Source: Halorhabdus sp. BNX81
GTDB taxonomy: Archaea; Halobacteriota; Halobacteria; Halobacteriales; Haloarculaceae
NCBI RefSeq assembly: GCF_029229925.1
Contig: NZ_CP107254.1
Location: 2,418,001 to 2,482,000 of the forward strand
Length of the DNA: 64,000 nt
Reading direction: 5' to 3'
A model generated the notes under the pieces. The model saw only the letters and a list, made by a program, of their open reading frames with translations, was not told where the DNA came from and searched no databases. Positions 1 to 64,000 of the stretch are shown piece after piece (positions within the stretch are counted from its first letter, which is position 1; the number at the start of each line of letters is the position of its first letter). A program made the translations under genes and the position numbers.

Positions 1-2
1 AT

Positions 3-2120
3 AATCCGCTGGATGAACTGTCCAGACGCCAATATGTTCAAGCGATCGTCGCGGCCAGCGTCGCCGGTGTCGCTGGGTGTGGCGACGACGGGAGCGGCAA
101 CAATACCGGGGAAGAGAACGGCAACGGGGGCACCGACGAAGGCGGGGAAGAGCCCGTCAGCCAGACGTTCAACGTCGTCGACAACAACGTCCTCGAGCAG
201 GCCAACATGAGTACCTGGCAGACGGGAGACGCCTCTACCGGGAAAAACTGGATGACGGAACTCTCATCCGCCCGGACCCAGGAGATCGACATCATCATCG
301 ACGGCCACACGTACTCGATGCCCCACGTCGACGGGCTCGAAGAGGTCGAGATCCCGGCGATGATCACGGATTACACCGCGGAACCGCCGTACGACATGTA
401 CAACACGTACAACCAGGACCTCTACTACTGGGACGAGGAGACGCCCATCGACGCCGAGGCCCGGGTTGAACACGACTACGTCTACTACGGGTACGACGGG
501 CTGATCTTCAACGCGGACGAGGCGTTCAAGTCCGAGGCCGTCGAGCAGTTCCGACATCACTTCTGGTACAATGATGGCACGCGGCGGCTGGAGCCACGCA
601 ACTCCAACGCGCCGACGGGCGAATCCGAACTCCCGGACGACGGTACCAACGCCTACGTCATGCAGAGCGACACCGTCGAAGGTGTCGCCCAGACCGAGGC
701 GATGCCGATGCACCCGTCGTTCACCACGCCGTACGCCGAGAAGTACGCGGACACGGCAAATCAGGAAGCGATGACCGAGGTCACCAACGAACTCGAGGGT
801 GACAGTATCTCCGTGGGACGATACGCCGACGAGGGCTGGGGCGGCGGTCCCTACAAGATCGAGTCCAGCGACGACGTCAGCGGGACTGAAGTCCTGATGA
901 AGCTTCGTGAGGACCACCCCAACGACCACATCAACATCCCCGAACTCCGGATCCAGTTCGCGACCGAGGACCGCGCACAGATCGTTCGCTCACGTGGACA
1001 GGTCGACCTCGAAAACGGCGTCCTGCCGGAGTCGACGGGGTCGATCAACCGTCAGTCCGTGCCGGACCACATCCAGGAGATCTCCCGGTGGCTCCAGGTC
1101 GGCGGGGACAACCTCATCTTCAACTTCAACAACAAGCACCTCGGTCGCCTGTGGGTCCGACGTGCGGCCGTCGCCGCGATCGACTGGAACCAGGTCGGGG
1201 CCAACGGCTGGGGGCCCGAAGTCTCGGAAACCAACCCCCACCACACCGGACTGCTCGAGACCGTCAGCGAGGGGAACTTCGATGACGAATTCCTCGACAG
1301 TCTCTACACCTACCCGATCGAAGCCGATCAGGAACTGGCCGCCGAGTGGATGCGGAAGGCCGGCTACGAGAAACAGTCCGGGTCCTGGGTCGGACCGGAC
1401 GGCGACAGTCCGGACTGGGACCTGACGTTCAACTCCGGGGAATCCTCCTGGATCGGTGGCGTCCAGACCGTCATGGCGAACCTCGAGGACTTCGGCCTTG
1501 GCGTCACGCTCGACGGGCAAGCCTGGGACACCTACACCGATCGACTCTCGCCGCCGGACTACGATTACGACATCGCGCTGCAGTGGGCGAACTTCCAGAC
1601 GATCACCGGTGCCTACGACTACAACGGCGCGTGGTGGTCGAACCCGCTGCTCTCGGGCAGCCCCGACACGGCTCCGTACTTCGACCTGCAAGAGGAAAAC
1701 GAGGTCGACGGGCTGGGCCGGCCTGTCCAGGAGGTCCCGCTCCCGTCGGAAGTCGGCTCGATCGAGGCACCGGATGGCTCCTACAAGGTGCCCGACAGCA
1801 TTCCGGGCGGCGCGGACACCTACGACATGAAGACCGTGACCGAGAACCTACGCGAGCCCGGGATCGACATCGAGGAGGTGCGCAACCGGGCGAAAGTCGC
1901 CGCACGGTACTTCAACTACTACCTCCCGAACTTCGTCTTCCACTCCTACTACAACGGAGTCTACGGCGACGTTCGCGGGTTCAACTTCCCGCCACACGAT
2001 CACGAGATGTGGGGCCACACCAAGGAGTACGGGTCACGCAACTACAGCGTGATCGCCGGGATGCCCCAGCTCAAGTACGACACGAACTTCCCCGATCCGC
2101 CCGCGGATCACAAGGAATAA
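3..2120 (+). CDS. ABC transporter substrate-binding lipoprotein, family 5 (5' end outside window)
   Basis: Extracellular solute-binding protein of the dipeptide/oligopeptide (SBP_bac_5) type, which captures substrate outside the cell for the permeases and ATPases downstream. The reading frame is open from the first bases of the window, so the true start lies to the left; the ATG at 207 is internal. Near the window edge the frame encodes a Tat lipoprotein signal: twin arginine in LSRRQYV, a hydrophobic stretch, then a lipobox ending AGC, followed by a Gly/Asn/Glu-rich linker. This is the usual haloarchaeal way to export and anchor binding proteins. About 705 residues lie in the window, long for the family. 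A T6 tract follows at 2167. The substrate cannot be read from the sequence; peptides or sugars are both possible. Confidence 0.85.
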   Translation, partial: NPLDELSRRQYVQAIVAASVAGVAGCGDDGSGNNTGEENGNGGTDEGGEEPVSQTFNVVDNNVLEQANMSTWQTGDASTGKNWMTELSSARTQEIDIIIDGHTYSMPHVDGLEEVEIPAMITDYTAEPPYDMYNTYNQDLYYWDEETPIDAEARVEHDYVYYGYDGLIFNADEAFKSEAVEQFRHHFWYNDGTRRLEPRNSNAPTGESELPDDGTNAYVMQSDTVEGVAQTEAMPMHPSFTTPYAEKYADTANQEAMTEVTNELEGDSISVGRYADEGWGGGPYKIESSDDVSGTEVLMKLREDHPNDHINIPELRIQFATEDRAQIVRSRGQVDLENGVLPESTGSINRQSVPDHIQEISRWLQVGGDNLIFNFNNKHLGRLWVRRAAVAAIDWNQVGANGWGPEVSETNPHHTGLLETVSEGNFDDEFLDSLYTYPIEADQELAAEWMRKAGYEKQSGSWVGPDGDSPDWDLTFNSGESSWIGGVQTVMANLEDFGLGVTLDGQAWDTYTDRLSPPDYDYDIALQWANFQTITGAYDYNGAWWSNPLLSGSPDTAPYFDLQEENEVDGLGRPVQEVPLPSEVGSIEAPDGSYKVPDSIPGGADTYDMKTVTENLREPGIDIEEVRNRAKVAARYFNYYLPNFVFHSYYNGVYGDVRGFNFPPHDHEMWGHTKEYGSRNYSVIAGMPQLKYDTNFPDPPADHKE

Positions 2121-2166
2121 CGCTCGAAACGGTCTCACCGGTTCGCTGATTTCCGATCGCGTTCGG

Positions 2167-2172
2167 TTTTTT
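2167..2172 (+). terminator. Oligo-T terminator after the binding-protein gene
   Basis: Six T in a row on the coding strand, 47 bases after the stop codon of the binding protein and before the convergent HEAT gene. Archaeal polymerases stop at such T tracts without needing a hairpin. It would separate binding-protein transcription from the rest of the transporter. Confidence 0.45.
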
Positions 2173-2310
2173 CGCGTTCGACGTCAGGAGGTGCTCCTGT
2201 CGCTTTGGTCCGGTCGCCTCACGCTACGTCCACAGAGAACCAGCACGTCGACACCGTCGAGGACGACCGACCTCGATTGCCGTCGACGATACGAGAGGGG
2301 GACGAGTCGA

Positions 2311-3450
2311 TCACCGGTCGGCGAGCGCATCCGCCGCGGCTTCCCGGACGAAGGAGACGTCGTCCTCGGAAAGCGCCTCTAATTCCGCCCGAACGTCGGC
2401 GATCGCATCGGGATCCCGATCGGCGGCCAGCGCCAGCAGCGATGCGGCACTGGCCCGGACCGGTGGTGAATCGTGGTCGAGCAGATCGGCGATCGCCTCG
2501 ACGTGATCGAGCGCGGCCGACGCGACGGAATCGCTCGCGACGGGACTGATAGCCGTAAGCGCCTGCGATGCGCTGGCCCGGACCATCGGCACATCGTCGA
2601 GACAGTCAGCGATCGCCTCGACGTGTGCATCGACTGCGCCGGGGTCGTCCTCAGCGAGGGGAACCAACACGTCGAGGGCGACCTGGCGAACCTGGGGGTC
2701 GGGATCCGCAAGCAGGGCCAGGAGGTCGTCGACGGCGGGTCGAACCACGTCTGGGTCGACAGTCGCGATCCCGAAGACGGCATGCCCGGCGGCCTGTCGC
2801 TCGCTACGTTGCCGTTCGCGGGCTCGCTCGGCCATGTCGTCGACGCGCGAACCACGGTCGGGTGCCTGTCGCCGGACTGTGGCATCGATCCCGACGTCGA
2901 CATCGCCCGCCGATAGCAGGATCTCAACGAGCCGGTCGGCCGCCGGCACGACTGCCTCGGGCCGTTCCATCGAGACGACAGCCAGAAACCGGACCGCATG
3001 AGCCCGGACGTGATCGGTGTCGGCGTCGAGGAACGCCATGACGTCCTCGACGTACGCCTCACAGGCGGCAGGGTCAGTGCGGGCCGCTTCGACGAGGGCT
3101 TCGAGGGCGTTCCATCGGACGATCGGATACGAATCACTGAGAAGGTCAACAAGAACGTCGGCCGCCGCCAGGACCGGGTCGCCCGAGAGCGACTCCGCGT
3201 AGATCGCACTCGCCCCGGCCCGGACCTCACGGTCGGGGTCTTCGAGCAACGCGGCGATCCGGTCGACGCGGGCGGTCAGGACTGACGGATCCCGGCGGGC
3301 GAGTATTTTGAGGCCGTCGAGGCCGTACCGACGGAGTGTCGGATCGTCAGCCCCGAGCATGGTATCGAACTCGGATGCGTCCGCAGGATCCGGGTCCGAG
3401 CGGGTCTCCCGAAGGAGCGTCGTGGCACGCTCACGTCGATCGTCGGTCAT
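2311..3450 (-). CDS. HEAT-repeat protein
   Basis: A protein of 379 residues made almost wholly of tandem HEAT/armadillo-like helical repeats of about 35 residues, with recurring cores such as DPDREVRAGA, DPDPQVRQVAL and DSPPVRASAA. Such solenoids are scaffolds for protein-protein contacts; no catalytic motif is visible. The ATG at 3450 (MTDDRRERAT) is chosen because the extension to 3507 is Arg-rich and unlike the acidic body. It lies antisense between the ABC binding protein and its permeases, so it interrupts a normally continuous operon. Whether it has any role in transport is unknown. Confidence 0.8.
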   Translation of the reverse strand: MTDDRRERATTLLRETRSDPDPADASEFDTMLGADDPTLRRYGLDGLKILARRDPSVLTARVDRIAALLEDPDREVRAGASAIYAESLSGDPVLAAADVLVDLLSDSYPIVRWNALEALVEAARTDPAACEAYVEDVMAFLDADTDHVRAHAVRFLAVVSMERPEAVVPAADRLVEILLSAGDVDVGIDATVRRQAPDRGSRVDDMAERARERQRSERQAAGHAVFGIATVDPDVVRPAVDDLLALLADPDPQVRQVALDVLVPLAEDDPGAVDAHVEAIADCLDDVPMVRASASQALTAISPVASDSVASAALDHVEAIADLLDHDSPPVRASAASLLALAADRDPDAIADVRAELEALSEDDVSFVREAAADALADR

Positions 3451-3632
3451 TACCACATAGCTCGACTGCCGGCCCAGTAAACGCTGTCGCTCGCGTCGAC
3501 GGAACATCCGGTGGACGACCGTGCCGAACCGGACCGTCGGCCGGGACCACCCGCGAACTACCGGAAACCTTTTCGTCCATATGGTAATTTATATGCCACG
3601 AATTGGACACAGTAAAAAGGAGTCGATGACGG

Positions 3633-3643
3633 AAAATATAATA
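3633..3643 (+). promoter_or_regulatory. TATA-like element for the permease/ATPase operon
   Basis: An A/T run (AAAATATAATA) lies 29 to 39 bases before the ATG at 3672, fitting a leaderless or nearly leaderless transcript. A second A/T run (AATTTATATG) at 3586-3595 could serve instead. A separate promoter is expected because the binding-protein gene is cut off from the permeases by the HEAT gene. Confidence 0.4.
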
Positions 3644-3671
3644 GGTGGAATTCACCATATACGTGCATAGC

Positions 3672-4694
3672 ATGGGTTACTACACACGTCGTATCGCACA
3701 GGCGGTAATAACGCTGATCGCCGGGACGTTCATCACGTACGCGTTATACCGGATGATGCCCGGGAGCCCCCTTGATTCGATCATGGCGGACCTCATTCAA
3801 CAGCGGATCGGACAGGGGCGGCCGCCGGATCCATCGGAGATCGCTGCGCAGGCCGAACGGATGACGGGAATCAATCCCGATTCGGGGATCATCGAAGGGT
3901 TCCTCGGGTACACCTCCGACATCGTCCTGAAACAGAACTTCGGGGAGTCTATCTACTACAACCAACCGGTCTTTGACATCCTCTTCCGGGCGATGCCGTG
4001 GTCGGTGTTCATCAGCGTCTACGGCCTCCTGCTCGGATACACAGCCACTATCGTCATCGGTGCGGTCATGGCGTGGTACGAGGGGACCAAGATCGACTCG
4101 GGACTCGTCGCGTACGTCCTGGCGATGAACTCGATTCCCTACTACGTCGTCGCGGTCGTGATGCTCGTCTTCCTGGGGTACCAGTGGGAACTTCTCCCGA
4201 AAGGCGGGAAATACCCGCCGACTGCCGAACCAGGGTTCAACGTGGAGTTCATGGTCGGCCTGGTCCGGTACGGGGCGATGCCCATCCTCTCTAGTTTCGT
4301 GGTCGGCTTCGCATCCGGGTCGCTCAACATGCGGGGGAACGCGGTCCGGGTCATGGGGTCGGACTTCATCCGGTCGGCGAAGATCCGGGGGATCAGCGTC
4401 AACCGGATCCTGACGCGGTATCTCACGCGGAACGCCATCCTGCCGATCTACACCGGCATGATGATGGGGATCGCGAGGCTGTTCAGTTCGAACGTCATCA
4501 CCGAACGGATCTTCCAGTACATCGGGCTGGGATACTACACGTTCGAGGCGCTGGAACGACAGGACTACCCGCTGATGATGGGGGCGTTCCTGTTTTTCAC
4601 CTTCATCACCATCCTCGGGATCCTGTTTGCCGACCTGACGTACGGGCTGATCGACCCACGTGCAGGAACCGGTTCCACACGGGAGAGTTTCTAA
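3672..4694 (+). CDS. ABC transporter permease, DppB/OppB type
   Basis: Membrane permease of the dipeptide/oligopeptide importer, 340 residues. It has an N-terminal membrane helix (MGYYTRRIAQAVITLIAGTF), a long extracytoplasmic segment, and several further helices carrying the BPD_transp_1 domain with the ATPase-contact loop near GSDFIRSAKIRGIS. The start at 3672 gives the usual DppB N-terminus; a GTG at 3645 in frame would add nine residues. The stop is one base before the ATG of the second permease, so the two are cotranscribed and probably coupled in translation. Confidence 0.85.
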   Translation: MGYYTRRIAQAVITLIAGTFITYALYRMMPGSPLDSIMADLIQQRIGQGRPPDPSEIAAQAERMTGINPDSGIIEGFLGYTSDIVLKQNFGESIYYNQPVFDILFRAMPWSVFISVYGLLLGYTATIVIGAVMAWYEGTKIDSGLVAYVLAMNSIPYYVVAVVMLVFLGYQWELLPKGGKYPPTAEPGFNVEFMVGLVRYGAMPILSSFVVGFASGSLNMRGNAVRVMGSDFIRSAKIRGISVNRILTRYLTRNAILPIYTGMMMGIARLFSSNVITERIFQYIGLGYYTFEALERQDYPLMMGAFLFFTFITILGILFADLTYGLIDPRAGTGSTRESF

Positions 4695-4695
4695 C

Positions 4696-5742
4696 ATGAC
4701 TGACAACGAAACGGAGATGCGGACGGACGGTGGGACGGCAGAAGAGATGATCTTCGGGACGGGCGAGGATCTAGAGGCGGCCCGGATGTCGACCCGGGAG
4801 CGTCTCAGACGGTTTGTCGACCGGTACATCCTCGCTCCGCTCCGGATCGGATGGAGCGACTGGCGGACCCGCGTCGGCGGGCTCGGCATCCTGTTTTACA
4901 TCCTGATGGGGACGGTCGGTGTCGTGCTCGTCAAAGAGCCAGAACTCAACGAGGGGCCGCGGAAGCTGCCCGCGTTCATCGACTGGTCGGTGCCGCTGGG
5001 GACCAACTCCAACGGTGAGGGGATATTCGGCCTCATCGTCCACGCGACGCCCGCAATGTTGAAGATGGCGACGGGTGGTGCACTCACGACAGTACTGGCC
5101 GGCGTCATCATCGGTTTCATCGGCGGGTACAAAGGCGGCATCGTCGATCGGATCATGATGACCATCACCGACATCCAGGCCGTCCTGCCCGGCCTGCCGC
5201 TGATCATCGTGCTGTCGGGAATCTTCGCAGATTCGATGCGGGACCCCTTCGTCGTGGGGGTCGTCCTCGCCATCGACACCTGGCCCGGACTGGCGCGTGC
5301 GATCCGGTCACAGGTGCTGACGCTGCGTGAGGAGGATTACGTCGAGGCAGGCCGGTCACTGGGGCTTTCCTCGTCGACGATCATCAGACAGGACCTGTTC
5401 CCGCAACTCGCCCCATACATTCTGGTGAATATGGCGGGCGCAGCGACACGGGTCCTCAAGGCCTCGGTCGCGCTGTATTTCCTGAGTATCCTTCCGGTCT
5501 CGACGCTCAACTGGGGCGTCATCATGAACAATGCCTACGACCAGGGACAGGCAGTCTCACAGATCGGGGCCGCGGGCCACTGGTTGTTCTTCCCCGCCGT
5601 TGCCCTCTCGGGGATGACGTTCGTGTTCGTGCTGTTCGCACAGGGGCTCGACCGGGTGTTCAACCCGCGACTCCGTGCCCGCCACGCACAGACCACGCCA
5701 GACGAGGATGACGAGCCACAGGCCAGTGGTGAGGTGATGTAG
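4696..5742 (+). CDS. ABC transporter permease, DppC/OppC type
   Basis: Second permease of the same importer, 348 residues. An acidic, hydrophilic N-terminus of about 50 residues precedes the first helix (LGILFYILMGTVGVVLV), and the BPD_transp_1 domain has the EAA-type loop EEDYVEAGRSLGLSSSTII. The ATG at 4696 is one base after the preceding stop. It heterodimerises with the upstream permease; the ATPases follow 74 bases downstream. Confidence 0.85.
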   Translation: MTDNETEMRTDGGTAEEMIFGTGEDLEAARMSTRERLRRFVDRYILAPLRIGWSDWRTRVGGLGILFYILMGTVGVVLVKEPELNEGPRKLPAFIDWSVPLGTNSNGEGIFGLIVHATPAMLKMATGGALTTVLAGVIIGFIGGYKGGIVDRIMMTITDIQAVLPGLPLIIVLSGIFADSMRDPFVVGVVLAIDTWPGLARAIRSQVLTLREEDYVEAGRSLGLSSSTIIRQDLFPQLAPYILVNMAGAATRVLKASVALYFLSILPVSTLNWGVIMNNAYDQGQAVSQIGAAGHWLFFPAVALSGMTFVFVLFAQGLDRVFNPRLRARHAQTTPDEDDEPQASGEVM

Positions 5743-5816
5743 GTGCTGGAAATACCGGCACACACGATCGAGCGAATGGTACTGGAGCAGCCCAACGAGA
5801 GCCGGAGGTGCTAAGC

Positions 5817-6923
5817 ATGGCAACCGAAGAACAGACGCAGTACGGACGGCAGGCATCGGCCGGGGATATCATCCTCGAGGTCGAGGACGCGACCGTGCGC
5901 TTCGACCTGGAACGCGGACAGTCGACAGTGCTGGATCACGCCAGCCTCGACATCCGCCGCAACGAGATCATCGGCATCGTCGGCGAGAGTGGCAGCGGCA
6001 AATCGATGTTCGCCGCCTCGCTGCTCGACGTCGTCGAGGATCCCGGGCTGTTGACCGGGGACATTACTTACTACCCGGAGAACCCGGAGACGCTCCCGCG
6101 GGGGATCACCACCGACGCGAACGGCGCGGTCGACATCCTCGAGTTGAACGACGAGCAGAAACGGCGCTACCGGTGGGAGGAGGCCGCGATGGTCTTCCAG
6201 GGCGCGATGAGTTCGTTCAACCCCACGATGAAGATCGGGGACCACTTCAAGGAGACTATCCGCGCACACGACGCCGATTTGGACGAGCGAATGACCCACG
6301 CCCGGGACCTCTTCGATGCCTTGCACCTCGATGCGGATCGGGTGCTTGGCGCCTATCCACACGAACTCTCGGGTGGGATGAAACAGCGGGCGCTGATCGC
6401 GCTCAGCCTCGTCCTCGAACCGGAGATGCTGGTGATGGACGAGCCGACCGCGGCCCTGGACATGCTGATGCAGCGGTCGATCATCGCAATGTTGCGGGAA
6501 CTCCAGGAGGAGTTCGAGCTGACGATCCTGTTTATCACCCACGACCTGCCGCTGGTGGCCGGACTTGCCGATCGACTCGCCGTGCTGTACGCCTTCGAGT
6601 TCGTCGAGGTCGGCACGGCGTATAAGGTCCTCAAGAACGCCTCTCATCCCTACACGAGGGCGCTGCTCAGGTCGCTGCCGAGCATCGACTCGGTCGTCGA
6701 GGAGATGCAACCGATCGAGGGGTCGGCCCCCGACCCGGTGAGTATCCCGTCGGGGTGTCGATATCACCCGCGGTGTCCGATCGCCGACGAGCAGTGTACG
6801 GTCGAGGACCCGGAGCTGATGGACGTCGAGGACGAACAGGTAGCTGCGTGCTTCTATCCGGAGGAGTCACGGGAAACGATCACGTACAATCTACACGCAG
6901 GCGTCTTAGAGGAGGATATGTAA
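5817..6923 (+). CDS. ABC transporter ATP-binding protein, DppD/OppD type
   Basis: ATPase subunit of the importer, 368 residues. Walker A is GESGSGKS, the signature motif LSGGMKQR and Walker B LVMDEPTAALD. The C-terminus carries the oligopeptide-transporter extension with the Cys-rich CRYHPRCPIADEQC stretch. The start at 5817 is supported by a Shine-Dalgarno sequence, GGAGGTG, ending six bases upstream; a GTG at 5808 overlaps it and is rejected. It pairs with the next ATPase, one base downstream of its stop. Confidence 0.9.
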   Translation: MATEEQTQYGRQASAGDIILEVEDATVRFDLERGQSTVLDHASLDIRRNEIIGIVGESGSGKSMFAASLLDVVEDPGLLTGDITYYPENPETLPRGITTDANGAVDILELNDEQKRRYRWEEAAMVFQGAMSSFNPTMKIGDHFKETIRAHDADLDERMTHARDLFDALHLDADRVLGAYPHELSGGMKQRALIALSLVLEPEMLVMDEPTAALDMLMQRSIIAMLRELQEEFELTILFITHDLPLVAGLADRLAVLYAFEFVEVGTAYKVLKNASHPYTRALLRSLPSIDSVVEEMQPIEGSAPDPVSIPSGCRYHPRCPIADEQCTVEDPELMDVEDEQVAACFYPEESRETITYNLHAGVLEEDM

Positions 6924-6924
6924 C

Positions 6925-8055
6925 ATGAGCGAAACTGAATCAGACGAACCACTGCTCTCGATGGACGACGTCGAGGTCCACTTCAAGCCCGGCGGCATCA
7001 TCCGGAGCGCACTCTCCGAGGAGGTCGTCCGAGCCGTCGACGGCATCTCCCTGGACATCGAGGAGGACGACATCATCGCGCTGGTCGGCGAAAGTGGCTG
7101 TGGGAAAACCACACTCGGCAAAGCCGCGATCGGCCTCCAGCGACCGACCGGCGGGTCAATCAAGTACCGCGGCCAGGACATTTGGGACGCGAAGGATCGG
7201 GCCGACGACGTGAAGATCCCGAAGGATACGATCCAGCAGGCGCTCCAGATCATCCATCAGGACCCCGCGAGCGCGCTCAACTCTTCGCGACGGGTGCGTG
7301 CGTCGCTGGCTGACCCACTCAAGAAGTGGCGCAAGGAGCTCGGGCCCGACGAGCGACTCGAGACGATCTATCACTACCTCGAATACGTCGGGATGACGCC
7401 GGTCGAGGACTACGCCGAACGGTTCCCCCACCAGCTGTCGGGTGGCGAACAGCAGCGGGTCGTCCTCGGGCGGGCGCTGTTGACGAATCCCGACCTCGTG
7501 CTTGCGGACGAGGCGGTCTCGGCGCTGGACGTCTCCCTGCGCGTCGAGATGATGGACCTGCTGCTCGAACTCCAGGAGATGTTCGGGACCTCCTTCGTGT
7601 TCGTCTCCCACGACCTGGCGAACGCCCGCTATCTCACGAAGAAGTCAGACGGCCGTATCGCCGTGATGTACCTCGGGGACATCGTCGAGATCGGCGGCCC
7701 CGACGAACTCATCGAGAACCCGACCCACCCCTACACGAAGGTGTTGCGGTGGTCGACGCCGCCGGCCGATCCGGACGTGGCCAGCGAGACCATGCACATG
7801 CAGCCGCCGGTTCGCCGGATCGACATTCCCGATCCGTCCGACCCGCCGGAGGGCTGTAAGTTCCACACCAGGTGTGAGCACGCCCGCGAGGTCTGTAAAA
7901 AGCAGGAACCGGACATGTACGACGCCGACGGCACCGAGACGAAGTGCTTCCGGGCGCTGGACAACCACGAGTACTGGCAAAGCGAGGAACTCACGGACCG
8001 CGAGGAACTCGGCTTCACCTCGAGCCTCGAAGACGAAGAGCCTGCGGACGACTAG
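6925..8055 (+). CDS. ABC transporter ATP-binding protein, DppF/OppF type
   Basis: Second ATPase of the importer, 376 residues, with Walker [10 protein letters not shown], signature LSGGEQQR and Walker [13 protein letters not shown]. It also ends with the oligopeptide-type Cys-containing segment [14 protein letters not shown], then an acidic tail. The ATG begins one base after the preceding TAA. Last gene of the transporter operon; a T6 tract at 8068-8073 follows. Confidence 0.9.
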
Positions 8056-8067
8056 AGCCCACCCGCC

Positions 8068-8073
8068 TTTTTT
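8068..8073 (+). terminator. Oligo-T terminator after the ABC operon
   Basis: Six T on the coding strand, 13 bases after the dppF-type stop and 30 bases before the TATA box of the thermosome gene. It fits a terminator that insulates the transporter operon from the chaperonin gene. Confidence 0.5.
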
Positions 8074-8102
8074 GTCGCCGTGTTTGTGGACGAAAAAACA
8101 GA

Positions 8103-8108
8103 TTTATA
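8103..8108 (+). promoter_or_regulatory. TATA box of the thermosome gene
   Basis: TTTATA centred 28 bases before the thermosome ATG, preceded by CGAA and an A run. Haloarchaeal cct genes are heat-shock induced through compact promoters of this kind; that this one is heat regulated is inference. Confidence 0.55.
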
Positions 8109-8133
8109 GCCGTCGAGTGGCCTCCTAGACAAT

Positions 8134-9774
8134 ATGGCACAACAGGCTGGCGACCCGACGCTTTCGGTGCTCTCGGATGAGTCCCAGCGCATCGACGGTC
8201 GGGACGCGCGTTCGATGAACCTGACGGCGGCCCAGGCGATGGGCGAGGCCGTTCGGACGACACTCGGCCCGATGGGAATGGACAAGATGCTCGTCGATTC
8301 GACGGGCGACACCGTCGTCACGAACGACGGCGTGACGATCTTAGACGAGATGGAAGTCGAGCACCCGGCGGCCGACATGGTCGTCGAAGTCGCCCAAAGT
8401 CAGGAGCAGGCGGTCGGCGATGGGACGACCTCGGCCGTGATCCTCACGAGCGCACTGCTCCAGGCTGCCGAGGAGCTACTCGACAACGATGTCCACCCGA
8501 CAACGGTCGCCGCCGGGTTCGAGCAGGCAGGCGAGCACGTCGAGGACGTCCTCGATGACGTGGCGATGGACCTCGACGTCGACGACACGGATGTCCTCGA
8601 AGCGATCGCGTCGACGGCGATGACCGGCAAGGGGGCCGAATCCGAAAAGGACCACCTCACGTCGCTCGTCGTCGAGGCGATCCGGACGGCCGTCCGGGAG
8701 GACGGCACAGTCGATCGTGACGCGATCACGATCAAGCCCTTCGCGGGCGGCAACCTCGCGGACTCCCGGCTGGTCGAGGGCGTCACGATCGACAAGAACC
8801 CCGCCAACGACGCGATGCCGAGTGACTTCGAAGACGCCAACGTCCTCATCTACGAGGGGGCGATCGAGACACCGGAACTCGAGACATCCACCGAGACCAC
8901 CGTCTCGAATTTCGACGACGTCACGGAGTACGTCGAACGGGAGCGGGAGGCACTTCAAGAGGACGTCGATCGCGTTCTCGATACCGGTGTGGACGTGCTG
9001 TTGACCGAAGGCGGGATCGACGATCCGGCCCAGGAGCTGCTCGCCGAGGCAGGCGTCATGGCGCTGCGCCGGGTCGACGACGAGGACCGACGCCGACTCG
9101 CCGAGGCGACGGGTGCCTCGCGGGTCTCCGATCTCGAAACCGCGACAGCTGCGGATCTGGGCGAGGCCGGCACGGTCGGCCAGGAGCGGATCAGGATGCC
9201 GCTGTGGCGTGGCGACGCCCGACCCGAGCGGATCACTTCCTTCACCGACGTCGACAGCGTGGCTGGAACGATCGTCCTCCGGGGTGGGACCGACCACGTC
9301 GTCGACGAGGTCGAACGTGCCCTCGAGGATAGCCTCGACGTGCTCGCGGCGGCCATCGAGGACGGCGAGATCCTTCCGGGTGCCGGGGCCGTCGAAATCG
9401 AACTCGCCCTCGCACTCGAAGACGCAGCCGACGGGATCGGTGGGCGCGAGCAACTCGCCGTCGAGGCGTTCGCCGACGCGCTCGACATTTCGCCACGGAC
9501 GCTCGCGGAGAACGCCGGCCACTCCCCGATCGACGCGCTGGTCGACCTCCGGGCGCGCCACCACGATGGCGACAGCACCGCCGGGGTCGACGCCGAGACC
9601 GGTGCACTCATCGACGCAGTCGAACACGGCGTCGTCGAACCCCGTCGCGTGAAGGCAACGGCGATCGACGCCGCGATCGAGGCGGCACGGATGATTCTCC
9701 GGATCGACGACGTCGTCTCCGCCGGCGACCTCTCGACCAGCGGCGACGACGATGGCGGCGCACCCGGAATGTAG
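8134..9774 (+). CDS. Thermosome subunit (group II chaperonin)
   Basis: ATP-dependent chaperonin subunit of 546 residues, the usual length. The equatorial domain has the nucleotide-binding signatures [19 protein letters not shown] and GDGTTSA, and the C-terminus ends in a Gly/Met tail (GGAPGM). It builds double eight- or nine-membered rings that fold cytosolic proteins. Haloarchaea usually have two or three paralogues; this one is more divergent in the apical region than typical alpha/beta subunits, so the paralogue letter is not assigned. Single-gene unit with its own promoter at 8103. Confidence 0.9.
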
Positions 9775-9887
9775 CGCCCTCAAGGAACCACTCGATGCTG
9801 TCGTCGACTTGCGGTTTCGACGCCGACCCGTGTGCGGATCGGCTGGACTCCACAAGATACAAATACCCGATTACGTATGTTTGAACT

Positions 9888-10169
9888 ATGGTAGAGATTC
9901 GGGCACTCAATTCGGCCAGGCAGGAAGCGACCGGGATCCAGATGGTACTGTTGGCCGTCTGGTACTGGACGAGCAGTCACGTTTCGCTGACGGTTGCCAT
10001 CTTCGGGGCACTGTTCATGGTGTTCGGTGCGTTGGTCCTCCAGGGAGTCAACAACGTCCTCGCCGGCATGTTCGGCGTGTGGGGCTTTTCGTTTATCCTC
10101 CTGGGGCTGTTTTTCGACATCCTCCTTCGGTTCATCGCTGCCTGGCAGAAACGGCAGGCGTCGGCCTGA
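9888..10169 (+). CDS. Small hydrophobic membrane protein
   Basis: Unrecognised protein of 93 residues. After a short polar N-terminus (MVEIRALNSARQEATG) it has two or three hydrophobic segments (about residues 17-33, 35-54 and 60-82) and ends in a basic tail. A TATA-like GATACAAATA at 9853-9862 gives a leaderless start at 9888. The composition fits an integral membrane protein; no family or role is evident. Confidence 0.65.
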   Translation: MVEIRALNSARQEATGIQMVLLAVWYWTSSHVSLTVAIFGALFMVFGALVLQGVNNVLAGMFGVWGFSFILLGLFFDILLRFIAAWQKRQASA

Positions 10170-10284
10170 CGGACAGGTTCCGAAACCCCACGGACCGGTT
10201 TTCTCGGCCGCTGATTGTCGCCCAGTTCGCTGTTCGCTGAACGGTCACCACGCTTAACTCGGTCGTTTTCGTACCCCGAACGGT

Positions 10285-12657
10285 ATGACCGGCCACCCGG
10301 GACCGACCGAACAGTACCGACGGATCCGCCGACTCGAAACGGGTTGGCGATTCCACCAGGGCGAGATCGACGGGGCGGCCGCCCCCGATTTCGACGACGC
10401 CGAGTGGCGATCCGTCGACGTGCCACACGACTGGAGCATCGAGGGACCCTTCGACCCGGACAACCCGGCGGGCGCGGCGGGGGCGTTTCTGCCCGGGGGC
10501 GTCGGGTGGTACCGTCGCTCGCTCCCGAGCGACGTCGAGGGCGAGACCGTCTACCTCCGCTTTGACGGCATCTATCGAGACAGCGACGTCTATCTCAATG
10601 GCGAGCACGTCGGCAACCGGCCGAACGGATACACGAGTTTCAATCACGACGTCAGCGGGGTCGAGAGTAGCGAGACACTCGCCGTCCGGGTCGACAATAC
10701 CGACCTGCCGAACTGCCGGTGGTACTCCGGCTCGGGCATTTACCGGCACGTCCACCTGATCGAGACCGCACCACTCCACGTTGTCCCGTGGGGCACAGAC
10801 GTCCGCACGCCGGCCGTGACGGACCGTCGTGCGCGAGTGGACGTCCACACCACGGTCGCCAACGACGCCGAGGAGGGGGCCGTCTGTACGCTCTCGACGA
10901 CTGTCTACGACCCGGCGGGCGAGGTCGTCGCCGAGGCCGCGACCGAGCAGCGACTCGCCGCCGGACAGCAACACACGTTCGAGCAGGAACTCGCCGTCGC
11001 GGATCCCGCGTTGTGGTCGCCGGAGACGCCCGAACGGTATCACGTCCGAAGCGTCGTCCACCGCCAGGACCCGGACGGGACAGCGGAGACGGCGGGCGAA
11101 GCGGTCGACGACTACGTGACGCCCTTCGGAATCCGGACGGTCACGTTCTCGGCCGACGAGGGGTTGTTGCTCAACGGCGAGCCGATGACCCTCAAGGGAG
11201 TCAACCTCCACCACAGCGCCGGGGCGCTCGGGGCCGCCGTGCCCGAGCGTGCGCTCGAACGCCGCCTGGAGACCCTCGCCGAGATGGGCGCGAATGCCAT
11301 CCGGACCGCCCACAATCCGCCCCAGCCCGAACTCCTGGATCTCTGTGACCGCATGGGCTTTCTGGTCATCGACGAAGCGTTCGACAAGTGGCGTCACGAG
11401 AAGACCGGGAAATTCTTCGACGACTGGTGGCGCGAGGATCTCGAAGCGATGATCCGCCGGGACCGCAACCACCCGTCGGTGATCGCCTGGAGCGTCGGCA
11501 ACGAGAGCTACGACCACGGCGACCCGGGAATGCTCGACGATCTGGAAATGCTGGTCGAGGCAGCCAACGACCTCGATCCGACGCGGCCGGCGACCTACGG
11601 CAGCCCGGCCTGGGGCGACGGGCGCGAGGGGATCCTCGAGAACGCCGAAGCTGTCGCCGAGCGGGTCGATCTCTTCTCGGGCAACTACATGGAACACCAC
11701 TACGACGACCTCCGCGAGCGGGGCGTCGACGTGCCGATCGTCGGTTCGGAGTGCCGGCCGTTCTTCCGGGGGTCGGGCGACGATCCGCTGGCGTTCGTCC
11801 CGGAGAACCCGTGGTTCGACGTCGCCGAGCGCGACGATGTCGTCGGGCAGTTCATCTGGAGCGGCTTCGACTATCTCGGAGAGGCGCGCGAGTGGCCGAG
11901 CAAGGGCTGGCCGACCGGCTTGATCGACACCTGTGGCGTCCCCAAGCCGCCGGCCGCCTTCCATCGGAGCGTCTGGAGCGACGAACCGATGGTCGAGATC
12001 GCGGCGTTCGATCCCGCCCGCGAGCGCGCGCCGGCCCGGCCGGCGTGGTCCTGGCCGGCGCTCGCCGGTCACTGGACGTTCCCCGACCGCGAGGACTCCC
12101 GCGGGTTCGTCCACGTCGTGACGTTCACCAACGCCGAGACGGTGACGCTCTATCAGAACGACGAGCGCCTCGGCGTCCAGCACCTCGCGGACAACCCCGA
12201 CCACATGATCGAGTGGTACGTCCCCTACGAGTCGGGGACGTTGCGGGCCGTGGCGGAGACCGACGGCGAGGTCGTCGCGACTCACGAACTCCAGACGGCG
12301 GGCGAGCCCGCCCAGGTCGAACTCGATCCCGACCGCGAGGCCATCACGGCCGACGGGCAGGATCTGGTGTACGTCGACGCGCGGATCGTCGACGACGGGG
12401 GCGTCGTCGTGCCGCGGGCCGACCACGAGATCGAATGCTCCGTCAGCGGCGCTGGCGACCTCGCCGGCGTCGACAACGGCGACCTGGCCAGCAACGAGTC
12501 CTACACCGACTCCCGGCGGTCGGCCTACCACGGAACGGCGCTGGCGATCGTCCAGGCCGGGCGTGAATCCGGCGAGGTGAGGATCACGGCCGACGTCGAG
12601 GGCCTCGAGGGCCTCGAGGGCGACGAAGTGACGATCCCGGTTCAGGCCCCGGAGTGA
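10285..12657 (+). CDS. Glycoside hydrolase family 2 (beta-galactosidase type)
   Basis: A 790-residue GH2 enzyme, presumably hydrolysing beta-linked sugars. Order: N-terminal sugar-binding domain (about 10-165, with VPHDW and the SGIYRHV motif near 149-155), immunoglobulin-like domain (to about 275), TIM barrel (about 285-570), then C-terminal beta domains of the DUF4982/Big type. The acid/base Glu is E407 in GNES and the nucleophile is E489 in IVGSE. NHPSVIAWS and RTAHNPP are typical. It has no signal peptide, so it should act in the cytoplasm on imported oligosaccharides. Beta-galactosidase, beta-glucuronidase and beta-mannosidase cannot be told apart by eye. A TATA-like CTTAACT lies at 10253-10259. 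Confidence 0.85.
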   Translation: MTGHPGPTEQYRRIRRLETGWRFHQGEIDGAAAPDFDDAEWRSVDVPHDWSIEGPFDPDNPAGAAGAFLPGGVGWYRRSLPSDVEGETVYLRFDGIYRDSDVYLNGEHVGNRPNGYTSFNHDVSGVESSETLAVRVDNTDLPNCRWYSGSGIYRHVHLIETAPLHVVPWGTDVRTPAVTDRRARVDVHTTVANDAEEGAVCTLSTTVYDPAGEVVAEAATEQRLAAGQQHTFEQELAVADPALWSPETPERYHVRSVVHRQDPDGTAETAGEAVDDYVTPFGIRTVTFSADEGLLLNGEPMTLKGVNLHHSAGALGAAVPERALERRLETLAEMGANAIRTAHNPPQPELLDLCDRMGFLVIDEAFDKWRHEKTGKFFDDWWREDLEAMIRRDRNHPSVIAWSVGNESYDHGDPGMLDDLEMLVEAANDLDPTRPATYGSPAWGDGREGILENAEAVAERVDLFSGNYMEHHYDDLRERGVDVPIVGSECRPFFRGSGDDPLAFVPENPWFDVAERDDVVGQFIWSGFDYLGEAREWPSKGWPTGLIDTCGVPKPPAAFHRSVWSDEPMVEIAAFDPARERAPARPAWSWPALAGHWTFPDREDSRGFVHVVTFTNAETVTLYQNDERLGVQHLADNPDHMIEWYVPYESGTLRAVAETDGEVVATHELQTAGEPAQVELDPDREAITADGQDLVYVDARIVDDGGVVVPRADHEIECSVSGAGDLAGVDNGDLASNESYTDSRRSAYHGTALAIVQAGRESGEVRITADVEGLEGLEGDEVTIPVQAPE

Positions 12658-12768
12658 GCGTCTCTGTCTTCCGGATTGATCCAAATTCGTTCGGTCTGTC
12701 CACATTGATTGCGTGGTATTGTGTATATCGCAAAATATAATTGCGCTGTAGCTGCTAGCGAAGGTACG

Positions 12769-13410
12769 ATGTCAATACTCGACGACGACGATAGAGCGGA
12801 AGTCTCGGAGCTACTCGAAGACATGGACGAGCCGATCGACATCCACGTCTTCACCCAGGACGATTGTGAGTACTGTGAAGAGACGGTGGCACTGGTCGAG
12901 GACGTTGCCGATCTCAGTGACGCGGTCGAGATGGGCGTCCACGACATGGACGACCCGCTGGCGAGCGACCTCGGCGCTGATCGCTACGAGGGCGGCCCCG
13001 TGACGGTCATCACCCGCGAGGATATCGATGGCGTCCGGTATTTCGGGATCCCCTCGGGTCAGGAGTTCAGTTCGTTCCTCCAGGACATGATCACGGTCTC
13101 AACCGGCGAGCCCAATATTGACGAGAGCGTCCTCGAAGAGATCGCCGAAATCGACGACCCGGTCGAGATCACCGTCTTCGTGACGCCGACCTGCCCGCAT
13201 TGCCCGAAGGCAGTCCAGACGGCGCACAACTTCGCCGTGGCCAACGAGAACATCACCGCCAACTCGGTCGAATCCCAGGAGTTCATGGAGCTCTCCGAAG
13301 AGTTCGGCGTCCGGGGCGTCCCTCAGATCAACGTCAACGGGACCGACGGCGAGTTCACGGGTGCGCTCCCGCCCCAGCAGTTCCTCCAGGAAGTCAAGGG
13401 CGCGCTATAA
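12769..13410 (+). CDS. Protein disulfide oxidoreductase (two thioredoxin folds)
   Basis: Glutaredoxin-like/PDO family, 213 residues, with two thioredoxin-fold units each carrying a CxxC site: CEYC at residues 33-36 and CPHC at 142-145. GVRGVPQINV supplies the cis-Pro of the second unit. It transfers disulfides in the cytosol and is probably reduced by thioredoxin reductase (a candidate lies at 39324). The start at 12769 is chosen because the A/T element AAAATATAATT at 12732-12742 puts transcription at about the ATG; the upstream GTG extension would precede it. Confidence 0.85.
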   Translation: MSILDDDDRAEVSELLEDMDEPIDIHVFTQDDCEYCEETVALVEDVADLSDAVEMGVHDMDDPLASDLGADRYEGGPVTVITREDIDGVRYFGIPSGQEFSSFLQDMITVSTGEPNIDESVLEEIAEIDDPVEITVFVTPTCPHCPKAVQTAHNFAVANENITANSVESQEFMELSEEFGVRGVPQINVNGTDGEFTGALPPQQFLQEVKGAL

Positions 13411-13474
13411 GCCACCCAACCAACGGCCGGTCGACCGATCGAACCCCTTAATCCCCCTGCCGGCCTATCCTCGA

Positions 13475-13940
13475 GTGGCAGCGGGAGCCCGGCTCCCGTG
13501 CCCGGGACGTGCGTTCCGACAGCGTCGGAACGCGGCCAACGGGCATGAGGAAAGTCCCCCCACCGTCCGGGCAGGCGACCGGGCGCAAGCCCGGGGCGGG
13601 AGACCGCCGGCGCTGGAACAGAAACGAGACCACTCGCCCCGACCGATGAGGTGTGTGACCCCTGAGTGACAAAGTGCGGTCGATCCCCGTCGCAAGGCGG
13701 CCGGTCGGCCGGGCGAACAAACGACGGGAAGCCCAACCCACCGAGGGCGCGTCGCGACGTGGAACCCTACGGGCCCCACGCTCGCGACGAACTGGGCGCG
13801 CCATCCGGCGCGTCGACGGGCGAGAACGGATGGAACGGCGAATCCTCGCCGGTGCAAGTCCGCGTGACTGGTAGCCCGGACACGACGCGGACGCGTAGCC
13901 GAATGCCGACAACAGAAGGGGGCTTACTCCCCGCAGCCAC
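13475..13940 (+). ncRNA. rnpB: RNase P RNA (archaeal type)
   Basis: Catalytic RNA of RNase P, which trims tRNA 5' leaders, about 466 nucleotides. Universal blocks are visible: GAGGAAAGTCC near 13548, AACAGAAACGAGAC near 13617, and ACAACAGAAGGGGGCTTA near 13909-13925 in the 3' core. The ends pair as helix P1: GTGGC-a-GCGGG at 13475-13485 with CCCGC-a-GCCAC near 13930-13940. The gene lies in a 620-base gap between coding genes; translated frames across it are Arg/Gly-rich and not real proteins. The ends are set by the P1 pairing and may be off by a few bases. Confidence 0.92.
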
Positions 13941-14029
13941 CGTTTCTACCTCAGGAGTGGTGAGGCTGACCAGGATCGATCGCTGCCGTGACCCACTCGC
14001 TTATCCGGGAGCCACCGCTACGGACGCGT

Positions 14030-14188
14030 ATGCCCGAAACACTCGAAGTCGCCTGCGAGAACGACGATTGCGAACTCGACATGGTCGAACTCCACTACAC
14101 CTACGACATGCCCGAGGACGTCACCGTCGCGGACTTCCAGTGTCCCTACTGCGGGGAGACGGAACCACTCCGCAAGATCGAGGTCTGA
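14030..14188 (+). CDS. Small zinc-ribbon protein
   Basis: Fifty-two residues with two Cys pairs, C9-x4-C14 and C38-x2-C41, that can bind one zinc ion. The start MPETLEVACENDDC is chosen because residues added by an upstream ATG are basic and unlike the acidic body. Small zinc-ribbon proteins are abundant in haloarchaea, mostly without known function. It sits alone between the RNase P RNA and a convergent redox pair. Confidence 0.7.
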   Translation: MPETLEVACENDDCELDMVELHYTYDMPEDVTVADFQCPYCGETEPLRKIEV

Positions 14189-14229
14189 CGGCGAAAACGA
14201 GCGGTCACCGTCTGTGTGTCGCTCGCCGC

Positions 14230-14745
14230 TCAGAGATCCTCGATCGCCACCGCGATCGCGTCGTAGTCCGGGAACTCCGGCCATTCCGCCGCGACCCACG
14301 CGTATTCGACAGTCCGGTCTCCGTCGATGAGGAACGCGGCCGGGCGGGGCTCGCTGACGCCCGCCATCCCGTCGAGATCGTGGACGATGCCGTAGGTCTC
14401 GGCAACACCATTCTGTGGGTCGCTGAACAGCCGATAGGGCAGGGATGCCTCCGCGATGAAGTCCTTGTGCTCGTAGGGCGAGGAGATCGAGAGCCCGACG
14501 ACGGTCAGGTCGTCGTCGCTGCCCCACCCGCGGTCGGTGATCTCGTTCCAGATGTACGTCGCCGGGAAACTCCCGTCCATCGGGAAGAAGACGAGCAGGA
14601 CGGGACCGTCGGCCGTGAGATCTGACAGCGCGACGTCCTCCCAGTACTCGTCGGTGACCAGCGGGCGCTCGAAGTCCGGGGCCGCTTCGCCGGGCTGGGG
14701 ATGCTCGGCCGGGCCGAGGTCGACGACGTCGAAGGGCAACTCCAT
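14230..14745 (-). CDS. Redoxin (AhpC/TSA fold) lacking all cysteines
   Basis: A 171-residue protein with the peroxiredoxin/redoxin fold pattern (GEAAPDFERP, then LLVFFPMDGSF, then VVGLSISSPYEHKDF, then AAFLIDGDRTVEYAWV). At the site where peroxiredoxins carry the peroxidatic Cys, the sequence reads FPMDGSFPATYIW, and there is no cysteine anywhere in the chain. It therefore cannot be a classical peroxidase. It follows the glutaredoxin gene on the same strand, with one base between that stop and this ATG, so the two are translated together. It may be a binding or structural relative of peroxiredoxin. Confidence 0.75.
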   Translation of the reverse strand: MELPFDVVDLGPAEHPQPGEAAPDFERPLVTDEYWEDVALSDLTADGPVLLVFFPMDGSFPATYIWNEITDRGWGSDDDLTVVGLSISSPYEHKDFIAEASLPYRLFSDPQNGVAETYGIVHDLDGMAGVSEPRPAAFLIDGDRTVEYAWVAAEWPEFPDYDAIAVAIEDL

Positions 14746-14746
14746 G

Positions 14747-15031
14747 TCAGGCCTCCCCGTAGGTCCGATCGAGGTACTGGACGATGCGCTCGCTCTCGCT
14801 CATCGTCACGCCGGTCCGGTCATCGACGATCACCGGGACCGCGCGCTGGCCGCTGACCCGCTTGACGGCGTTGCGCTCGGAGTGCAGCGGCTCGACGAAG
14901 CGTGACTGATAGTCCAGGTCGTATTCCGAGAGCGTCCGCGCAACGCGCTCACAGAACGGACAGGCCTGGAGTCGGTACAGGGTGATGGTCGCGTCGCCTT
15001 CGTCGGACGCGTCGGTTGTGGACTCGCTCAT
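14747..15031 (-). CDS. Glutaredoxin-like protein
   Basis: Ninety-four residues with a glutaredoxin/GST N-terminal fold, active site CPFC at residues 24-27 and the RAVPVIVDD cis-Pro strand. About 15 acidic residues precede the fold. It would reduce disulfides or handle low-molecular-weight thiols (haloarchaea use gamma-glutamylcysteine). It is the promoter-proximal gene of a two-gene unit with the cysteine-free redoxin. Confidence 0.8.
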   Translation of the reverse strand: MSESTTDASDEGDATITLYRLQACPFCERVARTLSEYDLDYQSRFVEPLHSERNAVKRVSGQRAVPVIVDDRTGVTMSESERIVQYLDRTYGEA

Positions 15032-15127
15032 GGCGTTCTATGCTGGCTTGGGGCGAGCAACGGGTAAACACTGTGCTGGCTGCAGTTTTCGAGGACGGTA
15101 CGAAACGCCGCCATCAACCGGGTGGTG

Positions 15128-15136
15128 TTTTATTAA
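15128..15136 (+). promoter_or_regulatory. TATA box placed for the structured element
   Basis: TTTTATTAA centred near 15132, exactly 25 bases upstream of the first paired base (15157) of the structured element. This is the archaeal TATA-to-start distance, so a plus-strand transcript would begin where the outer helix begins. On the far side a weaker GTTTAGTTTA (minus strand, about 15687-15696) lies a similar distance from the other end and also overlaps the expected promoter of the epimerase gene. Confidence 0.5.
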
Positions 15137-15287
15137 ACAGGTCGCGGTTGCGAACAGCCAGAAAGCCCCCGCGCTCGCAGCTCCCGCGACTCGCTGCGCT
15201 CCGGTGGGTGCTTACGTCACCGGGAGAGCGAAGCTCTCCCGAGCCACGCGGCAGAGCCGCGGACGCCGGGGGTCGCTGCGAGCGCGG

Positions 15288-15346
15288 CCCCTTTCAGTCC
15301 CGCCCGATTCCGGTTGATCAGCCGGCCTGGGCGGGACTGAAAGGGG
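15288..15346. repeat. 18-bp perfect inverted repeat (helix P3)
   Basis: Arms 15288-15305 (CCCCTTTCAGTCCCGCCC) and 15329-15346 are exact reverse complements. The 23-base spacer itself folds as CCGGTT-GATC-AGCCGG with one G-T wobble. This is the longest uninterrupted stem in the structured element. Confidence 0.95.
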
Positions 15347-15439
15347 CGAGTGGCTCCAGGAAGACGGCCGACGCTAGACGCGAGGCGGCAGAGCCGCCTC
15401 AGCACGCGCGAACGGGCCTGTGGCCCGTGAGCGGACACC

Positions 15440-15571
15440 GTGGTTCGAGAGAGCGAAGCTCTCTCGTCATCACGAAAGGCGCAAAGCGCCTTTCGAACGA
15501 CAACGAAGTGAGGAGCGTGGTTCGAGACGGACTTCGTCCGTCTCGTCATCCCGGAAATCTTCGATTTCCGG
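15440..15571. repeat. Duplicated hairpin-pair units with compensatory stems
   Basis: Two units share a frame but not their stem interiors. Each reads GTGGTTCGAGA, stem, three-base loop, stem, TCTCGTCATC, then a second hairpin. In unit A (15440-15495) the first stem is CGAGAGAGC with loop GAA; in unit B (15517-15571) it is CGAGACGGAC with loop TTC. The second hairpins also differ completely (CGAAAGGCGC loop AAA; CCGGAAATC loop TTC). Both arms changed together while pairing stayed perfect, which points to selection on structure. Confidence 0.85.
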
Positions 15572-15749
15572 AGACAGCGAGGTCGTCGGACGGCGTCGCC
15601 GTCCGACTGTCCGAGGGACCGGCGGTCCCTCGCTACCCTCGACCGGAGCCACTCGGGGCTTTCTGGCACTCACATTCCATTCCTGCTAAACTAAACGCTA
15701 CGACCAACCGAGGCCAAACCGTCATGTAGCTCCCGCCCGGACCCGAGTT

Positions 15750-16760
15750 ATGGACGTACTGATTATCGGCGGTACTGGCGTCATCTCGACCGGCATCACG
15801 CGACAACTCGTCGAGGCAGGCCACGGCGTGACGATCTTCAACCGCGGAGAGACTGACATCGACATCCCCGATGCAGTCTCGGAGATCCACGGGGATCGCT
15901 TCGATCACGACGCGTTCGAATCGGCAGTCGCGGACGTCGAGGTCGACGTCGTCATCGACATGATGTGTTTCGGGAGCGAGGACGCCGAAAGCGATATCCG
16001 GGCCTTCGCCGGGGAGATCGAGCAGTTCATCTTCACCAGTACGGTCGACGTCTATCACCGCCCGCCCGAGCGTAATCCGGTCACTGAGGACGCCGCGCGC
16101 GAGCCGCCGGTCAGCGACTACGCCGAGGGCAAGGCCGCCGCCGAAGATCGCTTCCGGGAAGCAGAGGCCGAGGGTGCCTTCGACGTAACGATCATCCGCC
16201 CGTGGAGCACCTACGGCGAGGGCGGGGGAATCTTCCACACCTTCGGCGGCGGGACCTACTACATCGAACGGATTCGCCAGGGCAAACCCATCGTCGTCCA
16301 CGGCGACGGCACCTCGCTGTGGGGCTCGTGTCACCGTGACGATGTCGCCGCGGCGTACGTCAACGCCGTCGGCAACGAGGTCGCCTACGGCGAGACCTAT
16401 CACGTCACCAGCGAGGAAGTCATCACCTGGAACCAGTATCACCGCCGGGTGGCGGCCGCGCTCGACGCACCGGAGCCCGACCTCGTCCACATCCCGACTG
16501 ACGTCCTCCGGGAGGTTGCGCCCGACCGCACGGAGATGCTCCGGGATCACTTCCAGTACAGCACGGTCTTCGACAACAGCAAGGCCAAACGCGATCTGGA
16601 CTTCGAGTACACGGTTTCCTTTGAGGAGGGCGTCGAACGGACCGTCGCATGGCTCGACGAACACGACGGGATCGAGGTCGGCGAGGGTGACGCCTTCGAG
16701 GACGAACTTGTCGAGGCATGGCGGGCGTCGGCTGAGGACTTCCTCGCCAACTTCGAGTGA
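15750..16760 (+). CDS. NAD-dependent epimerase/dehydratase (extended SDR)
   Basis: A 336-residue Rossmann protein with the nucleotide-binding loop GGTGVIS at residues 7-13, the STVDVYH strand end, and the catalytic Tyr-x3-Lys in DYAEGKAAAE. It resembles the SDR branch of NDP-sugar epimerases and chloroplast CSP41-like proteins, and should act in the cytosol on a sugar nucleotide; the substrate is not evident. It lies just downstream of the structured element; an A/T stretch near 15687-15696 may be its promoter. Confidence 0.8.
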   Translation: MDVLIIGGTGVISTGITRQLVEAGHGVTIFNRGETDIDIPDAVSEIHGDRFDHDAFESAVADVEVDVVIDMMCFGSEDAESDIRAFAGEIEQFIFTSTVDVYHRPPERNPVTEDAAREPPVSDYAEGKAAAEDRFREAEAEGAFDVTIIRPWSTYGEGGGIFHTFGGGTYYIERIRQGKPIVVHGDGTSLWGSCHRDDVAAAYVNAVGNEVAYGETYHVTSEEVITWNQYHRRVAAALDAPEPDLVHIPTDVLREVAPDRTEMLRDHFQYSTVFDNSKAKRDLDFEYTVSFEEGVERTVAWLDEHDGIEVGEGDAFEDELVEAWRASAEDFLANFE

Positions 16761-16827
16761 AGGACAGCGCCAGAATGTCGCATGTCGAACCCTATAAATA
16801 GCTGTCTATCATTATTACTCATCACTG

Positions 16828-17364
16828 ATGGATTCGAACACGCTCGATCTGTCCCCGCCACACCAGAGCGCGTTGACGACCCTGGTCAACGAGTATTCGG
16901 AGTCCGAGTCTCCGGTCAAAAGTGCCCGGATAGCCGAGAAGGTAAACCGAACGGAAGGGTCGGTCAAAAATCAGATGCGGAAGCTGTCAGCGCTCGGACT
17001 CGTGGATAGCGTCCCGGGGCCACGTGGCGGATACAAGCCAACCGAGATGGCCTTCCAGGCGCTCGAGCGCGACCAGGAGGCCGACGGCGAGAAGGTCGTC
17101 GTCGCCCAGAACTACGAGCGCGTCGACGTCACTGTCGACGAGGTCACGCTCACGAACGTCCACCACCCGACCGACTGTCGTGCCCGGGTGCACTTCCAGA
17201 GTATTCTCGAGGAGATCGAGATCGGCGACGCCCTCGCCGTCGGCCCAACGCCCGAGTTCGACCTCGTCGTGGTCGGCGAGGTGATCGAGATACTCGGCAC
17301 CGGTGACGAGGTGATCCTCGAAATCGGCAAGATGGAAGCACCGTTCGTCGACGAGGGGCTATAA
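16828..17364 (+). CDS. Winged-helix transcriptional regulator
   Basis: A 178-residue protein with an N-terminal helix-turn-helix (about residues 10-75: SARIAEKVNRTEGSVKNQM, then GLVDSVPGPRGGYKPTE, the wing of an Rrf2-like fold) and a C-terminal beta-rich domain of unknown ligand. A clear TATA box (TATAAATA, 16793-16800) gives a leaderless start. It sits tail to tail with the hydrogenase operon, 17 bases from the maturation protease gene, so it may or may not control it. Confidence 0.75.
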   Translation: MDSNTLDLSPPHQSALTTLVNEYSESESPVKSARIAEKVNRTEGSVKNQMRKLSALGLVDSVPGPRGGYKPTEMAFQALERDQEADGEKVVVAQNYERVDVTVDEVTLTNVHHPTDCRARVHFQSILEEIEIGDALAVGPTPEFDLVVVGEVIEILGTGDEVILEIGKMEAPFVDEGL

Positions 17365-17381
17365 GAGGGTCGCCGGAACAG

Positions 17382-17861
17382 TCAGGCCGTCGCGGTTGCC
17401 GCGAGCGCTTTCTCGATGTCGTCACCGATTTCGTCGACGAGCGCCGGCACAGCCTCGCTCACGGCGTCGGTCATCCCCTCGCCGTACTCGAACGGGTTCT
17501 CGACCTCGATCGCGAAGATCGTGATCTCGGGCATGGATTGCCCCATCGCCTCGCCGAGCGTCTGGAGCGTCCCCAGCCCGACGTTGTGGGTTGCCAGCCC
17601 GCCCGAGTCATCGCCCGGCTCGACCTCGCTCGGGGAGAACTCGTAGTAATCGCCGGGAGTTCCGCCGTCGGTCTTGATCGCGTCGACGAGGAACACCCGG
17701 TCGTACCCGCTGAGTTCCTGGATGAGCATGAGCCGGCCGGAGGTGTAGGTCTCGACGTCCAGCCGGTCGCCAAAGCGCTCGCCGAGCGCTTCCGTGACGT
17801 CCAGACCGACCACGTCGTCGCGCTTGATATCGTTGCCCAGGCCGAGTAAGAGTGCGTTCAT
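17382..17861 (-). CDS. [NiFe] hydrogenase maturation endopeptidase
   Basis: HoxW/HycI/FrhD-type protease of 159 residues that removes the C-terminal tail of the hydrogenase large subunit after nickel insertion. The N-terminus LLLGLGNDIKRDDVVG contains the conserved GN-x4-D and second Asp that read the nickel; a later LATHNVGLGTL supplies a His. The ATG at 17861 is chosen because the longer frame reads backwards through the hoxH 3' end. It is the last gene of the operon, 64 bases after hoxH. Confidence 0.85.
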   Translation of the reverse strand: MNALLLGLGNDIKRDDVVGLDVTEALGERFGDRLDVETYTSGRLMLIQELSGYDRVFLVDAIKTDGGTPGDYYEFSPSEVEPGDDSGGLATHNVGLGTLQTLGEAMGQSMPEITIFAIEVENPFEYGEGMTDAVSEAVPALVDEIGDDIEKALAATATA

Positions 17862-17872
17862 GATGGGGATGC

Positions 17873-17917
17873 GGTGTTGTGGTGTCGTGTCGTGGGACGG
17901 TGTCGTGGTGTCGTGTC
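17873..17917. repeat. GTGTCGTG-type simple repeat
   Basis: The 64-base gap between hoxH and its protease gene is filled with irregular copies of GGTGTCGTG (plus-strand view). It could be a slipped-strand repeat; no coding or regulatory meaning is evident. Confidence 0.6.
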
Positions 17918-17925
17918 CGCCGTTC

Positions 17926-19344
17926 TCAGCGACTCGTCGAGGCGACCGTCTCGCCGCCCTGTTCGAGTTCGAGTTCCAGAGGCATTTCGCCGATGGCGTG
18001 GGTCGAACACGACAGACACGGGTCGTAACATCGGATGACGCTCTCCATCTTGTTGAGAATGTCCTCCGGGATTTCGGGGCCCTCGACAAACTTCTCGGCG
18101 GCCGAGAGCACGCCGCGGTTCATCGCCCCGTTGTTGTGCGTGGTGGCGACGATGAAGTTGGCGTCCTCGACGATCCCGCCGTCGTCGATCGTGAACTCGT
18201 GGATGAGCGTCCCCCGTGGAGCCTCGATGACGCCGACGCCCGTGCCCGCTTTGGGCTTGGTCGGGACGTTCGTCGCGCCCTCGTAGACATCATCGTCTTC
18301 GAGGAGCTCCTGGATGCGCTCGACGCAATAGAGCATCTCGATGAGCCGCGCCCAGTGGTAGTACGTCGAGCGTTCGTGGACGGCCCCCTCGGCCGCGTCC
18401 ATGAACTCGACCCACTCCTCGCGGGCCTGCGGGGTCGCGATGTCGTCGACGGCGTTCAGGCGAGCCAGCGGCCCGACGCGGTACTGGCCGTCCTCGAACC
18501 CGCGCTCCTTGTAGTAGGGGAACTTGAGGTAGCTCCACTCCTTGGAGCGCTCGGCGATGATGTCCCGGTACGCGCCGTCGTCGATCTCTTCGAGTTGGTC
18601 ACCACCCTCGTCGACGAGCCGGATGTCGCCGTCGTAGTGTTCGAGGCCACCCTCCTCAGTCACGAGGCCCATATAGCCCGTCGGGTAGGTGGCATAATCC
18701 AGCGTGTCGTCGTCCATGTCCTCGAAGATCCCCTTCAGGAGGTCGATCGTCTCCCGAAGGTATTCGGGGAGGGGCTGGCTCTCTTCGAGCAATTCCTCGC
18801 CGTCTTCGCGGTCGAGCGTGTTCGAAACGCCCCCAGCCACCGCGAAGTCGGGGTGGACCTTCTTCTCGCCCAGCGCGGCGATGACGTTCTGGCCGAAGCT
18901 CCGCAGGTCGATCCCGCGTTCGGCCAGCTGTGGATTCTCGTTCAACACGCCCTCGATGTTACGCTCGGCGGGGTCGGCGTCGTAGCCAAGCACCAGGTCC
19001 GGACTGGAGAGGTAGAAGAAACTCAGGGCGTGACTCTGGAGCACCTGCCCCATGTGGAGCAACTCCCGAAGCTTGTGGGCGCTCTCGGGGACGTCGGCAT
19101 CCATGACGTCGTCGGCGGCCTTCGCCGCGGCCAGTTGGTGGCTGACCGGGCAGATGCCACAGATGCGGGCCGTGATCTCGGGCATCTCCCAGATGGGACG
19201 GCCCTCGACGAACTCCTCGAAGCCACGGAACTCCGTGACGTGGAACTGTGCGTCCTCGACGCTCCCCTCGTCGTCGAGGTGGATGGTGATCTTGCCGTGC
19301 CCCTCGACGCGCGTGACCGGATCGATTACTTCCTTCTTGCTCAT
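17926..19344 (-). CDS. hoxH: [NiFe] hydrogenase large subunit (HoxH type)
   Basis: Catalytic subunit, 472 residues, that splits or forms H2 at a Ni-Fe(CN)2CO site. The N-terminal nickel ligands are C62 and C65 in RICGICPVSH, and the C-terminal ones C443 and C446 in DPCLSCSTH. Maturation should cut after H449, releasing a 23-residue tail that starts AIGEMP. TRVEGHGKI near the N-terminus is typical of group 3 soluble enzymes. The start at 19344 lies ten bases after the hoxY stop. The position after hoxEFUY suggests a bidirectional NAD-linked enzyme. Confidence 0.92.
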   Translation of the reverse strand: MSKKEVIDPVTRVEGHGKITIHLDDEGSVEDAQFHVTEFRGFEEFVEGRPIWEMPEITARICGICPVSHQLAAAKAADDVMDADVPESAHKLRELLHMGQVLQSHALSFFYLSSPDLVLGYDADPAERNIEGVLNENPQLAERGIDLRSFGQNVIAALGEKKVHPDFAVAGGVSNTLDREDGEELLEESQPLPEYLRETIDLLKGIFEDMDDDTLDYATYPTGYMGLVTEEGGLEHYDGDIRLVDEGGDQLEEIDDGAYRDIIAERSKEWSYLKFPYYKERGFEDGQYRVGPLARLNAVDDIATPQAREEWVEFMDAAEGAVHERSTYYHWARLIEMLYCVERIQELLEDDDVYEGATNVPTKPKAGTGVGVIEAPRGTLIHEFTIDDGGIVEDANFIVATTHNNGAMNRGVLSAAEKFVEGPEIPEDILNKMESVIRCYDPCLSCSTHAIGEMPLELELEQGGETVASTSR

Positions 19345-19354
19345 GTTTTCCTCG

Positions 19355-19930
19355 TTAGTCGTACTGCAGTTTGTCGCCTTCGATCTCGGGGGTTTCCCCA
19401 CGTGCCAGTGCTTCGAGGCTCTCTTTCATGACGTCAGCGTCGGGCGGACACCCGGGGACGTAGACGTCCACGTCGATGTACTCGTCCAACGGTCGGGCGT
19501 CTTCGAGGAGTTTCGGAATACCTTCGTCATCTCCGAAGGGCACCTCGCTCTCGTCGTCGGCCTCGCCCATGAAGGTCTCTTCGAGCATCTCGTCGCGATC
19601 CTGATAGTTTCGCAGGGACATGATGCCACGGAGTGCCGCACAGTCCCCCCAGGCGACGACGGTGTCACAGTGTTCCCGGAGTGCCTCGGCGACCTCGACG
19701 TTCTCCTCGTTGGTCACGACGCCCTCGGCGATGCCGATGTCGGCCTCCGGGACGCCTTTCTCGTCGACGATCATGTGGCTGGCGACGATGTCGACGTCCT
19801 CGACCAGATCCACGAGACCGTGGTCGATGTTCAGAAACTCCATGTGACAGCCCGAACAGCCGCCGAGACACACCGTCGCGACGGTCGTCCGGTCGTTGTC
19901 CTGGGCTTCCGCGTCAGTCTGTGCGCTCAT
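19355..19930 (-). CDS. hoxY: [NiFe] hydrogenase small subunit (HoxY type)
   Basis: A 191-residue electron-transfer subunit holding the proximal 4Fe-4S cluster. Ligands: C25 and C28 in GGCSGCHM, C97 in WGDCAALRG and C161 in VPGCPPD. It lacks the C-terminal extension of membrane-bound small subunits, as expected for a soluble group 3 enzyme. The ATG overlaps the hoxU stop codon (ATGA), so translation is coupled. It transfers electrons between HoxH and the diaphorase part (HoxEFU). Confidence 0.92.
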   Translation of the reverse strand: MSAQTDAEAQDNDRTTVATVCLGGCSGCHMEFLNIDHGLVDLVEDVDIVASHMIVDEKGVPEADIGIAEGVVTNEENVEVAEALREHCDTVVAWGDCAALRGIMSLRNYQDRDEMLEETFMGEADDESEVPFGDDEGIPKLLEDARPLDEYIDVDVYVPGCPPDADVMKESLEALARGETPEIEGDKLQYD

Positions 19931-21777
19931 GCGGCCACCTCCTGTAGTTCCGCGATGATCTCACGGTCGGAATCGATCTCCCCCCGCGGGTCGAGAACGC
20001 GCTCGACCGCGCGCTGGTCGTCGTCGGCGTCGACGGTCGTCCCCTCACGCTCGAACCAGTCCAGCGCGGGAAGGACGATATCGGCAATCTCCGTCAGCGC
20101 CGACTCACGAGTGGCCTGGACGATCACCGTCTCGGCCCCCCGGGCGAGTTCGATCTGACGGTCAAGATCCTCGCCACGGTCGTCGGCGGCCAACAGGTAC
20201 GCGACCTCGGCGTCGGCTTCGAGGTCGTCAGTCGGGACGTCCGCGACCGCGCGGTTACGCCCCGGCCCGAGGCTGAGGACATCGTTGTCGCTGGTCGCCG
20301 CGAGTCCGAAGACGTCGACCATCGTCTCGGCGTCGTCGACATCCGGCCCGAGGACAAACGTCGCATCCCCGGACAGTTCCAGGGACACGTCGACGACATC
20401 CTCGATAGCCGCGTCCGCAAGCGCCTCGGTCCCCGCCTCGAAGACATCGGTCACCTGCTCGGTGACCGTCGCGGTCGGGGCATCGAGTTCGATCGAGTGA
20501 TCCGCGAACCGTTCGAGGCGATCCGTCCCGTCGTCGATCGTAACCAGCGTCGTCTCGCCGTTGGCCGCCCGGCGGACGTAGGAAGCGACGACCGGATGGG
20601 TTTCGACGATCCCCGTGTCGTAGACGACCAACGTGTCGCTGTCCTCGATGTCGTGCAGCGAGTCGACGAGGAGATCGGCCGTCTCGACGTCGAGTTCCGC
20701 TTCGAGGGCCGCGAGGACGTCCGATTCGAGTGCGGCGCGTTCGGCCCCCGGAATCTCCACGCTGGCGTCGTATTCGGAAAGCGTCTCGGACAGCGCCTCC
20801 AGGGTCTCACGTGGCAGGCGATCGGAGGCGAACGCGTTGACGCCGTTGGCCTCGGTCAGGGCCGTCCTGGCACGGTCGATCGCGTCCGCGAGGTCGACCG
20901 TCTCGCCGTCAACCCGCGGCTCGGTGATCCGCTCGCGGCCGTCGGCGAGCAACTCGAAGCGCCCCATCTCACACAGCTGCCCCCCGGCCGGGCCGTCCTC
21001 GTTGCCCTCGATCTTGACGATCCGCCCGGAGTTAGTGAAGACCTCGAGCTCACAGCCGACCGAGCACTCGCTGCAGGTCGTCGTCTCGACCTCGCAGTCC
21101 CGTTCCCGGCCCTTGTAGGCGCTGAGTGGGCTGTACAGCGCGCCGGTCGGACACGCCTGGACGCATGATCCACAGGAGATACAACTGGACTCGCCAAGCG
21201 GGACGTCGTCGTCGGCGACGATCGTCGTCTCCCGGCCCCGGTTGCCGAAGTTCAGCGTCCCGTTGCCGACGATCTCGTCACAGGTCCGGATACACCGTCC
21301 ACATCCGATGCACCGATCCAGATCCATCGTGACGTACTCGTTTGAGGTGTCCGGCTCGATATCGGGGTACTCCAGGGGAACGCGACTGCTGTCGAGGCCG
21401 GCGCGGTTGAACATGTCCTCGAGTTCGCAGTCGCCCTCCATCTCGCAGTACATGCAGTAGTGGTTCTGGTCGGCGAACATCATCTCCAGCATCGTTCGCC
21501 GGTGGTTCCATAGCTCGTCGGTGTCGACGGAGATGTCCATGCCGTCCTGGACGGCGGTCGTACACGCGGTCTCGTTGCGCTCGCCGTCGACCTCGACGAG
21601 GCACATCCGGCAGGCCCCGACGTTCGAGAGGTTCGCGTGCTCACACAGTGTCGGAATGTCGATACCGGCCTCCCGGGCCGCCTCCAAAATCGTCTGTCCA
21701 TCGCGTGCCTGTACCTCCCGGCCGTCGATTTCGAGAGTGACGCCCGTCTCGGCCTCACTCTGGGTTGCCTTGCTCAT
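19927..21777 (-). CDS. hoxU: Hydrogenase diaphorase subunit HoxU with NuoG-like extension
   Basis: 616 residues against about 240 for ordinary HoxU. The N-terminal part has a 2Fe-2S site (C45, C56, C59, C72), the His-Cys cluster site of NuoG (C108, C111, C117) and two 4Fe-4S sites (C156, C159, C162, C166 and C199, C202, C205, C209). A further Cys group (C235, C238, C242) belongs to the 4Fe-4S/molybdopterin-oxidoreductase start. The remaining 350 residues look like a degenerate NuoG/formate dehydrogenase fold without clear cofactor residues. It wires HoxF to HoxY. Confidence 0.88.
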   Translation of the reverse strand: MSKATQSEAETGVTLEIDGREVQARDGQTILEAAREAGIDIPTLCEHANLSNVGACRMCLVEVDGERNETACTTAVQDGMDISVDTDELWNHRRTMLEMMFADQNHYCMYCEMEGDCELEDMFNRAGLDSSRVPLEYPDIEPDTSNEYVTMDLDRCIGCGRCIRTCDEIVGNGTLNFGNRGRETTIVADDDVPLGESSCISCGSCVQACPTGALYSPLSAYKGRERDCEVETTTCSECSVGCELEVFTNSGRIVKIEGNEDGPAGGQLCEMGRFELLADGRERITEPRVDGETVDLADAIDRARTALTEANGVNAFASDRLPRETLEALSETLSEYDASVEIPGAERAALESDVLAALEAELDVETADLLVDSLHDIEDSDTLVVYDTGIVETHPVVASYVRRAANGETTLVTIDDGTDRLERFADHSIELDAPTATVTEQVTDVFEAGTEALADAAIEDVVDVSLELSGDATFVLGPDVDDAETMVDVFGLAATSDNDVLSLGPGRNRAVADVPTDDLEADAEVAYLLAADDRGEDLDRQIELARGAETVIVQATRESALTEIADIVLPALDWFEREGTTVDADDDQRAVERVLDPRGEIDSDREIIAELQEVAA

Positions 21778-21781
21778 GCTA

Positions 21782-23671
21782 TCACGTCCTCATGTCGATG
21801 GCGTCGGTCGGACACGCCTCGACACACTGTCCACAGCCGACGCAGGTTTCCGGATCGATCGTGTGTGCCTCGCCGGTCTCCCCGGAGATGGCGTCGACCG
21901 GACAGACGTCGACACACTGTCCACAGCCGACACACTCCTGGGCGGCGATCTTGTACGTGCCCGCGTGATCCCCGCCGCCGATCTCGCACTCGCCGGCGGG
22001 ACACTCGTCGTCGTAGATGTGGGCCTCGTACTCGTCCCGGAAGTGTTCGAGCGTGCTCAACACCGGGTTGGGCGCCGTCTGGCCCAGCCCACACAGGGAA
22101 CTCTCGGCGATCGTCTCGCCGAGTTCCTCTAAGCGATCGATGTCGCCGGGTTCGCCCTCGCCGTTGGTGATGCGCTCGAGAATGCGCAACATCTTGTGGG
22201 TCCCGATCCGGCAGGGCGGACACTTGCCACAGGACTCGTCCTGGGTGAAATCGAGGAAAAAGCGCGCGACGTCGACCATACAGGTCTCGTCGTCCATCAC
22301 CACGAGACCACCCGAGCCCAGCATCGCCCCCTCCTCCTGGAGGGAGTCGAAGGTGACCGGCATGTCCAGGTGTTTCTCCGCGAGACACCCGCCGGAGGGC
22401 CCCCCGATCTGTACCGCCTTGAACTCCTTGTCGCCCTCGATACCGCCGGCGACGTCGAGGATCTCCTGGAGGGTCAGTCCCATCGGGATCTCCATCAGCC
22501 CCGTCGCCGAGCAGTCCCCGGAGACCGCGAAGGTCTTGGTACCGGGGCTGTCCTCGCTACCGTACTGTTTGAACCACTCGGCACCGTTGGTGATGATCAG
22601 CGGGACGTTAGCCAGGGTCTCGACGTTGTTGATCGTCGTCGGCTTGTCCTCGAGGCCGGACTGGGCGGGGTAGGGTGGACGCGGGGACGGCCGGCCGGCC
22701 CCGCCCTCGATGGAGGCCATCAGCGCCGTCTCCTCGCCACAGACGAACGCGCCGGCTCCCTTCTCGACCTCGAAGTCGAAGTCGAAGCCGGTGCCCATGA
22801 TGTTCGTCCCGAGGTAGCCTTCCTCGTAGGCGTCCTCGATGGCCTGCTGGATGCGCTCGACCGCAAGCGGGTACTCCGCGCGGAGGTAGATGATCCCGTC
22901 GTTGGCACCGGTGGCGTAGCCGGCGATAACCATGCCCTCGATGACGCGGTGGGGATCGCCCTCGACCAGACACCGGTCCATGAACGCCCCGGGGTCGCCC
23001 TCGTCACAGTTGGCGATGACGTATTTCTCGCTGGCGTCTTCCTGGTGGGCAAACATCCACTTGTTGCCCGCCGGGAACCCGCCGCCACCACGACCACGGA
23101 GGCCGGCGTCCTGAACTTCCGCGTAGACGTCTTCGGGGTCCATCTCGGTGAGGACCGTCTGCATCGCCTCGTAGCCGCCGGTGGCCTCGTACTCCTCGAC
23201 GCTCTCGGGGTCGATGCGCCCACAGTTGCCCAACGCCAGACGGCGCTGCTCGGAATAGAACGGGATGTCGTCGGTCCGGGACTGGCGTTTGCCGGTCTCG
23301 TCCTCGAAACAGAGGTCCTCGATGACCTCGCCGTTCCGGATCGTCTTCTCGACGATCTCTTCGACGTCGTCGACGTCGACCTGCGTGTAGAGGACGTTCA
23401 TCGGGTCGATCCGGACGAGCGGACCGAGTTCACAGAACCCGTGACAGCCACTCTTCTTCGGTTCGACACCGAGTTCCTCGTGATCGATATCGCCCTCGCT
23501 CCAGGAAAGAGCGACGTTGTCGACCCCGGCGAGCGCGTCGATCTCCGCCCGGAGTGCCTCGTACACTTCGTCGGAGCCAGAGGACATACACCCGGTTCCC
23601 TGACAGACGACGACGCGGATCTGTCCGTCGACAGTGTCGATATCGGTCGGTCGCTGGAGTACTTCAGCCAT
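21782..23671 (-). CDS. hoxF: NAD(P)-linked hydrogenase flavoprotein subunit (HoxF/HndC/NuoF type)
   Basis: A 629-residue diaphorase that binds NAD(P)H and FMN. Order: N-terminal thioredoxin-like 2Fe-2S domain (CQGTGCMSSGS, GCHGFCELGP), NuoF core with the FMN/NADH loop GRGGGGFPAGNKW and the 4Fe-4S site ESCGKCPPCRIG, then two C-terminal ferredoxin clusters (CVGCGQCVDVCP and CVGCGQCVEACP). The added ferredoxin end is typical of HndC-type subunits of electron-bifurcating hydrogenases. The start is taken as ATG 23671; a GTG at 23677 overlaps the hoxE stop. NAD versus NADP preference is not readable. Confidence 0.9.
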   Translation of the reverse strand: MAEVLQRPTDIDTVDGQIRVVVCQGTGCMSSGSDEVYEALRAEIDALAGVDNVALSWSEGDIDHEELGVEPKKSGCHGFCELGPLVRIDPMNVLYTQVDVDDVEEIVEKTIRNGEVIEDLCFEDETGKRQSRTDDIPFYSEQRRLALGNCGRIDPESVEEYEATGGYEAMQTVLTEMDPEDVYAEVQDAGLRGRGGGGFPAGNKWMFAHQEDASEKYVIANCDEGDPGAFMDRCLVEGDPHRVIEGMVIAGYATGANDGIIYLRAEYPLAVERIQQAIEDAYEEGYLGTNIMGTGFDFDFEVEKGAGAFVCGEETALMASIEGGAGRPSPRPPYPAQSGLEDKPTTINNVETLANVPLIITNGAEWFKQYGSEDSPGTKTFAVSGDCSATGLMEIPMGLTLQEILDVAGGIEGDKEFKAVQIGGPSGGCLAEKHLDMPVTFDSLQEEGAMLGSGGLVVMDDETCMVDVARFFLDFTQDESCGKCPPCRIGTHKMLRILERITNGEGEPGDIDRLEELGETIAESSLCGLGQTAPNPVLSTLEHFRDEYEAHIYDDECPAGECEIGGGDHAGTYKIAAQECVGCGQCVDVCPVDAISGETGEAHTIDPETCVGCGQCVEACPTDAIDMRT

Positions 23672-23673
23672 GA

Positions 23674-24246
23674 TCACTCACCTCGCTCGCTGTATTCCTC
23701 GATGATCGTCTCGGCGTCGTCAGGCTCGATCGGTCCGTGGACATCGTCGTCGACGGTGACGACCGGCGCGAGTCCACACGCCCCGACACACCGGACGTGC
23801 TCGATCGTGAACTTCCCGTCGTCGGTGACCTCGTCGAGGCCGACGCCGAGTTCGTCCTGCAACTCGTCGGACACCGCATCGGCCCCCGCCACGTGACAGG
23901 CTGTGCCGGTACACACCCTGATGCTGTAGTCGCCCCGTGGCTCGAGGTGGAACTGCGAGTAGAACGAGGCCGTACTGTAAATGTCGGCGAGTGACTTCTC
24001 GCAGTGATGGGCGATCAGTTCGAACGCGAACTTCGGCAGGTAGCCGTATTCGTCCTGAACCTGTTGGAGTGCCGGGATGACACCGCGTTTCTCCGGGCGA
24101 ACGTCCGTGAGTATCTCCTCGACCGTCTCGATCTCCTCGTCACAGACGTCCTCGACCCCGGCGTCGGCCGGAATGATGTCCGAATCGGCCCCGATTTCGG
24201 ACTCCTCCGACTGCAACGATTGCTTGACGCGTTCTAGCGTTGCCAT
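23674..24246 (-). CDS. hoxE: Hydrogenase 2Fe-2S subunit (HoxE/NuoE type)
   Basis: A 190-residue thioredoxin-like ferredoxin subunit. The 2Fe-2S ligands are C112 and C117 (CTGTACHVAGA) and C153 and C157 (CVGACGLAP). A helical N-terminal part includes GVIPALQQVQDEYGYLP, as in NuoE. First gene of the hydrogenase operon. The ATG at 24246 is chosen because upstream residues are not of the family. The 263 bases upstream (to 24509) are A/T-rich and hold ACATATATGG near 24306; a regulator site is likely there but no clean operator was identified. Confidence 0.9.
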   Translation of the reverse strand: MATLERVKQSLQSEESEIGADSDIIPADAGVEDVCDEEIETVEEILTDVRPEKRGVIPALQQVQDEYGYLPKFAFELIAHHCEKSLADIYSTASFYSQFHLEPRGDYSIRVCTGTACHVAGADAVSDELQDELGVGLDEVTDDGKFTIEHVRCVGACGLAPVVTVDDDVHGPIEPDDAETIIEEYSERGE

Positions 24247-24509
24247 ATAAGAGAGTCTTACCGGTACATCCTGTAAAGGAATGCACCGTATTCTCACTCC
24301 ATGAAAACATATATGGTAGAATGTGATGGACTGGTCGCGATTCAAGATCCATCCGGGATGTTGGACGAGAGAAGCTATTCAGAGGGCACACGGATATTTG
24401 TTATGTGAACAGCTCCCAGGATTGAAGAATATTGGCAAACATAGCCACCGGTCGGGGGACACGGTCCGGACCCAAAAAAGGTTAAGCGGGTGCCCCGAGA
24501 AGGAGGGAC

Positions 24510-25508
24510 ATGCCGCCGTCTCGCCGCGTTCTCGTGTTGGTGGGTCTGTTCGGAGCGATAGTCACGCTTGCGGTACTGACGCTGTGGAGTGTCTTCTGGA
24601 CGGTCTTTTTTGCCATCACGGTGGCGTACGTCCTGTATCCGGTGCGGCGTCGACTGTCGGCCAGGGGGGTCGGCCCCCGAGTCGCCGCAGGCCTGAGTAC
24701 GGCTGTCGCCTTTGTGGTGGCCCTGGGCGTGCTTACACCCCTCGGATACGCGGTATACGTTCGGCGGTCCGTCTTCTTCGAGCTGATCGAAAACCTTCCC
24801 GAGGAATTCTCCGTGACAGCGCTGGAAACGACGTATACGGTCGACCTGTCGACGATGATCCAGACGGCACAGCAACTGGCCGAGGACGTGGCGATCAGCG
24901 CGGCGAGTGCGGCACCAGCGCTCGCGTTGAAGTTCTTCCTGTTCGTTCTGCTGGTGTACGCGCTGTTGCTCAAACCGACCATGCCCGCACGGGCACTCCG
25001 TCGAACCGTTCCCGTCGAGTATCACGATATCGTCGAAGCGCTCCACGAACGACTCCAGGACACGCTCTTCGGGCTATACGTCCTCCAGGGGGCAACCGGT
25101 GTGGGGACGTTTCTGATTGCGCTGCCGGTGTTTTTCGTCCTCGGGTACGACGCGACGCTCACGCTCGCCGTTCTGAGCGGCGTGCTGCAGTTCGTGCCGA
25201 TCATCGGGCCGAGCGTGTTGATCGGCGTGCTCGTCGTCACCGAAGTCCTCGCCGAGAACGTCACAGGGGCGATCCTCGTGGGGACGGTCGGGCTCGTGTT
25301 CGTCGCCGGTTTGCCGGACGTGCTCATCAGGCCGCGGCTCTCGGAAGTCGCCGCCGATCTACCGGGGAGTCTCTACTTCATCGGGTTCACCGGCGGGATC
25401 CTCTCGACGGGGGCGATCGGGATCATCGCCGGACCGGTCGTGGTGGCGCTGCTCGCGGAATCGGTGGAACTGCTGGCATCGGAACAACACCCCGACGCCG
25501 AGGCCTGA
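24510..25508 (+). CDS. AI-2E family transporter (PerM-like)
   Basis: A 332-residue membrane protein with about seven or eight helices: two at the N-terminus (residues 7-40), one near 60-85, a soluble segment, then a C-terminal cluster with the family signature around LQFVPIIGPSVLIG. Members export diverse small molecules or ions; the autoinducer-2 link is historical. Divergent from the hydrogenase operon, with a 263-base shared upstream region. It ends 22 bases before the convergent rhodanese gene. Confidence 0.8.
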   Translation: MPPSRRVLVLVGLFGAIVTLAVLTLWSVFWTVFFAITVAYVLYPVRRRLSARGVGPRVAAGLSTAVAFVVALGVLTPLGYAVYVRRSVFFELIENLPEEFSVTALETTYTVDLSTMIQTAQQLAEDVAISAASAAPALALKFFLFVLLVYALLLKPTMPARALRRTVPVEYHDIVEALHERLQDTLFGLYVLQGATGVGTFLIALPVFFVLGYDATLTLAVLSGVLQFVPIIGPSVLIGVLVVTEVLAENVTGAILVGTVGLVFVAGLPDVLIRPRLSEVAADLPGSLYFIGFTGGILSTGAIGIIAGPVVVALLAESVELLASEQHPDAEA

Positions 25509-25530
25509 CGGCCGCAGGATCGAGAGTGAC

Positions 25531-26307
25531 CTACTCGACAGTCTCGATCGGTTCGCCCGCAGCCTCCCACTCCGTCAAACTTCCCTCGTAGAAGGCAAGG
25601 TTCCCATAGCCCAGGTGCTGGAGAACGACGTAGGTGTGGCTGATCCGCCGGGCAGTATTGCAGTAGAGGACGATCCGGCTGTCGGGCGTGATCCCCTTCG
25701 GTTCGAGGATCGCCTCAATCTCCTCGCGTGGTTTGATCCCGCGCGTCTCGTCGTCGACGAGGTCCCGCCAGTCGAGCTGGACCGCGCCGGGGATGTGTCC
25801 CTCCTCGTATTCCCATCGCTCGCGCGTGTCGACGATCACCGCGTCGGTGTCGATGGCCGCCGCGACGGCTTCGCGACCGACCAGCGTCGACTCGGCCGGT
25901 CGATCGACTTTGTACTCGGTGAGAGTTACATCGGGCACCTCGTCGGTCGTCGGGTGGTCGCGCTGCCAGGCGCTGAAGTCCCCGTCGAGCAGATGCAGCC
26001 GGTCGGGATCGTGGCCGTACAGCTCCGCAGTCACGAGAAACCGCGCGGCGAAGACGCCGTGGGTGTCGTCGTAGGCGACGATGTCGTCCTCGGGTGCGAT
26101 CCCCGCATCCGACAGCAGGTCGGCGAAGACATCCTCGCCGGGCAACATGCCGTCGTCGCCCTCGCTGGCCCGGAACGAATCGAAGGGGATCGAGACCGCA
26201 CCGGGCAGGTGGCCGATGCCCTCGTACTCCCAGGCGTCCCGGACGTCGACGAGGCGGACATCCGACAGTCGATCGGCGACCCAGGCTGTCGAAACGATAT
26301 CAGTCAT
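25531..26307 (-). CDS. Tandem rhodanese sulfurtransferase
   Basis: A 258-residue protein with two rhodanese domains. The first (to about 125) has Asp in place of the active Cys (VAYDDTHGVFA), so it is structural. The second holds C216 in LYCNTARR, which would carry the persulfide. It moves sulfane sulfur, with thiosulfate or 3-mercaptopyruvate as donor, in the cytosol. The start at 26307 begins directly with the first domain (MTDIVSTAWVADRL). It is divergent from the second rhodanese gene at 26572. Confidence 0.85.
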   Translation of the reverse strand: MTDIVSTAWVADRLSDVRLVDVRDAWEYEGIGHLPGAVSIPFDSFRASEGDDGMLPGEDVFADLLSDAGIAPEDDIVAYDDTHGVFAARFLVTAELYGHDPDRLHLLDGDFSAWQRDHPTTDEVPDVTLTEYKVDRPAESTLVGREAVAAAIDTDAVIVDTRERWEYEEGHIPGAVQLDWRDLVDDETRGIKPREEIEAILEPKGITPDSRIVLYCNTARRISHTYVVLQHLGYGNLAFYEGSLTEWEAAGEPIETVE

Positions 26308-26571
26308 TACCTGCCGTTCGCTCGCCCGTGATTTGAACGTGTGGACGCCACCCCCACCTGCCAGTGCTCGGAGATAGCGGAAACATTTGCATGTCGGGGG
26401 GACGCCCCAGCCGTCCCAGCGCGGGTTCGACGGGCGGGCATGGGTTCGTGTTCGACCGACGTATCGAGTACTGCCGCCAGACGGCAAGACCTGCCACTAC
26501 GGGCGAGGAGTGGCCGTACCTGCCGATACGTCAGCAGCTTTATTAGTCCCGTGTGTAGGGTAGGATGCATC

Positions 26572-27432
26572 ATGACTGAGTACGCAAACGACGTTCTCGT
26601 CTCCGCGGACTGGGTCGAGGACAACCTTTCGGAATTCGAAAGTGACGATCCGGCGCATCGACTGGTGGAAGTAGACGTCGACACCGAAGCATACGACGAG
26701 GCTCACGCCCCCGGCGCGATCGGGTTCAACTGGGAGAGTCAGCTCCAGGATCAGACGACGCGGGACATCCTCAGCAAAGAGGACTTCGAGGACCTGCTGG
26801 GTTCCCACGGCATCAGCGAGGACTCGACGGTCGTCCTCTACGGTGACAACTCCAACTGGTTTGCCGCCTACACCTACTGGCAGTTCAAGTACTACGGCCA
26901 CGACGACGTGAAGCTGCTCGACGGCGGTCGCGAGTACTGGGTCGAGAACGACTATCCGACGACGAGCGAGGTGCCCGACTTCTCGGCCGTCGAGTACGAC
27001 GCAAGTGGGCCGCGAGAATCCATCCGTGCGTATCGCGAGGACGTCGAGAACGCCATCGAGCGTGGCCTGCCGCTGGTCGACGTTCGAAGCCCAGAGGAGT
27101 TCCGCGGCGACATCCTCGCGCCGCCGGGCCTCCAGGAGACCGCCCAGCGCGGCGGTCACGTCCCGGGTGCCCAGAACATCTCCTGGGCGGCCGTCACGAA
27201 CGACGACGGCACGTTCAAGGACTTCGACGAGCTGGCAGAGCTCTACAGCGACTACGGCATCGACGGCGACTCCACGACGGTCGCCTACTGCCGGATCGGC
27301 GAGCGCTCCTCGGTCGCCTGGTTCGCCCTGCACGAGCTGCTGGGCTACGAGGACGCCATCAACTACGACGGTTCCTGGACCGAGTGGGGCAATTTGGTTG
27401 GTGCCCCGATAGAGAAGGGCGAGGCTGAGTGA
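26572..27432 (+). CDS. Thiosulfate sulfurtransferase (tandem rhodanese)
   Basis: A 286-residue protein with two rhodanese domains. The first lacks the Cys (LYGDNSNWFAAY). The second has C240 in the loop CRIGERS, the classic thiosulfate sulfurtransferase type (CRxGxR), which favours thiosulfate over mercaptopyruvate. A TATA-like TTTATTA at 26539-26545 gives a leaderless start. It pairs head to head with the other rhodanese; together with the TusA/DsrE operon it suggests active sulfane sulfur metabolism. Confidence 0.88.
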   Translation: MTEYANDVLVSADWVEDNLSEFESDDPAHRLVEVDVDTEAYDEAHAPGAIGFNWESQLQDQTTRDILSKEDFEDLLGSHGISEDSTVVLYGDNSNWFAAYTYWQFKYYGHDDVKLLDGGREYWVENDYPTTSEVPDFSAVEYDASGPRESIRAYREDVENAIERGLPLVDVRSPEEFRGDILAPPGLQETAQRGGHVPGAQNISWAAVTNDDGTFKDFDELAELYSDYGIDGDSTTVAYCRIGERSSVAWFALHELLGYEDAINYDGSWTEWGNLVGAPIEKGEAE

Positions 27433-27440
27433 ACGCAGTG

Positions 27441-27611
27441 AACTCCGCCTCGAAGTGAGGCGGGGAACGAAGTGACCCGCCGAACAGGGCAAGGCAGACG
27501 ACTGACGCGAGACGCGACCGCAGGGAGCGTCTCGGTAGGAGCGAGCGGGCTTTTGGCCCGCGAGCAACGAAGTGAAGGAGTCCACCTCGAAGTGGGACGG
27601 CGACTGTCTGC
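27441..27611. repeat. Hairpin-rich intergenic segment
   Basis: In the 512-base gap between the rhodanese and DUF47 genes. Visible stems: 27445-27451 with 27457-27463 (7 bp), 27508-27515 with 27527-27534 (8 bp), 27545-27550 with 27556-27561 (6 bp), all but the first enclosed by GCAGAC 27494-27499 with GTCTGC 27606-27611. The 11-mer CAACGAAGTGA at 27565 also occurs inside the large structured element at 15501. The pairing is less regular and the loops are longer than there. The gap also holds a 30-codon ORF (27725). Confidence 0.6.
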
Positions 27612-27724
27612 GTCGATTCGCCATTGTCCAATCCAAGACACAGCCGGTGATCCGAAGATCAAGCAGGGTAGAGCAGATGAGACACTTCGTTTTTGGTCAC
27701 TTCATACCGTCCTAATGCGTCAAG

Positions 27725-27817
27725 ATGATTCAGCGACACGTTAGGACGGCGGACGGGACATGGATCGTCGTGGATACGCATGCCGAGGAACAAGCCGTCT
27801 ACATCTACGAGCAGTGA
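27725..27817 (+). CDS. Possible 30-residue protein
   Basis: A short frame MIQRHVRTADGTWI... ending YIYEQ. The composition is protein-like (alternating Val/Ile/Tyr, acidic) and the codons are GC-ending, but there is no clear promoter or ribosome site, and the length allows chance. It may be a remnant of a larger gene or a real microprotein. Confidence 0.25.
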   Translation: MIQRHVRTADGTWIVVDTHAEEQAVYIYEQ

Positions 27818-27944
27818 GTCCAGTGGATATGCGATCGAAAATCGACCGTTTTTGACGTGAGAGAGGGGAAAACAACTGTATCGGACAGCTTCGTGCCGGA
27901 AGTGGAACGAATACTCTTTCCATTCGGGGAACCTGGGCTCTCGC

Positions 27945-28655
27945 ATGGCCGGAAAATCCGACTTCGGGCAAGAGCTCGAAACGCAGACGGACGCGTACCT
28001 CGATACCCTCAAGGACTGTCTCGGGTTGCTCCCACAGTTACTCGAAGAGTACGAGGCCGGTGAGGACTTCGAGGCGACCGTCGAGCGCATCGGCGAACTG
28101 GAGAGCGAGGGCGATACGATGATCCGCTCGATCATCAGTTCGATCACGAACTCCGACCCCGAGGACATGGGGCTACTCAACACCCGGATCAACTACAACC
28201 AGTCGGGACTCATCGAGTTCTACAAGCAGGTCGACTCGCTGGCGAACGTCACCGAGCGCATCGCCGACGAGATCGCCATGATGCAGCCGCCGACTGACAC
28301 CGACTGTTACCAGGGACTGCGCGAGATGGCCGAACACGTCGCCGACATGACCGAGACCCTAGAGGAGGTCGTCGAGCGCTTCGTCCACGGCCTCGGGACG
28401 ACCAGCGGCTCGGACACCCTCTACGGTGAGATCAAGGCGATCCGGGACATGGAGAGCCGATGCGATTCGATCAAAAACGACGTCATCCGGACGGCCTTCG
28501 CCGACGAGGGGACCGCGGAGGCGCTGATGTACCGTGAACTCGCCATTCTCTTCGACGACCTCGCCAACACGATGGAGGACGTCACCGACCAGATCATCGT
28601 CATCGCGAGCGACGAGCCGGGGCTGGTCACCGAAGTCGATCCAAGCGAGGAATAG
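27945..28655 (+). CDS. DUF47 family (PhoU-like) protein
   Basis: A 236-residue all-helical protein of the DUF47/TIGR00153 family, related to PhoU. Acidic helices such as EYEAGEDFEATVERIGELE and DTLYGEIKAIRDMESRCDSI fit metal-cluster-binding helical bundles. Members usually accompany Pit-type phosphate transporters and regulate them; no pit gene is next to it here. The N-terminus MAGKSDFGQELETQ starts the first helix. Confidence 0.8.
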   Translation: MAGKSDFGQELETQTDAYLDTLKDCLGLLPQLLEEYEAGEDFEATVERIGELESEGDTMIRSIISSITNSDPEDMGLLNTRINYNQSGLIEFYKQVDSLANVTERIADEIAMMQPPTDTDCYQGLREMAEHVADMTETLEEVVERFVHGLGTTSGSDTLYGEIKAIRDMESRCDSIKNDVIRTAFADEGTAEALMYRELAILFDDLANTMEDVTDQIIVIASDEPGLVTEVDPSEE

Positions 28656-28738
28656 CGCACCGAGACGGACGCCGACTTTCGGCACGAACGGCCGCGACCA
28701 TCGGTTTTTATCAGTCATGCACAAAAACTGCCAGCCGC

Positions 28739-28972
28739 ATGACCGACGACAACCCGCTGGCGGATGCACGCGTTCGCAGGCTGATCGGCCTCTCCGGTGC
28801 TTTCGCACTCGCGGCGATCGCGATCCTGTTTCTCGATGGGACGATCCGGTGGGTCGTCCTCGGGATCGCCGTCCTCGACGCGATCGTGACGCCGTACATC
28901 CTTGGGTTGGCAGTCGAGAACGCTGAGGACGGGGACGACCAAGAGGTGGAGGAGTACGGCTTCTCGACCTGA
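28739..28972 (+). CDS. Small membrane protein, two helices
   Basis: Seventy-seven residues: a polar N-terminus, two hydrophobic segments (about 15-33 and 36-56), and an acidic tail ending EEYGFST. The A/T run GGTTTTTAT near 28703-28711 is a plausible TATA box, 30 bases before the ATG. Such small two-helix proteins are common in haloarchaea; function unknown. Confidence 0.65.
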   Translation: MTDDNPLADARVRRLIGLSGAFALAAIAILFLDGTIRWVVLGIAVLDAIVTPYILGLAVENAEDGDDQEVEEYGFST

Positions 28973-29210
28973 CTCTCGACCCGAACTGTTCGTCGAGTCG
29001 AATCGATCGCGGGCGGAACGATTCGCAGTTCGGCCGTGAGCCCGTTCGTGACTCCGGCGCACCAACGATACCCGATCCAAACTGGACACGGGACGGTCGT
29101 TTCCAGGTGGTCGACGGAGATTGCCCGCCACTTCTCTCCCCTACTTCGGGTCGATGGAGAAGTGACTCTCGCTCGACATCCATGAAAAACCCGCCGCGTC
29201 GCCAGCACCC

Positions 29211-29330
29211 CTAGAATACGTGCAAGCCGTGAGCGTCTCGACCGTGTTCGAGAAGGTCCTCCGTCGTTTCGAAGGACGCACCACAGCTACAGGTGTGATA
29301 CCCCGACTGGGATTGCTGGCTTGTCGCCAT
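29211..29330 (-). CDS. 39-residue C2H2-type zinc-finger protein
   Basis: The minus-strand frame from ATG 29330 to TAG 29211 encodes a short protein with one zinc-finger core: CSCGASFETTEDLLEHGRDAH, that is Cys-x-Cys, a helix with Leu-Leu, then His-x4-His. Haloarchaea encode many such small zinc fingers, some needed for biofilm or swarming. The plus-strand AACCGTAATAATTG around 29352 reads as an A/T box on the minus strand, spaced for a leaderless start. It lies in the 610-base gap between 28973 and 29582; the rest of the gap has no gene that I can see. Confidence 0.7.
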   Translation of the reverse strand: MATSQQSQSGYHTCSCGASFETTEDLLEHGRDAHGLHVF

Positions 29331-29420
29331 ACACAACAGTGAGAGCGGAACCGTAATAATTGTTTATGTAGGTTTGTTACCGATGCACATACGTCATGGT
29401 ATCCAGTCACAATATGTCGT

Positions 29421-29459
29421 GACCAGCGAGAAATTCACGAATTTCGATAGGGGCTGGTC
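29421..29459. repeat. Nested stem-loop
   Basis: GACCAGC (29421-29427) pairs with GCTGGTC (29453-29459), and inside it GAAATT (29430-29435) pairs with AATTTC (29440-29445) around the loop CACG. A 39-base compact structure upstream of the UPF0200 gene; it could be an RNA element or protein-binding site. Confidence 0.6.
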
Positions 29460-29582
29460 TATACCCTAGTAATTCCCTACATTCGTTTGATTTCATTTGT
29501 CTCCGGGATCACCGTCGACTCGACGCTGGCGTCGAAGCTGGAGATGATAGTTCTTATAGCCGGCCTCGGCCAATCAATCCCA

Positions 29583-30179
29583 ATGACAGTCTTCGGAATC
29601 GTGGGGCTGCCGGGCAGCGGGAAGAGCGAGGCCGCGGCGGTGGCCCGCGAGCTGGACGTGCCGGTCGTCACGATGGGCGACGTGATCCGGGGGGCGTGTC
29701 GCGACCGCGGACTCGACCCGGCGACCCACCACGGGGAGGTGGCGAAGGCACTCCGGGCGGAGAACGGCCCCGCCGCCATCGCCGAGGCGTCGCTCCCCCA
29801 CATCGAGGACGGACTCGAAGACAGCGAGCACGTCGTCGTCGACGGGATCCGGTCGGACGTCGAAGTCGAACGCTTCCAGGCGGCCTTCGGCGGGGATTTC
29901 CTGCTCGTCAGCGTCGAGGCCCCATTCGAGACGCGGGCCGACCGGCTCGACCTCCGCGGCCGGGATGCGAGCGTCGAGGACGGGGGCGAGAGCCTGCAAG
30001 ACCGCGACGAGCGCGAACTCGGTTTCGGCATGGGCGAGGCCATGGAGATGGCCGACGTCACGATCACGAACACCGGAAGCCTCGCGGACTTCCAGGAGCG
30101 CATTGAGACACTATTGACCGACGGCCCGTCGGCGCTGGCCGACGACGAGCGTGTCGAACTCGCGGAGGGAAACGCATGA
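29583..30179 (+). CDS. UPF0200 P-loop kinase-like protein
   Basis: A 198-residue nucleotide kinase-like protein with Walker A GLPGSGKS at residues 8-15 and a layout like dephospho-CoA/adenylate kinases (VVVDGIRSDVEVERF as the second motif). Substrate unknown; archaeal UPF0200 proteins are conserved next to UPF0201. TTCTTATAG at 29551-29559 is a well-placed TATA box for a leaderless start at 29583; the longer frame would begin before it. The stop overlaps the next ATG (ATGA). Confidence 0.85.
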   Translation: MTVFGIVGLPGSGKSEAAAVARELDVPVVTMGDVIRGACRDRGLDPATHHGEVAKALRAENGPAAIAEASLPHIEDGLEDSEHVVVDGIRSDVEVERFQAAFGGDFLLVSVEAPFETRADRLDLRGRDASVEDGGESLQDRDERELGFGMGEAMEMADVTITNTGSLADFQERIETLLTDGPSALADDERVELAEGNA

Positions 30180-30601
30180 GCGAAGTCTACAGCGTCGACG
30201 TCGAGATCACGGCCCCCGTCTACGACACCGAGGTGACCGACCGGGTCGCCGACGCGATCACGAACGTCTTCCCGAACGCCGATGTCGAGCAGCGACCCGG
30301 CGAACTCCACGCCGAGACGCACGATCTAGCGCACTTTTCGGAACTCCTCCACCGGCGGGAAATCCTCGACACCGCACGGGGCGTGTTCTTCGACACGCTG
30401 CAGGGCGATCGGTTCAGCTTCACGCTGAAGAAACAGGCGGCCTTCGAGGGCGTGGTGACGTTCTCGGTCGGCGAACCCGACGAACTCGGCGAGATCCACG
30501 TCAGCGTCCGGGTGGAAGAGCCCGACGTGGAGTCGTTCATCGACCACATCGCACCGCCGACCCAGGACGGCCGGCCGATCGATCCCGACAGGAGCGCCTA
30601 A
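30176..30601 (+). CDS. UPF0201 family protein
   Basis: A 141-residue protein of the archaeal UPF0201 family (probable RNA-binding, ribosomal L5-like fold), coupled by ATGA overlap to the UPF0200 kinase. YSVDVEITAPVYDTEVTDRV begins the first beta-alpha unit; HRREILDTARGVFFDTL is the conserved middle. The tight pairing of the two families across archaea suggests a common process, not yet defined. Confidence 0.82.
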   Translation: MSEVYSVDVEITAPVYDTEVTDRVADAITNVFPNADVEQRPGELHAETHDLAHFSELLHRREILDTARGVFFDTLQGDRFSFTLKKQAAFEGVVTFSVGEPDELGEIHVSVRVEEPDVESFIDHIAPPTQDGRPIDPDRSA

Positions 30602-30782
30602 CATTACGTCGACTCATGCGGGTACAGAACTGATTATTGCCACATACAGCTGGAACGGCTGCTGGATTGCTCAATGAGAAGTTCGAAAACGTACGCTAGT
30701 GATCAGCAGATATTATTTTTCAGCGATCGTCTTCGGTGAATCCGACGGCTTCCGACTCCCGAAGGTCGCCCTCCTGTTGTCG

Positions 30783-30941
30783 TCACTCCTCGTCATCGCC
30801 GCCTGCATCTTCCGCTTTACTGCCACCCTTTTGGATGTATTCGAGTTCCATCCGGGCACCGTCTTCCCCCTCGATCACGCCGTCAGCTTCCGTCAGATCC
30901 CCCCTCGGCTTTGCGTTCTGTTTCTGATTCTCTGTTGCCAT
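30783..30941 (-). CDS. Small acidic protein overlapping the membrane protein gene
   Basis: A 52-residue frame (MATENQKQNAKPRGD..., ending GGDDEE) starting inside the 3' end of the upstream membrane-protein gene and overlapping it by 59 bases in another frame. The acidic, Gly-rich make-up with a central MELEYIQKGGSK is haloarchaeal in character. Same-strand overlap suggests coupled translation. Not recognised; it could be chance. Confidence 0.45.
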   Translation of the reverse strand: MATENQKQNAKPRGDLTEADGVIEGEDGARMELEYIQKGGSKAEDAGGDDEE

Positions 30942-31587
30942 TGTTCTTGACAAGATTTTCGGCTTCAATTGTTAAGTAGTCTTTGACGCCGATATAATAC
31001 GCGACAATCCCGCCAGCGGCCCCAAATACTGCCAGAATCGGCCACTGAAAAATCGAACCGATTTCGAGGACAGAAACGACAAGGAGGATTCCGGACGTGA
31101 GCAGGTAGATCAATCCAGCCATCAGCACGGCAAGTGCTTTCTTGAATCGGCTCGCATTCTTGAAAATCACCGTTTTGTTTTCACGGACTGCCTTACTGTA
31201 GGTTCGCAACATAATATCGATATATTGCTGGCTCTCGACCTGATAATTCGCCATGTAGCTTCCGACCGAGGCTGTGGGTCCATGGATGATCGTGCTACTC
31301 AGATAGGTAGTGATACTTAACAGAAGGGCAAGAAGAAACGTCACGAGTGAAAGAGCAAGCATCACGAAAAACGGTATTGACGTATCTGAAAGCTGAACGA
31401 TCTCCGTCGTTACTCCGAGAGAAACGGCTGTGAGGGTGAGACTAAAGAGAATTCCGATTAACTTCGCTGTATTCGAGGCTTTGTTATCGATTTCGTTGAT
31501 GGAATTCATCTGCGTATTGAGCATATCGTGATACCGACGGAGGAGATCTACTTCGGGATCAAACTCGTCGTCGCTCCCACTCATCAT
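30883..31587 (-). CDS. Four-helix membrane protein, SLATT/Pycsar-effector-like
   Basis: About 234 residues from ATG 31587. An N-terminal helix (VDLLRRYHDMLNTQMNSI) with the motif IDNKASNTAKLIG leads straight into a helix hairpin (about 40-92), then a polar region and a second hairpin near the C-terminus. Charged helix plus 'D-x-KAS' before the first membrane helix resembles SLATT or Pycsar TM effectors, which form pores when a nucleotide signal binds. No cyclase or sensor gene lies beside it. TTTTATATAGG (minus strand, about 31605-31615) is its TATA box. The gene is more A/T-rich than its neighbours, so it may be acquired. Confidence 0.6.
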   Translation of the reverse strand: MMSGSDDEFDPEVDLLRRYHDMLNTQMNSINEIDNKASNTAKLIGILFSLTLTAVSLGVTTEIVQLSDTSIPFFVMLALSLVTFLLALLLSITTYLSSTIIHGPTASVGSYMANYQVESQQYIDIMLRTYSKAVRENKTVIFKNASRFKKALAVLMAGLIYLLTSGILLVVSVLEIGSIFQWPILAVFGAAGGIVAYYIGVKDYLTIEAENLVKNNGNRESETERKAEGGSDGS

Positions 31588-31731
31588 ATTCCATTTACAC
31601 ATACCCTATATAAAACATTGTGAATGACGTTTCACCCATCACGGACAGCGTGGATTTCCAGAAATTGAGTCAGAAGACCCGTAGATCGAAGAAGAGAAAC
31701 ATAGCGGTGAGAATTATCAGCCAATCCTCTC

Positions 31732-32352
31732 ATGGGGACGGCCATCTACTTCGACCTGGACGGGACACTACTCACGTTCGCAGAACCGTACGAGGAGGTC
31801 GTCGCGGACGTTCTCGCGGACTACGTCACCGAACCGAGCGAGGCAGCCGAGACGTACTTCGCGACGTTCGACGAGCACTTCGACGCACTCGAATCCGACC
31901 CCTACCGGGCCGGGATGGTAGCCGTCTGTGAGCACGAGGACATCGAGGCCGACGCCGACCCGGATGCGCTGGTCGACGCCCTCCGCGAGGCCGAGTGTGA
32001 GCGCACGCAGGTCAGCGACGACGCTCGCGCAAGCCTCGACGCGCTCGGCGACGCGAACGCGCTGGGCGTGTTGACTGACGGCGTCGCCGATTTTCAGCGC
32101 GCCAAGCTAGAACACCACGATCTGCTTTCGTACTTCGAGACCGTTATCGCCTCGTACGACGTCGGCGCACACAAGCCCGACGCGGCGATGTTCGACCGCG
32201 CACGCGAGGCGATCGAGGCCGAGCGCTACGTCATGGTCGGGGACAGCGACGCCGATATCGACGGTGCCCGCGCGGCCGGATTTACGCCGGTCCGGGTCGA
32301 GCGCGGCGAGGACGTACCGGACTTCTGGAGCACGCTACGGGCGCTGGCCTGA
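31732..32352 (+). CDS. HAD-superfamily hydrolase
   Basis: A 206-residue phosphatase-like protein. Motif I is FDLDGTLL (nucleophile D8, acid D10), motif II LTDGV, motif III the Lys in GAHKPD, motif IV GDSDADIDGA. A helical cap of the C1 type follows motif I. The substrate is unknown; small phosphorylated sugars or nucleotides are usual for such proteins. Confidence 0.85.
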   Translation: MGTAIYFDLDGTLLTFAEPYEEVVADVLADYVTEPSEAAETYFATFDEHFDALESDPYRAGMVAVCEHEDIEADADPDALVDALREAECERTQVSDDARASLDALGDANALGVLTDGVADFQRAKLEHHDLLSYFETVIASYDVGAHKPDAAMFDRAREAIEAERYVMVGDSDADIDGARAAGFTPVRVERGEDVPDFWSTLRALA

Positions 32353-32365
32353 GCGATGTCGGGGC

Positions 32366-32926
32366 CTAGACAAGCACTCTGACGACGACGAACAGCACCA
32401 CCACCCCCAGCACGTCACAGACGTTCGTGACGACGGGGATCACCACGTCGTCGGGGTCGAGTTCCAGCCGGTAGGCGACGTACGTCGCCACGACGGTCAC
32501 CGCGACGGCCAGCACCGACAGCACCGCGCCGCTGGTGACGGCGACAGCCAGCACCGTCGTCACCGGGAGCGAGGGGCCGCCGGTGAGGACGCCCAGTCCC
32601 CAGGCACCGACGCCGATCACCGGGAAGACCGTCAGCGCGAGCGCGACCGTGGCAACGGCGTTGCCCAGCAATCGATCGTCGTCGACGGCAAAGGTGAGCG
32701 TCCCGAGGTGAAACGCCGTCGAGAGCCGCGCGGCGAGGATCGATCCGAGGTTGCCCGCCGTGCCGATGGTGACGGGCACGAGAATCAGGAGGGATGGATA
32801 GGCCAGCAGATCGGCCTCGAAGGTTTCCAGGACGAGGCCGCTACCGATCTCGATCGTGGTCAACACGAGCAAGACCGGTAACATCGCCCGCGTGATCGCC
32901 CGCACCGTCCAGGCCGTGCGGGCCAC
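32366..32926 (-). CDS. MgtE-like membrane domain protein (second of pair)
   Basis: A 186-residue integral membrane protein equal to the C-terminal channel domain of MgtE magnesium transporters, without the CBS and N domains. VTIGTAGNLGSILAARLSTA is the conserved pore-region sequence. It starts with GTG, two bases after the stop of a homologous gene, so the two probably form a heterodimer replacing a homodimeric MgtE pore. Cation unknown (Mg, Co or other divalent). Confidence 0.8.
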   Translation of the reverse strand: MARTAWTVRAITRAMLPVLLVLTTIEIGSGLVLETFEADLLAYPSLLILVPVTIGTAGNLGSILAARLSTAFHLGTLTFAVDDDRLLGNAVATVALALTVFPVIGVGAWGLGVLTGGPSLPVTTVLAVAVTSGAVLSVLAVAVTVVATYVAYRLELDPDDVVIPVVTNVCDVLGVVVLFVVVRVLV

Positions 32927-32928
32927 GG

Positions 32929-33504
32929 TTAGCCCACCCCCCAGATGACCACCCTGGCGGCGATCAGCAGGGCGGCCATCCCGAAGACGTCGCCCGCGGT
33001 CGTCACCAGCGGGCCGACCAGCGTATCGGGGTTATATCCGCGCCGGAAGCCCGCAAAGACGACCACGACGACGGTCGTCGCCAGCGCGATCCCGGAGAGC
33101 AACCCGGAGATGACGGCGACAGTCACGAGGACTGGCAGGCCGGCGGCAGGCCGGGCCAGCCAGGCAAGCGCGGCCGTCGCGACGACCGCCGCGAAGGCAC
33201 TGGCGAGCAGGCCGTTTCCGATCGCCGCCGCCACTGCCCGGAGGAGTCGGTCGTCAGCATCGCCCAATCGCGGTTCGAGAAACCCCTGGTGGAGCGCGGT
33301 CGCGATCCGCGCCCCAAGCGAGCCATAGACGTTCCCCCGGGTGGCGAGCAACGCCGGAACCAGAACGAGCAACCCGTCGATGGCAGTGAGTTCCGCCCGC
33401 ATCCCGCCGAGGACAACGCCTGCGAGCAGGCCACCCACGAGGCTCGCAGACAACGCCGGCAGCCCCTCTCTGTAGGCCCTGACGGCGACCTCGCGGACAG
33501 TCAT
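32929..33504 (-). CDS. MgtE-like membrane domain protein (first of pair)
   Basis: A 191-residue MgtE channel-domain homologue with five predicted helices and the conserved ALLATRGNVYGSLGARIATAL stretch split by no insert. The ATG at 33504 (MTVREVAVRA) is chosen over 33531 because the added residues are atypical. Cotranscribed with the homologue downstream. Lacking regulatory domains, this pair cannot gate as full-length MgtE does. Confidence 0.8.
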   Translation of the reverse strand: MTVREVAVRAYREGLPALSASLVGGLLAGVVLGGMRAELTAIDGLLVLVPALLATRGNVYGSLGARIATALHQGFLEPRLGDADDRLLRAVAAAIGNGLLASAFAAVVATAALAWLARPAAGLPVLVTVAVISGLLSGIALATTVVVVVFAGFRRGYNPDTLVGPLVTTAGDVFGMAALLIAARVVIWGVG

Positions 33505-33662
33505 TGCCGGACAGACGGTCGGCCACCTCAAAAAACGACCGAGTGGATTGGCGCCACAGTAGCGAGCAACTCTGTGTGTCTCTCACCCACTGTTCTCACT
33601 ATCTTGGAAAGATTGCGAAATACTATAAACTCGGCGGCCCAATCATGACCTGTGAGACACCA

Positions 33663-34064
33663 ATGACAGGATATGCAGTCGTGCTTGCATCCGGCGAGTT
33701 AGAGCGCGTACAGGCGGTCAGCATGATCAGTTCGATCGCAGCCTCCTCGGACATGCCGGTTCAGGTGTTCGTGACGATGAACGGCCTTTCGGCCTTCGAG
33801 AAAGACCGCGTCGAGAGCGGTGACTTCCAGGTCGCCGGGCCGGCCGGCGAGGCGATGCTCGAAGGCGGTGGCGACGAGGTCCCGCTGTTCACCGAACAGC
33901 TCGAGCGTGCAAAGGGGATCGGTCCGCTGGAGGTCTATGCCTGTGAGATGATCATGGATCTCATGGGGACTGATCTCGACGATTACGTCGACATCTTCGA
34001 CGACACGCTGGGCGTCGCCGGCTTCCTGAATCGTGCGTCCGACAAACAGGTGCTGTTCGTCTGA
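33663..34064 (+). CDS. DsrE/DsrF-like sulfur-relay protein
   Basis: A 133-residue DsrE-fold protein (MTGYAVVLASGELERVQAV start, EVYACEMIMDLMG with the candidate persulfide Cys near residue 89). DsrE proteins pass sulfane sulfur to TusA. The start at 33663 is preferred over the ATG at 33645, because the TATA box TATAAA at 33624-33629 puts transcription near 33650-33653, after the upstream ATG. First gene of a four-gene operon with tusA, a flavoprotein and DUF1641. Confidence 0.8.
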   Translation: MTGYAVVLASGELERVQAVSMISSIAASSDMPVQVFVTMNGLSAFEKDRVESGDFQVAGPAGEAMLEGGGDEVPLFTEQLERAKGIGPLEVYACEMIMDLMGTDLDDYVDIFDDTLGVAGFLNRASDKQVLFV

Positions 34065-34074
34065 GGTGACTATC

Positions 34075-34314
34075 ATGAGTGACACACCAACCCCCGACGT
34101 CGAGATCGATTCCCGCGGTGCAGCCTGCCCCGGTCCGCTGATGGACCTGATCGGCAAGGTCAAAGAGGTCGAGGCAGGGACGACGATCGAGTTGCTCACG
34201 AGCGACGAGGGCTCGAAGAACGACGTACCCGAGTGGCTCGAGGAGGCCGGCCACGAGTTGCTCGAAGTACAAGCGGAAGACGACTACTGGGCCATCTACA
34301 TCGAGACCACATGA
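34075..34314 (+). CDS. TusA-family sulfur carrier
   Basis: Seventy-nine residues with the TusA signature RGAACPGPLMDL; C18 is the sulfur-carrying Cys. It takes persulfide from DsrE or rhodanese and hands it on. It starts ten bases after dsrE and its stop overlaps the flavoprotein ATG (ATGA), so all are made together. Confidence 0.88.
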   Translation: MSDTPTPDVEIDSRGAACPGPLMDLIGKVKEVEAGTTIELLTSDEGSKNDVPEWLEEAGHELLEVQAEDDYWAIYIETT

Positions 34315-35450
34315 CCGAAGACATCGTCGTCGTCGGTGGCGGCACCGGCGGCACCGTCCTGGCGAACCGCCTCGCCGAGAAACTCGGTTCGGCGATCGAC
34401 GCCGGCGACGCCAGCGTGACCGTGATCAACGACGGCGAGCACCAGCACTACAAACCCGCCTACCTCTACGTCCCCTTCGGGAAGAAGACCGTCGAGGAGG
34501 CCAAACGACCGCTTTCGGATCTCCTCGATCGACGCGTCGATCTGCGCGTCGACCGCGTGACGGAGATCGACACCGACGACAAGGCCGTCGCGCTCGAAGG
34601 CGGCGAGTCACTCGCCTACGACCACCTGGTGCTCGCTACAGGCGCGAACCTCGATCCCGAGGCAGTCCCGGGTCTCGCGGAAGGCGGGCATCACTTCTAC
34701 GGCCCCGAGGGTGCCGAGTCCCTGCGGGACGAACTCGCCGATTTCGAGGAAGGTCACCTCGTGCTGTCGGTCATCGGCGTCCCGCACATGTGTCCGGCGG
34801 CCCCCCTGGAGTTCGTCTTCATGGCCGACGACTGGCTCCGCAAGCGCGGGCTCCGGGAGGACGTCGAGATAACCTACACCTATCCCATTCAGCGGGCCCA
34901 CGGCCTCGAATCCATCGCCGACTGGGCGACGCCCAAACTCGACGAGCGGGACATCACCCTCGAGACGTTCTTCAACGCCGAGGCGGTCGATCCCGACGAA
35001 GGAGTCTTAGAGACGATGGAGGGCAACGAGCTCGAGTATGATCTCCTCGTCGCCATCCCGCCACACACGGCCAGCGATCTCGTGAGTGAGGCCGGCCTGG
35101 GCGATACCTGGGTCGAGGTCGACCGCGCGACGCTGGAAGCCGAACACGCCGAGGACGTCTACGCCATCGGTGACGTCGCCGACGTCCCGACGAGCAAAGC
35201 CGGTAGCGTCGCCCACTACGAGGCGGGCGTCGTCGCCGACCGCATCGCCAGCCGGGTTCGCGGGGAGACGCCAACCTCGGTCTACGAGGGCAAGACGGTC
35301 TGCTTCATCGAGACGGGGATGGACGAGGCCACCTTCGTCGAGTTCGGCTACGGTAGCGAGCCGACGATGCGCGAACCCTCGAAACCCGTCCACTGGGCGA
35401 AACTGGGGTACAACGAGTCCTACTGGCTGACCGCCAGGGGACTCCTGTGA
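34311..35450 (+). CDS. FAD-dependent oxidoreductase, sulfide:quinone reductase-like
   Basis: A 379-residue two-Rossmann flavoprotein. FAD site VVVGGGTGGTVLANRL (residues 6-21), second motif YAIGDVADVPTSKAG near 284-298. It has two cysteines in the right places for a redox pair, C161 (PHMCPAAP) and C331 (KTVCFIE), but not the third Cys typical of type I SQR. With DsrE and TusA beside it, the substrate is likely a persulfide or sulfide, with electrons going to quinone at the membrane. Confidence 0.82.
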   Translation: MTEDIVVVGGGTGGTVLANRLAEKLGSAIDAGDASVTVINDGEHQHYKPAYLYVPFGKKTVEEAKRPLSDLLDRRVDLRVDRVTEIDTDDKAVALEGGESLAYDHLVLATGANLDPEAVPGLAEGGHHFYGPEGAESLRDELADFEEGHLVLSVIGVPHMCPAAPLEFVFMADDWLRKRGLREDVEITYTYPIQRAHGLESIADWATPKLDERDITLETFFNAEAVDPDEGVLETMEGNELEYDLLVAIPPHTASDLVSEAGLGDTWVEVDRATLEAEHAEDVYAIGDVADVPTSKAGSVAHYEAGVVADRIASRVRGETPTSVYEGKTVCFIETGMDEATFVEFGYGSEPTMREPSKPVHWAKLGYNESYWLTARGLL

Positions 35451-35460
35451 GGTGGTTCGC

Positions 35461-36141
35461 GTGAGCGATTCCGAATCGGAACCGACGGATGGCGCAACCG
35501 AGCGGACGGACGACGCGACCGAAGCTGGCACCGACCAGCCTGCGGATCTCGAATCCCTGGTCGCGGACAACCCCGAAGAAGTCGCCCGATTGCTCGAACG
35601 CCTCGGGCTGGTCAACGACCTGCTGGACGCCGCCGACGTCGCCACGTCGGCGATGGACGACGAGATGGTCCAATCGCTGGCCGGCACGGGCACCAATCTC
35701 GCGATGGCCGCCGACGGCATGGCGACCGACGAAACCGTTCAACTCGGCGAAGCGGTCGGCGAAAATGCCGACGACCTCGCCGAGGGCGTCGAGACGGTCG
35801 CACAGCTCCAGCGGACGGGGACGCTCGACGATCTGCTGGAACTGGCCGAGTTGGCCTCGCTTGCAAGCGCAGCCATGGACGACGAGATGGTGATGTCCCT
35901 GGCCTCGACCGGAACCAGACTGGGCGAGGTCGCCGACACCGCCGCGGACGACGACGTCGCCCGTGGGCTGGAAGACGTGCTGGCTGCACTCGGCGAGGCG
36001 AGCAGCGACGACCCCGAGCGAGTCGGCGCGATCGGGCTGGTGAAGGCCGTCCGGGACCCGGACGTCCAGGCCGGACTGGGCGTCGTGATCGCCCTCGCTC
36101 GGGCGCTCGGACAGCAGACGCGCGATCGACCCGAGGCCTGA
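35461..36141 (+). CDS. DUF1641 protein
   Basis: A 226-residue, very acidic protein with two internal repeats of the type AMDDEMVQSLAGTGTNL and AMDDEMVMSLASTGTRL, the DUF1641 hallmark. Members occur next to SQR-like flavoproteins and formate dehydrogenases, where they may act as adaptors. The GTG at 35461 is chosen; GAGGTGG lies just before it. Last gene of the sulfur-relay operon. Confidence 0.78.
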   Translation: MSDSESEPTDGATERTDDATEAGTDQPADLESLVADNPEEVARLLERLGLVNDLLDAADVATSAMDDEMVQSLAGTGTNLAMAADGMATDETVQLGEAVGENADDLAEGVETVAQLQRTGTLDDLLELAELASLASAAMDDEMVMSLASTGTRLGEVADTAADDDVARGLEDVLAALGEASSDDPERVGAIGLVKAVRDPDVQAGLGVVIALARALGQQTRDRPEA

Positions 36142-36203
36142 CTCGCGCGGTTCGGCCGGCGGGTAACGGCAAAACTTACTGCAATGCCACGAGAGTGGCG
36201 GGC

Positions 36204-36608
36204 ATGGAGCCACGATTGACGGTCATCACGCTCGGCGTCGAGGACCTCGACCGGTCGGTCGAATTCTACCGCGACGGACTGGGATTCCCGGTCCTCGAAC
36301 GGATGGGCGAGTTCGTCGCGTTCGAACTGAACGGCTTTGCGCTCGCGCTGTATCCACGCGACGACCACGCCACGGGAGCGAACCTCGATCCCGCGGAGAC
36401 CGGCACCGGTGACGTCTCGCTGGCACACAACGTCGAGACGCGCGCGGAAGTCGAGGCACTCATCGACGAAGCGGCGGCGGCCGGGGCGACGATCACCAAG
36501 CCACCGGCAGAGACGGCCTGGGGCGGTTACTCGGCGTACTTCACCGACCCGGATGGTCACCTCTGGGAGGTCGCGACGGGTGCCGAAGTGTTCGAGCGCT
36601 TCGTCTGA
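36204..36608 (+). CDS. VOC/glyoxalase-family protein
   Basis: A 134-residue vicinal-oxygen-chelate protein with two beta-alpha-beta-beta-beta modules: LTVITLGVEDLDRSVEFY at the start and FTDPDGHLWEV at the end. Metal ligands may include the His of GHLWE and Glu near the end, but the first His of true glyoxalase I is not obvious. An A/T box (AAAACTTACT) about 28 bases upstream supports the start at 36204. Confidence 0.8.
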   Translation: MEPRLTVITLGVEDLDRSVEFYRDGLGFPVLERMGEFVAFELNGFALALYPRDDHATGANLDPAETGTGDVSLAHNVETRAEVEALIDEAAAAGATITKPPAETAWGGYSAYFTDPDGHLWEVATGAEVFERFV

Positions 36609-36715
36609 GAGTGTGACCGATCGCAGCCCGTCACCGGGGCGGGTTTGCTGGTGACGAGATAGATCCTGCGGATTCACCCCTAGGATTAATATAACAGGAG
36701 AGAACAGTAAGAACA

Positions 36716-36862
36716 ATGGACGGATTCGGGGCCGCCATGGAATCTGATCCGGTCGCGGACCCGCGATTCCGTCCGACGACACCGGGTGGCCAAATGGCGA
36801 CCACGGACGGCCGGCGACGCGAAATACTGCTCGAAGGAGGTGAACGGATCCATGGAGAATGA
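36716..36862 (+). CDS. 48-residue leader ORF overlapping the next gene
   Basis: A frame MDGFGAAMESDPVADPRFRP... ending ERIHGE whose stop lies 11 bases inside the next gene, in another frame. ATTAATATAAC near 36686-36696 is a TATA box placed for a leaderless start at 36716. The frame contains the Shine-Dalgarno sequence of the next gene (AAGGAGGTGA). It could be a small protein or a leader that couples translation to the membrane protein. Confidence 0.5.
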   Translation: MDGFGAAMESDPVADPRFRPTTPGGQMATTDGRRREILLEGGERIHGE

Positions 36863-38012
36863 AGCCGTCTTCTCGGAGTTACTGGGCGATCGCGTCGGTG
36901 AATCGGCGATTTACCTCCTCGTCGTGGGGTTACTCGGGGTGATTGCGGGTGAAAACGTTCTCGAGATCAGCTATCCGCCGATCCGCGTGACGGGCGCATA
37001 CCTCGCAGTGGCGGTCCCCGCCGCGCTGCTCATCGCGTACCGGAACCGCGGCTTGCTCGTCGTCTACGCGGCGATCGTGGTCCCGGTTACCGCCGCCGAC
37101 ACTGGATTCTCCGTGCTCGTGTTTCTCTACAGGCTGAGTGCGCCGATCTACCTGTTCGGTTCGCACTGGATCGGCTTCACCGTGCTGGTCTATGCGGTCG
37201 CCCGAAGCCTCGCCCGGCTACGACGGGATCACCGACCCGCGCCGATCGAAGGGCGACTCCTGCATAGCGACTGGCGCGTGACTGCCCTTGGATGGGTAAC
37301 CGGCGCAATGATCGGCGTTCTACTCGTCACTCCACCGTTGCGCGTCGTACTCGAAGGGGTGCTGTTCGGGTGGCTTGCAGTGAGTCTGCTGGCCGGGTGG
37401 CTCCTTATCCGCTACGGCGGGGGATTGCTATCCGTCGTCGGGCTCTTTTCCTGGTCACCCGGGCTGGCGGTCGCGGTCGGCGGCGATCCACTCGCCGTGC
37501 TCGCACACCTCGGCAGGGCACTGGGCGCAGCTGGGACGGGTGCGCTCGTCGTGGTCGTGATCGTCGTCGCGGTCGATCGAGTGTCGGCGTTCTTCGATGT
37601 CCAGTCGGTGGTCGATACGGCCCTTGAAATGACGGTCGACCAGGCGACTGCCGGTGGCACGGACGCCAGCGCCGAGGAGACAATGGCGTCGCTCCGCGAG
37701 CAGGCACTCCGGATCGGGGCCGGCGCTGTCCCCTGGCTCGCGCTGGTTCCGGCGGCACTCCTCGGCGAGCCGAAGGGGGCGGGGCCGACGGTGCTCGTCG
37801 GGTATGCGACGATCGTCGCGGTCGGGCTGGGTGTCGCAACCGTCGTGACGACGCTGCCGTTCGCGGGATGGGGACGAACCCTCCTTTCGCGGACGAGTTT
37901 GGGACCACTGGACGAGCGAGCGCGACAGCAGTTCGCCGCCGGCGCGCTCCTGGGGCTGTTCATCCTGCTTGTGGTGGCGTTCGGCGGCGGTCCAGCAAGT
38001 GGAATACCGTGA
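36852..38012 (+). CDS. Polytopic membrane protein, unknown
   Basis: A 386-residue protein with roughly nine or ten hydrophobic helices, e.g. IYLLVVGLLGVIAG, LLSVVGLFSWSPGLAV and LLGLFILLVVAFGG, and a longer soluble loop around residues 255-290. The ATG at 36852 follows a full Shine-Dalgarno sequence, AAGGAGGTGA, which is rare in haloarchaea and decides the start. It is probably translated after the 48-codon ORF. Family not recognised. Its 3' end overlaps the convergent gene by 53 bases. Confidence 0.7.
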   Translation: MENEAVFSELLGDRVGESAIYLLVVGLLGVIAGENVLEISYPPIRVTGAYLAVAVPAALLIAYRNRGLLVVYAAIVVPVTAADTGFSVLVFLYRLSAPIYLFGSHWIGFTVLVYAVARSLARLRRDHRPAPIEGRLLHSDWRVTALGWVTGAMIGVLLVTPPLRVVLEGVLFGWLAVSLLAGWLLIRYGGGLLSVVGLFSWSPGLAVAVGGDPLAVLAHLGRALGAAGTGALVVVVIVVAVDRVSAFFDVQSVVDTALEMTVDQATAGGTDASAEETMASLREQALRIGAGAVPWLALVPAALLGEPKGAGPTVLVGYATIVAVGLGVATVVTTLPFAGWGRTLLSRTSLGPLDERARQQFAAGALLGLFILLVVAFGGGPASGIP

Positions 38013-39138
38013 GTGCAATCGCCGGTCCGACCAACAGGGCGAACGGGGAGGTAGTAAACGCGACGAGGACGAGCGGCGAGACGAGAACGAGAGCCACCAC
38101 CGATAGGCGCGCGTCGTCGATGAACCGGGTAACGAGAAAGATCACTGTGAGTACTACCAGCGTCCCGACGAGCAGATCCGGCAGCCAGTAGAGCACTGCG
38201 AACGGCCAGGGAAGCCAGTAGTTGCTGACGGCCAACGCGCCCACGAGACCGACCGCGGACGTACCGAGTACTTCGAGCCACCGCACGGGACGGAAAAATG
38301 TGACCACCGCGAGCGGGAGGAGCACCCAGATCGCGATGAGGACTGGCGACAGGAAATACAACACACCGAACAGCGCGAACGACCAGCGACAGTCGCCGGC
38401 GTCGATCGGTAATTCGGTTGCAGCCCCGGTGTACTGTCCATAGGGTGTGTACCGATAGACCGTTCCGTCCGAGTCGAGCACGTTCCAGCCACCGTCGGGC
38501 CGGGTGATCGCCGCCGGGTCGGAAAGCTCGCTACCCATCGACCAGGTCGACCGCACGGACGGATCGCCGTCCGGATCCTCGATACGGGCAACCGTCTTTC
38601 CCTGGAGAACCTGGACGTCGCCGTCGATAGCACTCACGCCGTCGGCCGAGACGTGCAGCGTCGCCGTGCGTTCCCAGGTGTCGCTATACCGGTAGAGGAC
38701 ATCGCCCAGGGCAACCCACCATCGTCCCGCATCGTCTCTAGCAATACCTCCCTCTCCGTGCCGCACTCCAGTGGACGACGGCAGATCGATCGAGCGGTTC
38801 GTCGGCGCCCAGTCCGGTCCGAACACGTGGACGCGGTCGGTCGTGAGTACGTACCACTGATCGTCGTCCCCGCGTTCGAGACCGAGTATTGACGGCTCCG
38901 AATGGTTTGCGGGCACGGAGACGGTATGGCTGTCAGCGACTGATCGCCGATCCGGAAGGTGGTAGATCGTCACGTTGCCGTCGTATCGCTCCACGGGAAT
39001 CCACCACCCGCCCGCGTCGTCGACGTGGATGCCGACAGCAGGCTCGGGAAAACAACTTATGGCTGCGCCCGGACCGACCGCAATGGCCCCACCGAGGACA
39101 CAGAGGACGGCCACGACGATGAAGGCACCCCGTTGCAC
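37960..39138 (-). CDS. Exported beta-propeller-like protein with C-terminal membrane helices
   Basis: 392 residues from GTG 39138. An N-terminal hydrophobic signal/anchor (GAFIVVAVLCVLGGAIAVG) is followed by about 220 residues with repeated W/G strand patterns such as DDAGGWWIPVERYDG and RDDAGRWWVALGDVLYRYSD, probably an extracellular beta-propeller fragment, then six or so membrane helices at the C-terminus. A start at 39162 (GTG) is possible. Function unknown; the layout suggests a surface sensor or assembly factor. It overlaps the convergent gene by 53 bases at the 3' end. Confidence 0.6.
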   Translation of the reverse strand: MQRGAFIVVAVLCVLGGAIAVGPGAAISCFPEPAVGIHVDDAGGWWIPVERYDGNVTIYHLPDRRSVADSHTVSVPANHSEPSILGLERGDDDQWYVLTTDRVHVFGPDWAPTNRSIDLPSSTGVRHGEGGIARDDAGRWWVALGDVLYRYSDTWERTATLHVSADGVSAIDGDVQVLQGKTVARIEDPDGDPSVRSTWSMGSELSDPAAITRPDGGWNVLDSDGTVYRYTPYGQYTGAATELPIDAGDCRWSFALFGVLYFLSPVLIAIWVLLPLAVVTFFRPVRWLEVLGTSAVGLVGALAVSNYWLPWPFAVLYWLPDLLVGTLVVLTVIFLVTRFIDDARLSVVALVLVSPLVLVAFTTSPFALLVGPAIALTVFHLLDRRRTPPQAG

Positions 39139-39323
39139 AATGATCGAACAATCAAAGAGCACTCACAAATCAATTTCGGCTGAAACGAGTTGATTTTAGA
39201 CGATCGCAGCGTCCCGAAATCGGATCGGAGCGGGGGGATCGGGTGCCGGCCGGGCCAGCGATCGATCCCGCGAGCCTTCCCTGGGACGCAAGCTACAAAC
39301 GCTCGCCACCGATAGGAACGGTC

Positions 39324-40376
39324 ATGACTGACGAGATCGAACACCGTCGACTCATCATCGCCGGCTCGGGCACCGCCGGGCTGACAGCCGCGGTCTACGC
39401 CGGGCGGGCGAACAACGATCCGCTCGTCCTGGAAGGCGACGAACCCGGCGGCCAGCTCACCTTGACAACGGACGTTGCGAACTTCCCCGGCTTCCCGGAG
39501 GGAATCAACGGCACGGAGCTGATCAACCGCATGAAAGAGCAGGCCAAGCGATTCGGGGCCGACGTCGAGACGGGATTCGTCGAGTCGATCGACGATTCCT
39601 CGCGGCCGTTTCGAGTCGAACTCGCCGACGGGACGGTCTACACCTGTGACGCCTTCATCGCCGCCAGCGGCGCGAGCGCACGCACCCTGGGCATCCCCGG
39701 CGAGGGCGATCTGATGGGCTACGGCGTCTCGACGTGTGCGACCTGCGACGGCGCGTTCTTCCGGGACGAGGACATGCTCGTCATCGGTGGGGGCGACGCC
39801 GCGATGGAGGAGGCTTCCTTCCTGACGAAGTTCGCCGACACGGTCTATCTCGCCCACCGCCGCGAGGAGTTCCGCGCTGAGGACTACTGGGTCGACCGAA
39901 TCACCGAACACGTCGACGCGGGCGACGTCGAGATCATGCGCAACACCGAGGCGACCGAGATCCACGGCTCCCGCGAAGATGGGATCGAAGGCGTCTCGTT
40001 GATCCGCCATCCCGATGGCCACCCCAAGGAGAAACTTGACTCCGAACAGGCAGAGGAGGTCGAGCACTTCGAGCACGACGTCGGCGCGGTCTTCCTCGCG
40101 ATCGGCCACACGCCCAACACCGGCTATCTGGAGGACACCGACGTCGAACTCGACGAGACGGGGTACATCCGGACCGTGGGCGGCCACGGCGGCGGTCAGA
40201 CGAAAACGGACGTCCCCGGCATCTTCGGGGCAGGCGACGTCGTCGACTACCACTACCAGCAGGCCGTCACAGCCGCCGGGATGGGCAGCCAGGCCGCCCT
40301 GGACGCCGACGACTATCTCGAAGAGCAGGCAGAGGCCGAAGCCGCCGAAACAAGCGTCGCCGAGACCGACGACTGA
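39324..40376 (+). CDS. trxB: Thioredoxin reductase-like flavoprotein
   Basis: A 350-residue pyridine nucleotide-disulfide oxidoreductase. FAD site AGSGTAGLTAAVYAGR (residues 13-28), redox-active CATC at 138-141, second nucleotide site GGGDAAMEEA, and the C-terminal FAD motif GIFGAGDVVDYHYQQAVTAAG. It reduces thioredoxin or PDO-type partners. The second-site HRREEFRAE differs from the strict NADPH motif (HRRDxxRA) only slightly. GCTACAAAC near 39291 serves as the TATA box. Confidence 0.88.
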   Translation: MTDEIEHRRLIIAGSGTAGLTAAVYAGRANNDPLVLEGDEPGGQLTLTTDVANFPGFPEGINGTELINRMKEQAKRFGADVETGFVESIDDSSRPFRVELADGTVYTCDAFIAASGASARTLGIPGEGDLMGYGVSTCATCDGAFFRDEDMLVIGGGDAAMEEASFLTKFADTVYLAHRREEFRAEDYWVDRITEHVDAGDVEIMRNTEATEIHGSREDGIEGVSLIRHPDGHPKEKLDSEQAEEVEHFEHDVGAVFLAIGHTPNTGYLEDTDVELDETGYIRTVGGHGGGQTKTDVPGIFGAGDVVDYHYQQAVTAAGMGSQAALDADDYLEEQAEAEAAETSVAETDD

Positions 40377-40401
40377 AGCCGATCCGAGTCGATATTTTCC
40401 A

Positions 40402-40444
40402 CGGCTTTCGCCGCGCTCGGTCTCCGCGGCTTTCGCCGCGCTCG
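40402..40444. repeat. Two direct copies of an 18-base GC-rich hairpin unit
   Basis: CGGCTTTCGCCGCGCTCG occurs twice in the trxB-msrA gap (about 40402-40419 and 40427-40444). Each copy forms the stem GCGGC-TTTC-GCCGC; read on the minus strand the loop is GAAA, a GNRA-type tetraloop. It may end trxB transcripts. Confidence 0.7.
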
Positions 40445-40478
40445 TCACCCTGATACGCGTCGCGACCCTACAGGTGGT

Positions 40479-41003
40479 ATGGAATCTGCGACGTTCGGCG
40501 GCGGGTGTTTCTGGTGTACCGAGGCCGCGATGAAGGAACTCGACGGCGTCGCCTCGGTGACATCCGGGTACGCCGGCGGGCACGCCGAGAACCCCAGCTA
40601 CCGGGCAGTCTGTTCGGGCGACACCGGCCACGCCGAGGTGGTGCAGGTCGAATACGACCCGGACGTGATCGCCTACGATGAGTTGCTGGAGGTGTTCTTC
40701 GCCACACACGACCCGACCCAGTTGAACCGCCAGGGGCCCGACGTAGGGACGCAGTACCGCTCGATCGTCCTCTATCACGACGAGACCCAGCGCGAGACGG
40801 CCGCCGCCTACATCGACGCGCTCGACGCCGAGTACGACGACGAGGTCGTGACGGAACTCACACGGCTGGAGGAGTTCTATCGCGCCGAGGAGAAACACCA
40901 GGACTACTTCGAGAAGAACCCCTCAGACGCCTACTGTCAGATGCACGCCGCGCCGAAGGTCGAAAAAGTCCGTGAACGGTTCGAACAATTACTGGCCGAC
41001 TGA
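40479..41003 (+). CDS. msrA: Peptide methionine-S-sulfoxide reductase
   Basis: MsrA, 174 residues, reducing methionine sulfoxide in proteins. The active site is GGGCFWC (C10 nucleophile), followed by SVTSGYAGG and the C-terminal resolving region around [12 protein letters not shown]. It uses thioredoxin electrons, so its position 102 bases after trxB is sensible. The last third of this gene is repeated at 41633-41770. Confidence 0.92.
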
Positions 41004-41055
41004 TGCCTGCCATATTCACAACAGCTTTATTTATCAACCGAACGTTTTCCATAGT

Positions 41056-41337
41056 ATGAGTACAGACGTGGACAATCCCGGCGACGAACGGACGCCGCCG
41101 GTGAACATCTCGCTGTTTCTCGGGGAAGATGATGACCGGTGGATCGCACGCGATGAGGACACTGGCGTCACCTCACAGGGACAGACCCGACAGTCCGCGC
41201 TCGAAAATCTAGACGAAGCAGTGGCTGGCTATCACGGTGCAGGCGATGCACCGACCGACGGAGAGCTGCGGGATCTCGGTATCAAACCGGAGCAAAACGA
41301 ACCCGGTTCTCTCGACGATTCTGACGTTTTTGAGTAA
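41056..41337 (+). CDS. hicB: HicB-type antitoxin
   Basis: Ninety-three residues with the HicB partial RNase H-like fold: VNISLFLGEDDDRWIARDEDTG, then GQTRQSALENLDEAV. It binds and masks HicA and usually represses its own operon. A TATA box (TTTATTTAT, 41026-41034) gives a leaderless start. Antitoxin before toxin, with ten bases between, the order often seen in haloarchaea. Confidence 0.82.
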   Translation: MSTDVDNPGDERTPPVNISLFLGEDDDRWIARDEDTGVTSQGQTRQSALENLDEAVAGYHGAGDAPTDGELRDLGIKPEQNEPGSLDDSDVFE

Positions 41338-41347
41338 GTCGGTGAAC

Positions 41348-41602
41348 ATGTCCCGAGGACCGTTCTCCGGTGAAGCAGTGGTGAAAGTGATGGTAAACAG
41401 TGGGATCTACGTGTGGGATCGGACAAATGGCGACCACGCTATTCTCCGGTGGGAACCGCCAGAAAACCACGATACGGACGCCCGGACCGTGCCCGTGCCA
41501 CTGCACGATGAAATCGATACTGGAACCCTTCGGAGTATCGCGGAGCAGGCAGGTGCGAAGGACTTCGAGAAGTTCTGTGAGTGGATCGATCGGAATCGGT
41601 AA
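41348..41602 (+). CDS. hicA: HicA-type mRNA interferase toxin
   Basis: An 84-residue double-stranded-RNA-binding-fold protein (HicA/YcfA). The catalytic His is in TNGDHAILRW, and the N-terminal SGEAVVKVMVNSG helix is typical. HicA cleaves mRNA until HicB binds it. The pair sits between msrA and a partial copy of msrA, suggesting arrival by recombination. Confidence 0.82.
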   Translation: MSRGPFSGEAVVKVMVNSGIYVWDRTNGDHAILRWEPPENHDTDARTVPVPLHDEIDTGTLRSIAEQAGAKDFEKFCEWIDRNR

Positions 41603-41632
41603 TCGAGCAATTTCTTTGTGTTCGACCGTGGT

Positions 41633-41770
41633 GAGTATTTCTACCGCATCGAGGAGAACCACCAGGACTACTTCGAGAAGAACCCCTCAGACGCCTACTG
41701 TCAGATGCACGCCGCGCCGAAAGTCGAGAAAGTGCGCGAACGGTTCGAGGAACTGGTTGCAGAGGTCTGA
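41633..41770 (+). pseudogene. Truncated msrA copy (3' end only)
   Basis: The frame [20 protein letters not shown]... ending FEELVAEV repeats the last 45 residues of MsrA. Bases 41660-41721 are identical over 62 positions to 40896-40957 in msrA; beyond that the copies diverge slightly. There is no start codon or active site, so it is a remnant. It and msrA act as direct repeats around hicBA. Confidence 0.88.
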
Positions 41771-41955
41771 GAGCTCTGGTTCCGTACTTACGACCGACCG
41801 TGAGGACGAAGTCGTGACCGACGTCAGTCCTGCTTCTGCCCATAAGCACGAGAGATTTTCTCTCGATCGACGGGTGACGTGATAGCGGATGGTATTTGCG
41901 AAAATGCCTTTTTCGACGATAACTATATACTCCCGGTAGTTGAACAGTGGCGAAC

Positions 41956-42186
41956 ATGGCAAATGCTGGTACCGTCGCGGTAGCCGTGATCGGACTGGTC
42001 GGAGGACTGGTCCTGGTCAGGTGGGGCTACACGATCGCCAGGTGGCGAGAGATCATCGACGCGATCGGCCGGAAACGCGCCGGGCGAGTCGAACCGGCCG
42101 ACTGGCACGTCGGGCTCGTGAAATCAGTCGGCGTCGTGCTGGTCGTCTACAGCTCCGTGATCGTCATTGGCTTTCTCCTCCAGTGA
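41956..42186 (+). CDS. Small membrane protein, two helices
   Basis: Seventy-six residues with a hydrophobic N-terminal segment (VAVAVIGLVGGLVLVRWGY), a basic loop with RKRAGRVEPADWHVG, and a second helix (VVLVVYSSVIVIGFLL). ACTATATACT near 41921-41930 is the likely TATA box. It ends 11 bases before the convergent gltX. Not recognised. Confidence 0.7.
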   Translation: MANAGTVAVAVIGLVGGLVLVRWGYTIARWREIIDAIGRKRAGRVEPADWHVGLVKSVGVVLVVYSSVIVIGFLLQ

Positions 42187-42197
42187 CGCACCCGCAC

Positions 42198-43946
42198 TCA
42201 GGGATGGGAGAAATACGCGACTAGCTCGTCGTCCTCGCCGACATCCATCGGATCACTCGCCTCGGGAACCGCGTCGAGACGCGCAAAGCCGATGCGGACG
42301 AACTGGACCATCTCGTCGGCCCCGTGAGTAAGCAGTCCCGGTTCGACGTGGCCGGTGACGTCGCCCTCGGTCGTCCGGAGTCGGGCAGAGACGCCCGTCG
42401 CCGCCGGCACCCAGTGGATCACGTCCACGTCACCCTCCCGGACCACGTCGATGTCGTCGTCGGTGTATTCGAACGCCCGCTCGCCCGTCCGGCGGACACA
42501 GCCGTATCCCTTCAGCCAGACAAGTTCTCCCTCCGGCGGCAGGTCCTCTTCCTCGATCAGGACCGCCCCACCGACCGGGATCGTCCGTTTGCCGCGCTCC
42601 TCGTGGTCGGGGTGGATCGGCGGCTGGCCGCGCTCGGGCCCACCCGAGAGGTCCATCTCGACGCCGTCCCGGACGAAGAAGGCCCGGTCGGCGTCGTCGT
42701 CGATGCGTTCGCGGTTGGCCGCGTAGACCGACGACATTGCCAGGTCGACGTTGCTGGTCGAGGTGCCGAGTTCGGTCATCGCGTCGACGATGGCCTCGCC
42801 GCGAATGCCCCGCCGCCGGAGGCTAGCGATCGTCGGGGCCCGTGGGTCGTCCCAGCCATCGAGATCGCCCGCCTCGATGAGTTCCTTGATGGTCGAGGTC
42901 GACATGGGAACGTCGTATTCCTCGACCTGGACGTGGCCCCAGTGGATGACCTCGGGGTACTCCCAGTCGAAGTAGTCGTAGACGAATCCCTGGCGCTTGG
43001 CGGAGTCCTGGAGGTCGATCCCGCGGATGATGTGGGTGATGCCCGTGAGATGGTCGTCGATCCCACTCTGGAAGTCGAGCATCGGCCAGCAGCGATAGTC
43101 TTCGGCTTCCGGGCGAGGATGCGGGGTGTCGATGAGGCGGAAGGCGACCCAGTCCCGGAGCGCGGGGTTCTTGTGTTCGATGTCGGTCTTCACGCGAAGC
43201 ACCATCTCGCCGGGATCGTACTCGCCGTCGACCATCGCGTCGAACTCCTCGTGGACGGTCGCGGCGTCCTTCTCGCGGTGCGGGCAGGCCTCGCCGTTGT
43301 TTTTCAACTCGGAGAACGTCTCGCCCGGACACGAGCAGGTGTAGGCCCCGCCGAGATCGATGAGGTCCCGCGCGTAGGCGTAGTAGGTCTCCAGTCGGTC
43401 GCTGGCCTTGAGCACGCGATTCGGCGTGAACCCGAGGTACTCGATCGCATCGAGGATCTCGTCGTAGGCATCGAGGTCAGGTCGCTTGGTCTCGGGATCG
43501 GTGTCGTCGAACCGGCAGACGAAGTAGCCGTCGTAGCGGTCCTTGTACGAGCCCACGACTGCGGCCATCCGGGCGTGGCCGATGTGCCAGGGACCGTTTG
43601 GATTCGGCGCGACCCGCATCCGAACCTCGTCGTCGTCCTCGACGTTGGGCAGGTCCGGCAGTGCCTGCTCGTCTGCCTCCTCCTCGGCGTCGAGTTCTTC
43701 GACCCGTTCGGGCGCGAGTTCGGCGAGTCGCTCGCGTTTCTCCCCGGTCGAGAAGTCGTTGACGCGTTCGACGACCGGGGCGATGACACCGGGGATCTCG
43801 TCGCCGTGCTCCCGGAACTCCGGGTTCTCGCCCATTAGCGGCCCCATAATGGCCCCGACCTGGGCGTCGCTGTCGTGTTTCAAGGCGTTGAACAGCGCGT
43901 CGGCCTCGGCGGCTTCCTCGACGCGCTCGCGAAGGTCTTCGTTCAT
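42198..43946 (-). CDS. gltX: Glutamyl-tRNA synthetase (archaeal type)
   Basis: A 582-residue class I synthetase. The signature APNPNGPWHIGH has HIGH at residues 121-124; the second loop includes DVPMSTSTIKEL in place of KMSKS. An archaeal N-terminal helical extension of about 100 acidic residues precedes the catalytic domain, and a beta-barrel anticodon domain ends the protein. It charges tRNA-Glu and, as in most archaea, mischarges tRNA-Gln for the amidotransferase route. In many haloarchaea it follows idsA; here a three-gene cassette lies between them. Confidence 0.93.
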   Translation of the reverse strand: MNEDLRERVEEAAEADALFNALKHDSDAQVGAIMGPLMGENPEFREHGDEIPGVIAPVVERVNDFSTGEKRERLAELAPERVEELDAEEEADEQALPDLPNVEDDDEVRMRVAPNPNGPWHIGHARMAAVVGSYKDRYDGYFVCRFDDTDPETKRPDLDAYDEILDAIEYLGFTPNRVLKASDRLETYYAYARDLIDLGGAYTCSCPGETFSELKNNGEACPHREKDAATVHEEFDAMVDGEYDPGEMVLRVKTDIEHKNPALRDWVAFRLIDTPHPRPEAEDYRCWPMLDFQSGIDDHLTGITHIIRGIDLQDSAKRQGFVYDYFDWEYPEVIHWGHVQVEEYDVPMSTSTIKELIEAGDLDGWDDPRAPTIASLRRRGIRGEAIVDAMTELGTSTSNVDLAMSSVYAANRERIDDDADRAFFVRDGVEMDLSGGPERGQPPIHPDHEERGKRTIPVGGAVLIEEEDLPPEGELVWLKGYGCVRRTGERAFEYTDDDIDVVREGDVDVIHWVPAATGVSARLRTTEGDVTGHVEPGLLTHGADEMVQFVRIGFARLDAVPEASDPMDVGEDDELVAYFSHP

Positions 43947-44045
43947 TACCTGGCGGTTGCAGGGCGGTCGTCAAAACGTCGTCGGGATACAGATATACCG
44001 TCAGATCTCCCCATACGGTATCGCCGGCGATACCAGGGACTGCCG

Positions 44046-44273
44046 CTATTCTTGATCGTTAGATGACTCGTCCTGCTGTCCACTGATATGAGAGCTGATC
44101 AGTAGAATGAACCCAATAGCTGCGGGGAATAGGCTAATTGCAACGTAAAACGTTGCACTTGGACTGCTATTACTTACGCCCACTGCGATACTAATACTGA
44201 CGATATAGATAGCAAAGACTATCCATGGTGTCCCGTCTCTGCGCCCACTGTCGGTTGACATGCTACTGTTCAT
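44046..44273 (-). CDS. Small membrane protein of the AT-rich cassette
   Basis: Seventy-five residues with two hydrophobic segments (PWIVFAIYIVSISIAVGV and YVAISLFPAAIGFILLI) and polar ends. Its ATG at 44273 overlaps the stop of the preceding gene (ATGA), so the two are coupled; an internal ATG at 44261 is the alternative. A/T content is well above the window average. Not recognised. Confidence 0.65.
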   Translation of the reverse strand: MNSSMSTDSGRRDGTPWIVFAIYIVSISIAVGVSNSSPSATFYVAISLFPAAIGFILLISSHISGQQDESSNDQE

Positions 44274-44965
44274 AAGTGGTTTCGCTCACAAGACACGGAG
44301 GTCTCGAACGTTGGATATACTGGTAAGTCCGTGTAATTCCAATAGTCCGCCGGCGAATAGCGATTATAAAATTCGTGGAAAAGACTTACGGACAGCATCT
44401 TTTCATCATCTTCTGCATTCTTGATCCACCTCTCCCCCATATTTTCAAGTTCAACGAACTGGTTTTTACCTTCTTTATCCAGTAATTGGAATGGGGAAGA
44501 TGGATACGTATATGTGTGGGCCACGGTCTCATTTGGAACGGACTCGATCTCACGAGCAATATGCGGGACGTCGTAGGACGCCGAAACTCCGCCTTGTACT
44601 CCTCCAGGCGTGTACGAGGCGGACATTGACCAGTCAAGTGAACCGGTTTTCGGTGTCGTCGGTCCCCAATCGGTTATTTCGTACCCGCCGGACTCATTGT
44701 CGTCCCAGTCTTGCGTTATCGTCGTCTCGTTGTTCTCGGTACCATCCCATCCCGCAGCGTATGTAGTACCGGGATAGATTCCTGCCCGTGGGGTACAGGC
44801 GATGTAGTTTTCGCCATCTCGACTGTCGTTTTTCACTTCCCACATTTCGACGAACAAGTCCACCTTACCAGCCTCTTTTATTTCTCCATTGTCCAATTCG
44901 GCAGAGACGGTATCTTTCACAGTTGTCGTTCCAATCCGAGACCATTCTGGTTCTGGCATTGTCAT
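44270..44965 (-). CDS. Uncharacterised protein of the AT-rich cassette
   Basis: A 231-residue soluble, Trp/Tyr/Thr-rich protein (e.g. SLDWSMSASYTPGGVQGG, SPADYWNYTDLPVY), beta-sheet in character and without membrane helices or a signal peptide of its own. ATGA overlap at both ends couples it to its neighbours. The composition suggests a surface or secreted beta protein carried by the preceding gene's system, but this is inference. No family recognised. Confidence 0.65.
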   Translation of the reverse strand: MTMPEPEWSRIGTTTVKDTVSAELDNGEIKEAGKVDLFVEMWEVKNDSRDGENYIACTPRAGIYPGTTYAAGWDGTENNETTITQDWDDNESGGYEITDWGPTTPKTGSLDWSMSASYTPGGVQGGVSASYDVPHIAREIESVPNETVAHTYTYPSSPFQLLDKEGKNQFVELENMGERWIKNAEDDEKMLSVSLFHEFYNRYSPADYWNYTDLPVYPTFETSVSCERNHL

Positions 44966-45484
44966 TTCCCTCCGTTTTCCGCAAGAAATTGCTCGATCGA
45001 CTCATGTGCGTTACGTTCCTGTTGTTTCCGATAGTCACCCGGAGACTTGCCTTGCGTTTCTGCAGGCCGCTTGCTTCTGGCACTATGCGTGGACGCCTGC
45101 TGGAGGGATTGTTTCGATTCGCCCCGGATTTCGGCGATGGGCTGTGGCTCGCTCACACGGAAAATTCGTTCAATCGGTGCACCGTTTTTGACCACAAGAG
45201 CGTACCCAGCTAGATATCCCTCCTCCGGAGTTGGATCACTTGCAAGCACGATCTGGTCAGTTTCACTGGCTCCGTTCTCTATACCATCCAAGGCTTGCGT
45301 TCTGGCGTTATCGATGTGCTTTTGTTTCACTGGTTGACGACGAGTTCCTTTGACACCCACAGGTTCGGGCGTCGACTCCGCCGAGACACCAACGGGTATC
45401 GAACTGATGCCGATGGTTGCTGCAGTCGCTTTCAAAAAAACCACGACGGTCCGATGTTGCGGGGATCAATCTGTCGTGAGACAT
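44962..45484 (-). pseudogene. Tat-exported protein with homopolymer frameshift
   Basis: From ATG 45484 the frame reads MSHDRLIPATSDRRGF, a twin-arginine signal, then shifts at a run of seven T on the coding strand (plus-strand A7, 45434-45440). With six T the signal would read DRRGFLKATAATIGISSIP and continue into the 160-residue downstream frame (VGVSAESTPEPVG... ending FLAENGGK). So the natural protein is about 173 residues and exported. Either a sequencing slip, a real mutation, or on/off slippage. A TATA-like TTGTATATGG (minus strand, near 45512) fits the start at 45484. First gene of the cassette. Confidence 0.7.
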
Positions 45485-45570
45485 CAATATAATACGCATT
45501 GCCCATATACAAAAGAATTACTAATTGATACTATAGCGTTTTATAATAGCATTTGTGTGGATGAAGATCG

Positions 45571-45617
45571 GGATTCTAGTCGTCGCTAATCCAGTAGTGA
45601 CCGGCCAACTAGAATCC
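45571..45617. repeat. 10-bp inverted repeat, 27-base spacer
   Basis: GGATTCTAGT at 45571-45580 and ACTAGAATCC at 45608-45617 are perfect reverse complements. They lie in the 213-base gap upstream of the AT-rich cassette and downstream of idsA. It may be a terminator, operator or insertion boundary. Confidence 0.7.
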
Positions 45618-45697
45618 ACCAACTGCATATAGAGGGTCCCGATCAGCCAGCGCTATCAGATCGATATCCGGTGTCGAGAAAATGTCCGGGTCGCCGG

Positions 45698-46738
45698 TCA
45701 GTACTCGCGTTCGATCAGGAAGTCCGCGATCCCTTCCAGCAGATCCCGGGACTCGTTGTCGGGGAGCACTTCGAGGTTCCGTTTGCCGTCCCTGATGAGT
45801 CCCTCGGCCGTCTCGCGGGCGAAGTCGATACTGCCGGCTTCCTCTAGCTCGGCAACGGCCTCGTCGATGGTCGCCTCGTCGACGGCTTCGACGTCGTCGG
45901 TCGGGACGAGATTTTCGACGTCGACGCCCTGATTGCGGGCGTGGACGGTGATGATCGTGCGCTTGTTCTCGACGAGGTCGCTGCCGCGCTGCTTGCCCAG
46001 CTTTTCGCTCGGCGTCGTCAGATCCAGCAGGTCGTCCTGGATCTGGAAGCCACGCCCGATGTTGAGGCCGTACTGATAGAGCGGATCGACGTAGTCGTCC
46101 TCGCCCATCAGGATCGCGGGGATCGACGCCGCGGCGGCGTACAGCACTGCGGTTTTGAGTTCGACCATCTCCAGGTAGTCCTCGGTCGTGACCGTCTCGT
46201 CGGTCTCGAACTCGATGTCCATCGACTGGCCCTCACAGATCTGGGTACAGGTCGTCGCGAGTTCCGACAGCGCCCGGACCGACCGGTCGCCGGTCGACCC
46301 GGTTTCGAGCATGTTCTCGAAGGCCTTCGCGTAGAGGGTGTCGCCCGCGAGAATCGCCGTCGAGAGGTCGAACTCCCGGTGGACGGCCGGGACCCCGCGA
46401 CGCATGTCGTCGTCGTCCATGATGTCGTCGTGGATGAGGGTAAACGACTGGATGATCTCGATACTCACCGCGGCGGACATCATGTCGATCGGGCCCTCGG
46501 CAGCCGGGAACTCCCGATACGGCTCGCTCCGCGGGGGAACGTCGGCGATCGACTCGGCTACGAGCAGCAGGATCGTCGGCCGGAGTCGCTTGCCGCCGGC
46601 GTCCAGCAGGTACCGCGAGGCCTCATAGAGCTTCTTGGGCTCGACGACCGGGAGGTTCTCGGGAATCGCGTCGTTGACCTGCCCGCGTCGCCACTCGATC
46701 GCCTCCATGACCGCCTGCGAGTCGACAGTATCCGTCAT
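45698..46738 (-). CDS. idsA: Geranylgeranyl/farnesyl diphosphate synthase
   Basis: A 346-residue trans-prenyltransferase making C15-C25 chains for archaeal lipids. The first Asp-rich motif is DDIMDDD (residues 104-110), the second is QIQDDLLD (232-239). GGKRLRP binds the diphosphate. The start at 46738 is ten bases after the rnj stop; the ATG at 46744 is an alternative. Part of the mvk-ipk-...-rnj-idsA isoprenoid run. Confidence 0.92.
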   Translation of the reverse strand: MTDTVDSQAVMEAIEWRRGQVNDAIPENLPVVEPKKLYEASRYLLDAGGKRLRPTILLLVAESIADVPPRSEPYREFPAAEGPIDMMSAAVSIEIIQSFTLIHDDIMDDDDMRRGVPAVHREFDLSTAILAGDTLYAKAFENMLETGSTGDRSVRALSELATTCTQICEGQSMDIEFETDETVTTEDYLEMVELKTAVLYAAAASIPAILMGEDDYVDPLYQYGLNIGRGFQIQDDLLDLTTPSEKLGKQRGSDLVENKRTIITVHARNQGVDVENLVPTDDVEAVDEATIDEAVAELEEAGSIDFARETAEGLIRDGKRNLEVLPDNESRDLLEGIADFLIEREY

Positions 46739-46748
46739 CGGCAACGGA

Positions 46749-48092
46749 TTATTCGACCAGGGTGATCACGTTACCGTTTCGCGTGACGTGCAGGTCCTCG
46801 CCGAGCTCGTAGCCCTCGCTCTCGGCGAGTTCGACGTACGGCGCGAACCCACCCATGCTCTGGTGGGCCGGGATGATGTGTTCGGGTTCGAGTGTGTTGA
46901 GCATCTCGTAGTGGCCCTCGCGGTTGAGGTGACCCGAGACGTGGACCTCGTCGTAGATGCGGGCCCCCTGCATCTTCAGCAGCGTCTCGCTCTGGTAGCG
47001 CTGGCCCTCGTTGGTGGGTTCGGGGATCACACGGGCCGAGAAGATGACCTTGTCACCCTCCTCGAGTTCGTAGGGCGTGTCGCCACGGCCCATCCGGGTG
47101 AGCATCGCGCGCGGTTCGCCCTGGTGGCCGGTGACGATCGGCAGGAAGTTCTCCTTGCCCTCGCTCATGATCCGCTTGAACGTGCGGTCGACGGACTTGC
47201 GGTGACCGTACATCCCCAGGTCCTCGGGGAACTCGACGAAGTCGAGTCGTTCGGCCGTCCCGGAGTACTTCTCCATCGAGCGACCGAGAAGAACGGGCTG
47301 GCGACCGATGTCGTCGGCGAACTCGACGAGACTCTTCACGCGGGCGATGTGAGAGGAGAACGTCGTCGCGACGATCCCGCCGTCGTAGTCCTCCATGCTG
47401 TACATGACGTCCTTGAGGTGTTTTCGAGCGACGGACTCACTCGGCGTTCGCCCCTTCTTGCCGGCGTTCGTACAGTCCTCGATGTAACAGAGGACGCCTT
47501 CGTCGCCGAGTTCGCCGAAGCGCTCCATGTCGATCGGGTCGCCGACGACCGGATCGTGGTCCATGCGCTTGTCCAGTCCGTAGACGACCGCGCCTTCGGG
47601 CGTGTGGAGGACCGGGTTGATCGCGTCGATGATCGAGTGAGTTACGTTGACGAACTCGAGTTCGACGCCGTCGTCGCCGATCGAGGTCGTCGCGCCGGCG
47701 TCCATCTTCACGAGGTCGTTCTCGACGCCGAACTTCTCCTCGCCCTGGATCTGCTGTTTGACGAGTTCGATCGTAAAGGGCGTCGCCATGATCGGTGCGT
47801 CATAGCGGTGGGCCAGCTTGCTGATCGCACCGATGTGATCGAGGTGGCCGTGGGTCGGCACGATGGCCTTGACGTCGCCCTCGATCTCGCTCATGACGCG
47901 ATCGTCGGGGATCGCGCCCATGTCGATCAGGTCCAGGCTGTGCATCCGCTCGGTCTCGACGTTGTCGTGGATCAGGACCTTCGAGAGGTTCAGGCCCATG
48001 TCGAAGATCACGACGTCCTCGCCCGCCCGCACCGCAGTCATCTGTCGTCCCACTTCCTCGTAACCGCCAATGGTGGCAATCTCGATTTCCAT
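46749..48092 (-). CDS. rnj: Archaeal RNase J (metallo-beta-lactamase/beta-CASP)
   Basis: A 447-residue 5'-3' exoribonuclease. The metal-binding motif THGHLDH sits at residues 80-86, and beta-CASP motifs follow ([10 protein letters not shown] region, [18 protein letters not shown]). It shortens mRNA and can remove 5' triphosphate-free RNAs. It lies within the isoprenoid gene run, a conserved haloarchaeal arrangement with idsA next. Confidence 0.92.
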
Positions 48093-48286
48093 AGTTGTTC
48101 CTCCGAGTGGGCCACCCGACGGAGGTTCCCAACGTCCGACAGCACGGTGCTATCGAGTGTGTCGGCAGCGTCGACCGCCATCCGGATCGACCGGACTGAC
48201 TGGGGCGCGAGCCAGCGTTCCTCACTGGCCCGCGACCCGGCGACGACGTGGGCAAGCAGTGCCCGACGCCGTCGCGACGATCGCAT
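48038..48286 (-). CDS. Possible small protein in the rnj leader
   Basis: An 82-residue frame from ATG 48286 that overlaps the first 55 bases of rnj in another frame. Codons between 48286 and about 48105 are GC-ending and the product ([20 protein letters not shown]...) looks coding, but it degrades where it enters rnj. It may be a real upstream gene with a frameshift, or a leader ORF. A TATA-like GGTTTTTACC lies near 48362-48371, so the rnj transcript would have a long leader. Confidence 0.3.
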
Positions 48287-48395
48287 TCGACGTCCATCCG
48301 TCGGCCGCCGGTCCGTACGGGCGGCCGAGCGCTCGGTTACTACCCGGTATGTGGCGCGGCGGTAAAAACCGTGCGGGTTGGGGCCAACGCCGAAA

Positions 48396-49508
48396 TTACC
48401 CCTGTTCGTCGTCGCTATCCGTGGATTCGGGCACTGAATCCGCGCTTTCCACCGCCGCGTCCGAGGACGCACCAGTCGTCTCATCGCGCTCCTCGGCCGT
48501 GTCCGCCGGTTCGTCGGCGGGGGCCTCGGGCTCGAAATCGTCCGGGGCAAGCGGGTCATCCGCTTCCGGAGTCGGATCGGAACCGTCAGCCGACTCCGGG
48601 ATGGCATTGTCGTCCTCGGAGGTGTCGGTATCGCCAGTCACGTCGGTGACGGGCGCATCGACCGCGGCGGTATCCGTTGGCGGAGACACGTCCGTCTCGA
48701 CAGCCCCTGTGGTGTCCCCCGATTCGACCTCGCGGGTCGACTCGGACGCATCGATCGCACTGCCACTCACCCACTCGTCGTCACCCGACTCGTCACGATC
48801 CGCTGGCGGGGCCCCGTCGGTTTCGGTCCTCAACCGGTCCCGTTCGCTGGCTGGCGATTCGACGGGTTCCTCCTCGGAAGTGGCTCGTCGATCCGGTGGC
48901 TGGCTCGTCGGTTCGGCCCCCTCGGCCGGGGGTTCGGGCGCACCTGAGGACGCCCTCCGGGCTTCTTCGGGCCCCTCCTCGCCCTCCAGGTCGCGTTCGA
49001 CTTCACGAATCCAGTGCTCCTCGTCGGGTTCCGTGGGCGCACGTCGTTCCGATGTCGATTCCGCAGCCGGTTGCGCCCGCGTGCGGTCTCGCTGGGGTCG
49101 GTGTGGCTGACCGCCCACCGGCGCACGCCCGGCCCGTCGCCGGGCACGGTTCCGCTCGGCTGGGTCGGAAACGGGTTGTTCGGCTGGGCCGTCGTCAGTC
49201 CCGTCTTCGCCGGCCGGTTCGAGGCTTGCGGCCTCGATGCCGACCCGGACGCCATCGGCGACGATCGCGAGGACGATCATGAAAAATCCGGCGAGCAAGA
49301 CGAGTGCGCCGACGGCGAGAAGCCCCGCGCCGGCGAGCAGTTTCACGCCGACATCGGGTGCCCGCCCGCCGGGCATCCACCCGGGAACGTCACGGAGGAG
49401 GACAAGCCCACCACCGGCGACGGCACCGCCGGCGACGGCGACCGCCAGAAAATACCCGAACAGTCGCACCCAGTAGCGAAGACTCTCTTTGACGCTGATC
49501 GCAACCAT
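48396..49508 (-). CDS. Membrane protein with long acidic disordered tail
   Basis: A 370-residue protein. The N-terminus has a cytosolic start (MVAISVKESLRYW) and two membrane helices (about 14-37 and 56-85). The remaining 260 residues are low-complexity Asp/Glu/Pro/Ser/Thr, likely a disordered cytoplasmic or external tail. Its place between ipk and rnj is shared by related haloarchaea as far as I recall. Function unknown. Confidence 0.7.
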   Translation of the reverse strand: MVAISVKESLRYWVRLFGYFLAVAVAGGAVAGGGLVLLRDVPGWMPGGRAPDVGVKLLAGAGLLAVGALVLLAGFFMIVLAIVADGVRVGIEAASLEPAGEDGTDDGPAEQPVSDPAERNRARRRAGRAPVGGQPHRPQRDRTRAQPAAESTSERRAPTEPDEEHWIREVERDLEGEEGPEEARRASSGAPEPPAEGAEPTSQPPDRRATSEEEPVESPASERDRLRTETDGAPPADRDESGDDEWVSGSAIDASESTREVESGDTTGAVETDVSPPTDTAAVDAPVTDVTGDTDTSEDDNAIPESADGSDPTPEADDPLAPDDFEPEAPADEPADTAEERDETTGASSDAAVESADSVPESTDSDDEQG

Positions 49509-49574
49509 GTCGGGGCCAACGCAAACCGGAGGGAAGTAAATTTCGGGGAGTTGCACAGCGAGCGACGCGATCGG

Positions 49575-50309
49575 TCACTCGATCAGTGTGCCGGGATCCT
49601 CGCCAGCGAGAAACGCCGCCAGGTCCGCGGGGCCGAAGATCGACGCCGGGGTCTCCAGGTCGAGCAAGGCACGCACTTTCCCGGCCATACCGCCGGTGAC
49701 GTCGGTCGCCTCGCTCTCCCCGAGGGCGTCGCCAACGGCCCCGACGTCCGCGATCCGGTCGATCACCGCCCCGGACGAATCGAGGACGCCCGGCACGCCC
49801 GAACAGAGCCCGATCCGGTCGGCCCCGAGCGAGCGGGCGAGAGAGACGACGATCTCGTCGCCGCTCAGGATCGTCGCGCCCGCGCCGGCCTGGACGACCA
49901 CGTCGCCGAAGAGGACGGGCACGAACCCCTCGGCTTGCAGGCGCTCGACCACAGCAGTCGGCAGGGTCGTCTCGCCGGTTTCGTCCCGGGAAGCCACCGA
50001 GAACGGGTCGACCGGAAGGGCGGACACGCCGGCTGCCTGGAGGGCCTCGACCACGTGATCGTCGAGCCGGCGCATGGCGTCGTGGATAGCGTAGACGCCC
50101 ACCGCGTCGTGGGTGCCGTCCGTCGTGGTGACGCCGTGAGCCTCGGCGTGGTGGTGGCCGAAGCTCCCGCCGCCGTGGACGATCACGAGGTCCTCGACGT
50201 CGGCCGCCCCGATGGCCTCGGCTGCCGCCGCGAGCGCCTCGTTATCGACGGTCTCGGGCGTGTCCTTCGCCGTGATGACGCTGCCACCGAGTTTGAGGAT
50301 CGTCGTCAT
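49575..50309 (-). CDS. Isopentenyl phosphate kinase
   Basis: A 244-residue amino-acid-kinase-fold enzyme making isopentenyl diphosphate from isopentenyl phosphate, the last step of the archaeal mevalonate route. Signatures: KLGGSVITAKD (phosphate loop) and GGGSFGHHHA, with the catalytic His characteristic of this family. It lies 31 bases after mvk on the same strand. Confidence 0.9.
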   Translation of the reverse strand: MTTILKLGGSVITAKDTPETVDNEALAAAAEAIGAADVEDLVIVHGGGSFGHHHAEAHGVTTTDGTHDAVGVYAIHDAMRRLDDHVVEALQAAGVSALPVDPFSVASRDETGETTLPTAVVERLQAEGFVPVLFGDVVVQAGAGATILSGDEIVVSLARSLGADRIGLCSGVPGVLDSSGAVIDRIADVGAVGDALGESEATDVTGGMAGKVRALLDLETPASIFGPADLAAFLAGEDPGTLIE

Positions 50310-50340
50310 GCGGACTTACCCCCCGGAACGCCACGAGCGG

Positions 50341-51333
50341 TCATCGGTCCTCCACCTGGACCCCCTCGGTGTCGAGTTCCGCCCGGAAGGCGTCTTCACA
50401 GCCTGGCGTGTACCGGAGGGCGGTCTCCGTGCCGTCAGTGTCGTCGAGCGCGACGATGCAGCCGCCACCGCCCGCACCGGTGAGTTTCGCGCCGCGGGCG
50501 TCGGCGTCGCGGGCGGCCCAGACCATCGCGTCGAGCGACCGCGAGGAGACCCCAAGCGCCGCGAGTAGTCCGTGGTTGAAATCCATGAGTCGACCGAGTT
50601 CGTCCAAATCTTCGTCGGCAAGTGCGTCCTCGCCGCGACGGACCACGTCACCGATCGCTTCGACAGTATCGGCCGCGAAGTCGTACTCCTCGCGCAACCC
50701 GCGAACGCCCGAGACGAGCGCGCCCGTATCGCCGGATCCCCCGTCGTAGCCGATCACGAACGGCAGGTTCGGGACGGCATCGAGTCGCCGGCAGTCGTCG
50801 CCCTCGACGCGGACGGCCCCACCCATCGCCGAGCAGAAGGTGTCGGCCCGCGAGGCCTCCCCGTCCTGAACGGCACGTTCGACCTGGTAGGCCCGATCGG
50901 CGATCTCCTCGGAGTCCAAGGTAACGCCGAGCTCACGGGTCGCGGCGTCGATCGCGGCGACCACAACCGCCGCCGAGGAGCCGAGTCCAGCACCGAGCGG
51001 GATCGCACTGTCGATGTGGACGTCGAAGCCCGCGTCGGGCCGGCCGGTCGCGTCGCGGGCCTGCTCGATCGCCTCGTTGACGTAGCCCATCGCCGCCTCC
51101 AGCAGCGGTTGCTCGACGTCGACGTCCGGCGTTCCCGCCGTGTCCCCGCTGTACTCGACAGTGAAGCCATCGAGTGTGAGGTCGCCGGCATCGACCCGGA
51201 GCGCTTCGTCGTCTCGAAGTGTCGCCGTCACCGACGCGCGGCGCTCGATCGCGCAGGGGACGGCGGGTTCGCCGTAGACGACGGCGTGCTCGCCGAAGAG
51301 ATACACCTTGCCCGGGGCGCTCGAAGTGACCAT
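50341..51333 (-). CDS. mvk: Mevalonate kinase (GHMP family)
   Basis: A 330-residue GHMP kinase phosphorylating mevalonate. SAPGKVYLFGEHAVVYGEPAV opens the protein, GAGLGSSAAVVVA is the ATP loop, and TGAGGGGCIVAL is motif 3. The start at 51333 (MVTSSAPGK) gives the family N-terminus. Feeds isopentenyl phosphate kinase downstream and idsA beyond. Confidence 0.92.
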   Translation of the reverse strand: MVTSSAPGKVYLFGEHAVVYGEPAVPCAIERRASVTATLRDDEALRVDAGDLTLDGFTVEYSGDTAGTPDVDVEQPLLEAAMGYVNEAIEQARDATGRPDAGFDVHIDSAIPLGAGLGSSAAVVVAAIDAATRELGVTLDSEEIADRAYQVERAVQDGEASRADTFCSAMGGAVRVEGDDCRRLDAVPNLPFVIGYDGGSGDTGALVSGVRGLREEYDFAADTVEAIGDVVRRGEDALADEDLDELGRLMDFNHGLLAALGVSSRSLDAMVWAARDADARGAKLTGAGGGGCIVALDDTDGTETALRYTPGCEDAFRAELDTEGVQVEDR

Positions 51334-51380
51334 GGTAGGGGTTGGAACAGCGACTGCCAAGGGCGTTCCGGAGTCCCCGC

Positions 51381-51749
51381 TCAGATATCTGTCTCCCGAG
51401 CGAGATAACGGCCGAGAAGTCCACCGAGGGCACTGAGCCCGACGCTGTACACCAGGGCAAACATGAGCACGATGATCCCCAAGATGCCAAACAGAGCCGT
51501 GATCGAGCCGGCCGTTCCGAACGCCGGCAGGAACGGAATGATCGTCGCCAGCAGCGTCAGCGCGAACACCAGCGGGATCGCAGCGATGAGCCCCGACAGT
51601 GCTCCGACCCGGATTCCGGCCGACTCGTCACCGCCCTGGAGATATCCCGCGACGGCCCCGCCGACCAGCGGTGAGAACGGTACGAACGTGAAGACGACGG
51701 TAGCGACCGCCCCAATGACCGCATTGAGCAACGTATTACCTTCAGCCAT
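51381..51749 (-). CDS. DUF5518-type membrane protein
   Basis: A 122-residue haloarchaeal membrane protein with four hydrophobic segments. FSPLVGGAVAGYLQGGDESAG with a Gly-rich turn between helices one and two is typical of DUF5518. The ATG at 51749 (MAEGNTLLNAV) is chosen over 51776. It precedes mvk by 47 bases and may share its transcript. No known role. Confidence 0.7.
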   Translation of the reverse strand: MAEGNTLLNAVIGAVATVVFTFVPFSPLVGGAVAGYLQGGDESAGIRVGALSGLIAAIPLVFALTLLATIIPFLPAFGTAGSITALFGILGIIVLMFALVYSVGLSALGGLLGRYLARETDI

Positions 51750-51815
51750 GCGTTCGGGATTGCCGGCTGTCGACAAGAAACTTCCCCCGGACGGCGTTGG
51801 CCGCCCGCGGTGGCC

Positions 51816-52025
51816 TTACTCGTCCTCGCTCATCTGTTCGCCAAGCCGGCGACCGAACTGGTACCCCTTTTTCGAAATCGCGTAAAAAATGACGCTCCCG
51901 ACGGCAACCCCGGCCAGTATCGCCAGCACAGTCGGCCCCGACACCGAAATGTCGACGACGGAGACGACGGCTCCGAAAAGGACAACGACGACAGCCGTCC
52001 ACGCCATCGCTTTCCAGGTTTCCAT
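51816..52025 (-). CDS. Small membrane protein, two helices
   Basis: Sixty-nine residues: METWKAMAWTAVVVVLFGAV begins the first helix, a second follows (PTVLAILAGVAVGSVIFYA), then a basic and acidic tail (GRRLGEQMSEDE). Conserved-looking haloarchaeal layout; not recognised by name. Confidence 0.7.
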   Translation of the reverse strand: METWKAMAWTAVVVVLFGAVVSVVDISVSGPTVLAILAGVAVGSVIFYAISKKGYQFGRRLGEQMSEDE

Positions 52026-52134
52026 ACCCCCACGTATGCCGACCGCGTCCGTATAGGTGTCGGCTTGTACCGACGGTCCCGTCGTAGCATCCGTGTGGCC
52101 ACATCCATATAGTGGTCGCGCCCGTAGACTCCGT

Positions 52135-52476
52135 ATGGCACCGACGCTCGTTTACGACGACGACTGTGGCTTCTGTACGCGGTCCGCGAGGTTTGTCGCT
52201 CGCCACGGGGCCGTCGAACTCGTCGGCTTCTCCGAGCTGTCGCCGTCGCTTCGCGACCGGCTTCCGCCGGACTACCGGACGTGTGCACACCTCGTGACTG
52301 AGGACGCCGTCTACTCGTGTGGCGAATCGATCGAGCGCGCGCTGGCCGAAACGGAACTCGTCCCGGCCCCGCTGTTTGGCGTCTTCCGGGCGCTTCCGGG
52401 ATACCCCTCCCTCCGGGAGTGGGGCTACCGCCGGATCGCGGAAAATCGCGGGCCGATCGGTCGGTTGTTGCCGTAG
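52135..52476 (+). CDS. DCC-family thiol-disulfide oxidoreductase (DUF393)
   Basis: A 113-residue thioredoxin-like protein with the name-giving motif in VYDDDCGFC near the N-terminus, followed by a helical region and RALPGYPSLREWGYRRIAENR at the end, typical of DUF393. It is thought to act as a small redox protein. The ATG at 52135 begins the fold directly; upstream residues are basic and not of the family. Confidence 0.82.
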   Translation: MAPTLVYDDDCGFCTRSARFVARHGAVELVGFSELSPSLRDRLPPDYRTCAHLVTEDAVYSCGESIERALAETELVPAPLFGVFRALPGYPSLREWGYRRIAENRGPIGRLLP

Positions 52477-52558
52477 TGCCGACGTGGCTAGGGGAAACAC
52501 TGTCGACGAGCAGGTGCCCGCCCGTACCTTCTTGGCCGTCGGCCCCCTTGCTTCGGGC

Positions 52559-53377
52559 ATGGAACACGTAACCGTCGCCGGCACCGAGGTTCCCGCTCTC
52601 GGCATCGGTACCTGGCAGATGGAGCCCGAGACCGCCTACGACGCTGTCAGCGACGCGCTCGACGTCGGCTATCGACACGTCGACACCGCCCAGCTCTACG
52701 AGAACGAAGCCGGTGTCGGCCGAGCGATCGCCGACGCCGACGTCGAGCGCGAGGACATCTTCCTCACGACGAAGGTCAATCCCCGCCACCGATCGGTCGA
52801 GTCGATCGTCGACAGCGTCGCGGACAGCCTCGCAGCGCTCGGAACTGAGTACGTCGATCTACTGCTGATCCACTGGCCGAACCCCCTGGCCGATCTCGAA
52901 ACGGTGATGGACGGCTTGAACGAGGCCGTCGATCGCGAGATGGCCCGCCACATCGGCGTGAGTAACTTCGGGAAAGACCGACTCGACCGTACGCGTGAAC
53001 TCTCCGACGCGCCGATCCTGACTGACCAGGTCCTGTTTCACCCCTGGTGGCCACAACGGGAGTTGCTCGCCTACTGCCAGCGCGAGGACGTCATGCTGAC
53101 GGCCTACAGCCCGCTGGCCAACGGCGCGTTGCTGGACGACGCGTTGCTCGAAGAGATCGGCGAGCGCTACGGCAAGACCGGCCCACAGGTCGCGATCCGG
53201 TGGGCGACCCAGCACGAGAACGTCGCCACGATCCCGATGTCCACCTCCCGGGAACACATCGCCGAGAACCTCGACGTCTTCGACTTCAAACTCACGCGCG
53301 CGGAACACGACCGCGTGACGCGGCCGTCGTACCTCCAGACCGGGAAGGCGCTGTTCGGCGGGATGCTCAGCGGGTGA
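52559..53377 (+). CDS. Aldo/keto reductase
   Basis: A 272-residue NADPH-dependent carbonyl reductase with the TIM-barrel catalytic tetrad D42, Y47 (DTAQLYENE), K72 (TTKVNP) and H105 (LLIHWPNP). The C-terminal IPMSTSREHIAENLDVFDF binds the cofactor. Substrate unknown; close to 2,5-diketogluconate reductase-like AKR5. It ends overlapping the convergent frameshifted gene by 11 bases. Confidence 0.88.
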   Translation: MEHVTVAGTEVPALGIGTWQMEPETAYDAVSDALDVGYRHVDTAQLYENEAGVGRAIADADVEREDIFLTTKVNPRHRSVESIVDSVADSLAALGTEYVDLLLIHWPNPLADLETVMDGLNEAVDREMARHIGVSNFGKDRLDRTRELSDAPILTDQVLFHPWWPQRELLAYCQREDVMLTAYSPLANGALLDDALLEEIGERYGKTGPQVAIRWATQHENVATIPMSTSREHIAENLDVFDFKLTRAEHDRVTRPSYLQTGKALFGGMLSG

Positions 53378-53977
53378 GCTGTTTGACCGTGTCGTCGCCG
53401 GTCGCTTCGAGAACATCGTCGTAGGCTCGTCGCTCGGCAGCATCCATCGCGTCAGTCCGTCGTAAGGCCGCCGTGAGTTCATCGGTCGAGAGATCGCCGC
53501 GGTCCCAGGCGCGAAGCGACGTTCGCACAATCGCAGTCGCCTCGGAAAGTTCCAGGAGTGCGGTCCTGCCGTCCCTTCCGAGCGATTCGAGGGCTTCGCG
53601 GCCCGTTTCGCCGGTCGCCCGCACGACGCGAGCGGCTTTCGAGGCGGACTTATAGACGACCCCGTTGTCATTGATCCAGCCAAAGTGTCCGAGTCCAGTT
53701 CGCGCAACTGCGCTGTCGTCCGCAGGCGGACGGGCTGGGATACCTCGCTTAAGCGATTGGCTATCTGGCCGGTGTCGAGATCCGCGTCGGGAAGGCGGCC
53801 GTTGACCCGGCCCGCAAGCGCCATCGTCTTCGTCGAGATGCCGGCCTTCAGCGACGTTTTCGCAGCCTCCAGCGCCCGCATCGCTTTGCCGATCCGTGTA
53901 CTCGACGAGGAGAGGCGACTGACGACAGCACTCGTGCCCTTGTCTCCGACAGCAATCGAGACACCTGTCACGGTCAC
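53367..53977 (-). pseudogene. Uncharacterised helical protein split by a frameshift
   Basis: Two frames join into one protein of about 203 residues. The first half, from GTG 53977, reads TGVSIAVGDKGTSAVVSRL... to TTAQLRELDS; the second half reads GHFGWINDNGVVYKSASKAA... to GDDTVKQLTR, ending at 53367. The change of frame lies in about 53685-53710; one missing base in GACTCGGACACTTTGG would restore DSDHFGWIN. Both halves have haloarchaeal composition. Either a sequencing error or a true mutation. No family recognised. Confidence 0.6.
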
Positions 53978-54063
53978 GTATCCCAGATATCACGATGTAG
54001 CGGCTACTGATTCATCGTCAGACGCACCCGGTGGCCGACCAACCTCGACTATAGCCCATACAC

Positions 54064-54091
54064 AATTGGGACCGATTCCAATTATTTTATA
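54064..54091 (+). promoter_or_regulatory. Operator-like inverted repeat and TATA box of the riboflavin operon
   Basis: AATTGG (54064-54069) and CCAATT (54078-54083) form a perfect inverted repeat with an eight-base spacer, directly before the TATA box TTTTATA (54085-54091). A dimeric regulator bound here would block TBP/TFB. The HTH-riboflavin kinase encoded at 62581 (RbkR type) is the obvious candidate. Confidence 0.5.
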
Positions 54092-54111
54092 CGGGTGCGA
54101 CGCCAATCGTT

Positions 54112-54240
54112 ATGGGAATGCATCGAGGTGACGCGAACGCGACATTCCCGGCGTCGAACGGGCCCGTCACACGGGACCGATCGATCCGGGCTCAAACCGG
54201 AATTCCTGCGACACGAGGGGAACGATGTTCACGGGCATAA
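54112..54240 (+). CDS. 42-residue leader ORF overlapping ribE start
   Basis: Frame MGMHRGDANATFPASNGPVT... begins 21 bases after the TATA box, so it would be read from a leaderless message, and ends 16 bases inside ribE in another frame. The next gene has its own site, GAGGGGAACG, before ATG 54225. It may tune ribE translation, or be fortuitous. Confidence 0.35.
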   Translation: MGMHRGDANATFPASNGPVTRDRSIRAQTGIPATRGERCSRA

Positions 54241-54860
54241 TCGAGGACGTCGGATCCGTCGAGGCCATCGACCGGCGGGCGAACGCGCTCGTCCTGACAG
54301 TCCACTCGACGGAACTGACCGACCTCGAACTCGGCGACAGCGTCGCGGTCAACGGCCCGTGTCTCACCGTCGTCGAAATCGACGAGTCGGCCGAGACGTT
54401 CACCGTCGAGGTGACGCCCGAGACCTACCGGCGGACCAACCTTCGGGAGCTACAGCCGGGCAGTCCGGTCAACCTCGAGTCGGCGCTGCAGTTGAACGAC
54501 GGCCTCGACGGCCACCTGGTGACCGGTCATATCGACGGGACCGGCGTCGTGACCGATCTCCGCCGCGAGGAGAAGGCCCGGATCTATTCGATCCGACCGC
54601 CGGAGAAATTGTTGCCCTACCTCGCCGAGAAGGGGTCGGTGGCGGTCGACGGCGTCAGTCTGACGGTCGTCGACGTCGATCGGACCTTCAGCGTCTCGAT
54701 CACCGATTACACGGAAGACGAGACGACCCTCACTGAGACCGGCGTCGGCGACGAGGTCAACCTCGAAGTCGACGTGATCGCGCGGTACGTCGAGCGGTTG
54801 GCCGGGGAAAGCGAAGGAGAGACGGACCTCATGCGTAAACTCGAAGAACTCAATCAATGA
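54225..54860 (+). CDS. ribE: Riboflavin synthase (bacterial-type, lumazine-binding repeats)
   Basis: A 211-residue enzyme with two lumazine-binding barrels: MFTGIIEDVGSVEAI starts the first and GHLVTGHIDGTGVV the second; VNGPCLTVVE and VDGVSLTVVD are matching strands. It joins two 6,7-dimethyl-8-ribityllumazine molecules into riboflavin. Some archaea instead use an unrelated RibC; haloarchaea carry this bacterial type. The ribBA ATG overlaps its stop (ATGA). Confidence 0.92.
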   Translation: MFTGIIEDVGSVEAIDRRANALVLTVHSTELTDLELGDSVAVNGPCLTVVEIDESAETFTVEVTPETYRRTNLRELQPGSPVNLESALQLNDGLDGHLVTGHIDGTGVVTDLRREEKARIYSIRPPEKLLPYLAEKGSVAVDGVSLTVVDVDRTFSVSITDYTEDETTLTETGVGDEVNLEVDVIARYVERLAGESEGETDLMRKLEELNQ

Positions 54861-56095
54861 CAGTCATCGAATCGGATCGGGATCGCTCGCGCTTCGACGA
54901 CATCGAGACCGCGATCGACGCCATCGAGGACGGCGAGATGATCCTGCTGGTCGACGAAAAGAGCCGTGAAGACGAAGGCGATCTGTACGTCCCGGCCGAA
55001 GCAGTCACACCGGAGCACATCAACTTCATGCTCAAGCACGGCCGCGGACTGGTCTGTGCGCCGGTCGCCCCGGAGATTACCGACCGCCTCAGCCTCGAAC
55101 AGATGGTCCCTACCTCGGAGAACACCGAAGAGATGTCCACGCGCTTCACGGTCTCGGTCGACGCTGCTTCGACGGGGACTGGGATCTCGGCGTACGACCG
55201 CGCCGAGACGATCCAGGCCCTGGTCGATCCCGAGACCGAGCCGGCTGATCTCGACAAACCGGGGCACATCTTCCCCCTGGAGGCCAAATCCGACGGCGTC
55301 CTCGACCGGGAGGGGCACACCGAAGCGGCGGTCGACCTCGCGAGAATCGCCGGCTATCGGCCGGGCGGCGTGATCTGCGAGGTCGTCGACGACGACGGCA
55401 CGATGGCCCGGGAGGACCGTCTCATGGAGTTTGCAGACGAACACGGGTTGCCGATCGTGACCGTCGCCGACGTCCTCGAATATCGCCACCTGACGGAGAC
55501 GCTCGTCTCCCGGGAGGTCGACACTCGCCTGCCGACCGAGTTCGGCACCTTCGACATGTACGGGTACGACTACCGCGGGGAAACTCACGTCGCCCTGGTC
55601 AACTTCGAGGACGTCGATCCCGCGACCGACCGGCCGCTCGTCCGGATCCACTCGAAGTGTCTGACCGGCGACGCCTTGCACTCCCTGAAGTGCGATTGCG
55701 GGTTCCAGCTCGAAGAGACCATGCAGCGCATCAGCGAGGAGGGCGGCGTCCTGTTGTACCTCGATCAGGAGGGACGCGGGATCGGCCTGCTCAACAAGCT
55801 CAAAGCCTACGAGTTACAGGAGCACGGCTACGACACCGTCGAGGCTAACGTCGAACTCGGGTTCGAACCCGACGAACGCCGATTCGACGCTGCCGCCCAG
55901 ATGCTCAGGGACATCGGGCTGGACCGCGTGCGCCTGCTGACGAACAACCCGCGGAAGGCCGCCGCGCTCGAGCGGTTCGACTTCGATGTCGAGATCGACG
56001 CCCTGCAGATCGAACCCAACCCCGAAAACGAGGCTTACCTCGAAACCAAAGCCGAAAAGCTCGATCACCAACTCGACGTATTCAACTCCGACTGA
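54857..56095 (+). CDS. ribBA: Bifunctional DHBP synthase / GTP cyclohydrolase II
   Basis: A 412-residue fusion. Residues 1-215 are 3,4-dihydroxy-2-butanone-4-phosphate synthase (DEKSREDEGD, STGTGISAYDR, GHTEAAVDLARIAG). Residues 216-412 are GTP cyclohydrolase II, with zinc ligands C268, C279 and C281 (SKCLTGDALHSLKCDCG), then YLDQEGRGIGL and LLTNNPRKAAAL. It supplies both branches of riboflavin synthesis. Archaea commonly use GTP cyclohydrolase III for the first step, so the complete bacterial RibBA stands out. Translationally coupled to ribE. Confidence 0.9.
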   Translation: MTVIESDRDRSRFDDIETAIDAIEDGEMILLVDEKSREDEGDLYVPAEAVTPEHINFMLKHGRGLVCAPVAPEITDRLSLEQMVPTSENTEEMSTRFTVSVDAASTGTGISAYDRAETIQALVDPETEPADLDKPGHIFPLEAKSDGVLDREGHTEAAVDLARIAGYRPGGVICEVVDDDGTMAREDRLMEFADEHGLPIVTVADVLEYRHLTETLVSREVDTRLPTEFGTFDMYGYDYRGETHVALVNFEDVDPATDRPLVRIHSKCLTGDALHSLKCDCGFQLEETMQRISEEGGVLLYLDQEGRGIGLLNKLKAYELQEHGYDTVEANVELGFEPDERRFDAAAQMLRDIGLDRVRLLTNNPRKAAALERFDFDVEIDALQIEPNPENEAYLETKAEKLDHQLDVFNSD

Positions 56096-56146
56096 AGACG
56101 ATCGCGCAACGCCACACTTACCACCCGACACAACACTCTACAACCC

Positions 56147-56623
56147 ATGACAGACTACGACGTCACCGAACTGGAAGGCGAACTGGACGCGAGCGGACTG
56201 ACCATCGGTATCGTCCTCAGCCGCTTCAACGACCTTATCACCGGAAAACTGCTCGACGGCGCGCTCGATACGCTCACCCGTCACGGCGCGAGTGAGGACG
56301 ACATCGACGTGGCCCGGGTCCCGGGTTCCTTCGAGATCCCGCTCGTCGCAAAGCGAATGGCCGAAAGCGGCGACTACGACGCCGTCATCGCACTCGGTGC
56401 GGTCATCCGCGGCGAGACGCCACACTTCGAATACGTCTCCAACGAGGCGACCAAGGGGGTCGCCAAGGCGACCCTGGACACCGATGTCCCGATCTCCTTC
56501 GGCGTGCTCACGACCGACACGACCGAGCAAGCGATCAACCGCGCGGGCGTCAAGCAGGGAAACAAGGGCAGCGAGGCCGCCGAGAGCGCCATCGAGATGG
56601 CGAACCTCCTCGGCGAGTTCTGA
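56147..56623 (+). CDS. ribH: 6,7-dimethyl-8-ribityllumazine synthase
   Basis: A 158-residue lumazine synthase. [14 protein letters not shown] binds the dihydroxybutanone phosphate, [14 protein letters not shown] carries the catalytic His, and [16 protein letters not shown] is the third signature. The N-terminal 15 residues are an acidic haloarchaeal extension. It lies 51 bases after ribBA and feeds ribE. Confidence 0.93.
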
Positions 56624-56720
56624 GCTGACGACGCTTTCAGCGTGGAGTCCGCCGGCCAAGAGGAGTTCCCGATAGTGCATCCCACGGATGCTTTTGTCCG
56701 GGAATCCCCAATCGGGAGTG

Positions 56721-57539
56721 ATGACAGTCGTTCTCGCAGGCGTCGGCGCGGATCAGTCAAACGTCGGCCGAAACCTCCCGCTGTACGACGACGGGACCTT
56801 CGAGTACATCCCGATCCCGGAGAAGACGCCCGAAACCGACGAATCCGAGACGTTCGGGACCTGGCCGCTTCGGAACGGCGGCGTCGCCGCAGATCTCCTC
56901 TCGAAGATCCGGCCGGCTCCGGGCCGTGAGGAAGAGTGGGTCACCGATCCCGACCGGATCGCCGACTGGCCACTCCATCGGGATCCGAACTTCGATGCGC
57001 TCACCTACGGCGAACACCGCGGCAGCGCCGATCGGCGACAGGGATACGTGCGGCTGCTCGAAGCGCTGGATCCCGGCGATGTCGTCGGGTTCTACGCCGG
57101 ACTCGCGCCGCCCGGGGGGCATCCACACCGATACCTGATCGGGTATTTCACCGTCGAATCGGTCCTCACGACCGCCGGACGCTCCCCGGCGGAGAAACGG
57201 GATCTCCTCGCCGACCATCCCGAAAACGCCCACACCAAGCGGGCCGACGAAGGCACACTCTACTACGATCGGGTCGGTGCCGAGGACAAGTACGTCGCCA
57301 TCGTCGCGGGCCGCGAGCCCGGCGGCCTCTTCGACCGTGATCCGATTCGCCTCAGCGAGCGCTACGTCAAACCGGGCAACGAGCGCGTCGGATATTACCT
57401 CCGCGAGGAGATTGCCGACGAGTGGCACCTGCGTGCACCCGACGCCGATCCCGTCGCACTGACCCGGAAACCAGCCATGTGTTTCGATCTGTCGGGCGGG
57501 GCGTTCCGGGATCGCGTCGGGATTCCGGGAACGCGCTAA
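56721..57539 (+). CDS. Nmad3-like putative nucleotide-modification protein
   Basis: A 272-residue protein whose start, AGVGADQSNVGRNLPLYDDG followed by TFEYIPIPE, matches the pattern of the Nmad3 domain (nucleotide modification-associated domain 3). Later GDVVGFYAGL and HRYLIGYFTVE fit the predicted core. The family is tied in the literature to phage and defence DNA-base modification by context, not by biochemistry. Here it stands alone after the riboflavin operon, with no modification enzymes nearby. The domain match is by eye. Confidence 0.6.
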   Translation: MTVVLAGVGADQSNVGRNLPLYDDGTFEYIPIPEKTPETDESETFGTWPLRNGGVAADLLSKIRPAPGREEEWVTDPDRIADWPLHRDPNFDALTYGEHRGSADRRQGYVRLLEALDPGDVVGFYAGLAPPGGHPHRYLIGYFTVESVLTTAGRSPAEKRDLLADHPENAHTKRADEGTLYYDRVGAEDKYVAIVAGREPGGLFDRDPIRLSERYVKPGNERVGYYLREEIADEWHLRAPDADPVALTRKPAMCFDLSGGAFRDRVGIPGTR

Positions 57540-57614
57540 GACGTATTGCTGATCTCGAACCAAGAAGTTGTCTCCGCCAGACTTAATACTTTGATGCGGC
57601 TAAATCCGACAACA

Positions 57615-58313
57615 ATGCAGACCGATGTCATGGAGGACTATCTCAAGGTAATCTATCGGCTCGAGCGCGAGGATGGCACGCCGGTCGGCACGTCGGCCAT
57701 CGCCGACGCCCTGGACGTGACGGCCCCGACGGCCACACGGATGCTCGAAAAGCTGGCCGACGAGGAGTTGATCGAACGCGAGAAGTACAGCGGCGTCGAA
57801 TTGACCGAGCACGGGCGGGCGATTGCACTCGAAACGGTTCGTCATCACCGACTGCTGGAGGCGTACCTCGTCGAACACCTCGGCTACGAGTGGGAGGAAG
57901 TCCACGACGAGGCCGAGCGGCTGGAACACCACATCAGCGAATCCTTCGAGGAGCGCATCGCCGACCTGCTGGGCCATCCACCGGTCGATCCCCACGGCGA
58001 GCCGATCCCGGGCGTGGATCTCGAACCGCCGGCCGCCGCCGACACCCGTCCGCTGTCGGCGTGTGAAGCCGGCGAAACAGTCGTGGTCGCGACCGTCCGG
58101 GACCGCGACGAGGAGACCCTGCAGTACCTGGCCGAGAGCGGGATCGTCCCCGGTCGGGAAGTGGCGGTGACCGATGTCACCCCCGTCGACGTCTACGTCC
58201 TCGAACACGACGAGGGGACCCAGCATCTCTCGGCAGCGGTCGCCGAGTCCGTCTACGTCGAGACGCCGCCTGCGGAAGGGGAGTCCGTGCCGGAGGAGGT
58301 GCCCGGACTATGA
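57615..58313 (+). CDS. DtxR/MntR-type metal-dependent regulator
   Basis: A 232-residue regulator. N-terminal winged helix (DYLKVIYRLEREDGTPVGTS, then DALDVTAPTATRMLEKL), dimerisation domain with metal ligands (HHRLLEAYLVEHLGYEWEEV, EAERLEHHISE), and a C-terminal SH3/FeoA-like domain. It binds Mn or Fe and represses or activates transport genes. CTTAATACT at 57582-57590 is the TATA box. Its stop overlaps the exporter ATG, so the regulator and transporter form a unit, pointing to manganese control. Confidence 0.85.
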   Translation: MQTDVMEDYLKVIYRLEREDGTPVGTSAIADALDVTAPTATRMLEKLADEELIEREKYSGVELTEHGRAIALETVRHHRLLEAYLVEHLGYEWEEVHDEAERLEHHISESFEERIADLLGHPPVDPHGEPIPGVDLEPPAAADTRPLSACEAGETVVVATVRDRDEETLQYLAESGIVPGREVAVTDVTPVDVYVLEHDEGTQHLSAAVAESVYVETPPAEGESVPEEVPGL

Positions 58314-59008
58314 CGGCGTACCTTGAGATCCTCGTCGTCGCGTTCGGCATGCAACTGGCTGTGCTCCCGGGCGAGAAGGTCCAGTTCATCATCGCCGGCC
58401 TCTCGACGCGATACCATCCGCTGGTCGTCGTCTCGGCCGCCGGGACCGCCTTCGCCGGGTGGACCGCCCTGGAGATCGGTTTCGGCAACGCGCTCCAGAA
58501 CGCGCTTCCCGAGATATATCTCACCGCGTTCACGGCCGGACTGTTCGTGCTGTTCGCTGCGCTGATGATCCGGTCGGCCCCCGACCCCAGTGACTCGACG
58601 GCCGAGACCGACGGTGGCGTCACAGAACCGGTCGGTGAACTCGACGTCTCGCTTTTCGGTTACAAGGTACCGGCGTTGCTCGGCGGGTGGCTTCCGATCT
58701 TCGCGATGATGGCCGCCGGCGAGTTCGGCGACAAGACCCAGCTCGTGACCATCGGGCTGGCAGCCGACTACGGCGCGACCTCGGCGATCTGGGTCGGGGA
58801 GATGTTGGCGATCATCCCGATCAGTCTGCTGAACGCGTACTTCTTCCACCGGTTTGCCCATATGGTCAATCTCCGGAAAGCACACTTCGGCGGCGCGGCG
58901 CTGTTTGGCTTTTTCGCCGCGGACAACGTCCTGAAGATCGTGGCCGGCTTCTCGCTGTGGGAAGCGATCATCACGACGGTCTCGACGGCCGTGCTGGCGG
59001 CAATGTGA
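58310..59008 (+). CDS. TMEM165/GDT1-family cation exporter
   Basis: A 232-residue six-helix membrane protein with the family's two repeated motifs: GEKVQFIIAGLS (first, E-K in place of the usual GDK) and GEFGDKTQLVTIGLA (second, intact). Members export Mn2+ or exchange Ca2+/Mn2+ with protons. Overlap by ATGA with the DtxR-type gene fits efflux of excess manganese. An acidic loop of about 35 residues separates the two halves. Confidence 0.85.
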   Translation: MTAYLEILVVAFGMQLAVLPGEKVQFIIAGLSTRYHPLVVVSAAGTAFAGWTALEIGFGNALQNALPEIYLTAFTAGLFVLFAALMIRSAPDPSDSTAETDGGVTEPVGELDVSLFGYKVPALLGGWLPIFAMMAAGEFGDKTQLVTIGLAADYGATSAIWVGEMLAIIPISLLNAYFFHRFAHMVNLRKAHFGGAALFGFFAADNVLKIVAGFSLWEAIITTVSTAVLAAM

Positions 59009-59175
59009 ACGAAAGCGGCCGGTCGACCCCGCACTCGGGGCAGTCTCGTGGGCTTCTCACCCGATGATGTTTTCCAGAACCGTTATGCATCTGTCTTTCG
59101 TATTTTCATGCTGACTGCTCGACCGGTGGGCAACTCGAACACACGGACGGAACGGTGCGAGAAAAGGGGATACAC

Positions 59176-59655
59176 ATGACTCAGACCGGAACCGACGCGA
59201 CGGACGTATCGCTCGAAGAACTCTCCCGTTCGGTCACGCGGACCGGCGGCAAGTACCTCTGTGGCCTGCTGCAGTGTTCGCTGGCTGATCGTGAACAGGT
59301 CGCGACTGGCGATCTCGCCGAATACCTCGACGTGAGCCGGGCAAGCGTCACCGAGATGGTCGAAAAGTTCGGCGATGGCGACCTCGTCGATCACGAACAC
59401 TACAAGGGAACAACGTTGACCAATACGGGGGAAACTCTCGCGCGCCACCTACAGTGGCGACGCTGTGTAACAGAACAGTTTTTCGAGACCGAACTTGACC
59501 TCGACGTCGATGTCGACAACGCCTACCGAATCGGGTTCGAACTCCCCGACGCCGGTGCCAACCGGCTTGCCGAGTTAGTCGACCATCCCTGCGATCGGAC
59601 ATGCCAGGCGACCGAACCCGACGAGTGTGCCAATCTCACGATCGGGTCGGCGTGA
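59176..59655 (+). CDS. DtxR-like regulator with C-terminal cysteines
   Basis: A 159-residue protein with a winged helix (GDLAEYLDVSRASVTEMVEK, then GDLVDHEHYKGTTLTNTG) and a short dimerisation part. The C-terminus has four Cys (DHPCDRTCQATEPDECANL plus C106 or so), which could bind iron or an Fe-S centre. AGGGGAT lies before ATG 59176; a GTG start at 59155 is possible. A second metal or redox regulator next to the MntR-type one. Confidence 0.72.
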   Translation: MTQTGTDATDVSLEELSRSVTRTGGKYLCGLLQCSLADREQVATGDLAEYLDVSRASVTEMVEKFGDGDLVDHEHYKGTTLTNTGETLARHLQWRRCVTEQFFETELDLDVDVDNAYRIGFELPDAGANRLAELVDHPCDRTCQATEPDECANLTIGSA

Positions 59656-59882
59656 ATAGCTTGGCGCACCGTCACCCGAACACACCACAGGAGGGGGCGT
59701 CTCGACTGTCTGATCCAAACGGAACGAGAGGGCGTTATAAAACGTCTTAGCCGTTTTCTGGCCATGATAAAATGTCATTGAGATACCAATCATCGGGTAA
59801 AACGAGCTGAAACGGCCCGAAGGCTCGCCGGGTTATATGGAGGTACCGCGCAATGGGTCAGATACACGCGACGGTGTCCCCG

Positions 59883-60125
59883 ATGTCAAATTCGAACCCC
59901 TCACTCGCCGACCACACGCCCCCAACCAGCGCACAGCACGGCAAACGCCGCCTCCTCGAACCCGTCCAGGGCGTCGCGTTCTGGGCGTCGATCGCGCTCC
60001 CGTTCGTTCAGGTACCCCTCCTGCTGTCAGGACTGCACGACTGGACCGCGGTGCTGGCCTTTGGTAGCCTGCTCGCCCTCAACGTCCTGACGCTTTACGT
60101 CGGCCACACCTACGGCCGCGAGTAA
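59883..60125 (+). CDS. Small membrane protein, two helices
   Basis: Eighty residues: a polar N-terminus of about 30 residues, two helices (VAFWASIALPFVQVPLLL and AVLAFGSLLALNVLTLYVG) and a short YGRE tail. The ATG at 59853 would add ten residues, but the TATA-like GTTATATGG at 59832-59840 puts transcription near 59862, so 59883 is preferred. AAAACG-CGTTTT stem at 59739 lies upstream. Not recognised. Confidence 0.65.
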   Translation: MSNSNPSLADHTPPTSAQHGKRRLLEPVQGVAFWASIALPFVQVPLLLSGLHDWTAVLAFGSLLALNVLTLYVGHTYGRE

Positions 60126-60355
60126 CGCGAGCGTGCCGGTCACCTCCATCCCTCCAGCCGGCGTTGGTCTCGCGGACGCCTCCCGGTTATGAGAGATCAG
60201 GATGACAACGAACCCGAGAGGCATTGGGATGTCGATGGGCTACCCCAGGTCGCGCCGAGAGCCAGAAAGGCGATACGGGTTCGATAGCGCACGGTCGGCG
60301 TTCGATCTAGGGGCACCTACTGGTTTTCATCTCAGGCAGCAGGCGGCGATGCCTT
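60126..60355. other. Gap without a clear gene
   Basis: 230 bases between a small membrane gene and a CBS gene. A 32-codon frame at 60189-60287 (MRDQDDNEPERHWDVDG...) lacks a good promoter. No RNA gene or repeat was recognised. Confidence 0.6.
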
Positions 60356-60850
60356 TCAGCGCTCGTTTCGCTCGTCGTCAAGCGCCGTGAGGATGTCCTG
60401 GCGAGTCACGATCCCGACCAGTTCGCCGTCTTCGAGGACCGGCAGCCGGTTGATGTTCCGGGATGTGTCGGCCAACAGCCCCAGGAGGTCATCAAGATCC
60501 GCGTCGGGGTCGACGGTCACCACGTCTTCGGTCATGACCGTGCTGACCGGTTTGCGGGCGCTTTTGACCATGTCGATGCCGACGTCGAGGTCGTCCCACG
60601 ACAGATCGAAGCCGTAGGTCCGACTCTCCAGGAACGGCGGGAACCCGATCGGGATCCACAATACTCGATTCGAGGGCTGGAACATGTCGACGAGGTCCTC
60701 CTCGGTGACGACGCCGACGACGGCCCCGTCCTCGACGACCGGAAACCCGTTGAAGTCGGCGCGGGCCAGTCGGGTCAGGACGTCGCTGATCTCGTCGTCG
60801 GGGGCGACCGTCTCGACAGCGTCGGTCATCACGTCGCGGGCACGGATCAT
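60356..60850 (-). CDS. CBS-pair protein
   Basis: A 164-residue protein made of two CBS motifs: RARDVMTDAVETVAPDDEI with GFPVVEDGAVVGVVTEEDL, and VSTVMTEDVVTVDPDADL with RLPVLEDGELVGIVTRQDI. Between them is a linker with RVLWIPIGFPPFLESRTY. CBS pairs sense adenine nucleotides. The ATG at 60850 begins the first CBS. It stands alone, divergent from the DUF502 gene. Confidence 0.85.
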   Translation of the reverse strand: MIRARDVMTDAVETVAPDDEISDVLTRLARADFNGFPVVEDGAVVGVVTEEDLVDMFQPSNRVLWIPIGFPPFLESRTYGFDLSWDDLDVGIDMVKSARKPVSTVMTEDVVTVDPDADLDDLLGLLADTSRNINRLPVLEDGELVGIVTRQDILTALDDERNER

Positions 60851-60949
60851 GGTCCGACGCACACGCCCCGAGGCCGTATGCATTCCGGTGAGACGAACCG
60901 GAGCGCACAACAGGAAGGCTCATTACGCTCCCGTGACAGGATTTTCACA

Positions 60950-61576
60950 ATGGCCTCGACGTGGAAGCGTGACTTCGCCAGCGGACTGATCGTCATCACG
61001 CCGCTTTTGGTCACCGTGATCGTCCTGCTGTGGCTGTACAATCGGCTCGAAGGGATCCCACTGCCGATCGAGCCTGCGCCACTCCGGGTCGTGCTGACGA
61101 TCGTCGTGTTCGTCCTGCTGGTGTTCGCCGTCGGGTACCTGATGCGGACCGCTGTCGGATCGATTCTCGAGGACGCGATCGACGACCTCATGAACCAGCT
61201 GCCGGGGTTGCGCGTGGTCTACAACGCTTCGAAGATGGCAGCCGAAACTGCGCTCTCGGGCACCGACGAACTCCAGGCACCCGTCAAGCTCGAAGTCTGG
61301 GACGGGATGCGGATGACCGCGTTCCTGACCGGCAAAACTACCGAAGACGGGCGCGACGTCCTCTTTTTGCCGACGGCACCCAACATCACGACGGGGTTCG
61401 TCGTCGAGGTCGAGCCCGAGCGATACACGGAGGTCGACGAGCGTGTCGAGGACGCGCTGACCCGGATTCTCAGTGCCGGCTTCGGTGAAAGCGACGAAAA
61501 ATCGATTCAGGTCGACGTCGAGGACGTCGTCAGTGAGGTTGGAGAGAGTGACGGCGGAGAGGGCGACGCCGACTGA
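60950..61576 (+). CDS. DUF502 membrane protein
   Basis: A 208-residue protein with two N-terminal helices (GLIVITPLLVTVIVLLWLY and VVLTIVVFVLLVFAVGYLM) and a conserved beta-rich part (NQLPGLRVVYNASKMAAET, LFLPTAPNITTGFVVEV). The DUF502 family is widespread in archaea and bacteria; role not established. An acidic tail of about 35 residues ends the protein. Confidence 0.82.
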   Translation: MASTWKRDFASGLIVITPLLVTVIVLLWLYNRLEGIPLPIEPAPLRVVLTIVVFVLLVFAVGYLMRTAVGSILEDAIDDLMNQLPGLRVVYNASKMAAETALSGTDELQAPVKLEVWDGMRMTAFLTGKTTEDGRDVLFLPTAPNITTGFVVEVEPERYTEVDERVEDALTRILSAGFGESDEKSIQVDVEDVVSEVGESDGGEGDAD

Positions 61577-61593
61577 CGCGTCCCGCCCGGAGA

Positions 61594-62517
61594 TCAGACG
61601 TACGTGAACCACTCCTCGCGGTCGCCGGACTCGACGACGTCGAAGAACGCCTGCTGGATCTCGTCGGTGACCGGGCCTTTCGTGCCCGGGCCGATCTCAG
61701 TGTCGTCGACGCTCCGGATCGGCGTGACCTCCGCCGCCGTCCCCGAGAAGAACAGCTCGTCGGCGGTGTAGAGTTCGCCCCGGGAGATGGTCGCGTCGGC
61801 GTGGACCGTATAGCCCCGCTCCTCGGCGAGGTCGATCACCGTCTGGCGCGTGATGCCGTCGAGGTTCGACTCGGCGAGACCGGGCGTGTGAATCTCGCCG
61901 TCCCGAACGAGGAAGAGATTCTCGCCAGGGCCTTCGGCGACCTGCCCCTCCTTGTTGAGGAGAATGGCCTCGGTGTAGCCGTTCTCCTCGGCCTCTAAGC
62001 TCGCCAGCACGCTGTTGACGTACGGCCCGGTGGTCTTTGCGTTGGTCGGGATCTGGCTGGAGGCGAACTTCCGCCAGGAGGAGATCGCCACGTCGACGCC
62101 TTCTTCGAGTGCCTCTTCACCCAGGTACGCGCCCCACGGCCAGACGGCGATGGCGACCTTCACGGGGGCGTCACCGGGGTTCAGCCCGAGCATGTCGTAG
62201 CCGTAGAAGGCGATCGGGCGGATGTAACAGGAGGGCAGGTCCTCGCGCTCGATGAGTTCGAGCGTGGCCTCGGTGAGTTCCTCGCGGTCGAAGGGGATCT
62301 CCATCCCGTAGGGTTTGGCCGACTGATAGAGCCGATCGAGGTGCTCGTCCCACCTGAAGATCGCCGCGCCGTTGTCGGTGTCGTAGCTCCGGACACCCTC
62401 GAAGACGCCCGTCCCGTAGTGGAGTCCGTGCGTGAGGACGTGCACTTGCGCGTCCTCCCAGTCGACGAATTCACCGTCCATCCAGATCGTCCCGACGTCC
62501 ATGTCCTCGAAACTCAT
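61594..62517 (-). CDS. ilvE: Branched-chain amino acid aminotransferase
   Basis: A 307-residue class IV PLP enzyme catalysing the last step of Ile, Leu and Val synthesis. Signatures: IWMDGEFVDWEDAQVHVLTH start, GTGVFEGVRSY, the PLP Lys in NAKTTGPYVNS, TEAILLNKEGQVAEGPGENL and ITRQTVIDLAEERG. The start at 62517 gives the family N-terminus. It ends 17 bases from the convergent DUF502 gene. Confidence 0.92.
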   Translation of the reverse strand: MSFEDMDVGTIWMDGEFVDWEDAQVHVLTHGLHYGTGVFEGVRSYDTDNGAAIFRWDEHLDRLYQSAKPYGMEIPFDREELTEATLELIEREDLPSCYIRPIAFYGYDMLGLNPGDAPVKVAIAVWPWGAYLGEEALEEGVDVAISSWRKFASSQIPTNAKTTGPYVNSVLASLEAEENGYTEAILLNKEGQVAEGPGENLFLVRDGEIHTPGLAESNLDGITRQTVIDLAEERGYTVHADATISRGELYTADELFFSGTAAEVTPIRSVDDTEIGPGTKGPVTDEIQQAFFDVVESGDREEWFTYV

Positions 62518-62580
62518 ACTCGCGCAAAAGCACCCCTCCGTTAAGAGTGTTCACGGTTCGTGTGGCTCAGGACCGGCCGA

Positions 62581-63282
62581 TCACCGCTCGTGAACGTGGA
62601 CCGTCACGACATCGCCGTCCTCGACGCCGAGTTCCGTCCTGAGTTGATCGGGGGCGATGATCTCCAGTTCGGCGTCGTCGTAATGCGTCCGCTCGGGCGA
62701 GACGACGTGAGCACCCTCGTAGGTGGCGGTATCGCTTTCGAGGGTGATCGGGTAGCAGTACGCCGGGCCATAGGTCCGGTCGCCGTCTTCCCAGCCATCG
62801 ATCTGGACCGGATCGAGGGCGTTCATCCGCGCCCGGGCGCGGGCACTCCGGTCGTCCAGCGTGAGGTTGAAGGTGCCAGGATATGGCTCGTACCCGAGTT
62901 TGTCGACGAACTGTCTATGATACCCCGACAGCGAGACGTAATGGCGACCCTCGCCCATGCCACTCTCGACTGAGCCCGACAGCGTGACGCCGATGCCGTG
63001 CTCGAAGATGCGCTGGTACTCGGCGTACTCCTCCTGGAGGAGGCGCTCGCCGTCGTCGGTGACCCGGACCCACTGGCCGTCGCTGACGATCTCCCGGGCG
63101 ACCAGATCGGCGTCCTCCAGGCGCTGGAGGCGGCGCGAGGCGGTCTGGGTGGAGGCGTCGAGTTTCGACGCGAGGCCGGAGCCGGTGATCTTGGCGTCGC
63201 CGTCGACCGCGCCGGCCAGCGCCAGCAGTTTCAGCGTCGCCAGTTCGGCGTATCCGATCGACTCGTCCGGGAGGTCTGCCAT
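62581..63282 (-). CDS. HTH-fused CTP-dependent riboflavin kinase (RbkR type)
   Basis: A 233-residue protein with an N-terminal winged helix (about 10-85: [20 protein letters not shown]) and a C-terminal riboflavin-kinase barrel (DUF120; [33 protein letters not shown]). Archaeal RFK uses CTP to make FMN. The fused form, RbkR, is known to regulate riboflavin genes. The riboflavin operon at 54225, with its operator-like repeat, is a likely target. GTTTAT (minus strand, near 63310) supports the start at 63282. Confidence 0.88.
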
Positions 63283-63416
63283 CGCCGCCGGCTTGGACGG
63301 GATTACGGATAAACACACCGGGAGCGGCGACGGGCGTTCCCACGGACAGGGCTATAGGGATAGAAAAGGAGTCCAGTATTCGCACACGCACCTATTAGGG
63401 TACAGTCAGGACGGCC

Positions 63417-63445
63417 ATGCGAGAGATAAGACGTGAATCTCGCAT
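63417..63445. repeat. 8-bp inverted repeat in the gap before 63570
   Basis: ATGCGAGA (63417-63424) pairs with TCTCGCAT (63438-63445) around 13 bases. It lies in the 287-base gap 63283-63569, which is A/T-rich and shows no gene. It may be an operator or a terminator hairpin. Confidence 0.5.
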
Positions 63446-63569
63446 AGAATGTTCTCCAGAAGCTGTCCCCTTCGAGTACTCAGTAAAGGCGAGTAGTGTA
63501 GCAGAAAAGGGTGCCGGTCTAGACAAAATATTCACAAGAAATTTATCACGAGATAGTGTACTCTGATTC

Positions 63570-63860
63570 ATGTCCGTGATCGGTCCCCTCCGAGCTGAAC
63601 CGTCACTCCGTCGCCCGGTTTTCGCTTGCACCGTGTTACTCGCGGTGATCCTGTTCGGCGAACGTATCGTGGTATCCACCCTTGAGGGGATTGTCAACGG
63701 TGCAGGCGATTTTCCGCTGTGGCTTCCTCGACTCGGAACGCTCGGAGAGACCTTCGTTTACTATCTGTTATTCTTCGACTTCCTCAAATTCGTCGTACTC
63801 CCGATAACGCTCATGTGGATCGCATACGCTTACGGTCGCTACAGTGCGGACCAATCTTGA
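63570..63860 (+). CDS. Small membrane protein
   Basis: Ninety-six residues with two or three hydrophobic segments (about 17-40 and 60-90: VFACTVLLAVILFGERI and YLLFFDFLKFVVLPITLMW). AAATTTATCA near 63541-63549 is the TATA box for a leaderless start. Not recognised. Confidence 0.65.
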   Translation: MSVIGPLRAEPSLRRPVFACTVLLAVILFGERIVVSTLEGIVNGAGDFPLWLPRLGTLGETFVYYLLFFDFLKFVVLPITLMWIAYAYGRYSADQS

Positions 63861-64000
63861 GGAGCGATCTAACGCTCTATACGCACATCTATCTAGCCGG
63901 CTATTTCACTGTTGAAGACGGGTAAAGAAATGTAGCTGTTTGCTGGATACACGCTCTCTACGCAGCACACCGATTTTCGTAGTCCAAGGGCCTGTAACCT
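63861..64000. other. Right window edge, no gene recognised
   Basis: The last 140 bases are A/T-rich and hold no convincing frame or RNA gene. They may be the upstream region of a gene beyond the window. Confidence 0.5.

Follow-up and report, generated by a model that had tools for sequence, protein, structure and literature searches.

We propose that the stretch 15121–15702 of the window (the whole piece of DNA that was analysed, 64,000 nucleotides of contig NZ_CP107254.1 from Halorhabdus sp. BNX81) is a non-autonomous MITE of the IS6 family, whose core of 229 bp is interrupted by five modules that give ten hairpins. The MITE would have been moved in trans by an IS6 transposase since lost from the genome, and the modules would have entered later; mobile or mobilisable, they would insert without target duplication, often between a G and a C and in core sequence. 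We put the probability of this reading at almost nine in ten. What looks like a giant RNA then becomes a readable history, in which transposon ends enclose a palindromic core with five insertions nested in it.

The stretch and its IS6-type ends

The sequence-only reading described four perfect helices that follow each other with no unpaired base at the junction, and ten perfect hairpins with loops of three bases; all of these features are confirmed (Table 1). The stems of the hairpins are 6–10 bp long (at least 7 bp in nine of them), and chance was rightly dismissed as their origin: 500 base-composition shuffles gave on average 0.07 hairpins with a stem of at least 7 bp, and never more than one. 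The two strands fold with energies of −345.1 and −345.3 kcal/mol, each with a z score of about −12 relative to shuffles. This equal folding of both strands already pointed to palindromic DNA, and away from an RNA made from one strand. No family matched the stretch in an Rfam search of the window, the sole match being the RNase P RNA at 13477–13938.

Table 1. Positions of the element, its ends, helices and modules in the window.
Feature	Positions	Strand	Remarks
Left target-site duplication copy, ATCAACCG	15113–15120		8 bp; sister copies match 8/8 at the same offset
Non-autonomous IS6-type element (MITE)	15121–15702		582 bp; site empty in G006 and G004 (L156, L157)
Left terminal inverted repeat, GGTGGTGTTTTATTAAAC	15121–15138	+	consensus GGNNGTGTTTAGTTTAGC common to the full-length IS6 elements L172–L174, L176 and L181
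P1 helix	15157–15168 / 15656–15667		5′ arm / 3′ arm; perfect
P2 outer stem	15169–15181 / 15275–15287		perfect; P2 spans 15169–15287, interior with one inserted module
Module 1	15218–15263		46 bp; loops GAA, AGA; within P2; a 46-nt module at the same place differs between the orthologues L043 and L056
P3 helix	15288–15305 / 15329–15346		P3 spans 15288–15346; conserved stem CCCCTTTCAGTCCCGCCC/GGGCGGGACTGAAAGGGG round the element's centre of symmetry (TGATCA)
P4 outer stem	15347–15357 / 15645–15655		P4 spans 15347–15655, interior with four inserted modules
Module 2	15378–15435		58 bp; loops AGA, TGT; related 56- and 58-nt modules at the same site differ between L041 and L057 and between L043 and L056
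Module 3	15441–15500	+	60 bp; loops GAA, AAA; widespread TGGTT-(hairpin)-TCATCA-(hairpin)-AACGA family
Module 3 plus flanking G and C of its target	15440–15501		
Module 4	15518–15574	+	57 bp; loops TTC, TTC; variant of the TGGTT..AACGA family; inserted in GGAGCG^CAGCGAGG
Module 5	15583–15635		53 bp; loops GTC, GGC; a 53-nt module at the same site differs between the orthologues L041 and L057
Right terminal inverted repeat	15685–15702	−	reverse complement CGTAGCGTTTAGTTTAGC
Right target-site duplication copy, ACCAACCG	15703–15710		7/8 match to the left copy

The element is flanked by a glutaredoxin-like gene (minus strand) and by a gene for an NAD-dependent epimerase (plus strand). The two genes are 718 bp apart in the window, versus 127 in G006 and 120 bp in G004, which are sister species. 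Since the same gene pair occurs without the element in two sister species, the element is an insertion; that it was inserted, and not precisely excised in the sister species, is inferred from parsimony.

Among Halorhabdus copies at unrelated sites, the similarity of the flanks stops 38–41 nt outside the core, at the end of the terminal repeat; this additional piece terminates in GGNNGTGTTTAG..., and most copies have an 8-bp direct repeat directly outside. The target duplication is perfect (8/8) in L040 (CACCGGAT), in L041 and its orthologue L057 (TCCTCGAT) and in L042 (GAAAGAAT), and also in a copy from another genus, Haloarcula rara (L104, GATACTGC). It matches 7/8 in L043, like in the window copy, and none was seen at the ends of L059. 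For the window copy taken alone, whose ends (GGTGGTGTTT..) are degenerate and whose 8-bp duplication matches 7/8, the assignment as a MITE leans on the sister copies and on the empty site. The "TATA box" that the sequence-only reading placed upstream of the first helix (TTTTATTAAA, from 15128) does exist, but it sits within the left terminal repeat of a mobile element.

In G005, G001 and G002, elements about 697 bp long have the same ends (GTGTTTAGTTTAGC). These elements contain one open reading frame of 218 amino acids, which is an IS6 family transposase according to NCBIfam (E value 1.5e-50) and matches DDE_Tnp_IS240 in Pfam; two of these full-length elements (L174 and L181) have perfect 8/8 target duplications. 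The element in the window appears to have no transposase gene of its own: the overlapping reading frames of 15121–15702 are rich in Arg and Ser and run through the hairpins, and the 229-bp sister cores are too short to encode a transposase. The home genome (G000) keeps only a fragment of an IS6 transposase, of 46 residues with two stops, so that the element is probably stranded. With terminal inverted repeats, 8-bp duplications, empty orthologous sites and an autonomous IS6 partner, the idea of a palindromic mobile element, which had been put forward as the alternative to an RNA, is borne out.

Regarding the distribution of the transposase, there are 38 matches in G005, many of them with stops, compared with a single fragment in G000 and no match in G003, which we read as a recent burst followed by decay inside one genus. 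In G001, G002, G003 and G005 (L158–L161), the apparent 3′ end of the RNase P RNA is directly upstream of the epimerase gene; in the window (13477–15750), several genes and the element separate the two.

It is important to note that the core also exists outside the IS6-ended vehicle, and this counts against our preferred explanation. Many core copies (for example L046, L049, L052 and L053) have no IS6 ends, some being at the same site in three species; the flanks of these copies are too diverged to define boundaries. Two copies in G000, L038 and L051, have another type of end (..GTTCTCTGTWTCACTACG), and a direct repeat of 9 nt, CGTCGATCG, lies just outside the ends of L051. The same core thus seems to be carried by more than one kind of vehicle.

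The palindromic core and its modules

The feature recurs about 8–15 times in G000, as counted from searches, and there are 40 partial matches of the stretch in this genome. The stretch was matched in 54 of the 59 genomes compared, and a pattern scan of named genomes found 57 loci, of which 56 are haloarchaeal (in Haloarcula, Halomicrococcus, Natrinema, Halonotius and others). One match to the core pattern (L116) is on a contig labelled Saprospiraceae bacterium (CAKZSH010000068.1); it is either due to chance or to a mis-binned haloarchaeal contig. Of 195 Halobacteriales genomes, 22 contain the exact P3 sequence, which occurs 8 times in G000.

Folding and dissection of the copies define a common core of about 229–260 nt (P1–P4), in which P1 is GAAAGCCCC/GGGGCTTTC and P3 is CCCCTTTCAGTCCC../..GGGACTGAAAGGGG. 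The outer stems of P2 and P4 vary among copies yet remain self-complementary. The core is an inverted repeat, a single pattern matching L049, L082, L113 and L115 on both strands, and the interiors of P2 and P4 are therefore inverted copies of one motif. The core of the window copy is quasi-palindromic and has 229 bp. A pseudoknot formed by loop–loop pairing between P2 and P4 was also considered and dropped, because, in the copy that was inspected by eye, the variable stretches of P2 and P4 did not look complementary.

At one locus (L046, G000:C1:207752-208077), the core element is found at the same place in three sister species (L222 in G006 and L223 in G004), and G001 and G002, which are more distant, lack it. 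Compared with its orientation in G000, the element is inverted in G004, and in G006 it has a different P2 stem, which shows that cores also recombine.

The ten hairpins group into five modules of 46–60 bp, each made of two hairpins. When the five modules are removed by a script, 229 nt remain, which align without gaps to the uninterrupted core of L057, with 208 of 229 positions identical; the limits of the modules were set from differences between orthologues and from related sites. A module-free length of 228–229 nt is common to copies in three species. The odd four-way architecture is accounted for by the interruption of a core of this uninterrupted type by five modules.

Orthologous copies differ by such insertions. 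In L041 (G000) and L057 (G006), all 382 aligned positions of the element and its near flanks are identical, and the sole differences are insertions of 56 and 53 nt. A second orthologous pair has three differences of this kind (65, 46 and 58 nt), and a third pair has two (48 and 60 nt). None of these seven clean insertions has a target duplication; six of them are plainly two successive triloop hairpins, the 65-nt one being less regular. Such pairs, before and after insertion, make the movement of the modules experimentally approachable.

Modules 3 and 4 lead to a family that is exposed in nearly every haloarchaeal genome sampled. Its pattern, TGGTT-(hairpin)-TCATCA-(hairpin)-AACGA preceded by G and followed by C, is fixed only in parts round each hairpin. 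Two such module patterns matched 180 and 129 of 195 genomes, and almost none with the reversed control; the first of them (180/195) also takes in some coding matches. With a covariance model, the module was found in 113 of 116 haloarchaeal genomes, several of which have at least 40 copies. The copies are mostly between genes, on plasmids as well, and TGGTT..AACGA modules also occur outside cores, at sites without shared flanks and in genomes without a recognisable P3. No phage record matched the family; the 12 matches of the module patterns in viral contigs include no hairpin, and these contigs thus do not indicate that viruses carry the modules.

The flanking G and C of 71 copies fit insertion between the G and the C of a pre-existing GC. 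Some targets, for example CTCGCTG^CGCTCC and GGAGCG^CAGCGAG, belong to the core, and the flanks of the modules lean to CGNN-G^C-NNCG. A palindrome of at least 7 bp is present at 12% of the module sites versus 3% of the controls, a modest excess (rank test, p = 0.058). The modules are not preceded by any fixed tetranucleotide or other sequence of the kind expected for a HUH/IS605-type target.

Pairing at the level of DNA and rival explanations

The stems of the modules covary. In an alignment of 31 modules, which had been pre-filtered for near-perfect pairing, 98.6% of the cells are paired and 15 of 24 pairs have changed on both sides (93 cells), a level that none of 500 shuffles reached. In the stems of an RNA, G.U would be tolerated on a single strand. 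Among about 1,340 pairs from distinct sequences, taken from less filtered pattern-search hairpins from which clearly non-hairpin matches had been left out, we counted 11 G.T and 12 A.C mismatches. The test is strand-aware, the orientation of each module being fixed, and a 4:1 preference for G.T over A.C is rejected (p = 0.0006). Since the two mismatches are equally rare, pairing is maintained in DNA.

As far as can be judged from sequence, the modules work as DNA and not as RNA. It is likely that their stems stay complementary either by selection on the DNA hairpin or by correction of one arm by the other in replication; the hairpins would be extruded at replication, and there they would be selected or corrected against a template. 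Palindromes that are maintained at the level of DNA are a trap for covariance-based RNA discovery, and the comparison of G.T and A.C mismatches in covarying stems separates them from those that are maintained at the level of RNA. A box C/D RNA was also considered, the reverse strand of the module reading GTGATGA, which resembles box C, but there is no conserved box D and no preference for G.U.

The first candidate for the stretch had been a large noncoding RNA of an undescribed family, with a four-way junction and hairpins transcribed from a promoter at 15128. The fold is indeed very stable, the position is intergenic with a TATA-like stretch upstream, and the homologues do keep their pairing, with strong covariation. 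However, the balance between G.T and A.C speaks against RNA, the fold is just as good on the opposite strand, the pattern of the core fits the core itself in either orientation, and no Rfam family fits. The supposed TATA box belongs to a transposon end, and the orthologous sites in sister species are empty. We therefore consider the RNA very improbable. It is also hardly credible that the element is a PATE, which would be left over from an IS200/IS605 (HUH) transposon and would move as single-stranded DNA. The PATEs of haloarchaea have no coding capacity, contain many palindromes and attract small repeats (PMC3119063), but they have neither terminal inverted repeats nor target duplications, whereas the window element has both, and its partner is a DDE transposase. 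This explanation is already contradicted for the IS6-ended copies, and it would hold at most for the cores without IS6 ends.

Two other explanations concern the modules. They would not be mobile if the core first had all of them and the copies then lost them by precise, hairpin-mediated deletion. Hairpins can be deleted by replication slippage, and no target duplication is seen, but the places of the modules differ between copies, the module-free length is the same in three species, and the same module family is present at many unrelated sites in nearly all haloarchaea. Moreover, a continuous target such as GGAGCGCAGCGAG would have to be restored every time, and we find such deletions quite improbable. 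Alternatively, the main way in which the modules spread may be an exchange between core copies, by gene conversion or recombination, and not their own insertion. Modules 2 and 5 are at the same places in L031 and L041, and the inversion and the differing P2 at the L046 locus imply that cores recombine; this is nevertheless unlikely to be the main route, considering the TGGTT..AACGA modules that are found outside cores, on plasmids and where no P3 is recognisable. Regarding the preferred reading, in which the modules are mobile or mobilisable, a process coupled to replication is suggested by two features, namely that they make no duplication and that they prefer core sequence. Our best guess, a tentative one, is that the modules are moved by a replication-coupled hairpin-processing or recombinase activity that acts on single-stranded palindromes.

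Comparison with known systems

Like the modules, the REP and REPIN sequences that depend on RAYT in bacteria are dispersed intergenic palindromes, with paired hairpins, and are non-autonomous. REPs are marked by GTAG or CGTC tags and have a HUH transposase, whereas no fixed tetranucleotide precedes the modules.

SMR-A and SMR-B of Haloquadratum walsbyi are also small and non-coding, make no target duplication, are unrelated to known transposons, and insert into palindromic stretches of other mobile elements (PMC3119063). SMR-A are about 110 bp long, with a single prominent terminal inverted repeat, and no SMR-B is shorter than 80 bp (PMC3119063). The modules, with 46–65 bp and two triloop hairpins, are set apart from them on the basis of the SMR descriptions (HqIRS40-43 and HqIRS55).

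Double-hairpin mobile elements are described in fungal mitochondria (Allomyces; cited in PMC7218506), and the GC clusters of yeast mitochondria are tiny optional palindromic pieces (PMC4478555). Like these, the modules are tiny, optional, intergenic and palindromic, and mobility is deduced from presence or absence in relatives. The modules fit the double-hairpin form, since they have two hairpins and are optional between close relatives; this is a likeness of form only and not of sequence, and, unlike the mitochondrial elements, the modules are widespread on archaeal chromosomes and plasmids, with covarying stems.

As for the vehicle, the haloarchaeal IS6 elements in ISfinder have about 697 bp, GG ends and duplications of 8 bp. 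The IS6 family there also includes a MITE, MITEHarch3, which we take from its name to be haloarchaeal (PMC6807381). The IS6-family haloarchaeal MITEs (MITEHarch3; parents ISH14, ISH29, ISHarch12 and similar) resemble the window element in having no transposase, terminal repeats of the GG type and an 8-bp duplication. In contrast, the window element has a large palindromic core and five nested modules, and the text consulted mentions no such interior for MITEHarch3, with which the comparison is by description. As a transposon, the element appears to be a new IS6-type MITE.

A literature search found no description of the haloarchaeal module family, which does not prove that none exists. We slightly favour the view that the modules and their sister families form a genome-wide class of minimal haloarchaeal mobile elements. 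Putative dedicated machinery would recognise the shape of their DNA and move them with no duplication of the target. They would be a prokaryotic counterpart of the mitochondrial double-hairpin elements, with stems evolving by paired changes in DNA.

Last, we note a few details of the modules. The triloops are nearly free to vary, and reverse-complement pairs occur (GAA/TTC, AAA/TTT and GGA/TCC), as if the loops flipped by inversion between the arms. The closing stem, GTGGTT/AACGAC, has a G.G mismatch at its third position in 31 of 31 aligned copies; a few other module copies begin with GTCGTC or GTCGTT. In three genomes (L119, L276 and L280), modules lie in a separate dispersed palindrome, GTGAACCGCCTC-GGG-TCAA...CCC-GAGGCGGTTCAC, which is apparently another small repeat family.
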